Virus record (IMG/VR): IMGVR_UViG_3300031576_000183
Coordinates: 1-37,416 of that record
Direction: 5' to 3' (one strand)
Length of the DNA: 37,416 nucleotides
Source of the DNA: a virus
A program made the translations under genes and the position numbers. This document shows positions 1 through 37,416 of the stretch, piece by piece (the stretch's first letter is position 1; each line of letters begins with the position of its first letter). The notes under the pieces were generated by a model, which saw nothing but the letters and a program-made list of their open reading frames with translations, had not been told where the DNA came from and searched no databases.

Positions 1-48
1 ACGGGAACAACGTTGCATCCGAACGAGACAGGGGATGAAGTTGTTTAG
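1..48 (+). other. Possible upstream coding remnant in a different frame
   Basis: Reading from base 1, the frame is open for 15 codons and stops at TAG 46-48, ending in ETGDEVV. The next gene's frame is open from 39 and begins with plausible protein sequence (GNTTPVSSAKFSIDGD). The two would join with one extra T in the TTT run at 44-46. This could be the 3' part of the same structural gene broken by a one-base indel, a sequencing error, or simply the end of another gene. The window edge prevents a decision. Confidence 0.3.
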
Positions 49-113
49 GAAATACTACCCCTGTAAGTAGTGCTAAGTTTTCTATTGATGGGGATGCAGA
101 TCAGATTCAATGT

Positions 114-881
114 TTGATCCAGGGAGTAGTATCTCAGACCGCCAGGATGTTTGTTGTAGAGAATAGTTTAGGTACTGATTTTCTAGATATGTCCGCAGAT
201 GGTGAGACAACCTTAAGCACACTTGCTGGTGCCGCTTTTATACCCTTGACTTTAATTAACGATTTTGATGGGGCTGATGTAACTGCATTTAAGATTCGTG
301 GTCCTAATAGAGTCACTCCCACAAATGGAGATACCACAAGGTTTGATGTTTCGATGGAAGGAAGTGGGGGATTTACTGAAGTAGTTCGGCATAAGTATGT
401 AATATCTGATGTTACAGGTAGTTCTGAAGACTCTCAGTATCACTTACTTTTGAAGTCTGCGGGTATCCTTAGAAATTATTTAAAGATAAATACAGATAGT
501 AATCCTAAGTTTTATGTTAATCCCGATTCACAAGATATTGATTTTGTTTATGACTCGTCAACAGCAGCTAATGTTTTTAATATAGACGGGGTTGAAAATG
601 AAGTTACCGTAAACGGAACTACCACGGGGGAGACTTTTCACATTAAGGGAATTTCAGATAAAGTTCATCTGGGTATTGTTGGTAATAGTACCCAAACGTC
701 TAACATGATGACTGTTCATAATAGTGGTGGAACTTTAAAATATTCTATGACTCAAGAAGGTGTTATCAATTATGCCGGAACTATGGGGAACGGTACCCAG
801 AATCCCGCGACCGATGCTCCAACGGACTGGGTTGAAATTAAGATTGCAGGTACGACGTACTATTTGCCTGCATATACGTAG
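114..881 (+). CDS. Fibre-like virion structural protein, 5' end uncertain
   Basis: The visible reading frame gives 255 residues from a TTG at 114, but coding-like sequence continues upstream in the same frame to about position 48 with no ATG, so the true N terminus lies upstream or in another frame. The protein is rich in G, T, N, D and short beta-type segments (for example FKIRGPNRVTP and FYVNPDSQDIDFVYD), which is typical of phage fibre or beta-helical structural proteins. It ends in DWVEIKIAGTTYYLPAY, the kind of short C-terminal tail seen in many phage structural proteins. A ribosome site for the next gene follows 10 bases later. Function as a fibre or decoration protein is inferred. Confidence 0.6.
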   Translation: MIQGVVSQTARMFVVENSLGTDFLDMSADGETTLSTLAGAAFIPLTLINDFDGADVTAFKIRGPNRVTPTNGDTTRFDVSMEGSGGFTEVVRHKYVISDVTGSSEDSQYHLLLKSAGILRNYLKINTDSNPKFYVNPDSQDIDFVYDSSTAANVFNIDGVENEVTVNGTTTGETFHIKGISDKVHLGIVGNSTQTSNMMTVHNSGGTLKYSMTQEGVINYAGTMGNGTQNPATDAPTDWVEIKIAGTTYYLPAYT

Positions 882-901
882 TATATGCATAGGAGTTAGT
901 A

Positions 902-1834
902 ATGCCAATTACGCATGAGCAGACCAATACGATCGAGAGAATAAATACCCTAATAGTTAGTTCTTTGGGTAGCCCCGTGATAAATGCCTCAGTCTTTGTT
1001 CGTATTAGGCGCAAGGATGGCAAGTTCTGGAACGGTACCGCTTTTCAGACGGGATTGTTCTCGATTGCTATGTTGCAAGTTAATTTGAGTACGGCTCCAG
1101 GCGAGTATTTTTATGATTTTAATACTACGGGGTTATTGGCGGATACGTATTATATTAGAGTTGAATCTGCTGATGGGGCTAATGTTCCGCAGTTGGCAGA
1201 AATTAAGGTGGGTGGGTTTATAGATTTTGTTGATAGACCGATCAGTTCAGTTATGGCCGCGGGGGGTGGCTTTTTTATTGGAGCTAACAATTTGTTTTGG
1301 ACTTCTGAAGAAAAGGAAGAGATTATTGCCCAAGTTAGGAAGCTAGCTTTCGCGGCTACAGAGTTACAGGATGGGCAGAAGAAAACTGAAGTGGTCATTA
1401 TGGATATAGTTACTTGGATTAAGGCTTTAGATAAATTAGTTAAGGATCATAAGAAAGTTACTGAAATAGTAGCTAGTTCAGTTGGAGATAGTGCTACGAA
1501 AATGGTAGGGGATTTTGGCAGTATTATGAAACGTTCTCTTATTTTGTTAGAAGAAGTTAAGAATGAGGGTAGTAGTAATTTGAGAGAAGTATTAGGTTCA
1601 TTAGAGGGTATTAAGGACATACGGACGAAGGTTATTGATCTTAAAGATCAGTTACTCACTACTCAGAATAGGAATGCCGCTAGATTGCAGGATATTGAAA
1701 TTTGGGTAAAGGATAGTTCCGAAGTTTTAGAGGATATGTTTAAGTTGACTGTTAAAGCATTGCCAACTGATAGTTTAAAAGATTTGATAGTTACTTCTGC
1801 CGGAGGAGCACATGAAAAACAAGCAATTGAGTAA
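902..1834 (+). CDS. Structural protein with Ig-like N-domain and helical C-half
   Basis: This 310-residue protein starts at ATG with AGGAG nine bases upstream. Residues about 10-105 look like a beta-sandwich domain: alternating strands with phrases such as PVINASVFVRIRRKDGKFW and APGEYFYDF. After a Gly-rich link (AAGGGFFIGANN), residues about 140-300 are charged and helical with heptad-like spacing, suggesting coiled coil. Its last 23 bases overlap the protease gene, so the two are probably translationally coupled. I do not recognise a named family. Its place just before the prohead protease suggests a virion or head-assembly role, which is inference. Confidence 0.7.
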   Translation: MPITHEQTNTIERINTLIVSSLGSPVINASVFVRIRRKDGKFWNGTAFQTGLFSIAMLQVNLSTAPGEYFYDFNTTGLLADTYYIRVESADGANVPQLAEIKVGGFIDFVDRPISSVMAAGGGFFIGANNLFWTSEEKEEIIAQVRKLAFAATELQDGQKKTEVVIMDIVTWIKALDKLVKDHKKVTEIVASSVGDSATKMVGDFGSIMKRSLILLEEVKNEGSSNLREVLGSLEGIKDIRTKVIDLKDQLLTTQNRNAARLQDIEIWVKDSSEVLEDMFKLTVKALPTDSLKDLIVTSAGGAHEKQAIE

Positions 1835-3767
1835 AGTAGTTGAAGAATTTGTGGATCGTAAAAAGGATGCGCTTACGAAAGAGGAAAAGCGTATTGCTGA
1901 GAGTTTAGAGGAGTTAAAGAGTTTGGAGTCAAAAGAAGAGGATTTAGAAAGGACGGTAGTTAAAGTTGTAGCTGGCGGGGAGTCCGCAGTTCCAGAAGTT
2001 AAAGAATTTATTGTTAAATTGGGGTCTATTGTCAAAAGTTCTTTAACTGAAAAGGTAACTGAGACTGGGAAGGTTATTGAAAAAGACAAGCAGAATTTGC
2101 CAGAGGGCGTTTTGTCTAGGGTGGTGTATCCGATTTGTAATGTAGGGCAGCTTAATGCCAATAAGCGTGTTTATGAGAAGGATCTGTGGGATAGGGTTTT
2201 GAATGAAGTTGAGTTGAAGGATAAAATGCAGAATCGTAACCTTTTTGGACATGCTGAGCATCCGGAAGATGTACAATCGAATTTGGAGAAGGTATCGCAT
2301 ATCATCACTAAGACTTGGTTTGACGAGCCGCAAAACAAAGTTTTACAAGAAATGGAGGTACTGGATACCCCATATGGTCGGATTATAGATAGATTGCTTA
2401 GAGCAGGGTGTAAAGTTGGAGTTTCAACTAGAGCAGAAGGTGAGCTTCAAGAAGCCCAAGATGAGGCTAGGGGAAAGTATTTTAAAGTGCTTCCAGAAAC
2501 GTATCGTTATGTAACAACTGATTTTACTGCAGAACCTTCGACTTTTGGAGCTTTACCTGTTAAAGTTGAAAGGCAATGTGTTGACATTTTGCAGAAGGGT
2601 TTAGAAGAGAAGAAGATTGATGAGGACTTTGCCAAGGTCATGTTGGAGAATTTTAAAGACGAACAAGCTAAAGTTCTACTAGAGTCTATTAAAGCTAAAG
2701 AAGTTAAAGCGCAGTTGCAGGAAGAAGTAGAAAAAGGTAAAGCTTTAAGTTTGATTTCAGAAAAGGATATGGGGGATATTAAGAAAATATTTGAATCAGA
2801 GAAGCCCACCGATATTAGATTATATTTGTTTGAGCATTGGAATGAGTTTGGAACAGAAAAGGTAGCAGTATCAGAATTGAGAAAGAAGTTTGATATTACA
2901 GAGGAAGTGGGTATAGTTCAAGTTAGTGAAGCTATGAAGCAGTTTAAGGGGAATCCAGATTCAATTACGGTTGTTTTAGATAGCTCGCAGGAGAATGCGA
3001 CTGTTACATATTCATCTGGTTCTTCGTCAGTTACAGTAGTGGAGTCTAAGTTGTCGGCACCAGTTTTTGAGAGTTTTGAAGATCTAGTTAAGTATTTAGA
3101 AAGAGAATTGCCTAAGATTGATAGAGAGAATAGAGAGAAGGTTAAGTCTTTGTTGAATGAGGGGAGTAATTTTAAGAAGGGTATAGATACTTCGAGGTTG
3201 ATAAAAGATTTAGAAATATCTGGGGCGATTATAAAAGCAGAAAGAGACAAGGCTTTAGAAATAGGGGATTCGTTGGTTTTAGAAAACTCGGAGCTTGTTA
3301 AGAAATTGGGTCGGCTGTTAGTATCTGAAAAAGTCTTAGAAGATGCTTTTGGCAAACTTTCAGTTAGTGATTTGTCTAAGAATGCTGAAATAGGGATTTT
3401 GAATAAGAAGTTGTTAGATATAACAGAGAGTCAGAAAAAGCAATTACAGGAGTTGTTAGAGTATCATAAGCAAGAATCGGTTAAATTGACAGAAGCTTTT
3501 AAGAAGCAAGAATTGAAAGTTTATTATGAGACCAGGTTGAGCCATACTGGCCTTAAGCTACCTAAGAATGCTTTGGCGCTTCTGGAGCATGCGGATAGCC
3601 GGGAACAAGTTGATGACCTTTTGGAGCAGTTTAGGGATGTACTTCGGGAGGGCGCGTTGCACTCCAACGTTCTGACTGAAGTGAGTTTGCCTGCTCAAGG
3701 AGATAGTCAACAGGCTCAAATAGCCCGATCGATACATACCGTATTGAACGGGATGTTAGGTCGGTAA
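1812..3767 (+). CDS. gp21: Prohead protease fused to scaffold (gp21-type)
   Basis: This 651-residue protein likely forms the core of the prohead and cleaves head proteins during maturation. Residues about 1-95 are charged and helical. Residues about 98-255 form the protease: NLFGHAEHPED near 143-153 supplies the probable catalytic His, and GVSTRAEG at 203-210 supplies the probable Ser (S205), followed by TTDFTAEPSTFGALP at 235-249. This order is known from T4-type prohead proteases. Residues about 255-650 are long charged helices with coiled-coil character, fitting a scaffold. T4 gp21 is only 212 residues and its scaffold is a separate protein, so this is a fusion or an extended form. Start is fixed by GGAGGAG just upstream. 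The capsid gene follows 17 bases later, as expected. Confidence 0.9.
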   Translation: MKNKQLSKVVEEFVDRKKDALTKEEKRIAESLEELKSLESKEEDLERTVVKVVAGGESAVPEVKEFIVKLGSIVKSSLTEKVTETGKVIEKDKQNLPEGVLSRVVYPICNVGQLNANKRVYEKDLWDRVLNEVELKDKMQNRNLFGHAEHPEDVQSNLEKVSHIITKTWFDEPQNKVLQEMEVLDTPYGRIIDRLLRAGCKVGVSTRAEGELQEAQDEARGKYFKVLPETYRYVTTDFTAEPSTFGALPVKVERQCVDILQKGLEEKKIDEDFAKVMLENFKDEQAKVLLESIKAKEVKAQLQEEVEKGKALSLISEKDMGDIKKIFESEKPTDIRLYLFEHWNEFGTEKVAVSELRKKFDITEEVGIVQVSEAMKQFKGNPDSITVVLDSSQENATVTYSSGSSSVTVVESKLSAPVFESFEDLVKYLERELPKIDRENREKVKSLLNEGSNFKKGIDTSRLIKDLEISGAIIKAERDKALEIGDSLVLENSELVKKLGRLLVSEKVLEDAFGKLSVSDLSKNAEIGILNKKLLDITESQKKQLQELLEYHKQESVKLTEAFKKQELKVYYETRLSHTGLKLPKNALALLEHADSREQVDDLLEQFRDVLREGALHSNVLTEVSLPAQGDSQQAQIARSIHTVLNGMLGR

Positions 3768-3784
3768 ACAAGGAGGAGTGCACA

Positions 3785-4752
3785 ATGAAGTTAGCTAAGA
3801 TGATTGAAACGCGCTTGGAAGAGAGAGCGCAGCAACATAGGGATCTCGTTGGGCGATGGATGCCTTATATCTCTGTTGTTGAGTCTTACCTGAAAGAAAA
3901 AGAGGGTAAGAAGCTCAGCGAGTGGGATAGGTCGAATATTGCACAATGTTTAGAAAATGCCCTTTTGGACGGGGCAATGAGAGGTCGGTCTAAAGTGTTT
4001 GAGACGTCCTTTCAGGATAATATTTCGTTTCTTGGGATTCAGCTGCCGGTTATTGCGGCACTGCTTCCGTCATTGGTGCTTAATGAAATTTCGATTGTTC
4101 AGGCACTTGACCGCAGGCAAGGTTCGGTGTTCTATCTTGACATCAAGACTGGACAAAAGAAAGGTGAAGTCGCCTCAGGGAGCACTCTGATCGGTTCCAA
4201 GACTGGTCATGCTTCTGGTGATGGATCTCGTAAGTACTCGATGGATGAAGTAGTCAATGAGAATCTTGGTGCTTTAGGTTCAGCGACGTATACAGTTACG
4301 TTGGACTATAAGCCTGTGATTCCAAGTACTGTTAATATCACTACGGCCTGGTCTATAGCTGGTGTAGATGTAATTACAGATAATGGCTTGGGAGTGTTAA
4401 CAGGTACTGCTGGGTCGACTGGAACGATCAATTACGCGACAGGTGCCGTGTTTATTGATGGTCCAGGAGCTGAAACGACAACGACTGCTCCGTTAGCTGA
4501 TTATCGCTTTAACTATGAGAAAGCGACAGCTTTGCCGGGAGTTGCAGAAGTTGACGTGAATCTAACGAACGAAACTTTAACAGCAAGAGATTTTACACTT
4601 CGTTCGAATTACACTCTGGGATCGGCTATTGATCTTGAAAAAGCTCATGGCCTAATCTTAGAGGATGAAGTGGTTAAGTACCTTGGTGGAGAAATTAAAT
4701 TCGAGATTGACAATCAGTCTCGTAAGTTGCTTAATTCGGTGGAAGTCTGTTT
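3785..4752 (+). CDS. gp23: Capsid gene exon 1
   Basis: Exon 1 encodes 322 complete codons plus two bases (TT) of the next. It includes the N-terminal helix probably removed by the prohead protease and most of the shell domain, for example FLGIQLPVIAALLPSLVLNE and a beta-rich insertion around residues 165-250. Its last bases, TCTGTTT at 4746-4752, pair with GAACAGA at 4758-4764 to form P1, with the T.G pair at the splice point. If unspliced, translation ends after five further codon positions at TGA 4757-4759. Confidence 0.85.
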
Positions 4753-6188
4753 GAATTGAACAGATAATACCGATCTAGGGTGTTAAAATGAATTTAATTT
4801 ACAAGAAGATGTTCTCTTTTAACACGAATAGTGTAACGACTACGTTTTTTGAGGTGACTCAAAAAGCTAAGGCAACAATCCAACAGTTAGTTGGATTAAG
4901 ATATAGTCTGAACCAACTGGTGACAGTTGGAGGAGAGCAGAAATGACTTTCCCGCTTGCTATAGTTAGTTGGTTGGTAGTAGCAAGTTTACAAGTAACAG
5001 AATGTGACCACTTTGGTATTGATGCCATTCACACTGCTTCTCAAAGTGTTGATGCTGCAGCTCCGGTGGGTAACTGGAACTCGGCGTTCACATCAGGGCA
5101 GGAGTGGCTGTGGCATAAGTATAACTTTCTTGACTTTGTTGAGAAAGGTAGCAATAACATTTTTGCCAAGACTCTGCGGGGTAATGCTAGTTTCCTGTTA
5201 GTTGGTAATAATGGGGCTAGGGTTATTCGTCAGCTGGCACCGCATTTTGTGCCCGTTCCAGGATTGGATAAGACGGTTCAGACTGGTCCGTATGTTCTTG
5301 GTAAATTGGATGGTAGGTTGGTTGTAAATGATCCGTTTTTGCCGACAAATAGGGTTGTCTTTGGATTTAAGGGAGATAGCTATTTGTTCGCTGGGTTAAG
5401 TTGGAACTGAGCCCAGGATAAAGGAGTTAAATTCGGTGAAGGCTACAGAACAGTTAGTTAAAGAAAGCAAAAATCTGGGTTTAGATAAGGATAAGATCCT
5501 ATTTTCTAGGATTGAAAAGAAGCTGTTTCAAGCTAATACCGAGCCAAGCTTGATTGGAAACAATCACGAAGGTGTAGAGACTAGAGCTGAAAGTCTACGG
5601 CAAACAATGTTTGCTATGACAAGTAAGTTCCACGAAATGCTCCCCAGTTTAATTGCTGGAAGATATAGTCCGATCTCACAGGAAACTGTGAGAAGTGAAG
5701 ATAAAGAACTTCACGATAACAAAAATGTCATTTACGCGCCCTTAACGGAAGATAGGGGCCATGAGGAGCGATCCTCATTGGAAAATTCTGTAAATTGCGG
5801 GAAACTCCGGGGTATCTCAGAATACTCTCAGAAAGATTATGATTGGGCCGAAGGTCAGATCAATTCTGTTTTTTCTGAAGTAACAATGTCTGAGTGCGGA
5901 CAATCCGCAGCCAAGCTTTCGAGAGAAAGAAGGTTCAACGACTGTAATCAGAAGGTCTCAAATGAGATCGTGGTACAGTCTGATCTCTACAGCGATGTAG
6001 AGAGACAGGCAGAAATGACCTGTCCCTTGACATTAGTCAAGAGTAACAATAATGATATCCCGTTGTTTGCTACACCGACATTGGTGACGGCTGACCTTAA
6101 AGCTCAAAAAGGCTTTTTAAGTTCGGCTGGTTTTAAAGTTATCAATGCTGGGTTGTTTACTTATGGTGACATTACGAATTTAAGCTAG
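3785..6188 (+). CDS. gp23: Major capsid protein (gp23-type), four exons, three group I introns
   Basis: This is the full span of the capsid shell gene. Proposed exons are 3785-4752, 5005-5396, 5728-5742 and 6055-6188. Their sum is 1509 nt, one open frame of 502 residues plus stop, compared with 521 for T4 gp23. The pieces read through the joints as NSVEVC-F-DHFGIDAIHTAS, then SYLFAG-F-IYAP-Y-IPLFATPTLVTADL. The joined stretch YAPYIPL fits the C-terminal region of gp23-type proteins. Without splicing, the frame stops at 4757-4759 and again at 5408-5410, so the protein needs RNA splicing. AAGGAGG at 3771-3777 is a strong ribosome site. It follows the protease-scaffold, as in T4. Splice sites are inferred from pairing, phase and protein continuity, not from cDNA. 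Confidence 0.87.
4753..5004 (+). ncRNA. Group I intron 1 in capsid gene (252 nt)
   Basis: The sequence shows the 3' half of a group I core. P7 is GACTA 4838-4842 with TAGTC 4904-4908 inside AAGATATAGTCT. A P7.1-like hairpin lies at about 4845-4868 (GTGA loop), P8 is ATCCAAC 4878-4884 with GTTGGAT 4890-4896, and P9 is CCAACTG 4913-4919 with CAGTTGG 4924-4930 closed by a GTGA loop. P1 is formed with the exon end (T4752.G4758). A nine-pair stem joins 4780-4788 to 4817-4825. I could not assign P3, P4 and P6 with confidence. The final base is G5004 in AATG. There is no intron ORF of note. Confidence 0.85.
5005..5396 (+). CDS. gp23: Capsid gene exon 2
   Basis: Exon 2 supplies the conserved C-terminal shell sequence, including DAAAPVGNWNSAFTSGQEW, NNIFAKTLRGNASFLL and NRVVFGFKGDSYLFAG. 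Its first base completes the Phe codon begun in exon 1, and its last base, T5396, begins the next codon. A reading that starts at ATG 4943 would translate 20 codons of intron 1 before entering exon 2 in frame; those residues (FPLAIVSWLVVAS) do not look like capsid sequence, so that start is probably not used for a real protein. Confidence 0.85.
5397..5727 (+). ncRNA. Group I intron 2 in capsid gene (331 nt)
   Basis: P1 pairs the exon end CTGGGT plus T5397 (5391-5397) with AGCCCAG 5410-5416, with T5396.G5411 at the splice point. P7 is GACTA 5579-5583 with TAGTC 5666-5670 inside AAGATATAGTCC. A P7.1-like hairpin is GCAAAC 5600-5605 with GTTTGC 5609-5614. P8 is CCAG 5644-5647 with CTGG 5656-5659. 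P9 is CTCACAG 5675-5681 with CTGTGAG 5686-5692 and a GAAA loop. A further hairpin GATTG/CAATC with a GAAA loop precedes P7. The intron ends in AATG at 5727. It shares AATACCGA, GTGTA-N-CGACTA-like spacing and P7.1 with intron 1, suggesting they are relatives. Confidence 0.87.
5728..5742 (+). CDS. gp23: Capsid gene exon 3, a 15-nt micro-exon
   Basis: Only TCATTTACGCGCCCT remains between introns 2 and 3. With the T from exon 2 it reads Phe-Ile-Tyr-Ala-Pro, and its last T starts the Tyr codon completed by exon 4. The resulting AGFIYAPYIPLF is what a gp23-type protein would be expected to contain here. Its 3' end also forms P1 of intron 3. The length is a multiple of three, so skipping the exon keeps the frame and yields AGYIPLF. 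Confidence 0.75.
5743..6054 (+). ncRNA. Group I intron 3 in capsid gene (312 nt)
   Basis: P1 is GCCCTTA 5738-5744 with TAGGGGC 5753-5759, with T5742.G5755 at the splice point. P2-like hairpin ATGAGGA/TCCTCAT with a GCGA loop spans 5761-5778. The classic P element AATTGCGGGAAACTCC lies at 5793-5808. P7 is GACTGTA 5940-5946 with TACAGTC 5974-5980, seven perfect pairs. P8 spans 5954-5969. P9 is CTCTAC 5985-5990 with GTAGAG 5997-6002, followed by hairpins at 6004-6024 and 6027-6040. The last base is G6054 in AATG. Its architecture differs from introns 1 and 2, so it is probably of separate origin. Its 104 codons in the capsid frame contain no stop. Confidence 0.88.
6055..6188 (+). CDS. gp23: Capsid gene exon 4
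   Basis: Exon 4 encodes the capsid C terminus from IPLFATPTLVTADL to YGDITNLS and the TAG stop at 6186-6188. Its first two bases complete a Tyr codon begun by the micro-exon. The open frame running into it from a GTG at 5436, which has a decent AAGGAG upstream, crosses intron 2, the micro-exon and intron 3 and is most likely a by-product of open introns, not a separate gene. Confidence 0.82.
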
Positions 6189-6200
6189 TACAAATTATTG

Positions 6201-6227
6201 CAGCGGGAGATCACTTATCTCCCGCTG
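6201..6227 (+). terminator. Strong hairpin after capsid gene
   Basis: CAGCGGGAGAT at 6201-6211 pairs perfectly with ATCTCCCGCTG at 6217-6227 around a five-base loop. It sits 12 bases after the capsid stop. There is no T-run after it, so a classical intrinsic terminator is uncertain; it may partly terminate or may protect the 3' end of the abundant capsid mRNA. Confidence 0.5.
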
Positions 6228-6248
6228 TAGTACTAAGGAGAACAAGGT

Positions 6249-6683
6249 ATGCCAGTCACAGCCCCAATGCCAGTTATGAAAAAGTTTGTAGCAGTCCAAG
6301 ATACGTCCATAGGTACAGGTTTTGGATTTGTCCAGATTAGGGGAGGTAAAGCATATGAAGTTAAGTTTGCTTCTCAAGCTCATTTTGACAATTTGATTGG
6401 ATTGGGGGCCATTAGATTAGGTGGAGTTATGCCACAAGTTGTAGAATCAGTTAAGCCTATTGAAGTTCAGTCCAAGGTAGAAGATAGCTCTTTTGTACAA
6501 GGGGAAGTTAAAGAGTCAATAGATAAGTTACCTTTAGATTTTGCTGGGGTACTTACCAGAATCAGTGGGGCTACGACTCAACGGCGTTTGAATAATGTCA
6601 TTAAGTTGTTGCCTCCTCAGTTACTTGAGTCAGAAGAAGTAAAGGCAGCAATAGTTAGTGCACAGGAGAAGCTAGTAAAATGA
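6249..6683 (+). CDS. Hypothetical protein after capsid gene
   Basis: This 144-residue protein has AAGGAG upstream of its ATG. The first half is beta-type (KKFVAVQDTS, GFGFVQIRGGKAYEVKF), a linker rich in V, E and S follows at about 60-95, and the C-terminal 50 residues are helical (LTRISGATTQRRLNNVIKLL). The stop overlaps the next start as ATGA. I do not recognise a family. Position between capsid and likely neck genes suggests a small head or head-completion protein, which is inference. Confidence 0.65.
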   Translation: MPVTAPMPVMKKFVAVQDTSIGTGFGFVQIRGGKAYEVKFASQAHFDNLIGLGAIRLGGVMPQVVESVKPIEVQSKVEDSSFVQGEVKESIDKLPLDFAGVLTRISGATTQRRLNNVIKLLPPQLLESEEVKAAIVSAQEKLVK

Positions 6684-7372
6684 CTTCGACCGAGATTGTA
6701 GAGTGGATTCAGAATGAGTTTAAGCCAGTTACCCTAGCCACTCCCCAAGATACAATATTTCAGATGGTCGAGAATGCTAGAAGATATTGGAATACGAATT
6801 CAGGTTATAAGCTCATTAAGGTGTATCCTGTTGCAAATAATGGGTTTGTACAGTTAGACCCTGAATTTAAAGTAGTAGTTAAGGTATATCCTACAACGCA
6901 GACTGAAAGTGTTTGGGAATCGAATCCAGTTTGGACGTTATTAGGAGTTCAAGTCTTTGACAATATGACTTCTGATTTGATTCTTATGTCCGAAGCATTG
7001 AAGGCTTATCGTGTTTTTGCGGGGGCAACGTTTTATTGGAGATTCATAAAGTCCGAGGATCCAGATATAGGTGGGAAGCTATTTGTTAGGAATTTGCCTA
7101 CTGGAGTAGCTGAAGTAGCAGTTGAAGGTACGAAGAGGGTACTTTTTGATGAAGATATTTTGTCGGAGTATGTTTTAGATTGGATTTTGAACTATTCCAA
7201 ATGTTTGTTGAAGATGGCGGAAGGTAATGCTCTGCGTAAGTCTGATATTATTGGAGTTAAGAATGACGGTCAGCAATTATTTGATGAAGGCAAGGATGAT
7301 AGAGAGAGTTTAGAAAAGAAACTAGCTGTATCAGGTAGGTGGGTTGCTCTAGCTCAGAAAGTTGGATCCTAA
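6680..7372 (+). CDS. Putative neck or head-completion structural protein
   Basis: The protein has 230 residues. It begins with a helix (TEIVEWIQNEFKP), has beta strands around 40-75 (YKLIKVYPV, FKVVVKVYP), an aromatic stretch AYRVFAGATFYWRFIKSE, and a conserved-looking C terminus with WILNYSKCLLKMAEGNALRKS followed by DGQQLFDEGKDDRESLEKKL. Similar C-terminal patterns occur in uncharacterised structural proteins of other myophages. Its position after the capsid gene fits a connector or neck part, in the place of T4 gp13/gp14. This role is inferred; sequence similarity to gp13 or gp14 is not evident by eye. Confidence 0.6.
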   Translation: MTSTEIVEWIQNEFKPVTLATPQDTIFQMVENARRYWNTNSGYKLIKVYPVANNGFVQLDPEFKVVVKVYPTTQTESVWESNPVWTLLGVQVFDNMTSDLILMSEALKAYRVFAGATFYWRFIKSEDPDIGGKLFVRNLPTGVAEVAVEGTKRVLFDEDILSEYVLDWILNYSKCLLKMAEGNALRKSDIIGVKNDGQQLFDEGKDDRESLEKKLAVSGRWVALAQKVGS

Positions 7373-7650
7373 TGGATTTGGACGTTGCATTAGTTAGGGA
7401 AATTGGTTCTTGGGCGACACGATTAGTTAAAGAAACTTTAGTAGGTGGGTTTTGTGGATTCTTTATCTGGATGTACTTGGGAGAGAAAAGGAGACATTTA
7501 GCTACTCTTAAGTCCGGGAATAGTGAGAGTCGAGATTTGTTGGAGAGGTATGCAGAAGGTCAGCAACAGATTTCAGATTTGTTGGAACAGTATAAAGATA
7601 TTTTAGATAAAGTTTTAGATGTCTTACAAGTACGGCGTAAGAGGAAGTGA
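7372..7650 (+). CDS. Small membrane-anchored coiled-coil protein
   Basis: The chosen ATG at 7372 overlaps the preceding TAA stop (TAATG), giving 92 residues; a longer frame from 7339 would lie inside the upstream gene. Residues about 22-37 (TLVGGFCGFFIWMYLG) are hydrophobic enough to be one membrane span, followed by a charged helix to the basic end RRKRK, with coiled-coil spacing around 48-85. I do not recognise the family. A membrane-linked role such as lysis or superinfection control is possible but unsupported beyond the topology. Confidence 0.6.
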   Translation: MDLDVALVREIGSWATRLVKETLVGGFCGFFIWMYLGEKRRHLATLKSGNSESRDLLERYAEGQQQISDLLEQYKDILDKVLDVLQVRRKRK

Positions 7651-7877
7651 TGAAATTTTTAAATAGCTTGTTTACTAAGATTCGCGTTAAGGCTTTGGAA
7701 AAGGCAGAAGAAGGTAGGAAGCAGGCCGCGGATATTTTGAATTTGAAGAATAGAATTACGGAGCAGGGGTTAAAAGTTTTAAAGCAGGCAGAGGAAGTTA
7801 AAGCTGTAGTTAATAGGCTTAATGGGGAGTTTGATCGTTTGTATGACACGCGAACAAAGCATAAAAGAAAAGTTTAA
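7650..7877 (+). CDS. Small coiled-coil protein
   Basis: ATG at 7650 overlaps the previous TGA (TGATG) with GAGGA upstream; a GTG one codon earlier is less likely. The product is 75 residues, almost all predicted helix rich in K, E, A and L (KALEKAEEGRKQAADILNLK), with a basic C terminus. No family recognised. It lies between two genes for short membrane proteins and overlaps the second, so the three are probably made together. Confidence 0.55.
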   Translation: MKFLNSLFTKIRVKALEKAEEGRKQAADILNLKNRITEQGLKVLKQAEEVKAVVNRLNGEFDRLYDTRTKHKRKV

Positions 7878-8082
7878 AGAAGCAATGGATAGTTTTATAG
7901 TTGAGATTAGGGAGAATAATAAGTTGTTGCAGGAATCTAATTTGTTGTATCGTAAGTATTTTGAATATCGGTATGGTGGAAGTAAGTTTATGAAATTCTT
8001 GTATCAATATGAGTTTTTAATTGTATTGCTAGTTGTTGTATTGCCGGTTTTGATTTATGTTTTGATACGGGGATGTAGGTAA
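7843..8082 (+). CDS. Small C-tail membrane protein
   Basis: From ATG 7843 the product has 79 residues; an ATG at 7822 in the same frame would add seven, and the GGGGAG at 7824-7829 favours 7843. Residues 1-50 form a charged helix (REQSIKEKFKEAMDSF), and residues about 58-75 (EFLIVLLVVVLPVLIYVL) are a clear membrane span near the C terminus with a short basic end. This tail-anchored layout is not specific to a known family. It overlaps the previous gene by 35 bases. Confidence 0.6.
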   Translation: MTREQSIKEKFKEAMDSFIVEIRENNKLLQESNLLYRKYFEYRYGGSKFMKFLYQYEFLIVLLVVVLPVLIYVLIRGCR

Positions 8083-8084
8083 AT

Positions 8085-8687
8085 ATGAGTTTGATTAAAG
8101 AAGTAGCTAGAGTAGATGAGTTAGATTATAAGGGGATACTTCGTAAACAGAATTCAGTTACTAGATTGTTCCCTCAGTTTTATGATCGAGTTAAGCAGGT
8201 AGGTAGATCAGGAGGGGTCACTTTACAAAAGCAAGAAGGAGATAAGTGGCTCTTTACCGTAGCTTCTGCTACAAAGTCGGGCAAGGAGTATGATAACTAT
8301 ATTCGTTGGGTAGACTTAGAAAATCAGATACGGGTACAGATGGCAGATTCGTCGTTATGGAAATCGGATCAATCTGGGGTAGATGTAAAGAAGTTAGCTT
8401 CAGTTATTTTGTATCAGACAGATGTAGAGTTGTTCTGTTCTTGTCCTGCATTTTTGTACTTTGGTCCAGCTTATATTTTGACAACCAGGAAGGCAAAATA
8501 TACGAAGCCAGAAAATAGACCACCAGAAGTTAGAAATCCTAGAGAGTATGGGGCCGTATGTAAGCACTTGCAGTTGGTGCTTGATGTATTGCCGTTTTAT
8601 CTCAACACGATGGTTAAGTATCTGAATACGGCCCATGCTAAGTTGATAGCTTCGATTGAAAAGCAGTATAAGAAGGTTAGGCAATAG
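8085..8687 (+). CDS. SWIM-type zinc-finger protein
   Basis: The protein has 200 residues. A CxC...CxH pattern is present: C118 and C120 in LFCSCPAFLYFGP, and C159 and H161 in YGAVCKHLQLVL, about 38 residues apart. This is the metal-binding signature of SWIM domains. Between them lies a polar loop with NRPPEVRNPREYG. The N-terminal 100 residues contain beta strands and no recognised catalytic motif. Related CSCPxF...CKH proteins occur in the structural regions of other large myophages; their function is not known to me. DNA or protein binding is a family-level guess. Confidence 0.65.
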   Translation: MSLIKEVARVDELDYKGILRKQNSVTRLFPQFYDRVKQVGRSGGVTLQKQEGDKWLFTVASATKSGKEYDNYIRWVDLENQIRVQMADSSLWKSDQSGVDVKKLASVILYQTDVELFCSCPAFLYFGPAYILTTRKAKYTKPENRPPEVRNPREYGAVCKHLQLVLDVLPFYLNTMVKYLNTAHAKLIASIEKQYKKVRQ

Positions 8688-9581
8688 ATGTATAAGATTA
8701 CGACATTTGTTCAGGAAGAGTTAGAGAAAGCAGAGCTTAAGGAATTGACCACGCAAGCAGATATCACTTATTTGCCCTCTGGGTTTGTAAGTATTAAGAA
8801 GATGATGCAAACGTTAGCTAGGCTAAAGAAGGATTGGGGCATTAAGATTTTAGAAAATGAGAAACAATACCTTGTAGAATTTGAGGATTCCCTTCGTATT
8901 TCGATTGACAAAGAGCATTGGCCTCACTTCCTTACCACGGTATTAAGTAGTAATAGGATTGCTGTAAGTCCCGATTGTAATGTTGCAGACTTAAGTGGCT
9001 ATTTGAAAGAAGCACAAGTGAATGTTTTGGAAGTGGCCCTCCAAGAGATTACCCTTAGAATCAAGAAAATGTTCCAGACTTCTCCGTTATCTGATGCCCT
9101 AGTGATTACCAATAGTTGGTCGAGTTTATTTGGTGTAGTAGAGTTTTCGGATTATTCCGCAGCTATTTTTAGGGTAGATCGAGTTGGGCGAGGGCAATTG
9201 CCTTTGGGTAAACAGATTGAAAAGATAATGGATGAGATTAGCAAAAGTTACGGGGATGACCTTGGGTCACTCCAGATGATGGCTTCTGCACTTAGAGAAA
9301 AGACACCAATGAATACGTTTGCTGTTTTCGATGAGTATGATTATTTGTATGGGGCGAAATTAGTTAGCAGATATAGGGGAGTACTGTTAGTATTTGAAGT
9401 TAATGTGAGCATGGGTTGGTCCACTTCCCAGTCAATTTATGTTACAGATCCTTATTTGCTTAATAAGTTGGGGGAGTACAGAGACGTTAAAGTTATCAAG
9501 AATGTAGTATTCCCATTGGGAAAAGTATTTAGTTATAAGTTTTTGCAGAGTTTAAGAACTGAACTTGATATATCAGAGTAA
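8688..9581 (+). CDS. Hypothetical protein
   Basis: This 297-residue protein begins at an ATG that directly follows the previous stop. It has a helical N-terminal third, then mixed alpha/beta sequence (SDALVITNSWSSLFGVVEF, YSAAIFRVDRVGRG) and a beta-rich end (GVLLVFEVNVSMGWSTSQS). No Cys pattern, signal or membrane span was seen. No family recognised. Its place in a run of virion genes is the only clue to its role. Confidence 0.65.
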   Translation: MYKITTFVQEELEKAELKELTTQADITYLPSGFVSIKKMMQTLARLKKDWGIKILENEKQYLVEFEDSLRISIDKEHWPHFLTTVLSSNRIAVSPDCNVADLSGYLKEAQVNVLEVALQEITLRIKKMFQTSPLSDALVITNSWSSLFGVVEFSDYSAAIFRVDRVGRGQLPLGKQIEKIMDEISKSYGDDLGSLQMMASALREKTPMNTFAVFDEYDYLYGAKLVSRYRGVLLVFEVNVSMGWSTSQSIYVTDPYLLNKLGEYRDVKVIKNVVFPLGKVFSYKFLQSLRTELDISE

Positions 9582-9595
9582 GGAGGAAATTTGAA

Positions 9596-10258
9596 ATGGT
9601 GAATCTGTTAAAGGAGGCACAGGATTTAGAAGTGTATAAAAAGTTGGTAAAAGTCTTAGGAGAGTATTCTGATAGCTTTCCAGCTACAGGGGCAGGTAAA
9701 TGGTATCGTGAGTTGTTGAAGGTGGGTCTTAAAGCTATGCCTAAGGATAAGTTAGCTTTGCGTATTCTTGACAAGATACTATCTTGTAAGCACGATTCTG
9801 TTCCGGCTAGAGTAACAAAGCTAATCAATTACAGATTTTCAGATTTGCCATTTCACCACCAGCCGATTTATAAAGACGGTAGAGCTAAGCAAGTTGCATT
9901 TTGGTCTAGAAATGGTAAGTCTTATGATCGGGTAATTGCGATGTTAAATACCGGTGAGGATAAAGATAGGGGTATGTGGGCTACGATGGATGGTACGGGA
10001 GTTGATTTAGTTGATATGACTATTTCAAAGTCAGATAAGGATTTAAAAGAGTCTCTAGCTTTTGATAAGATTGATAAAGTATTGTATACAGATGGGTTTG
10101 ATGGGTTTTGGGTATCGAATGAAAGTGGAGAAAAAGAGTTTGTCGGGCAACACCCGCAAGTTAGGCAGATTATCCCCGAATCAGTTTGGGATAAAGCAGT
10201 GAACAACCCAGGAGTTTGGATCAGTATAAAACAAAATAAGGAGGTAGTAAAATGTTAA
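9596..10258 (+). CDS. Hypothetical protein
   Basis: A strong AAGGAGG lies upstream of the ATG. The product is 220 residues: a helical basic first part (LVKVLGEYSDSFPATGAGKWYRELLK), then alpha/beta sequence with WSRNGKSYDRVIAMLN and a W-rich segment YTDGFDGFWVSNESGEKEF. The last codons overlap the next gene by seven bases. No family recognised, and no catalytic motif can be claimed. Confidence 0.65.
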   Translation: MVNLLKEAQDLEVYKKLVKVLGEYSDSFPATGAGKWYRELLKVGLKAMPKDKLALRILDKILSCKHDSVPARVTKLINYRFSDLPFHHQPIYKDGRAKQVAFWSRNGKSYDRVIAMLNTGEDKDRGMWATMDGTGVDLVDMTISKSDKDLKESLAFDKIDKVLYTDGFDGFWVSNESGEKEFVGQHPQVRQIIPESVWDKAVNNPGVWISIKQNKEVVKC

Positions 10259-11142
10259 GTGGTAGTGATCTAGTTCACAATCTGTATCAGCATTTGAGAG
10301 ATGATAAGACGATTAAAGATTTGTTTGAAGAAGAAGTTGAGACAAAGCCTGAAAATAAAGAGGAAGAGGAATCTAAAGAAGAAAGAGAAGAATGTAAGAA
10401 AAAAGATGAAGAAGGAGTAGATGGGGAAGAGAAGAAAGAAGAACCAGTAGCTGAGGGTAAGGTTCCGGATATTAACGCTTCTGATGAAGATAAGATTAAG
10501 ATGTTGATTGAGTCTGGTAAGGGGTTTGTAATTCTAGATAAGGTGAAATTTGAGTTGGCTAAGAAGGGTAGTAATGTCGCAGTGTTTGAGTCTTTTGAAA
10601 TTGCAGAAACTTTTGCGAAAGAGAATAAATATGAGAGGTATCAAGTTTTAAGTGTGCGTGACTCGAAAGTAACTGAGCAGGAGAAGATTCCAGCTCAGGC
10701 AGGGGATCTGGCGGATCCAGTTCATAATAAGACTGAAAAGATTCCGGATGCGGTAGGGGACTTGGCTCAGGCAAGTAAGAACGCTTCTGTAGCGACAGCT
10801 TCAGCAGGTGGAGTTGGGGGAACAGAGAAAGCTGAAAATCCCGGAACGCCAGAACCAGAAGCTGCCGGAGCAGTTGCCATTAGTCGTGTAGGTAAGCAGG
10901 GTAATATGTCTGCGGCTGAAAAGAATCAAAAAATGTTGTTGGATTCTAGGATTAAAGATGCTGTTGAACGTGTGATTTTAGTTCAGCATCTAACCGAGGA
11001 AGCTAAGGGTCGTGAATTGACAGAAAAAGAGAAGAACTTTATTGCTGAGACGGAGAAGATAGAGCTGACAGAAGAAGACAGAGTTAAAGTGAAAGAAGCG
11101 TATCTTGTTTTGAGCAAGAAGTATAAGAAAGCTATTAAGTAG
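10252..11142 (+). CDS. Acidic low-complexity protein
   Basis: The 296-residue product has an extremely acidic, Glu/Lys-rich stretch at about 25-75, a folded-looking middle (KGFVILDKVKFELAKKG, FAKENKYERYQVLSVRD), two imperfect copies of a short motif (KIPAQAGDLADP and KIPDAVGDLAQA), a Gly/Ala/Pro-rich linker, and a charged helical C terminus. GGAGG precedes the start. The disordered acidic part resembles scaffold or internal head proteins in composition, but no family is recognised. Confidence 0.65.
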   Translation: MLSGSDLVHNLYQHLRDDKTIKDLFEEEVETKPENKEEEESKEEREECKKKDEEGVDGEEKKEEPVAEGKVPDINASDEDKIKMLIESGKGFVILDKVKFELAKKGSNVAVFESFEIAETFAKENKYERYQVLSVRDSKVTEQEKIPAQAGDLADPVHNKTEKIPDAVGDLAQASKNASVATASAGGVGGTEKAENPGTPEPEAAGAVAISRVGKQGNMSAAEKNQKMLLDSRIKDAVERVILVQHLTEEAKGRELTEKEKNFIAETEKIELTEEDRVKVKEAYLVLSKKYKKAIK

Positions 11143-11149
11143 AGGGTAA

Positions 11150-11545
11150 ATGCGAGAGATTATTGATAAGTTTAAGGCTATGTCAGAGTCTACTGATTTG
11201 GGTTTATACGTGGCTAAGGCTAAGTTAAGTTTGTCAATATTTAAGTTTGATGGGGATATTTATGTTGCTAAGACTGTCCCAGTTAAGTTCAAGATTGAGA
11301 TGGAGCATAGAGAATGGGGCATTAAGGACATTGATATTTATTTCCCAGAGAAGTTACCGGTGATTTATTCGAAAGAAGGAACAGATTCGGATACCTCGCT
11401 TCTGATTGATTTGAATGATGCGGATAAGAATTGGTCAGAAGCTAGTTGGATGGGTGTTCAGGAAGTTGAAATTGAGCTCAAGCCTGATGAAACAGTAGAT
11501 AAGGTTATAGTATGGATGTTCTATGCTAGTCCGGCGAAACTATGA
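11150..11545 (+). CDS. Hypothetical beta-rich protein
   Basis: The 131-residue product is mostly beta-type with alternating hydrophobic residues (AKAKLSLSIFKFDGDIYVAK, VPVKFKIEMEHREWG, VQEVEIELKPDE). It begins eight bases after the preceding stop and ends overlapping the next gene by four bases (ATGA). No family recognised; it may be a small structural protein. Confidence 0.6.
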   Translation: MREIIDKFKAMSESTDLGLYVAKAKLSLSIFKFDGDIYVAKTVPVKFKIEMEHREWGIKDIDIYFPEKLPVIYSKEGTDSDTSLLIDLNDADKNWSEASWMGVQEVEIELKPDETVDKVIVWMFYASPAKL

Positions 11546-12513
11546 GAGAATTATTTGAATTAGTTTCAAAGGTATGTAGGGGTAAGGTTAAACTTTCAGA
11601 AAAAGTAGCTGAAAGTTCAATTGACTATCCTCAACAGGATTTGGATGCTCAAGTCTGGTATAGGCTTGAAGATGGGACTTACGCTTTGCATCCAGATGTG
11701 AAGAATAAGATTCTAGCTCAATTGAAGTTGTACCAAGGATTCAATTTGTTAGAATTAGCAGATGAATTGCATGTAGTTGGATCAATTACGACCAATTTGT
11801 ATTCTGAAAAAGCGGATATAGATGTGCATGTTGTAACAGATGAAGATAAGCTTCCGAAAGGAAAGACTCCAGATGAGTGGGTAGCAGGGGTATTTAAGTT
11901 TTATAAAGAGTCTAGTAGTGAAGATAGATTTGTAGGCTTGCACCCTATTGAAGTTTATTTGCAGTTGGATAAGAATCAGGACCTTATGTCGGATGGAGTA
12001 TATGATTTGTTAAATGATAGTTGGATTAAAGGCCCAACCTTCACAGATTTGAGTTATGACCCGTATTCAGTATTTTTGCCTTTATTAGCAGATGTTAGGG
12101 AAATTGTATCGGATGTAGATTTAATTTTAGGAGAATTGAAGCGGGATGTTATTGACTATGAAGTTATTAAGCAGGCAGTAGCTAAGTTACCAAAAGAGAA
12201 CAAGAATAAATTGTTTGTTAGCTTGAAGGATAAGCTAGTAGAGATTGAAGATAATCTTAGGGAGTTAATGGTGGTTAAGAAAGATTGGTTAAAGGCTAGG
12301 AAGAATGCTGCAAAGCCAACGACTCCAGAAGAAGCTCTAGAAGATGTAGAATTAGCTAAGAAATGGTTAGATACAAATGCTGTGTTTAAGTTTTTAAGCA
12401 GGTATCAGTATATGAAGTTGATACAGGATTTGGAAGGTGTGATGAAAGATGATGTCTTAGATGATACTGAATTAGGCCAGTTAAGGAGTTTATTGGGGAT
12501 CTCGAATGTCTAA
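11542..12513 (+). CDS. Predicted nucleotidyltransferase-fold protein
   Basis: The 323-residue protein contains the hallmark of the polymerase-beta-like nucleotidyltransferase fold: G80-S81 in LHVVGSITTNLYS followed by D92 and D94 in ADIDVHVV, with a third possible acidic residue in the strand HPIEVYLQL. Just before it, DLDAQVWYRLEDGTYALHPD matches the lead-in seen in phage proteins of this type. The C-terminal 150 residues are helical. Known members of the fold transfer nucleotides to RNA, protein or small molecules; the substrate here cannot be inferred. It is unusual to find it among virion assembly genes, but such placement does recur in large phages. Confidence 0.7.
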   Translation: MRELFELVSKVCRGKVKLSEKVAESSIDYPQQDLDAQVWYRLEDGTYALHPDVKNKILAQLKLYQGFNLLELADELHVVGSITTNLYSEKADIDVHVVTDEDKLPKGKTPDEWVAGVFKFYKESSSEDRFVGLHPIEVYLQLDKNQDLMSDGVYDLLNDSWIKGPTFTDLSYDPYSVFLPLLADVREIVSDVDLILGELKRDVIDYEVIKQAVAKLPKENKNKLFVSLKDKLVEIEDNLRELMVVKKDWLKARKNAAKPTTPEEALEDVELAKKWLDTNAVFKFLSRYQYMKLIQDLEGVMKDDVLDDTELGQLRSLLGISNV

Positions 12514-12946
12514 GCCTTTACCACAAGAAACAGTTAACGTGCTGAGAACGTTTAATGATATTTCGGTAGAGTATTATGGGTATAACTGTACTTTGTTCAT
12601 TTTGTCTAATGCAGATACTATTGATAACTTAGACATTTATGCAACGCCTGAGGATAAAACTTACACAGAAGTAGCTACTCAAGTCTTTTTGGAATGGTCT
12701 CCAGATACGAAGAGGTTGAGGAAGTTGGGTATCTTTACTGAAGATGAGATTCCGATTCTAGCTTGGTTTAAGAATACTCCCAAGATTCCAGAAATTGTTA
12801 GGGGTAGTTGGTTTAAGATACCTTTGCAATATATTCCCACGCAGATGGATGTGGATGAATTTGAAATAGTTGATATTCTAGTTAGGGGTATGGGGGATAA
12901 GATTGCTTTGATGGGGTATAAGGTTGTTCCTAGAAGAGTGAAATAG
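12506..12946 (+). CDS. Hypothetical protein
   Basis: The 146-residue product overlaps the previous gene by eight bases. It is alpha/beta with many aromatic and proline residues (VEYYGYNCTLFILSNADT, TQVFLEWSPDTKRLRKLG, RGSWFKIPLQYIPTQMDV) and a beta-rich end. No family recognised. The compact shape and location fit a small head-tail or tail-completion protein, but this is inference. Confidence 0.6.
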   Translation: MSKPLPQETVNVLRTFNDISVEYYGYNCTLFILSNADTIDNLDIYATPEDKTYTEVATQVFLEWSPDTKRLRKLGIFTEDEIPILAWFKNTPKIPEIVRGSWFKIPLQYIPTQMDVDEFEIVDILVRGMGDKIALMGYKVVPRRVK

Positions 12947-13284
12947 TGGTAAAGTCATTGTTAAATAAGTTTAGTATTCAAGTTAATAAGATACGAGCTT
13001 GTTTCTACAGCTGGACACATAAGTATGGACACCCTATAACTCCAGAAGAAGCTTTGAAGAGAAAGCTCCAGGAGTTGAAAGTTATTGTTGAGTGTATAGA
13101 GGAGGCTTTAGTTACGGATAAAGTTTCTAGGACAGTTAGAAAGAGTTTTTGGACTGATTTTTATAAGTCAGATAAAGTTCGAGGTGAAGTTATGCAGTCT
13201 TTATTGGAGAGTCGAGATGTTAAGGTTATTGTTGATAGATATGTAAAGGACGAATATGACTCCAGAAAGAAGGCAAAGAAATGA
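12946..13284 (+). CDS. Hypothetical basic protein
   Basis: GTG at 12946 overlaps the preceding TAG (TAGTG). The 112-residue product is helical and basic (TPEEALKRKLQELKVIVECIEEAL, WTDFYKSDKVRGEVMQSLL), ending in SRKKAKK. TPEEAL is also found in the nucleotidyltransferase-like neighbour, but the match is too short to mean homology. No family recognised. Confidence 0.55.
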   Translation: MVKSLLNKFSIQVNKIRACFYSWTHKYGHPITPEEALKRKLQELKVIVECIEEALVTDKVSRTVRKSFWTDFYKSDKVRGEVMQSLLESRDVKVIVDRYVKDEYDSRKKAKK

Positions 13285-13568
13285 AAGTTAAGCGTCTTAC
13301 GAATATCTCTGGGGGTTTGATTGAGGTAAAAGTGGGAGAGTCGGTTATGTTTCTTCCGTCTCATAGTTCACTTATGAATGTTGAGGTAGAGAATATGGAC
13401 AAGATTAGGCAGTTTGTACGAGTAGAAATGGGGCAAGAAAACTTGACTGAAGTTACTCCTAAAGCTGAATTGAAGTTACCGGAGACAGTTGAGTCTCAGG
13501 TAAGTGGTAAGAAAGTCAATTTGTCAGAGGTTGAAAGACCACGAGGTCGAAAGAAGTTAAATGACTAG
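13281..13568 (+). CDS. Hypothetical protein with basic C terminus
   Basis: The 95-residue product starts in a four-base overlap (ATGA). The first half is beta-type with a hydrophobic core (GGLIEVKVGESVMFLPSH), and the C terminus is basic (ERPRGRKKLND), containing RPRGRKK, which resembles an AT-hook but is too little to prove DNA binding. It overlaps the next gene by eight bases. Confidence 0.55.
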   Translation: MKVKRLTNISGGLIEVKVGESVMFLPSHSSLMNVEVENMDKIRQFVRVEMGQENLTEVTPKAELKLPETVESQVSGKKVNLSEVERPRGRKKLND

Positions 13569-13836
13569 TTTTAGACTATTTTTATTTAACGTCTATTATT
13601 TGTTTAGAACTTTTGTCAGAGGTATTATGGAACCTACTGTTAAGTTAGAGGCACAGGCGATTTATGAGTTTTTCTTTGAGTGTAAAAAGCATGGGGAGCC
13701 AGAACCTGAAATTGTGTTTGAAGCTTGGGTTAAAGAGTATGCTTGGAATAAGAGTGAAGAGTTTAAGTCTGCAGTATTCGCCGAGTATTTAAAGTTGTTG
13801 GTTGACGGCAGGAATAATGCAGATGTTACCGGATAA
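13561..13836 (+). CDS. Hypothetical small protein
   Basis: Two starts are possible. ATG 13561 gives 91 residues with a hydrophobic, aromatic leader (FRLFLFNVYYLFRTFVRG); ATG 13627 gives 69 residues starting MEPTVKLEAQ, with AGAGGT upstream. The shared body is helical (AQAIYEFFFECKKHGE, EEFKSAVFAEYLKLLV). The leader could be a short membrane or signal anchor if the first start is used. No family recognised. Confidence 0.5.
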   Translation: MTSFRLFLFNVYYLFRTFVRGIMEPTVKLEAQAIYEFFFECKKHGEPEPEIVFEAWVKEYAWNKSEEFKSAVFAEYLKLLVDGRNNADVTG

Positions 13837-13993
13837 TTTTGTAGTTAGGCATGCTAGGTTGGGAACTTTTGGAGAATTGGTAGAAACAGTAGTTGGAGAG
13901 GTGTTCTGCCAAGATGATGAATATATTTTGGAAAGTGAAGATGGGCGGTTTATGGTTGTGACATTAAAGCAGTTAATGGACTTGCTGGGGTAA
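13823..13993 (+). CDS. Hypothetical small protein
   Basis: The 56-residue product (from ATG 13823, with AGGA 9 bases upstream; ATG 13817 or TTG 13802 also possible) is beta-rich and acidic: ELVETVVGEVFCQDDEYILE and DGRFMVVTLKQLMDLL. It overlaps the preceding gene. No family recognised. Confidence 0.45.
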   Translation: MLPDNFVVRHARLGTFGELVETVVGEVFCQDDEYILESEDGRFMVVTLKQLMDLLG

Positions 13994-13994
13994 T

Positions 13995-14666
13995 ATGGCA
14001 GATTCGTTTTTAAAGATCATAGATGAAGCAATGCGTGGTCTAGTCTTTATCAGGTTTCAGACCGAGTTAGGGCTGACTGATATTACTAAGGATGCAGTTC
14101 TGCATCCAAGAGAAACAGCTTTACGGATAATTTCAGAAAAGAGAGGTAGAGATGTTTTGGAGTTTTTTAATATTTGGAGGATGCGCACAGAAATGCCTTG
14201 GGATAGGCATAGATCCCCTTTAGCTAGAAGAGGGCTAATGTTAGCTTTTACAGATGGTTTGCAGAAGAAGGACATACGGACACCTAAAGCTATGCCCGTA
14301 AATTTAGAGTATGGGGTGTGGTTCTGGTCACAGAATTTGGACAAGTTAAATGCTGTAACGGAGAAGTATATCTTTTGGCAGCACCAGAATCCTAATTTGG
14401 AGTTAGTGTACGGGGGAGTTTACCCTATGGAGATGGATTTGCATTTTGGTCCAGTGGATGATGAGTCTCCAGTTCCGAATATGTTTGATAATGGTTTGTA
14501 TTTTGTGAAGAAGGTTCCAATATTTGTAGATGGTTGGATATTGACCGATTTTCTTCTGAAAGCGATCCACAAGATTGTTATTACGTTATATTCAGATGAG
14601 ACTCCGCCGAATGAAGATATCCTACTCCAGCAACTAGTAATGGAGTTGTTTACACCGCCACCTTGA
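13995..14666 (+). CDS. Putative neck or tail-completion protein
   Basis: The 223-residue product has a helical N terminus, a central segment RMRTEMPWDRHRSPLARRG and the dense sequence NLEYGVWFWSQNLDKLN, followed by beta strands (LELVYGGVYPMEMDLHFGPV, VKKVPIFVDGWIL). It lies two genes before the tail sheath, where T4-like phages often carry tail terminator or sheath-stabilising proteins such as gp3 and gp15. Length and composition fit, but the assignment rests on position, not on a seen motif. Confidence 0.6.
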   Translation: MADSFLKIIDEAMRGLVFIRFQTELGLTDITKDAVLHPRETALRIISEKRGRDVLEFFNIWRMRTEMPWDRHRSPLARRGLMLAFTDGLQKKDIRTPKAMPVNLEYGVWFWSQNLDKLNAVTEKYIFWQHQNPNLELVYGGVYPMEMDLHFGPVDDESPVPNMFDNGLYFVKKVPIFVDGWILTDFLLKAIHKIVITLYSDETPPNEDILLQQLVMELFTPPP

Positions 14667-14673
14667 GGATGTT

Positions 14674-15102
14674 ATGAATGTATATGAGTTGTTAAAAGAG
14701 ATCAGGCATGTAGTTAATGGGGTTCGTATTGATGAAGTGATTAAGTTGCCTAGTTTGGAACAGATTAGAAATAATTTGTCTAATCCTGATATGCGTCCGG
14801 GACTGTTTGATGTTACCTTAGAGGCTTGGTTGCATCGTATATCGCTTTGGGGCAAAGTAACCATTGTGTATTTCGATCCAGAAAATAATGTAAAGCAAGA
14901 AGTTAGCCAGACAATGCTAATTAAGAAGTTGTCAGATCCTAATTTGCTAAAAATGCTAGGCCAATGGGATATACAGGAGTTGGAGTTAACTAAGATTGTT
15001 ATGTCTAGAAAATATCGGGGTATGAATGGTGATGAGTATGTAGAGAAGTTTATTGTGTCTATTGATTTGAAGCCTGAGATAAAGAAAGCATTAAGCAAAT
15101 AA
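14674..15102 (+). CDS. Hypothetical protein preceding tail sheath
   Basis: The 142-residue product begins at ATG 14674, seven bases after the previous stop and with GAGG upstream. It is alpha/beta: helical start (NVYELLKEIRHVVNG), strands in the middle (LWGKVTIVYFDPENN) and at the end (VEKFIVSIDLKPEIK). No family recognised. Placement directly before the sheath gene suggests a tail-completion or sheath-related role. Confidence 0.6.
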   Translation: MNVYELLKEIRHVVNGVRIDEVIKLPSLEQIRNNLSNPDMRPGLFDVTLEAWLHRISLWGKVTIVYFDPENNVKQEVSQTMLIKKLSDPNLLKMLGQWDIQELELTKIVMSRKYRGMNGDEYVEKFIVSIDLKPEIKKALSK

Positions 15103-15115
15103 GGAGGGAAAGATT

Positions 15116-16705
15116 ATGGGTTTTTATGTTTCGCCAGGAGTTTACGCAAGAGAACGGGATATTTCGAATCTTATTCCCAATTTAGCAACGACAACTGCAG
15201 CTGTAGTTGGATACGCTAGAAAAGGTTCGACGACAGATATCCAGCTGATTACATCGGGTCAGCAATTTGTTCAAGAGTATGGGGAGCCGAATCCCGTTGA
15301 CGGGTATTTTCACTATACGGCTTTAGCCTTTTTAGAAAAGGGTAATAAGCTGTTTGCTCTAAGAGTAGTTAATGGGGCATTGTTTGGTGGAGAGAATATT
15401 CGCAAGTCAGGGACAGGCGCGAACAATGCCTTTACGGCAGGTGTTTCAACTCCAGTTTTCAATGAGCCCATAGCTCAGACTTTGGTGTTTCAGGTATTTG
15501 GTAGAGATCCGGGAGTTTGGAACAATGAAATTGGAATTAGAATTACGAATTTAGATGCAGTAGAGTTTGAGTTTGATATTGATGTTTATGCTAAGGATGA
15601 GGATGGGAATCCTTTTCAAGTGGAAACTTGGAGAGTATCCCGTAAGCATAAAGTTGATGGATTTGGTAGGCAGATGTATTTAGAAGATAGAATCAATGGG
15701 TTTAGTAGGTACATCGTAGTTAAGGACGATGTAGCTGAAGCTGATACCTCTATGCCGGAACCACAAGCCACAACGCTGTTTATGGATTTTGGTAGTGATG
15801 GTAGCGCCATAACAGATGCCAATTTGATTACCGCTTGGGGTTCGTTCTCGAATCCAGATGACATCGATATCAGAATCTTGATGAACGCTGGGTATACGTC
15901 TGTCAGTGTTCAGCAGAAGATTAAGGAGATTTGTGAGTCTAGAAGAGATTGTTTTGGGATTTTAGATACGCCTTTCTCTGAATTGACAAACGTGACTAGT
16001 ATGGTGGATTGGAGGAAGAATACACAGAATTTTAACTCTAGTTATATAGCTCTTTATACGGCTTGGGTTAAGATTTATGATGCGTTTAACGATAAGATCA
16101 TTGAGATTCCGCCCTCCGGCTATGTTGGAGCTCAGTTTGCATTTAATGATTTTGTTGGAGAGCCTTGGCTTGCCCCTGCTGGGTTTAATCGTGGAGTAGT
16201 CAATGTGATTGGAGTTACGAATGTTTTTAGTCAAGGTGAGCGGGATATTTTGTATATTGATCAGTTGAATCCTATCCAGATGTTTAGAGGAGAGGGTATT
16301 GTAATATGGGGTCAGAAAACAGAACAACGTAAAGCCTCTGCTTTAGATAGAGTTAATGTTCGTAGGCTTTTGATTGTTTTGGAGAAGGCTATTGCGACTC
16401 AGTTGAAGTTTTTCGTGTTTGAACCGAACAATCAGATTACTAGGTTCAGGATCACTTCTCTGATTGAAGAATTCTTGACTCTGTTATCTGCAAGAAATGC
16501 TTTCCAGACGGAGTTAGGAGATCAAGGTTTTAGGGTATTGTGTGATGAGACGAACAATACGCCGGCAATTATTGACTTGAATGAGCTGCATGTTGATGTG
16601 TTCATCAAGCCTAGTAGAGCAGCTGAGTTTATTCAATTGCAGTTAATTGTTACGTCAACCGGAGCAAGTTTTGATGAGTTAATTGCTCGGGGAGTATTCT
16701 TTTAG
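15116..16705 (+). CDS. gp18: Tail sheath protein (gp18-type)
   Basis: This 529-residue protein forms the contractile sheath around the tail tube. The N terminus GFYVSPGVYARERDIS is the classic sheath start, followed by TTTAAVVGYARKG. The C-terminal third has the sheath domain: FRGEGIVIWGQKT, SALDRVNVRRLLIVLEKAI, LKFFVFEPNNQITRFRI and TNNTPAIIDLNELHVDVFIK, ending with REGIONAL strands of the donor/acceptor type expected of sheaths. T4 gp18 has 659 residues, so the middle surface domain here is shorter. AAGGAGG lies upstream. It is followed by the tube gene, as usual. Confidence 0.95.
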   Translation: MGFYVSPGVYARERDISNLIPNLATTTAAVVGYARKGSTTDIQLITSGQQFVQEYGEPNPVDGYFHYTALAFLEKGNKLFALRVVNGALFGGENIRKSGTGANNAFTAGVSTPVFNEPIAQTLVFQVFGRDPGVWNNEIGIRITNLDAVEFEFDIDVYAKDEDGNPFQVETWRVSRKHKVDGFGRQMYLEDRINGFSRYIVVKDDVAEADTSMPEPQATTLFMDFGSDGSAITDANLITAWGSFSNPDDIDIRILMNAGYTSVSVQQKIKEICESRRDCFGILDTPFSELTNVTSMVDWRKNTQNFNSSYIALYTAWVKIYDAFNDKIIEIPPSGYVGAQFAFNDFVGEPWLAPAGFNRGVVNVIGVTNVFSQGERDILYIDQLNPIQMFRGEGIVIWGQKTEQRKASALDRVNVRRLLIVLEKAIATQLKFFVFEPNNQITRFRITSLIEEFLTLLSARNAFQTELGDQGFRVLCDETNNTPAIIDLNELHVDVFIKPSRAAEFIQLQLIVTSTGASFDELIARGVFF

Positions 16706-16732
16706 TCGAAACTAAAATAGGAGGTATTGAAT

Positions 16733-17251
16733 ATGCCGTCGATGGGAGTTGATAATTTACGGACGAATTTAACGAATCCTGCTAGGGTATATTTGTGGGA
16801 AGTTGTGATTCCAAATGTTATTGGGGGAGGGGCGGATTCAGCTACGTTGTTAGTTCGGGCTCAGTCCTCTGCCATTCCAGGTAGATCACATGCCGCAATT
16901 ACGGTACCCTATAAGCAGACAGGTGGATTGGTATTCCCAGGTAAAGTAGCGTACTCGCATACCTGGGTATGCACGTTTATCGAGTCAGAAGATAAGAAGG
17001 TGCATGATTTTATTTACAATTGGATGCAGTTGATTGTTCATGATCGAGATGGAGTAGGGCAGGGAGATCCGAGCATTCAGACAGATATCCTTTTGTCACT
17101 TGCGGGAACTAAAGGTGATGAGTACATGAGGATCAAGATGATTGGGGCATACGTTCAAGATGTTGGGGATGTGGCATTGACGTATACAGATGAAGCTATG
17201 ATTACGTATTCCGTTACTTTTGCATATAATCGCTGGGAACGGGTTAAATAA
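16733..17251 (+). CDS. gp19: Tail tube protein (gp19-type)
   Basis: ATG 16733 is the start, eight bases after AGGAGG at 16719-16724; a TTG two codons earlier is in frame but less likely. The 172-residue product fits T4 gp19 (163). Features are NLTNPARVYLWEVVIPNV near the N terminus, SSAIPGRSHAAITVPYKQTG, GKVAYSHTWVCTFIESED and the end YTDEAMITYSVTFAYNRWE. These are typical of the tube fold that stacks into hexameric rings inside the sheath. Confidence 0.9.
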   Translation: MPSMGVDNLRTNLTNPARVYLWEVVIPNVIGGGADSATLLVRAQSSAIPGRSHAAITVPYKQTGGLVFPGKVAYSHTWVCTFIESEDKKVHDFIYNWMQLIVHDRDGVGQGDPSIQTDILLSLAGTKGDEYMRIKMIGAYVQDVGDVALTYTDEAMITYSVTFAYNRWERVK

Positions 17252-17354
17252 GCTTTAGTAGCTCTATGGAAACCTATTGTATTTTGATTGTAATATGCCG
17301 AAATAGAGTACCTATATCTTTTTCCTTAAGGCAGAAATTGGATTGGGGAAAGTA

Positions 17355-17861
17355 ATGATTATTGGCTCTAGTATTAAGGATTTTGGGGCAAACTTACGAT
17401 TACAGCGATCGTATAACTGGGAGATACTGCTTCCTGATGTTGTTGGATTGCGGGGTACAGATGTTTCTAAGTTTTGTCAGAGTGTTTCTTTTGGTCAGTA
17501 CAATGTAGATGAAATTGACCATTTGAGATATGGTCCGTTTAGGACTAAGTATGCAGGTAAGTTGGAGATAGTAGAGTTAAAGCTTATGTTTATAGTGCCT
17601 ATTCCGGATATTGTTTCGGAGTATTTTTTGCGCTGGCGGGAGTTAGTAATTGATAAAGCTGGATTGTATAGTCCGAAAGTTAAGTATGTAAAAGATGCGC
17701 ATGTTGTTTTGTATGATGTTGATGGTAAGGAAGTTTCTAAGTTTAGGTTTATTGGAGTGTTTCCAAAGGAGTTACCTGAGTTTGATTTGTCTTACGAGTC
17801 TGAGGAAATTTTGAAGTATAGAGTAGCGTTAAGTGTGGATAAGGTTACAAAATTGTTGTGA
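17355..17861 (+). CDS. Second tube-like tail protein
   Basis: ATG 17355 with GGGGAAAG upstream gives 168 residues; a TTG at 17343 is in frame. The sequence has the same outline as the tube protein: an N-terminal NWEILLPDVVGL, a CQSVSFG segment, a strand pair ending YAGKLEIVELKLMFIV and a final ESEEILKYRVALSVD. It is therefore probably a gp19-related protein, perhaps a tube-end, baseplate-side or head-side ring. It is separated from the tube gene by 103 bases without a gene, in which I see no clear promoter or terminator. Confidence 0.7.
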   Translation: MIIGSSIKDFGANLRLQRSYNWEILLPDVVGLRGTDVSKFCQSVSFGQYNVDEIDHLRYGPFRTKYAGKLEIVELKLMFIVPIPDIVSEYFLRWRELVIDKAGLYSPKVKYVKDAHVVLYDVDGKEVSKFRFIGVFPKELPEFDLSYESEEILKYRVALSVDKVTKLL

Positions 17862-17900
17862 AGAAGTTACCTCTTATAAAAAGCAAAAGGGGGAATGATT

Positions 17901-18731
17901 ATGTTAGAAGAAAATCACCTGCTGTTGAAGTTGCCTTCTAGATGTTTGGTATACCACGATATTGATCCTAGTACCTTGGGTATTAGAGTGTTAAAGGGAA
18001 AAGATCAGATGATCATAGCCGAAACCACCTACGATAATTTTGATCGAAAGTTAACTTTAGTGCTGAATAATGTTGTAAAAGGTATTAAAGCTGAAGATCT
18101 GACTATTGGGGATAGGCTGTATGTGTTGTTGTGGCTAGTTATTAACTCACGTAAGAAGTCCTATATGCTAGATGTATCTTGTAAGTACTGTTGGATAAAG
18201 AACGAAGTTGAAGTTGATTTGTCTAAGATTGAGGTATTTGAATTGCCAGAAGGTTTTAAAGAGCCGTATTCGATTCAGCTTAGTTCGGGTAAGATGCTTG
18301 GTTTACGGCTTTTCAGAGTAAAGGACGAAATTGATATAGCAGATTATGAGAAGAAGGGTAAGTCTGCTTGGATTTATCGTTGGGCAAGAAGTATAGTTGA
18401 TGAAAAGACAACGATTATAGATAAGATTCAGATGTTGGAGGATCTTGATGTTGTAGACTTGAATAAGATTAGGGCGTTTCATGAAAAGTTTTCGCATGGT
18501 CCGAAAATGGAGATTAAGCATGTTTGTAAAGAATGCGGAGGTGAGGGCATAGTGCCCGTACCGTTTCGACTCGAAATGCTTTTTCCATTTGGAGAGGAGC
18601 TTATCCGATCTTTTGGAGATGAGGTTCCAGTTGATGTACCGCCTACACGTTTCACCCGGAGATATAGCTCAGATGGACATACAGGAGATAGATTGGATGT
18701 ACAACAGGTTAGTCAAGGAAAAGATGGATGA
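17901..18731 (+). CDS. gp26-like baseplate/tail assembly protein with zinc motifs
   Basis: ATG 17901, eight bases after AAAGGGGG, gives 276 residues. Two CxxC pairs, C94-C97 (VSCKYCWIK) and C209-C212 (VCKECGGEG), are likely to bind zinc. The stretch HEKFSHGPKMEIKHVCKECGG followed by PVPFRLEMLFPFGEELIRSFG matches the outline of T4 gp26-type baseplate proteins, which in other phages act like tail-assembly chaperones. Position between tube and tape measure supports this. The last 35 residues (from about VPVDVPPTRF) look unlike the rest and lie over a small ORF in another frame. Confidence 0.75.
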   Translation: MLEENHLLLKLPSRCLVYHDIDPSTLGIRVLKGKDQMIIAETTYDNFDRKLTLVLNNVVKGIKAEDLTIGDRLYVLLWLVINSRKKSYMLDVSCKYCWIKNEVEVDLSKIEVFELPEGFKEPYSIQLSSGKMLGLRLFRVKDEIDIADYEKKGKSAWIYRWARSIVDEKTTIIDKIQMLEDLDVVDLNKIRAFHEKFSHGPKMEIKHVCKECGGEGIVPVPFRLEMLFPFGEELIRSFGDEVPVDVPPTRFTRRYSSDGHTGDRLDVQQVSQGKDG

Positions 18732-18780
18732 AGAAAAGGTTGCAAATGAGATTAGGACAGGTAGGATTAGTTTGGATTAG
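18634..18780 (+). CDS. Small ORF overlapping the assembly gene, possible chaperone partner
   Basis: The 48-residue frame from ATG 18634 (GAGATGAGG upstream) reads MYRLHVSPGDIAQMDIQEID and continues WMYNRLVKEKMDEEK. This is coherent helical sequence, more protein-like than the overlapping end of the upstream gene. The two share 98 bases. In many tailed phages a second tail-assembly chaperone is made from an overlapping frame just before the tape measure, often by frameshifting. Here independent start or a +1 shift are both possible; no clear slippery site was found. Confidence 0.65.
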   Translation: MYRLHVSPGDIAQMDIQEIDWMYNRLVKEKMDEEKVANEIRTGRISLD

Positions 18781-18785
18781 GGTAT

Positions 18786-20546
18786 ATGGCTGCTGAAGGG
18801 TATATTCCAAAGGCTATAATAGAGCAACTACAGACAGCGCAAGTAACATATGCTGAATTTGCCAATTTTTTTGATGCTGTGGGAATGTTGTACGAAGGTA
18901 AGTCAAAGATTATGGAGCAGATTGATAGATCAAGACAAAATGTCAAGTTCATTTCAGGTAAGATTGCTGTAATTCTTGGTAGTCGAAAGAAGATACTTAC
19001 GAAAGTTGAGTTGGAGTCCTTGTTTACGGCTATGCGGAAGGTTACTACAGATGTAGCTAGTTTGACTAAGTTAGCAGATACAAGTACGGTGTTTCAGGAT
19101 ATGGTTTCTGATATTACAGAGTCGACTGGAGTTACTTTTGAAACTATTGATAAAGTGCATAGTACCTTTACAAAGAAGATGCAGAATTTAGCTGGGCGAC
19201 GTAGGTCGGGTAAAAAAGGTCAAGAAAATTTTCTGAAGAGTACTGCTCCGAAGTTAAGTGCCGCAGGGAAACAGGGAGTTAAGGGCATACCCCAGCCAGG
19301 TTCTGAAAAGATTGGAGAATTCGCTGTGGGGGGGTTGACGGGGGTTAGTAAAAGTGCAGAAGCTATTGAAACTGAGAAACGTAAGTTGAAAACAGTTTTA
19401 GCAACTGTTGTACCTCCTGGAGAAGAAGCGGGAGTTAAGAAAAAAATGAAGCTAGGTACTTTACTAGCTGCGTTATTCGATAAGTCTATGTTAGCAAAAG
19501 ACTTTAAGGGACTAGCTGAAGAGGTGACTGGAAGTTTTTCAGATCTTGTTTTAGGACCCTTTGCAGGAATTTTTAGGTCAGTTGCAGTTCCTTTTGGTAA
19601 GGATGTATTAGCGGGGATAAATAAATGGCGGGCTGATGCTGAGGAAAAGAAAAAGAAAAAAGAAGAAGAAGAAGAATTGAAACAGGCTAGTTTAGGAGCA
19701 GGGGAACCAAGTTTAGAAATGCCTATTGGTTCTTTGGAAGATCCGGGAAAGTTGGGTAAGTCTAGAATGAAGTCAGATAAGAAGGGAGATCCGTTTATTA
19801 CTTTTTTTGAAAAGAATGCAATGCACGCAAGGTGGACTAGAGAAGTTCATGGCTTTTTAAGTAAACTAAGTACTAGTTCAGATTTGGGTGGGGGTAGTAA
19901 AGAAAAACAAGGTGGATTAACTTTGTTGGAGTATTTTGGATTAGACCAATTAGGTAAGAGGTTTGTTAAATTGGGTGCCGGGGTGTTAAGTTTAACTAGG
20001 GGCTTTGGTGTCTTAGTTGCAGTTATAGTAGGGGCTATTGGAGCTTTGCGTGCATTTGATTTTCTTAAAGGGAGAGTAGGGGCTGTTTCGGCTTTAGCAA
20101 CTTCGTTGCCTTTAGGAGTAGGGGGTGTTATAGGAGGAGACCTTGGTAAAGCCTTAATAGATAAGACCCCTTTGAAGGACAAATTTTTAGATTGGAAAGA
20201 CAGGATTCAGGGTAAACCTTTAGAAAAGAGAGTCACGACAGTTCCGTGGACTGTAGGTATAGAACCAGGACAGGCATTAAAACAAGAATCTGTACTTGGA
20301 TTACCGGAACTAGTAACTCAAAGAAGAGTAGCTAGAATACCTCCGCAAACTAGGTTTGAGGCAGGTTCAGAAAAAGTAGTTGATAAGTTAGATGAAGTTA
20401 TTAAAGTTTTTAGTGGATTTGAGGGAAGAGTAGGTAAGTCGGCTCCAGTCGGGAATATTCAAAGTTCAAGAGGAGACAATAGATATAGTGTTAATGAGCC
20501 GTTTGTAGATTTAATTAACGCAGTTAGATTAGCCTTGGAGCAATAA
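18786..20546 (+). CDS. Tape measure protein (gp29-like)
   Basis: The 586-residue product fits the role that sets tail length; T4 gp29 has 590. It is mainly helical, with a Gly/Lys linker around 138-170, a Lys/Glu run at about 286-299, and one hydrophobic segment at about 405-424 (GFGVLVAVIVGAIGALRAF), a usual feature of tape measures. Position after the assembly chaperone genes and before baseplate genes supports it. It overlaps the next gene by one base. If the length rule holds, the tail should be near T4 length, which is inference. Confidence 0.8.
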   Translation: MAAEGYIPKAIIEQLQTAQVTYAEFANFFDAVGMLYEGKSKIMEQIDRSRQNVKFISGKIAVILGSRKKILTKVELESLFTAMRKVTTDVASLTKLADTSTVFQDMVSDITESTGVTFETIDKVHSTFTKKMQNLAGRRRSGKKGQENFLKSTAPKLSAAGKQGVKGIPQPGSEKIGEFAVGGLTGVSKSAEAIETEKRKLKTVLATVVPPGEEAGVKKKMKLGTLLAALFDKSMLAKDFKGLAEEVTGSFSDLVLGPFAGIFRSVAVPFGKDVLAGINKWRADAEEKKKKKEEEEELKQASLGAGEPSLEMPIGSLEDPGKLGKSRMKSDKKGDPFITFFEKNAMHARWTREVHGFLSKLSTSSDLGGGSKEKQGGLTLLEYFGLDQLGKRFVKLGAGVLSLTRGFGVLVAVIVGAIGALRAFDFLKGRVGAVSALATSLPLGVGGVIGGDLGKALIDKTPLKDKFLDWKDRIQGKPLEKRVTTVPWTVGIEPGQALKQESVLGLPELVTQRRVARIPPQTRFEAGSEKVVDKLDEVIKVFSGFEGRVGKSAPVGNIQSSRGDNRYSVNEPFVDLINAVRLALEQ

Positions 20547-21445
20547 TGCCTGCAGGTATAGTTTTTAGTCAATTTGCTATTGATGAACAGACTAGAAGAT
20601 CGGCTTCGACTTTAACTACGCCAGATAGAAATATTAAAGCTGAATTAGCTGGGGTAACTGAAGTTGATATTGGGGGGTTGAGTACTACACAGGGGAGTAT
20701 TCAATTGTCTAAGAAGTTTGTTGATCCAAAACAAGGGTCGAATGCATCTGGTAATAGTTTGCAATTGTCACTTTCGGTTTCGGGGGTTTGCCCAGAGGAT
20801 ATTAAGATACCAGACCCCTATTTAGTTATAATCCAGGGAGAAAGAACAGAGGGGGCTGTAAAGGAAGTTTGGAAGATTTATAGTTCTTTGCAGGAGGATT
20901 TTGCGTTTCATGTAAAGTCTGATTGGGAAGGATTCGACCCTTTTAAGTTAGGTAAGGCAGGGGAGCAGTTGGCTAGGTTAGCGGGGGGAACTTTGAAGTC
21001 GACTTTTTCTAGTAGGAGATATTGGTCGGGAACGTCTGCATTAGACCTAACGTTAAAGCTTCAATTTCAAGCGTACGATGATCCTTATAAATGTGTTGTA
21101 GAGCCTACCCTTAGGTTATTGCAGTTGGCAGCCCCCGCAGTTAATGAAGATTTTTTCCATATGCTAGTGCCGCCTGGACCGAATCCTTTTAAGACTGAAT
21201 CAGTTTTTGGAATACAGTTGCCAGCTAAAGTTGTAGAGCATTTGAATCGTGGAGATAATATTTCGATTAGTATTGGTAGGCAGTGGTTATTTGAAAGTGT
21301 TATAGTTTCAGATGTTCGGGTATCTTATCCCACTAAGTACACTAGGGTAGGGCATCCTGTTACAGCTAATGTTGATTTGTCTTTCCAAACCTATGAAGTT
21401 ATAACTAAAGAAGCCTTAGATAAGGCGTTTGTGATAAAAAGCTAG
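20546..21445 (+). CDS. Baseplate tube-junction protein (gp48/gp54-like)
   Basis: The 299-residue product is beta-rich with a recognisable tail-tube-like C-terminal half: SRRYWSGTSALDLTLKLQFQ, ECVVEP-like VVEPTLRLLQLAAP, and ISISIGRQWLFESVIVSDV ending in VTANVDLSFQTYEVIT. Proteins of this outline cap the baseplate and start the tube; in T4 these are gp48 (364) and gp54 (320). Only one such protein is evident here, so it may do both jobs, with the second tube-like protein as another candidate. It follows the tape measure directly (TAATG overlap). Confidence 0.7.
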   Translation: MPAGIVFSQFAIDEQTRRSASTLTTPDRNIKAELAGVTEVDIGGLSTTQGSIQLSKKFVDPKQGSNASGNSLQLSLSVSGVCPEDIKIPDPYLVIIQGERTEGAVKEVWKIYSSLQEDFAFHVKSDWEGFDPFKLGKAGEQLARLAGGTLKSTFSSRRYWSGTSALDLTLKLQFQAYDDPYKCVVEPTLRLLQLAAPAVNEDFFHMLVPPGPNPFKTESVFGIQLPAKVVEHLNRGDNISISIGRQWLFESVIVSDVRVSYPTKYTRVGHPVTANVDLSFQTYEVITKEALDKAFVIKS

Positions 21446-21446
21446 T

Positions 21447-21752
21447 ATGGATAGAACTAAGTTCTATAAAGTTAAGAAGGTGAATGGGTTTGATGAACTT
21501 GACTTTTTAGATCACAGTTTGTCTGGATTCAAGCAAAAGAAGAGATTTGCATTGTATCGTGTTGCGCAGACTGATCTATTAAGGCCAGATATGATTAGTT
21601 ATAAGAATTATGGGACAGTTAGATTTTGGTGGTTTTTGTTATTTGTTAGTGGCATAGAAGATCCCTTTAATGACATTTTGGAAGGGCAAATGATGAATAT
21701 TCCGAATCACTTGGATCTGTACGATTTTTTTAGAGAGTTTAAGCAGAGGTAA
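21447..21752 (+). CDS. gp53-like baseplate wedge protein
   Basis: The 101-residue product carries RPDMISYKNYGTVRFWWFLL and DILEGQMMNIPNHLDLYDFF. The pattern of a D-I-S, Y-G-T, a Trp pair, and G-x-x-x-x-I-P is that of the small gp53/LysM-like baseplate proteins. T4 gp53 is 196 residues, so this is a compact form. Its place between the tube-junction gene and the hub gene fits. It probably links wedge to hub in the baseplate. Confidence 0.7.
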   Translation: MDRTKFYKVKKVNGFDELDFLDHSLSGFKQKKRFALYRVAQTDLLRPDMISYKNYGTVRFWWFLLFVSGIEDPFNDILEGQMMNIPNHLDLYDFFREFKQR

Positions 21753-21753
21753 C

Positions 21754-22950
21754 GTGACCACTGAAGTACTTGGGAATTACTTTTTGAAGTTGAAATTTGG
21801 TGAAGATGATATCCCTTTGGATACGTCTAGTATCCAGGAGTTTACAATCGTGCAGGACATTATGAAGTTAGTTCCGGCAGTTAGGATCAACTTGAAGGAT
21901 ACTAGAGGGGTATTTACGCATTTAGTTCCGGGAGATCACGGGATGACCAATTTGTCTGTACAGTTGTCTAGATCTTCGATTGATGCTAGTGATTGGAATG
22001 CTTTTGATTTTGAGGTGTATAGAAAGAAGCCAGAGTCGGTGTTTTCAAGTGTAGGGGATTACGATATTATTGGTCTTTTGCAGGTTAAGAATATGTTTAC
22101 TCCAGATCAGAGAAGAGCCTTTACGGATAAGGTAATAGATACCTTAGAAAGTTTAGCTTTAAATGATATGGATTTAGATAAAGTAGAAATAAGTCCGGGA
22201 TTGAGTCAAGTTAAGCAGTTGATCCAAGCGAATTGGTCAAATGCTGAATTTTTGAATTTTTATAAGAAAAGGTTGTTGGGCAAAAACGGAGAAGCTGCCT
22301 TCCAGTGTTTTGTTAAATGCGTAGGGGGAGATGCAATCTTGGTCTTTCGTGGATTAGATGAGATGTATAAGCAGCAGGTTAAGTTTCGTTTTATAGTAAA
22401 CCCTATTGGGAGTGAAGATTTGATCCCTATATTTAGCTATGAAATATTTGACAATTATAAGCTTCTAGGTATGTTTGGTTCAAAAGAGCAGAATTATGGT
22501 TATTTTGATTGGGACTCTGGAGCTTGGGTAACGGCATCTGAGCCAATAGACGCTTTTTATTCCCTATCTGAATTTTTTAATGTGGATTCTGGAGATCCGG
22601 AGGGTAGTAAAGGGTTTCATTCAGTAGGAAGAAGTAATGATTTTGATGGGGAATTTGTAGGGAAAGTTAGGTCAAGTTATTGGGGTAGGCTAAATGGGTT
22701 AGTTAAGATGTGGGTTTTGACATTAGGTTTGACGAACATAGCCCCAGGGGATATGATAGATATAGTTTTTGGTGCAGCTACTCAGTTCAGTGATTTGTTT
22801 TCATACCAGTATGCTGGATTTTGGATGGTGGAGCGGGTGGTGCATATGGTTGGAAAGACTTTCAAGACAAGACTGTTGCTTACCAGAAATGGCTTAGATA
22901 CAGATAAAGAGACTTCGTTGTTAAAGGCGGTCATTAGAAAAAGAAGGTAG
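21754..22950 (+). CDS. Baseplate hub protein (gp27/gpD-like)
   Basis: The 398-residue product starts at GTG one base after the previous stop. Its start (NYFLKLKFGEDDIPL, FTIVQDIMKLVPAVRINLKD) and the end (NIAPGDMIDIVFGA, GFWMVERVVHMVGKTFKTRLLLTRNGLD) match the outline of baseplate hub proteins, which form the trimeric collar on which the spike sits. The gene for the OB-fold spike follows two bases later. T4 gp27 has 391 residues. Assignment rests on outline and order. Confidence 0.75.
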   Translation: MTTEVLGNYFLKLKFGEDDIPLDTSSIQEFTIVQDIMKLVPAVRINLKDTRGVFTHLVPGDHGMTNLSVQLSRSSIDASDWNAFDFEVYRKKPESVFSSVGDYDIIGLLQVKNMFTPDQRRAFTDKVIDTLESLALNDMDLDKVEISPGLSQVKQLIQANWSNAEFLNFYKKRLLGKNGEAAFQCFVKCVGGDAILVFRGLDEMYKQQVKFRFIVNPIGSEDLIPIFSYEIFDNYKLLGMFGSKEQNYGYFDWDSGAWVTASEPIDAFYSLSEFFNVDSGDPEGSKGFHSVGRSNDFDGEFVGKVRSSYWGRLNGLVKMWVLTLGLTNIAPGDMIDIVFGAATQFSDLFSYQYAGFWMVERVVHMVGKTFKTRLLLTRNGLDTDKETSLLKAVIRKRR

Positions 22951-22952
22951 TT

Positions 22953-23813
22953 ATGAGTTCCGGATTAGTTGGAGATACAGTTGAGAAGTTTATAGGTATG
23001 TATAGGGGAGTAGTAGTAGATAATCATGATCCTGAACATAAAGGTAGAATCAAAGTTATGATATTTCCAATGTTTAATGGATTTGTAGCGGTAGATATTC
23101 CCTGGGCAGTAGCTGCTATGCCTCTGTTTTCTGGTTCGGGTAGAGATCCTGATCCGAATCCAGATAATACAGGTTGGGGATCCTTTGTAGTTCCAGATAA
23201 TGGAACTTGGGTATTTTGTTTCTTTGAGAATGGTGAAATACATCAGCCCGTTTATTTTGCAGAAGCTCCTACCGGGATACACGGACTACCTTCGGCTAGA
23301 GAGTTGTTGCATCCTGCAACTCAACATGATTACCCTAAGGTACGTGTTTGGAGAACGGAACACGGTATCCAGATTAAAATAGATGATTATTTTACTGTTT
23401 CGCCTGCAGTAGACAATAGGCATATTCGTATAGATCATCCGTCTGGAACGTTTATAGTTTTGCAATCAGATGGAACAGTTAAGGTGCATGCGTCTAAGAA
23501 GATAGATTTAGATGCAGATGACAATATTGAAGAACGTACAGATGCGAGTATGTTACTTGATGCAGTAAGCAAATTTGTAGCTAGAGGAGCTTCTGTTTCG
23601 AATTTGGGCGATTCTAGTGATACGATAGTTCAGGGTTCGGAGTTAAGTATAGGGGCTCCTGTAGATACTGTGCCCCCTTTTAGTACGTCGGAGACTAGAC
23701 GGATTTGGGTAGTTATAAGTTCTAGTCCCACAAGTGTAACGGTTGAGGAGCGTAGGTTGGGGTTATCTATTCCACCTTCACCTGCACAGAAAGTTATAAG
23801 TTTGGCGGTTTGA
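22953..23813 (+). CDS. Baseplate spike protein with OB domain (gp5/gpV-like)
   Basis: The 286-residue product begins with an OB-fold domain at about 13-105: YRGVVVDNHDPEHKGRIKVM, IPWAVAAMPLF, GSFVVPDNGTWVFCFFENG and QPVYFAEAPTG. This is the domain found at the start of gp5, gpV and VgrG spikes. Later come strands of the spike type (HIRIDHPSGTFIVLQSDGTV) and a Ser/Thr-rich end. There is no lysozyme domain as in T4 gp5. It likely forms the trimeric membrane-puncturing spike under the hub. Confidence 0.85.
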   Translation: MSSGLVGDTVEKFIGMYRGVVVDNHDPEHKGRIKVMIFPMFNGFVAVDIPWAVAAMPLFSGSGRDPDPNPDNTGWGSFVVPDNGTWVFCFFENGEIHQPVYFAEAPTGIHGLPSARELLHPATQHDYPKVRVWRTEHGIQIKIDDYFTVSPAVDNRHIRIDHPSGTFIVLQSDGTVKVHASKKIDLDADDNIEERTDASMLLDAVSKFVARGASVSNLGDSSDTIVQGSELSIGAPVDTVPPFSTSETRRIWVVISSSPTSVTVEERRLGLSIPPSPAQKVISLAV

Positions 23814-23814
23814 T

Positions 23815-24198
23815 ATGGCGATTACTCCAGAAGAAGTTTGGTCGGACTTGCATCATACGATACAGACAGATGCACGTGGAAATATTAAGAAGTCAATTAA
23901 CGTGGATGCTGTTGTGACATCAGTAACGAATATTTTGACTACGTTTCAAGGGGAGCGGGTCTATTTGCCGGAGTTTGCATCTAGGTTAAGAGATCTCTTG
24001 TTCGAGCCAATTGATGAAAGTCTTATGAATTTTATCTCCGATGAGGTAAAGAAAGTTATTGAGATTTGGGACGATCGGGTACAGGTTACGATAGTTGATT
24101 ATCATGCAGATCATGATAGGAATCATGTTGAGTTAGCAGTTTCATTTCGTATTGTGGGGAATGATGGAATATTTCAAGCTAAAGCAAGAGTCGTGTAG
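23815..24198 (+). CDS. gp25: Baseplate wedge protein gp25-type
   Basis: The 127-residue product matches gp25/lysozyme-like baseplate proteins (T4: 132). The key stretch is ILTTFQGERVYLPEFASRL followed by LLFEPIDESL, with the conserved Glu-Pro pair at about E64-P65. It forms part of the inner wedge core that contacts the sheath. The order spike, gp25, gp6/J is the standard one in contractile tails. Confidence 0.92.
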   Translation: MAITPEEVWSDLHHTIQTDARGNIKKSINVDAVVTSVTNILTTFQGERVYLPEFASRLRDLLFEPIDESLMNFISDEVKKVIEIWDDRVQVTIVDYHADHDRNHVELAVSFRIVGNDGIFQAKARVV

Positions 24199-24207
24199 GG
24201 GGTCAGC

Positions 24208-25899
24208 ATGGCTAGTGATAGGGTAAACCAGTTAAACTTTGTAAACTTTGATTTTGATGATTTAGTAGCTCAGCTATCGGATAGAGTGAAGTTAAGAGAT
24301 GCCTGGAAGGATACGTATCGTTCTTCGACAGGTCAGATGCTTATAGAGTTACATGCTTATGTTGCAAATTTGATTTTGTATTATATCGAACGTAGAGCTG
24401 AGGAGTCTTATTTAGGTACAGCTAAGAATCGTTCTTCGATTTTGAACTTAGTTAGGCTAATTAACTTTAAGCCAAAAAGGAAGACTTCGGCTAAGGGTAA
24501 GTTGGAGTTTTCTGTAGCAACCCCAGCTCCAAAGAAAATATTTGTTCCGAAATATACTGAGTGTAGATCAGTTGATGGATTTAAGTATTTGACCAATGAA
24601 GAAGTCGTGTTGAATGTTGGTCAGATAGAAGTTGAAGCTGATAGTATACAGGGAGAGCTTATAGAGACTGAGGTATCTTCGATAGGAGGAATAGCTCAAG
24701 AGTATAAAGTTGAAGATTCGAGTGTTGAGAATGAAAATGTGTTTGTATATGTTAATGACGTTGCTTGGACTAAGGTTGATGCGTTTTTAACTTCTACCAA
24801 TTTGGATGAGCATTATCAGATTAGGCATGAAATAGATGATAAGATTACGATTATTTTTGGAGATAATGTGTTTGGTAGAGCACCTTCGGTGGGAGACACG
24901 ATTAAGATTAGATATGTTAAGTCGGACGGTCTGCAGGGAAATGTTTTTGAATTAGATAGAGTTACAACGTTATCTGATTCTTTGTTTGATGAAGACGGAG
25001 ATCCGGTAAGTGTATCTGTTACGAATTCAGACTTCTTTTTGGGGGGGGATGATTCGGAGAGTAATGAAGAAATCAGGAATGAGGCTCCCAGGGTATTTGC
25101 AACAGGGGATAGGGCTGTAACTAGAAGTGACTTTATTGCTCTGATTGAGAATTTTGCAGGAGTAGCTAATGCGAATGTTTGGGGAGAGAATGAAGAGAGT
25201 CCACCGAACTTTTCGATGTTCAATAGGATTAAGCTTGTAGTCTTATTGCAGAACTTTGCTTTTCCATCAGCTACATTTGAGACAGAGTTAACTGATTTTC
25301 TCTTTACGAAGTCTATGATTACTGTGCGGTATTCGTTTGTAAATGCTGTGATTTTAGAAGTTATTCCAACGATGGATGTTAAAGTTTTGGCGGGAAAGTC
25401 ACTCTCTCAGGTTCAATCGGATATTGAAGATGCCGTAGGTTTGCAATTTGTTTTGGGAGAGACTACTAGAATAGGGCAGCATAAACGTCATTCGGATATA
25501 ATTGACATAGTTGAGGAAGTACCGGGAGTTTCATATTCGCATATTGTTTTAGAAATTAGAAAGAATATGGGGCCGGTTTTTGAAGGATTTGAATGGGGTG
25601 GGACATTAGATGCCCTACAAGTTAAAAAGAACTCTGTTAGAGTCTATGTAGATGGAGTAGCAATAGCTAAAGATGACGGCTCAGGTTTTTGGTTACCTAT
25701 TGGAGTTCCGGCTATTACAACGACAGGGGATATTAACTATGTTAATGGCAAGGTGCATTTGAACTTTGCTCCAGATGTATTGGTTACTAGTATAGTTACA
25801 GTTAGGTACCAGCAGGATGAAAATGGGGATATCGTACTTTTGAAAGAACAGATTTGTAGATTGGATTCGGTAGAGGTTACGGATATAGCCTATGAATAG
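24208..25899 (+). CDS. gp6: Baseplate wedge protein gp6/J-type
   Basis: The 563-residue product has the usual start of gpJ/gp6 proteins: GQMLIELHAYVANLILYYIE, RRAEESYLGTAKNRSSILNL and INFKPKRKTSA. Residues about 90-275 carry the central beta domain (IIFGDNVFGRAPSVGDTIKI, IRYVKSDGLQGNVF), and then GDRAVTRSDFIALIENFAGV and VEEVPGVSYSHIV. The wedge ring formed by this protein surrounds the hub and drives contraction. T4 gp6 has 660 residues. Confidence 0.9.
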   Translation: MASDRVNQLNFVNFDFDDLVAQLSDRVKLRDAWKDTYRSSTGQMLIELHAYVANLILYYIERRAEESYLGTAKNRSSILNLVRLINFKPKRKTSAKGKLEFSVATPAPKKIFVPKYTECRSVDGFKYLTNEEVVLNVGQIEVEADSIQGELIETEVSSIGGIAQEYKVEDSSVENENVFVYVNDVAWTKVDAFLTSTNLDEHYQIRHEIDDKITIIFGDNVFGRAPSVGDTIKIRYVKSDGLQGNVFELDRVTTLSDSLFDEDGDPVSVSVTNSDFFLGGDDSESNEEIRNEAPRVFATGDRAVTRSDFIALIENFAGVANANVWGENEESPPNFSMFNRIKLVVLLQNFAFPSATFETELTDFLFTKSMITVRYSFVNAVILEVIPTMDVKVLAGKSLSQVQSDIEDAVGLQFVLGETTRIGQHKRHSDIIDIVEEVPGVSYSHIVLEIRKNMGPVFEGFEWGGTLDALQVKKNSVRVYVDGVAIAKDDGSGFWLPIGVPAITTTGDINYVNGKVHLNFAPDVLVTSIVTVRYQQDENGDIVLLKEQICRLDSVEVTDIAYE

Positions 25900-25913
25900 A
25901 CTAGGAGGGGTAA

Positions 25914-26402
25914 ATGTTAATTAAGTGGGAAGGTTATTGGGATTTTGTACATGTTAGAAAAGGCAAAGTTATTTATGAAGCTAGAATGGTTAAAAATGCT
26001 TTAGTAGATCAGGGAGAGCAGTTGATACTTGATACTATTTTTAGGAATCAGGCCATTACCTCTCAGTTTTTTGTTGGACTAGCTAATGATGTAATTTCAG
26101 AAACAGATGGGTTATCGGATATAGCTGGAGAGCCCGGGGGTAATGGATATGCTAGGCAGGCTTTGAATAGGGATTTAACAGATTGGCCTATTTTAGTTTT
26201 GCATGAAGGGGATTATAGGACGGAATCGAAAGAAGTTGTCTTTGCAGCTTCTGGTGGGAGTATTGGTCCGATTAATTCAGCTTTTTTGTCTACAACATTG
26301 AATAACACAGGTAAGTTAGTTGCATTTATAACCCTCCCTTTAGTTAGAACTATTTTAGACGGGGATGAGGGGTTTGTGAAGGTAAGGATCAAAATAAAAT
26401 AA
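25914..26402 (+). CDS. Small virion structural protein
   Basis: The 162-residue product has GGAGGGG upstream. It includes NALVDQGEQLILDTIF, then FFVGLANDVISETDGLSDI and GGNGYARQALNRDL, an outline seen in phage structural proteins near fibre genes. A later gene at 32829 has a related layout (NEGINELW, then ARLAVGDSSAAES). Its stop overlaps the next start (TAATG). Function in baseplate or fibre attachment is inferred from context. Confidence 0.65.
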   Translation: MLIKWEGYWDFVHVRKGKVIYEARMVKNALVDQGEQLILDTIFRNQAITSQFFVGLANDVISETDGLSDIAGEPGGNGYARQALNRDLTDWPILVLHEGDYRTESKEVVFAASGGSIGPINSAFLSTTLNNTGKLVAFITLPLVRTILDGDEGFVKVRIKIK

Positions 26403-27661
26403 TGGCGACAGTTGATCTCTTGACATTGACTTTCGATACAGATTGGAGTTTTGATACTGCTGGTTTGTTTTTTGATATGCTCAATGAAACTCAGGCTGTG
26501 TTAGAAGGGGAGATGACTCTGTTTCCAGTTAGTATGCGGCTTAGGGCGCATATTCAGGCAGATGAGGATATTGTTTGGATAGATCAGGCTGATTTTACTT
26601 TGACTAAGTTTTTGGATCTTTTGCCACTTGTGCCAGAGGTATTTAGGTCTTCGGATGTACTGAAACAGTATTTAGAAGAAGTAGGGATATTTGACGGTAC
26701 GTATTTGAGTAACGTAGATGATTTACAGGCTATTTTGGATCCCCATGGAGTTGGGGAAGTGTTTTTATTGGAGTTGGCGAAGTTAATAGGGGTAGAAATA
26801 GTTAGAACAGAGACTACCCCTTTAGTTGAAATTCGTAGGCAGGTTACTCAAGCTATAGATTGGTATAAACGTAAGGGGTCTTATGAAGCTTTGCAGATCA
26901 TAGCGTACCTATCGAATTTAGGTGTACAATTGTTTGATTTGTATACTTCGGACTATATATCTTTTACTAGAGCTGAATGGTATGCGGGAGACGAAGGTAC
27001 GAATCCCCCGGGTATTCCGTCGAATTTTTTTAAGTCCGCTCATTTTGGATTAGAGATTAAGCTTAATAGGGTGTATACGGGTAGTACGTTTTTGTGGAAA
27101 GAGAATTTGTTTATCCCGATCCAGAGGCATGTTGAGTTAGTTAGGCCTGCAAATACAGTGCCTAGGTATATTATCTTTTTGAATCCGATTACAGATCAGA
27201 CGGGGTCGGTTATGGAGGTAGCTGGCTTTATTCGTACTAGAGTTATGGATACTTGGAGTTTTCCGCAATTGTTTTTTGATATGAATCTTTTGAGTCAGCC
27301 AGATTGGGATTTTGATGGGGGAGAAGCAGGAGAATTTTTTGATTTTACCGAAAACAATTTTATCAATGGCATAAATACGTTTAAGTTAGGTACGGGGAAT
27401 AAGGGAGTATCTCCAGGAGCTCCTCTCTTTGCTATTCAGACGCCGACTTTAGTTGGGTCAGTAGATGCTATTAGGATTTTGCCGAATAAAATGGAATTTG
27501 AAATTGTGATTCCTTCGGCTACAGTTTCATTAAGTTTGTCTGAGCTGGGTTTGTTCTCAAACGGGGGAACAGTTTTACGTGTAGCAAGTACGTTTCCGGA
27601 TATTGATAAGATTGCGGGAGTTGAATTAAGAATACTTGTTGAAGTCTTAAAAACCGTATAG
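26402..27661 (+). CDS. Tail protein I-like baseplate protein
   Basis: The 419-residue product carries the gpI-like block at about 75-185: LDLLPLVPEVFRSSDVLKQY, EVFLLELAKLIGVEI, and RRQVTQAIDWYKRKGSYEAL. This core is known from tail protein I of contractile phages, which joins the J-type wedge to the fibres. The C-terminal 200 residues are beta-rich and extend well beyond the usual gpI length. Position after J and before the fibre genes fits. Confidence 0.8.
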   Translation: MATVDLLTLTFDTDWSFDTAGLFFDMLNETQAVLEGEMTLFPVSMRLRAHIQADEDIVWIDQADFTLTKFLDLLPLVPEVFRSSDVLKQYLEEVGIFDGTYLSNVDDLQAILDPHGVGEVFLLELAKLIGVEIVRTETTPLVEIRRQVTQAIDWYKRKGSYEALQIIAYLSNLGVQLFDLYTSDYISFTRAEWYAGDEGTNPPGIPSNFFKSAHFGLEIKLNRVYTGSTFLWKENLFIPIQRHVELVRPANTVPRYIIFLNPITDQTGSVMEVAGFIRTRVMDTWSFPQLFFDMNLLSQPDWDFDGGEAGEFFDFTENNFINGINTFKLGTGNKGVSPGAPLFAIQTPTLVGSVDAIRILPNKMEFEIVIPSATVSLSLSELGLFSNGGTVLRVASTFPDIDKIAGVELRILVEVLKTV

Positions 27662-27670
27662 AGGTAGACA

Positions 27671-29173
27671 ATGGGTTCAACTAATTTTGGAAATCAGTTA
27701 ATATCAGTTCAGGTTTTAGATCCGGTAGTCTCTTCTGTAGTTAATAGAATTGCAGATACTGTTAGACGTTTAGGAATTTATGAGGGGTTCTATTTGACCA
27801 AGATAAATGACTCTACTGTTCAAGTGGGGATAGGACAAGCTGAGATTCAGTCTGGAAATGCTCAAGTAGATGGAACTCGTCGGCAAGTTGGAGTTAATTT
27901 TCAGTCTGTTCAGAATATAGCTGTTAGTTCTGTGGCTCCGACTATTGTTTTGAGGTACTTTTTTGAATCCACGTTGAATCATTTTGTAGATTTATTAGCT
28001 CTAGCTTCGAGTACTGTTGAAGAGGATGACATTGTTTTAGGAGAAGCGATATATGCGGGTTCAGTTTTGACTGGGTTTAATTATGCGACAAGGTCTGAAG
28101 TTGATACGATGGATAAGTTTTTGAAAGTTGAACCTTTGCCTTCTCCTGCAATGAAGGTAATTGTTAGGCAAGGAAGAGTTAATTATGGGGTTCGAAATTT
28201 TGATGTATTAACGCAAGAGTCTCTTACTTTTGTAGCCCCTTCGTTTTTTCCTAGAATAGATACACTTTTCGTTGATGTAGATGGTGTTGTGAAAGTCAAT
28301 ACAGGAGTTGAAGCACTTGTACCACTAGCTCCCGGGTATCAAGATCGAGTAGTTCTGGCCGAAGTTTCACTTTCAGTAGGTCAGACCCAGATTTTAGTTG
28401 CACACATAAAAGATGTTAGAAATTTTATTTCGGTAGGTATTTCATTTGGGGGAGGGATATCGGGACAGTCTTTGAATTTTAGAATGGCTGTTGCGGGTAT
28501 CTCCGGGACTACCGCTACTGTAACCGCAGAGCAGGTGTCTCTTAAGTCTTCGGATAACATCACTTTAGTAGTTAGTAATGTAAACTTGTCTTTGAATATT
28601 GATAACCCGGGGGCTAATGGGTTAGATGTTGGTGTAAAGGCAAATGATACGAAGTATTTTGTACATGTTATGTTTAATCCAACAGCCAATGTAATTGCGG
28701 GAATCCTGTCGCTATCTGCAACAAGTCCAACGCTTCCGGCAAATTTTATTTATAGCGAAGTTTTTTCGATGGTTAGGACAAACAGTAGTGGTCAGTTATT
28801 AGGAGCTAGACAGTTTGGGAGATATTACTATTGGAAAACTTGGGTTGAGATTGCTTCGGGTACCCCAGGTAATGTTTGGACAGCGATCAATGTCAGTAGT
28901 TATCATCCGTCAGCTATTTCTGAAATTAGCGTTGGCACAACGACTGTAGCAGGGACTGGAAATCGTATAGGCATTACGAATGACAATACAGTTGCAATTC
29001 CGAATTTCAGTTCAGATTTTTTTGGGGGTCAGTTGGGGAGTAGTAAGGACGCTTCTGCTGGGTATGAATCGAAGTGGTGGGAGTTTGAAATTCTAACAGC
29101 AGATATGTTATTTTGGAGATGCAGTGGTCAGCCAGGAAAGATTTTTTTGACTGGATTTATAGTTACAAAGTAG
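27671..29173 (+). CDS. Tail fibre protein, paralog A
   Basis: The 500-residue product begins STNFGNQLISVQVLDPVVS and is the first of three tandem paralogs. Shared landmarks are GIYEGFYLTKINDSTVQVG, YGVRNFDVLTQESLTFVAP, VAHIKDVRNF, GANGLDVGVKANDTKYFV and RYYYWKTW. The last part, from about residue 400, is the most different from the others (ISEISVGTTTVAGTGNR, WWEFEILTADMLFW), as expected for a receptor-binding tip. Attachment to the baseplate through the common N terminus is inferred. Confidence 0.75.
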   Translation: MGSTNFGNQLISVQVLDPVVSSVVNRIADTVRRLGIYEGFYLTKINDSTVQVGIGQAEIQSGNAQVDGTRRQVGVNFQSVQNIAVSSVAPTIVLRYFFESTLNHFVDLLALASSTVEEDDIVLGEAIYAGSVLTGFNYATRSEVDTMDKFLKVEPLPSPAMKVIVRQGRVNYGVRNFDVLTQESLTFVAPSFFPRIDTLFVDVDGVVKVNTGVEALVPLAPGYQDRVVLAEVSLSVGQTQILVAHIKDVRNFISVGISFGGGISGQSLNFRMAVAGISGTTATVTAEQVSLKSSDNITLVVSNVNLSLNIDNPGANGLDVGVKANDTKYFVHVMFNPTANVIAGILSLSATSPTLPANFIYSEVFSMVRTNSSGQLLGARQFGRYYYWKTWVEIASGTPGNVWTAINVSSYHPSAISEISVGTTTVAGTGNRIGITNDNTVAIPNFSSDFFGGQLGSSKDASAGYESKWWEFEILTADMLFWRCSGQPGKIFLTGFIVTK

Positions 29174-29180
29174 AGGGTCT

Positions 29181-30734
29181 ATGGGACAGATAAATTTTGG
29201 TAATCAAAAGAGTACGGTACATTTTTTCGATGCATTAGATTCCACTATAGTTGATAAGATTGGATTTACCCTTACGAATCTGGGTCAGAATATTCGTAAG
29301 GTGGGAATTTATGAGGGGGTGTGGCTAACGAAGATAAGCGATACTTCTGTTGAAGTGGGGAGTGGGGAGATTGAGATATTGTCAGAGAATAATCAACTAG
29401 ATGGGACAAAGCGCCAGATTAGAGTAGCCTTTCAGAATATAGAAACGTTAACAGTTAGTTCAGCAACTCCCTATGTGATACTTAGGTACACGTTTGCTGC
29501 GAGTTTGACGCATTATGTAGATATGTTTGCGGTAGCAGTTGGAAGTATTCAGGTTAATGACCTAGTTGTTGGTAGGGCTTTGTATTCAGGGCCAACGTTA
29601 ACTGGATTTGAGTATATTCTTAGGTCGGAGCCTTTGGTGTTTGATAAGTTTCTTAAGATCGAGCCCACTGTTGTGGCGTCTATGAAGCTTATTGTTAGGA
29701 AAGGTAGATTCAATTATGGCTTGCAGAATTTTGATGTATTTACGCAAGAGTCGCCGACTTTTGTAGCTCCGGGCGCACAGAGTAGGATAGATTTGTTGTA
29801 TTTGGATACAGATGGATTAGTTAAGATAAGTACGGGAGTTCAAGCCGCTAGTCCAGTTCCGCCTGAGTATGAAAGTAAGATTGTATTAGCTGAAGTCACG
29901 CTTTCAGCAGGGCAGACTCAGATTTTAGCTGCACACATAAAAGATGTTAGATCGTTTTTGTCTTCTGGATCAGCTTTTGTTACTTCTGGTGGGGGTGTTG
30001 CTGGACAGGCTACAAGATTTAAGCTATCGGTTGATGGGGTCGCTAGCAATACCGCTTTAATAACAGCTAAGATGGCGTCTTTGAGAAATTCAGATAATGC
30101 TGTCATTACTGTATCGAATGTAAACTTAGCTGTGAACATTATCACCAGTGGTTTGAATGGATTGGATACGGGAGTTCCGGCAGCTAATGCCAAGTATTTT
30201 GTTTGGATAGTATACAATCCAGTAACGACTGTGTTGGGAGGTTTAGTATCTGCTTCTTCGACAAGTCCTGTATTGCCAAGTGGATTTGTTTTTAAGGAGT
30301 TATTTTCAGTGCTTAGAACGGACAGTACGTCCCAGTTTTTGGGGGCAAAACATCATAACGGGGTTTACTACTGGAAAGATTGGCCGAAGCTAGTGGAATC
30401 TCTCAGTGTTCAGTTGTCGAATTGGACTGCAATAGATTTTAGTAGTTATACCTTTCCAGAAGTTGCTGGATCTTATTTTGGAAGTGCGTGTACATCGAAC
30501 TTACAGCGGGTATTGATTACGAATGACAATACAGTGCCGATTGCAGGTTCTGGTAATTTTAGTGCTCCGTTGAATGTAGTAGGCAATCAGTTTGGGCATG
30601 AGGAGCCAGGGCATTCGAATACTCATCAGGGATATTGGGAGTTGGAGTTAATTGTTCCGAATACGTTGTATTGGATTACTGGTCCAGGTGTTAGGGAGAC
30701 AGTTTTTCTACATGGTTTTAGGATAGCGAGGTAA
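29181..30734 (+). CDS. Tail fibre protein, paralog B
   Basis: The 517-residue product begins GQINFGNQKSTVHFFDALDS. It carries the shared blocks (KVGIYEGVWLTKISDTSVEV, YGLQNFDVFTQESPTFVAP, AAHIKDVRSFL, GLNGLDTGVPAANAKYFVW, YYWKDW), with eight extra residues near the N terminus relative to paralog A. The tip after about residue 415 is its own. It starts eight bases after paralog A. Confidence 0.75.
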   Translation: MGQINFGNQKSTVHFFDALDSTIVDKIGFTLTNLGQNIRKVGIYEGVWLTKISDTSVEVGSGEIEILSENNQLDGTKRQIRVAFQNIETLTVSSATPYVILRYTFAASLTHYVDMFAVAVGSIQVNDLVVGRALYSGPTLTGFEYILRSEPLVFDKFLKIEPTVVASMKLIVRKGRFNYGLQNFDVFTQESPTFVAPGAQSRIDLLYLDTDGLVKISTGVQAASPVPPEYESKIVLAEVTLSAGQTQILAAHIKDVRSFLSSGSAFVTSGGGVAGQATRFKLSVDGVASNTALITAKMASLRNSDNAVITVSNVNLAVNIITSGLNGLDTGVPAANAKYFVWIVYNPVTTVLGGLVSASSTSPVLPSGFVFKELFSVLRTDSTSQFLGAKHHNGVYYWKDWPKLVESLSVQLSNWTAIDFSSYTFPEVAGSYFGSACTSNLQRVLITNDNTVPIAGSGNFSAPLNVVGNQFGHEEPGHSNTHQGYWELELIVPNTLYWITGPGVRETVFLHGFRIAR

Positions 30735-30736
30735 GT

Positions 30737-32245
30737 ATGGGAACTACGAATTTTGGCAATCAGATCATTACAGTACAGTTTTTAGAACCAGGAAAGTCTG
30801 CTACGGTAAATAGAATTGCCCAAAATATTAGAAGAATAGGCATACATACTGGAGTTTTTTTGACCAAGATAAATGACTCTACTGTTCAAGTGGGGACGGG
30901 TAGAGTAGAGATATTGTCTAGCAACAATCAGTTAGATGGTACAAAAAGGCAGATCAATGTTGTATTTAGAGCAGTTCAGAATATTTCGTTAAGTTCAGCA
31001 ATTCCGTTTATTGTTTTGAGATATACGTTTGAATCTAATTCCACGCATTATGTAGATATGTTTGCTCTAGCTGAGGGTAGTATCCAAGTTAATGATCTAG
31101 TTGCTGGGAAAGCTGTATTTGTTGGATCCACGATAACGGGGTTTGATTATACTAATCGATCTGAGCCGGAAGTGTTTCATAACTATTTGTCTGTTGAACC
31201 GTTGTCTTCTCCAGGTATGCGGACAATTGTTAGAAAGGGCAGAACGAATTATGGGGTAGAGAATTTTGATGTGTTTTCTCAGGAGTCCCAGCTATTTACA
31301 CCGCCTCCGTCTCAGGCCAGGAAAGATTTAGTCTATGTTGATGTAGATGGGGCAGTAAAGGTTTCACAGGGGGCTATTGCTGCAGTTCCTGAAGCTCCGA
31401 GTTATCAGAATAAGGTCGTATTAGCAGAGGTGACTCTTAATGCTGGTCAGACTCAGATTACGTCTGCAAGTATAAAAGATGTAAGAAACTTTTTGTCTAC
31501 GGGTGTTTTAGCAGGAGGGGGAGTTTCGGGGCAGGCTAGAAATTTCAAGTTCGATGTAGCAGGAGTAGCTAGTAGTACCGCCACATTAACTGCAGATATG
31601 ATTTCGTTAAAGAATGTTGAAAATTCAGTTCTAGTTAAAACTAGTGCTTCGTTGAGTTTGAATATTACAACGTCGGGGGGAAATGGGTTAGATACTGGAG
31701 TAGTAGCTAATAATACTAAGTATTTTGTTTGGGTGATTTATAATCAAGCAACTGATGTATTAGCAGGATTGATTTCACTTTCTTCGACAAGCCCAGTATT
31801 GCCAAGTGGATTTACGTTTAGTGAATTGTATTCGTTTGTTAGGACGAATGGCAGTGGTCAGATGTTTGGTGCTAGGCATAGAGGTAAAAATTACTTTTGG
31901 AAAACTTGGTTTGATCTTGGGCTGTTTCCTGGTTTTGGTGCAGGTAGCCCACCTTTTTCATCTATTGCAGTTGGGGACTTTTATCCGTCTGAAATTAGTT
32001 TGGCGGTATTTGGGGCTACTGTTTCAGTTACAGGGGGTCAGTCGGCCAGTATGTCGAATAGAGGAGATCTAGTAGGGCCAAGTCATTTGGGTAGTACCCC
32101 GCCAAATATGTACTCGGCTTCGGAGGAGAGCGCAACTAATTGGAGAAGTTGGCATTGGGAATTTGAAGTTTTAACTGCAAATACGATATTTATTGCACTG
32201 GTCCATCAAGCAAAGGTGTTTTTTAGAGGGTTTAGATTCATGTAG
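30737..32245 (+). CDS. Tail fibre protein, paralog C
   Basis: The 502-residue product begins GTTNFGNQIITVQFLEPGKS. It has the same blocks (GIHTGVFLTKINDSTVQVG, YGVENFDVFSQESQLFTPP, SASIKDVRNFL, GGNGLDTGVVANNTKYFVW, NYFWKTW). Near 30860-30896 its DNA is identical over more than 35 bases to paralog A (27798-27834 region), a sign of recent copying or gene conversion. The tip differs and has a Gly/Pro-rich entry (GFGAGSPPFSS). Confidence 0.75.
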   Translation: MGTTNFGNQIITVQFLEPGKSATVNRIAQNIRRIGIHTGVFLTKINDSTVQVGTGRVEILSSNNQLDGTKRQINVVFRAVQNISLSSAIPFIVLRYTFESNSTHYVDMFALAEGSIQVNDLVAGKAVFVGSTITGFDYTNRSEPEVFHNYLSVEPLSSPGMRTIVRKGRTNYGVENFDVFSQESQLFTPPPSQARKDLVYVDVDGAVKVSQGAIAAVPEAPSYQNKVVLAEVTLNAGQTQITSASIKDVRNFLSTGVLAGGGVSGQARNFKFDVAGVASSTATLTADMISLKNVENSVLVKTSASLSLNITTSGGNGLDTGVVANNTKYFVWVIYNQATDVLAGLISLSSTSPVLPSGFTFSELYSFVRTNGSGQMFGARHRGKNYFWKTWFDLGLFPGFGAGSPPFSSIAVGDFYPSEISLAVFGATVSVTGGQSASMSNRGDLVGPSHLGSTPPNMYSASEESATNWRSWHWEFEVLTANTIFIALVHQAKVFFRGFRFM

Positions 32246-32253
32246 GGGGTAAG

Positions 32254-32541
32254 GTGTCTTATTCGTTATTGTTACCGACTGTAGTTGAAATGTCGAATGA
32301 TCGAGGATTGGAAATTGGGGATGTGTTAGTCGATTCAAAGAAGAGGCATGTAGTTGAGTATAGGCAATTGTTGGAAATTGTTTTGGGGAGTTTATCTGAT
32401 ATAGGGGGTATTTCAAAGGGTTGGCTTCCAAAAAATCAGTGGAAACGAGCTAAAAAGATATTTAGTAAGACCATGCATGCAGATATCAGTTATGAACGGG
32501 CAATGGACATTTTGATGCTCATTGTTGAACAGATAGAATAA
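32254..32541 (+). CDS. Hypothetical protein
   Basis: GTG 32254, with GGGGGTAAG upstream, gives 95 residues: a short beta start, then charged and helical sequence (HVVEYRQLLEIVLGSLSD, KNQWKRAKKIFSKTMHA, SYERAMDILMLIVEQIE). It resembles a small soluble accessory protein. No family recognised. It follows the last fibre paralog, so a fibre-assembly chaperone is one possibility without direct support. Confidence 0.55.
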   Translation: MSYSLLLPTVVEMSNDRGLEIGDVLVDSKKRHVVEYRQLLEIVLGSLSDIGGISKGWLPKNQWKRAKKIFSKTMHADISYERAMDILMLIVEQIE

Positions 32542-32555
32542 TTTAGGAGGAAAGT

Positions 32556-32690
32556 ATGCCAGAAAAAAGATATGTTGTTTATGATCCAGGTTGTCAGGCG
32601 TATAGAGAGGTTTCGCAAGAAGATGCTATTAAGTTTGTAGAATCAGCTAAAAAAGTACAAGCGGCTCTTGAGGCAGAAGGGGTGATGTAG
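32556..32690 (+). CDS. Small hypothetical protein (44 residues)
   Basis: ATG 32556 sits six bases after a perfect AGGAGG at 32545-32550. The product starts PEKRYVVYDPGCQAYREV and continues with a helix (SQEDAIKFVESAKKVQAALE). The strong ribosome site and its neat fit between neighbours support a real gene despite the length. No family recognised. Confidence 0.55.
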   Translation: MPEKRYVVYDPGCQAYREVSQEDAIKFVESAKKVQAALEAEGVM

Positions 32691-32845
32691 TGGATTTTGA
32701 AGATACTGTTTCAGTAGTTGTAGTGAAGCAAGTACAGAGTACAGGGGGTAGTCAAGAAACTATTCTTGGTTTAGGTGAGGATCGTTTATTAAATTTGTTA
32801 AATAAGTTAAGCTTAGGAGGAACTACGAATGGAAGTTCAAGATAA
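32690..32845 (+). CDS. Small hypothetical protein (51 residues)
   Basis: GTG 32690 overlaps the previous TAG. The product starts VDFEDTVSVVVVKQVQSTGG and runs to a helix (EDRLLNLLNKLSL). It overlaps the next gene by 17 bases and fills an otherwise empty 138-base gap. The weaker ribosome site makes it less certain. No family recognised. Confidence 0.4.
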   Translation: MDFEDTVSVVVVKQVQSTGGSQETILGLGEDRLLNLLNKLSLGGTTNGSSR

Positions 32846-33356
32846 AGTTATTGGGCATAAAATTTGGACGATCAAGCGTTGGGCATCGGTAGAAGATTTT
32901 AATGCTGGTCGTGTGTATTCGGAAGAGGAAGAACTGCAGTTAATGGGAATCTCTCAGGATTCTAAGTTTGAAGGAAACTTGTTGTTGAATGAGGGGATTA
33001 ACGAACTTTGGACTCTGGTCTGTTCAGGAGGAGGTACAAAGTTTGATAGTGCTAATGCAAGATTGGCTGTTGGAGATAGCTCGGCGGCAGAGTCTGCAGC
33101 CCATACTGGATTGCAGGCATCCACCAATAAGTTGTACAAAGCAATGGATGTGGGTTTCCCGACTTTTGGAACGTTACAGAAGGCGGTTTGGAGATCTACT
33201 TATGCTACTTCTGAGGCGAACTTTGCTTGGCAGGAGTTTACTGTTGCAAATGGAGGTTCAGATGCAGCAATTAACTTGAACAGGAAAGTTAGTAATCAGG
33301 GGACTAAGATAAGTGGGCAAGTGTGGCAACTTACGCTAGAGATCACACTTTCTTAA
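32829..33356 (+). CDS. Virion structural protein
   Basis: The 175-residue product has TTAGGAGGA upstream. It contains EGNLLLNEGINELWTLVCSG, FDSANARLAVGDSSAAESA and the end GTKISGQVWQLTLEITLS. This layout recurs in structural proteins of many phages and is shared in outline with the gene at 25914. Likely a beta-sandwich appendage or decoration protein. Followed by a 168-base stretch without a gene. Confidence 0.65.
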   Translation: MEVQDKVIGHKIWTIKRWASVEDFNAGRVYSEEEELQLMGISQDSKFEGNLLLNEGINELWTLVCSGGGTKFDSANARLAVGDSSAAESAAHTGLQASTNKLYKAMDVGFPTFGTLQKAVWRSTYATSEANFAWQEFTVANGGSDAAINLNRKVSNQGTKISGQVWQLTLEITLS

Positions 33357-33422
33357 AGATCTAAGTAAGTGATTTAAGTTATAGTATGTATACCCTTAGA
33401 TTTCACATGTATTTAGATTGTA

Positions 33423-33479
33423 ACAGCAGATCTGGAGGATCTTTATCCTCCCTCTACATGTTAGATAGGGGATTGCTGT
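33423..33479 (+). promoter_or_regulatory. Nested hairpins in 168-base gap
   Basis: The gap 33357-33524 holds no gene. Inside it, GGAGGAT 33434-33440 pairs with ATCCTCC 33445-33451 around CTTT, and ACAGCA 33423-33428 can pair with TGCTGT 33474-33479 to enclose it. No T-run follows. It may end transcription of the upstream block or shape the leader of the repeat-protein mRNA. A repeated GTAATACG at about 33478-33495 follows; I see no confident promoter. Confidence 0.4.
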
Positions 33480-33524
33480 AATACGATGTAATACGTATTT
33501 GATGGGGTTTAGAGGAGATACGCT

Positions 33525-35285
33525 TTGCCCTTTAGTGCAGTTTTAGATGAGAGAGGTCATAGAGTGTTCTTGGACTCTGTAAGCGATACAGGCCAGAAGG
33601 TTACTCAGTCTGATCGTTTGCTTGAGGACGGAACGTTTATTATATTTCATCTAGTTGAGATATCTGTAGCAGATACCAGCTCTGGAGTTGAATCGATTAA
33701 CGTAACCTTTTTGATTGAAGACTCGGGAACGTCGGTAGAAACTCCAGAGGTGTTTGCTACGTTAATGCAACAGGATACAGGGACAGATACTGAAGAGGTA
33801 AGTTTTCTCCAACAGATACCTGTATTTGATGTTGTTTTTGGTCTGGATAGAGCAGGAATTCTGATTGATGTGTTGGATTCCGGGACTGCTACTGATTTGG
33901 CTTTTGTTCTAAACACTTTTGTACAAACAGATGTAGGGCTAGGTTCTGAATTTGTCAGTGTGTTGTCTACTGTTTTGCAATTAGATGCGGGATCGGGCTC
34001 AGAGTTAGTATCGTTTATTGAAATAGTTTTGATAGATGTAGCAGATTCTGGGGCGGTAGTTTCTGAAACTTTAGCAATTATTGCTCAGGTTCTAGCTCAG
34101 GATGTCACTTTAGCAGTTGATTTGATATCCGTGTTGGCAATTGTAAGTGAAACAGATGTAGGGGTAGGAGTTGATTTAGTATCAGTTTTAGTTGCCATAT
34201 TGGCTGAAGACGCTGGTGTGGCTATTGAATTAGTTTCAGTTTTGAATGCCCTTAGAGTTTTAGAGGCGGGATTGTTAATAGAAGCAATTGCAATAGTTAA
34301 TGAGTTTGTGCTGCAAGATGTTTCGGCTGCAGTAGATTTAGTTGATATTTTAGCCCAAATAGATTTGCAGGATACGGGAGTAGTTTCAGAGTTTTTGGAA
34401 GTAGCTAATCGTTTGGTTGTTGCAGATGTAGGAGCTGCAATTGACTTTGTTCAGATAGACTTCCCGCCAGTGTTCAATCAAGATATTTTAGATTCCGGGA
34501 CAGATACTGAATTGTTAGATATTATGACAACACTTTTGCAGGAGGATTCGGGATTAGCTGTAGATTTTGTTGAAATTTTAGCGACTATGATGGAGGCGGA
34601 TTCGGGGGCGGGATCAGATCTAATATTAGTTTTGGCTCAAATTCTAGCTGAAGACAGTGGTTCTGTAATAGAGTTTGTAAGTATAGTTAATTCGCTGTTG
34701 ATATTAGATGATGCAATAGCTTCTGAATTTATTCCATTTTTTGCTGTAGTAGGGACACAAGATGTAGGAGTAGCAATTGAGTTAGTGTCCTATGTTAGAT
34801 TATTGTTGTTAGAAGATTCTGGATTAGCTGTGGAGTTTCTAAGCTTTTTGATTCTAGTAGCTGAAACTGATATAACTTTAGCAGTAGATTTAGCTGAGGT
34901 TATAGTTGTGACGCCTATTTTAGTAGAAGATTCAGGTCTGTTTTCAGATTTTGTTAGTCTTTTAGTTGCCATATTGCAATTGGATTCGGGTGTTGTTTCA
35001 GAGTTCTTGTCTGAGTTTGTAACTTTGACAGTAGCTGATAATAGGTTAGGGTTGGATATTGTTAAGTTGTTAGTTACTTTGACGGTTGAGGATACTGGGA
35101 TTGAGTTATTAGAAACGGTATTTTCAAAAGAGATTTTGAAGAAGACGTTGTTTTTGATTTCGAAGTTTGCTGGGGCTATAGTTTTGGAGAGTTTCTTACC
35201 TGTAGCTTGTAGTTTGTTTTTGCGATCTGAAGTTAGAACAGATATAAGATTAGATAGTTTTCTAGAAGTTAACTTAGGGGATTAG
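33525..35285 (+). CDS. 18-residue-repeat structural protein
   Basis: TTG 33525 is the chosen start because GAGGAGA lies seven bases upstream; no ATG fits. The 586-residue product begins PFSAVLDERGHRVFLD and from about residue 66 to 530 consists of some 26 repeats, nearly all exactly 18 residues, each starting D-S/V/T/A-G-x-x-x-E/D-F/L-V-S and ending in hydrophobics (for example DSGLAVDFVEILATMMEA). The protein has no Lys between K25 and K513 and no Cys before 562. The last 55 residues are different, basic and hydrophobic (KEILKKTLFLISKFAG). A repetitive beta or helical fibre is likely; the family is not certain. Confidence 0.7.
   Translation: MPFSAVLDERGHRVFLDSVSDTGQKVTQSDRLLEDGTFIIFHLVEISVADTSSGVESINVTFLIEDSGTSVETPEVFATLMQQDTGTDTEEVSFLQQIPVFDVVFGLDRAGILIDVLDSGTATDLAFVLNTFVQTDVGLGSEFVSVLSTVLQLDAGSGSELVSFIEIVLIDVADSGAVVSETLAIIAQVLAQDVTLAVDLISVLAIVSETDVGVGVDLVSVLVAILAEDAGVAIELVSVLNALRVLEAGLLIEAIAIVNEFVLQDVSAAVDLVDILAQIDLQDTGVVSEFLEVANRLVVADVGAAIDFVQIDFPPVFNQDILDSGTDTELLDIMTTLLQEDSGLAVDFVEILATMMEADSGAGSDLILVLAQILAEDSGSVIEFVSIVNSLLILDDAIASEFIPFFAVVGTQDVGVAIELVSYVRLLLLEDSGLAVEFLSFLILVAETDITLAVDLAEVIVVTPILVEDSGLFSDFVSLLVAILQLDSGVVSEFLSEFVTLTVADNRLGLDIVKLLVTLTVEDTGIELLETVFSKEILKKTLFLISKFAGAIVLESFLPVACSLFLRSEVRTDIRLDSFLEVNLGD
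33720..35114 (+). repeat. Coding 54-nt (18-residue) repeat array
   Basis: About 26 units follow a period of 18 codons. Asp anchors fall at residues 66, 84, 118, 136, 154, 174, 193, 211, 229, 265, 283, 301, 323, 341, 359, 377, 395, 413, 431, 449, 469, 487, 505 and 523, with a Glu at 247; occasional units are 19, 20 or 22 long. DNA copies are clearly diverged, so the array is old or under protein-level selection and is not a recent expansion. Confidence 0.75.
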
Positions 35286-35286
35286 T

Positions 35287-35601
35287 ATGCCTGAGATAAG
35301 CAATTCGTCGGATAAACATTATGTTGGTGAAGTTGGTACAGAAGTCATCGTAGATACCGATAAAGTTTTAACTGGTGCTCTATTTACGAATTTGAAAGTT
35401 AGAAAACCAGATGGAGTTGAAGTTGAGTGGATAGGAGTTATTTATACTTTAGATGGAGTACAAAAGGCAATTAGATATGTGACGGTAACAGGAGATTTTG
35501 ATCAACACGGTGTCTATGAGTTACAGGCACATGTTTCGTTGGGGTCTTTTGATGGGTTTGGTAGAACGGCTAGATTTGTAATTTTTAAGAAGTATTCGTA
35601 A
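35287..35601 (+). CDS. Small beta-sandwich virion protein
   Basis: The 104-residue product reads VGEVGTEVIVDTDKVLTGAL, NLKVRKPDGVEVEW, then IRYVTVTGDFDQHGVYELQA and ends with RFVIFKKYS. This is a compact Ig-like outline found in small structural genes beside phage fibre genes. It begins one base after the repeat protein's stop. A role in baseplate or fibre is inferred. Confidence 0.65.
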   Translation: MPEISNSSDKHYVGEVGTEVIVDTDKVLTGALFTNLKVRKPDGVEVEWIGVIYTLDGVQKAIRYVTVTGDFDQHGVYELQAHVSLGSFDGFGRTARFVIFKKYS

Positions 35602-35612
35602 GGAGGTTAGCA

Positions 35613-35897
35613 ATGGCTTTAGGAGATGTACAAAGTACAATTGCATCTGTTGCAAATAATAGTTTTTTAAATGTTCAGCCAGGAGCAGGAGTGGAGTGGG
35701 TAATCCATAACTTTCATCACGCGGGAGGGGCTGAGTTACAGTTTTTTGATGGTACGAATTTCATTTTGTTGGATACTGATACTGAAGGAGGGGTATGGTC
35801 TGGAGCTTTTCATGTTACCAATTTGGTGTATTATCGGGTTAAGAATACTTCCGGGGGTACTGTCAATCTGGGATATGATGGAGTTCAGACGAAATAG
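35613..35897 (+). CDS. Small beta-rich virion protein
   Basis: AAGGAGG precedes the ATG by six bases. The 94-residue product is beta-rich (GVEWVIHNFHHAGGAELQFF, VYYRVKNTSGGTVNLGYDG), of the small jelly-roll-like kind found in phage appendage clusters. No named family is recognised. Confidence 0.6.
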   Translation: MALGDVQSTIASVANNSFLNVQPGAGVEWVIHNFHHAGGAELQFFDGTNFILLDTDTEGGVWSGAFHVTNLVYYRVKNTSGGTVNLGYDGVQTK

Positions 35898-35899
35898 TT

Positions 35900-36067
35900 A
35901 TGTTAAAACGCTTTGATTTAAGATTTGATAGGATTCGAGGTAAGACTAGCAGTATTAAACTTCTGAAGTTTTCGACTAAAAAAATAGTTGAATCAGATTT
36001 TGCTGATCAAGATATTAAGATTGCCAAGACCCGGGGGATAGTTGGGTTTTCACTAATTGGAGCATAA
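35900..36067 (+). CDS. Small basic protein (55 residues)
   Basis: ATG 35900, two bases after the previous stop, begins LKRFDLRFDRIRGKTSSIK and ends IVGFSLIGA. It is basic and fills the gap before the next gene, but lacks a clear ribosome site, so translation by coupling would be needed. No family recognised. Confidence 0.45.
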   Translation: MLKRFDLRFDRIRGKTSSIKLLKFSTKKIVESDFADQDIKIAKTRGIVGFSLIGA

Positions 36068-36070
36068 CCT

Positions 36071-36295
36071 ATGCACAATCGAGTTCGGTTAAACGCTAAT
36101 GAGTTGGATTCGGCTTTACATGTTTTAGCGGGGTTGATTGATAGGCATAAATGTATGGCGGATAAGATAAAGACAATTATGGAGTTGGAACAGCAGTATT
36201 TGGAAGAGTTAATCAACGCAAGAAAACAGATTTATAGTTCAATTGATGTAGATGATACAAGTGAGGAGGAGGAGAATGCCCACGTACAAGAATAA
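36071..36295 (+). CDS. Small helical protein
   Basis: The 74-residue product is helical (NELDSALHVLAGLIDRHK, KIKTIMELEQQYLEELINAR), with an acidic C terminus (DDTSEEEE). The start has a weak ribosome site. Its end overlaps the next start by 20 bases. No family recognised. Confidence 0.5.
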   Translation: MHNRVRLNANELDSALHVLAGLIDRHKCMADKIKTIMELEQQYLEELINARKQIYSSIDVDDTSEEEENAHVQE

Positions 36296-36701
36296 CAATG
36301 AGTATGATGTAGCTGTTCAAGATAAGAGGATTCCGGCAGGATATGAGATTACTTCGCTGGAGTTTTATAGCACTTTGCCATCGGGAGTTGTTATGACCTC
36401 AGTATTGCCGTCTTGGAATCCAATTATATTTCAGACGACAGAATCAGGTAATATAGCAGAGACAGATGTGGTGAATGTTCCAGCACAAGCTGATGGTCAA
36501 GATTTAACTAGGTATAGTCTTGATGTCTTTTGTGTAATTGGTAAGGTTGAAGTTAGATTTAATACGGCCAATATGTCGCCACCGATAATTTTAGATGCTA
36601 ATGAAGGTTATCAGACCACTGTATTGAGCAGAGTGGTGGATTCGATCAGGTTAACGTATTTGCAGAATGGGACAACAGTAGAAGTTCAGATTGACAAATA
36701 G
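36276..36701 (+). CDS. Beta-rich virion protein
   Basis: ATG 36276 follows GAGGAGGAGGAG, which also encodes the acidic tail of the previous protein. The 141-residue product is beta-rich: YDVAVQDKRIPAGYEITSLE, GVVMTSVLPSWNPIIFQT, then VIGKVEVRFNTANMSPPI and SIRLTYLQNGTTVEVQID. No family recognised; likely another small appendage protein. An in-frame upstream start at 36252 lacks a ribosome site. Confidence 0.6.
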   Translation: MPTYKNNNEYDVAVQDKRIPAGYEITSLEFYSTLPSGVVMTSVLPSWNPIIFQTTESGNIAETDVVNVPAQADGQDLTRYSLDVFCVIGKVEVRFNTANMSPPIILDANEGYQTTVLSRVVDSIRLTYLQNGTTVEVQIDK

Positions 36702-36710
36702 GAGTAGTTG

Positions 36711-37416
36711 ATGTTATACCGTATAGGTGTTTCAGAAGTTGCTGTAACGACAGGGGATATCTCTATTGGTGCAGTAGAGATTAAGGATGCCAATACAGAT
36801 GATCGTGTTGCAGTAAGTACCTTCGGAGAGATGCTTGTTGAAGTTTCACAAGGTAGAGTAGATGATTCGCCGTTTACGGTAGGGGTATTTGAAGTTTTGC
36901 CAATAGGTGCATTAGCTGATGAAACAGCTCCAGATTCAGTCAATGAAGGAGATATTGGTATTCCCAGAATGACTCTTGATAGAAAGCTCTTGGTTAGATT
37001 GGTAGGAGCTAATGATAGTCATAGGGCAGATGTTGATAGCTCCGGGAATTTAAGTATTGTTTCTGCTCCTAATGGTGGAGTTGATATAGGGGATGTAACG
37101 ATTAACAATACTGGAGGAGCAGGGGCAGTTAATATTCAAGACGGCGGGAATTCTATAACCGTTGACATTACAGAAGCTAAAGTTGATGATTCTGTTTTTG
37201 TAGTTGAAGTTGATAAAGTCTTTCCTATGGGAGCATTGGCTGATGAAACAGCTCCAGATTCAGTCAATGAAGGAGATATTGGTATTCCTAGAATGACTCT
37301 TGATAGAAAGCTCTTGGTTAGATTGGTAGGAGCTAATGATAGTCATAGGGCAGATGTTGATAGCTCCGGGAATTTAAGTATTGTTTCTGCTCCTAATGGT
37401 GGAGTTGATATAGGGG
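36711..37416 (+). CDS. Repeat-containing virion protein, cut by window end
   Basis: ATG 36711 with AGGAG upstream starts MLYRIGVSEVAVTTGDISIG; the frame is open to the window end, so at least 235 residues are present. A unit of 108 residues begins to repeat: GALADETAPDSVNEGDIGIP, RMTLDRKLLVRLVGANDS and VDSSGNLSIVSAPNGGVDIG occur twice. Such repeats occur in phage structural proteins. The role, perhaps an extended fibre or decoration, is inferred. Confidence 0.7.
   Translation, partial: MLYRIGVSEVAVTTGDISIGAVEIKDANTDDRVAVSTFGEMLVEVSQGRVDDSPFTVGVFEVLPIGALADETAPDSVNEGDIGIPRMTLDRKLLVRLVGANDSHRADVDSSGNLSIVSAPNGGVDIGDVTINNTGGAGAVNIQDGGNSITVDITEAKVDDSVFVVEVDKVFPMGALADETAPDSVNEGDIGIPRMTLDRKLLVRLVGANDSHRADVDSSGNLSIVSAPNGGVDIG
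36909..37092 (+). repeat. 184-bp repeat, copy 1
   Basis: Copy 1 is repeated 324 bases downstream with only two differences that I count in 184 bases (A/G at about 36914, C/T at about 36965). Both copies lie in one reading frame, and the spacing is 108 codons. Confidence 0.9.
37233..37416 (+). repeat. 184-bp repeat, copy 2 (reaches window end)
   Basis: Copy 2 runs to the last base of the window, so its full length and the number of further copies are unknown. Near identity to copy 1 points to recent duplication or ongoing gene conversion. Confidence 0.9.

Follow-up and report, generated by a model that had tools for sequence, protein, structure and literature searches.

Downstream of the baseplate genes of what reads as a contractile-tailed phage lies a gene encoding a long array of Asp-led, 18-residue repeats, and the question raised by this locus is what such a protein does for the virus and whether it has relatives elsewhere. 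The window analysed here is the whole 37,416-nucleotide stretch (positions 1–37416) of IMG/VR virus record IMGVR_UViG_3300031576_000183, a fragmentary record. Upstream of the repeat gene, PHROG matches, all on the + strand, include a head protease, the major head protein, the contractile sheath, the hub and the baseplate wedge; judged by this gene content, the window is a myophage late region. From the wedge, the gene order continues through three paralogous fibre-like proteins (27671–32245) and a phrog_23653 homologue to the repeat gene, with the following features at the locus.

24208..25899, + strand: baseplate wedge (J-like), used as the query for finding kin phages
26402..27661, + strand: protein encoded beside the baseplate wedge; in kin phage L155 the orthologue carries two canonical 18-residue units
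32829..33356, + strand: phrog_23653 homologue (8e-49), a neighbour kept beside 18-residue repeat genes in other phages
33525..35285, + strand: 18-residue repeat protein, whole gene (586 aa), with the reading frame where it was first noted
33525..33719, + strand: N-terminal 65 residues of the repeat protein, with LLEDGTFII inside, aligned to the N-terminus of the repeat protein of relative L007 (TDGLLEDGRIIITVTV)
33720..35144, + strand: array of ~26 Asp-led units, residues 66–540, mostly of 18 residues (from autocorrelation and the unit table)
35145..35282, + strand: C-terminus of the repeat protein, non-repeat, containing Lys and Arg
35287..35601, + strand: 104-aa cassette gene, with no family match and no homologue found in the loci
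35613..35897, + strand: 94-aa cassette gene, with homologues (45–54%) close to the repeat gene of L007, L008 and L044–L046

The repeat gene has a TTG start and a GGAG-type Shine-Dalgarno sequence (tagaggagatacgcTTG), and 2 bases separate its stop from the start of the next gene. No recognisable receptor-binding domain was found in the C-terminus of its product. Over the whole contig the GC skew is strong (0.2–0.4), and the main genes all lie on the + strand. The fibre-like tandem paralogues, of ~500 aa each (27671–29173, 29181–30734 and 30737–32245), all begin with MG.(T/I)NFGNQ and are also present in kin phages. At 36708–37416, a reading frame runs off the contig end and holds a long DNA repeat in nearly identical copies, from ~36895 and from ~37240, coding ALADETAPDSVNEGDIGIPRMTLDRKLLVRLVGAND; the contig end probably falls inside a repeat array.

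To describe the array, we compared residue identity at each lag with that of shuffled sequences, which gave 0.242 at lag 18 against a shuffle maximum of 0.156 (2,000 shuffles, all lags 5–59), and the autocorrelation of D, G and hydrophobic residues peaked at 18, 36 and 54. Units start at residues 66, 84, 102 (weak), 118, 136, 154, 174, 193, 211, 229, 247, 265 and 283 in the first half and at 301, 323, 341, 359, 377, 395, 413, 431, 449, 469, 487, 505 and 523 in the second. The original prediction of about 26 Asp-led units with a strict 18-residue period was borne out in the count and the Asp lead, but ‘strict’ is slightly overstated, since 20 of the 25 spacings are exactly 18 and the remaining five are 16, 20, 19, 22 and 20. 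The unit consensus reads D-[SVTA]-G-[LV]-A-[VI]-[ED]-[LF]-V-S-[VI]-L-x-x-L-L-x-x, with Asp at position 1 in 23/24 units of the window unit table, Gly at position 3 in 19/24 and an acidic residue (D/E) at position 7 in 23/24. DNA identity between units is low (mean 45%), with codon position 2 the most and position 3 the least conserved, indicating that the period is kept at the protein level, with no recent tandem expansion.

The repeat protein had no significant Pfam, NCBIfam, PHROG or PDB-sequence match, a protein scan of IMG/VR returned no close relative, a DNA pattern for the window variant gave only chance matches (out of frame or unrelated), and full-text searches of the open-access literature did not find the repeat described. 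A search for the repeat in other phage proteins, as had been proposed, succeeded by way of the neighbouring phrog_23653, whose relatives led to a clearer, canonical form of the unit, DSGxGxD-x11, which occurs in dozens of phage proteins. This canonical unit consists of D-S-G-x-G-x-D followed by 11 residues, with hydrophobic residues at positions 9, 11, 13, 15 and 17, and its DNA pattern found 41 IMG/VR stretches, with arrays in 33 distinct ones. The L007 repeat protein aligns with the window protein from the N-terminus, including the LLEDG motif, through the array. Among named phages, the unit is present in Rhodococcus phage REQ1, in Madraxi and in several mycobacteriophages, where the proteins are mostly annotated as minor tail or tail proteins. 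A scan of GTDB with the pattern yielded mostly unrelated, low-complexity DSGxxx hexapeptides; one DSGxGxD 18-residue array (L102:290–667) lies on a contig assigned to an Archaeoglobi genome and could belong to an archaeal virus or a surface protein. Unit lengths in the repeat reading frames of L057, L076, L084, L047 and L085 often lie 2 residues apart (16/18/20), as if strand alternation were preserved, and the proteins of L023, L075 and L078 mix 18- and 19-residue units.

We compared the window protein with minor tail proteins of mycobacteriophages and Rhodococcus phages, namely Willsammy gp22 (phrog_416), prophi91-4 gp73, REQ1 Orf64 and Madraxi gp8. All share arrays of the DSGxGxD unit (period 17–19), a tail or late gene context and an acidic, Lys-poor make-up. 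The minor tail proteins, however, have fewer units, of the canonical Gly-, Ser- and Thr-rich kind, joined to glycine-rich or LamG-like domains, whereas the window protein lacks such domains and its units are far more hydrophobic. Canonical arrays of many relatives also match PHROG 1696, ‘major tail protein’, at positions ~1690–1830 (4e-4 to 8e-18), with the rest of the 2,079-position profile absent; no profile match of the window protein itself to phrog_1696 or phrog_416 was found. A further profile match, to 9e5c (a LIM-named protein), involves an Ala/Glu/Thr-rich, 18-residue-like repeat and was judged compositional. With the group, the window protein shares the period of 18, Asp at position 1, Gly at position 3, the acidic position 7 and a phrog_23653 neighbour in a tail module. 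As Gly at position 5 is mostly lost, we file it as a divergent variant and not as a canonical member, and we note that a match between repeats is a match between short motifs, which convergence can also produce.

The comparison with relatives also places the unusual composition in context. Lys was predicted to be missing from most of the protein and Arg to be scarce, and indeed Lys occurs only at residue 25 and from 514 on, with Arg in the array at 109, 244, 296, 425 and 507. Lys is absent, too, from 16 of 51 arrays of relatives, in which K+R averages 2.2%, so that the shortage of Lys and the richness in acidic residues characterise the repeat group as a whole and are not special to the window protein. 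Distinctive in the window copy are its high hydrophobicity, with 46% strongly hydrophobic residues (Val/Ile/Leu/Met/Phe) against a mean of 26% in relatives and half the usual Gly, and its eroded loop, in which the second glycine is mostly lost: position 5 is Gly in 5/24 window units (mostly Ala/Val otherwise) versus 233/256 units of relatives.

The genomic neighbourhood links the repeat to a cassette. The phrog_23653 homologue has 33 relatives in IMG/VR, often with an 18-residue Asp-led repeat reading frame nearby; conversely, 17 of the 33 loci found by the repeat DNA pattern contain a phrog_23653-like reading frame on the same strand, and many of the contigs end just upstream. No such reading frame was seen in any of 25 bacterial and archaeal loci with a similar pattern, most of which hold unrelated 6-residue repeats. 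In the relatives, arrays are fused to lectin-like, beta-helix, glycine-rich, polysaccharide-lyase-like (below cut-off) and DUF7483 domains. In L010 (9523–10119), the place behind phrog_23653 and a beta-helix-like domain is taken by a different 18-residue array (DSISLSD-x11), which may be a sister repeat type. SP-15 and LIS04 were considered as further cassettes and rejected; phrog_23653 is present in both, but the genes directly after it are not 18-residue arrays. Listeria phage LIS04 (L037:21683–28456) has a giant pectin-lyase-like gene with degenerate Asp-led units at a spacing of 16–18.

Next to this stands the distribution among close kin. A search with the baseplate wedge identified 38 kin phages. 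Many of them also have the fibre paralogues downstream, but in the DNA examined, which covers the full 10 kb downstream in 13, neither phrog_23653 nor the repeat gene nor either of the two genes behind it was present. Absence from kin together with presence in distant phages indicates a cassette that is variable between kin and common to distant phages. In one kin phage, L155, the gene directly downstream of the wedge encodes an orthologue (E 2e-29) of the window protein at 26402–27661 to which an N-terminal domain is added, with two canonical units placed between the two parts. Of all the observations, this arrangement speaks most directly for a role of the unit as a baseplate spacer. A Tail_P2_I identity for the L155 protein was a by-eye reading without Pfam support and was dropped.

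The repeat gene is best read as part of an exchangeable cassette and as encoding a modular stalk of the tail fibre or baseplate. Its product, with ~26 short repeats, belongs to an as yet uncatalogued group of tail repeats with the 18-residue DSGxGxD unit, which moves as a cassette with phrog_23653, and we consider it rather likely that this product is a structural stalk or spacer of the phage tail. Expressed together with the late tail genes, the protein would be incorporated into the virion, mounted near the baseplate or the tail fibres, where a rod-shaped stalk would keep host-contacting parts at a distance from the tail. Each unit has a conserved Asp-Ser-Gly turn followed by ~12 hydrophobic-patterned residues, a pattern that in most relatives reads as one beta strand per unit, which may stack into a rod. 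If the array is a solenoid, a rise of ~0.48 nm per unit would make it ~12 nm long. The same gene could instead be moron-like, its product no virion part but a protein that the infected host secretes or displays on its surface, as the array on the contig assigned to an archaeal genome (L102) would allow; given the conserved place among tail genes and the many phages in which the array is joined to tail or adhesin domains, we regard this as extremely unlikely.

Turning to the fold, the original prediction of a uniform rod or solenoid remains the best-supported class, in line with the tail context, the annotated relatives and solenoid-like models, although the rod is predicted at low confidence (pLDDT 62–69). 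AlphaFold predictions of single chains gave beta-solenoid-like strands, one per unit, both for seven window units with 47 in-register fragments (pLDDT 62.5, pTM 0.47) and for a canonical relative (pLDDT 69, pTM 0.61), with variation between models. Structural comparison with VIA-align listed beta-solenoids and rolls (SufB/SufD, CsgA, FapC, RTX) at Z up to 7.8, which is the usual level for unmatched models. The low-confidence models and the acidic, Lys-poor make-up would also suit a flexible or disordered acidic spacer with no regular fold. Unlike a disordered linker, however, the array has conserved turn positions, is low in Gly and Pro and arranges its strongly hydrophobic residues (46%) regularly, making such a spacer very unlikely. 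A more serious alternative, which keeps the tail-stalk role, is that each unit forms a 13–14-residue amphipathic helix capped by the Asp-Ser-Gly turn, giving a helical repeat rod. In the window array, the unit average is hydrophobic at positions 8, 9, 11, 12, 15 and 16 and mostly polar at 7, 10, 13–14 and 17–18, and its hydrophobic moment is highest at 105 degrees (column-permutation p 0.034) versus 155–175 degrees in most relatives; the acidic position 7 and the Ser/Asp before Gly would fit a helix start. Nevertheless, the AlphaFold models with the window query show strands throughout, though the alignment of relatives had a beta pattern, beta-branched Val/Ile are rich at positions 6, 9 and 11, Pro occurs mid-unit (residues 74 and 404), the propensities for helix and strand come out equal (1.13 and 1.14), and a fold switch among homologues is rare. 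While the hydrophobic pattern of the window copy alone leans helical, its family membership favours the strand, and we hold the helical rod to be plausible but rather unlikely.

A similarity to calcium-binding RTX repeats had been suggested as well, with the RTX loop itself said to be absent. The array indeed lacks GGxGxDxUx twice per 18 residues, yet xGxGxD/E loops do occur in some units (DVGLGSE, DAGSGSE, DVGVGVD and DSGAGSD), and in relatives such a loop is the rule. Their D-S-G-x-G-x-D-x-h-x-h, once per 18 (or 19) residues, resembles one half-turn of an RTX roll, in which 18 residues make one turn; compared with RTX nonapeptide repeats (GGxGxDxUx), the group has a single loop in every 18 residues, lacks the second GGxGxD and gives no profile match. 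A one-sided roll of this kind is published for region IV of the Marinomonas primoryensis ice-binding protein (3p4g), with xGTGND-xUxU-... and 19 residues per turn (PMC6891781), and canonical relatives likewise have an acidic xGxGxD turn per 18–19 residues, then alternating hydrophobics. The array could accordingly be a one-sided, Ca-binding, RTX-like beta-roll that folds upon Ca outside the cell. A phmmer match of relative L061 to 3p4g at 8e-9 points this way, as do weak matches of the solenoid-like models to RTX rolls (Z 3.2–3.7), in a listing that does not include 3p4g itself. With many relatives, however, reversed 3p4g reaches an equal or better score, since the motif reads almost alike in both directions; the match is therefore no evidence of descent, and homology to the ice-binding protein was rejected. 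Moreover, none of 47 fragments matched an RTX Pfam family, and the window copy has no 3p4g match (~4 bits) and lacks the Ca-binding glycines; Gly5 is gone from most of its units, and in half of them Glu replaces Asp7. We consider an RTX-like roll distinctly unlikely for the window protein, whose loop carries Leu/Val/Ala/Ile; if the relatives bind Ca, the window copy probably does not. Speculatively, phage tails might carry undescribed repeat rods with one loop per 18 residues, akin in design to one-sided Ca-bound RTX rolls, with the metal site traded in the window lineage for hydrophobic packing, perhaps through a strand-to-helix shift in a homologous repeat, although we give this idea little credence.

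The 18-residue unit recurs in the tail genes of very different phages, yet has no Pfam, NCBIfam or PDB match, and recognising it could at once give many hypothetical and minor tail proteins a name as repeat stalks. The group provides a test case for Ca-dependent versus metal-free rods in phage fibres, and for the drift of a repeat whose period is kept. Repeat-built tail spacers are a known kind of protein, and the window protein is a divergent representative of a repeat group that is widespread yet uncatalogued.
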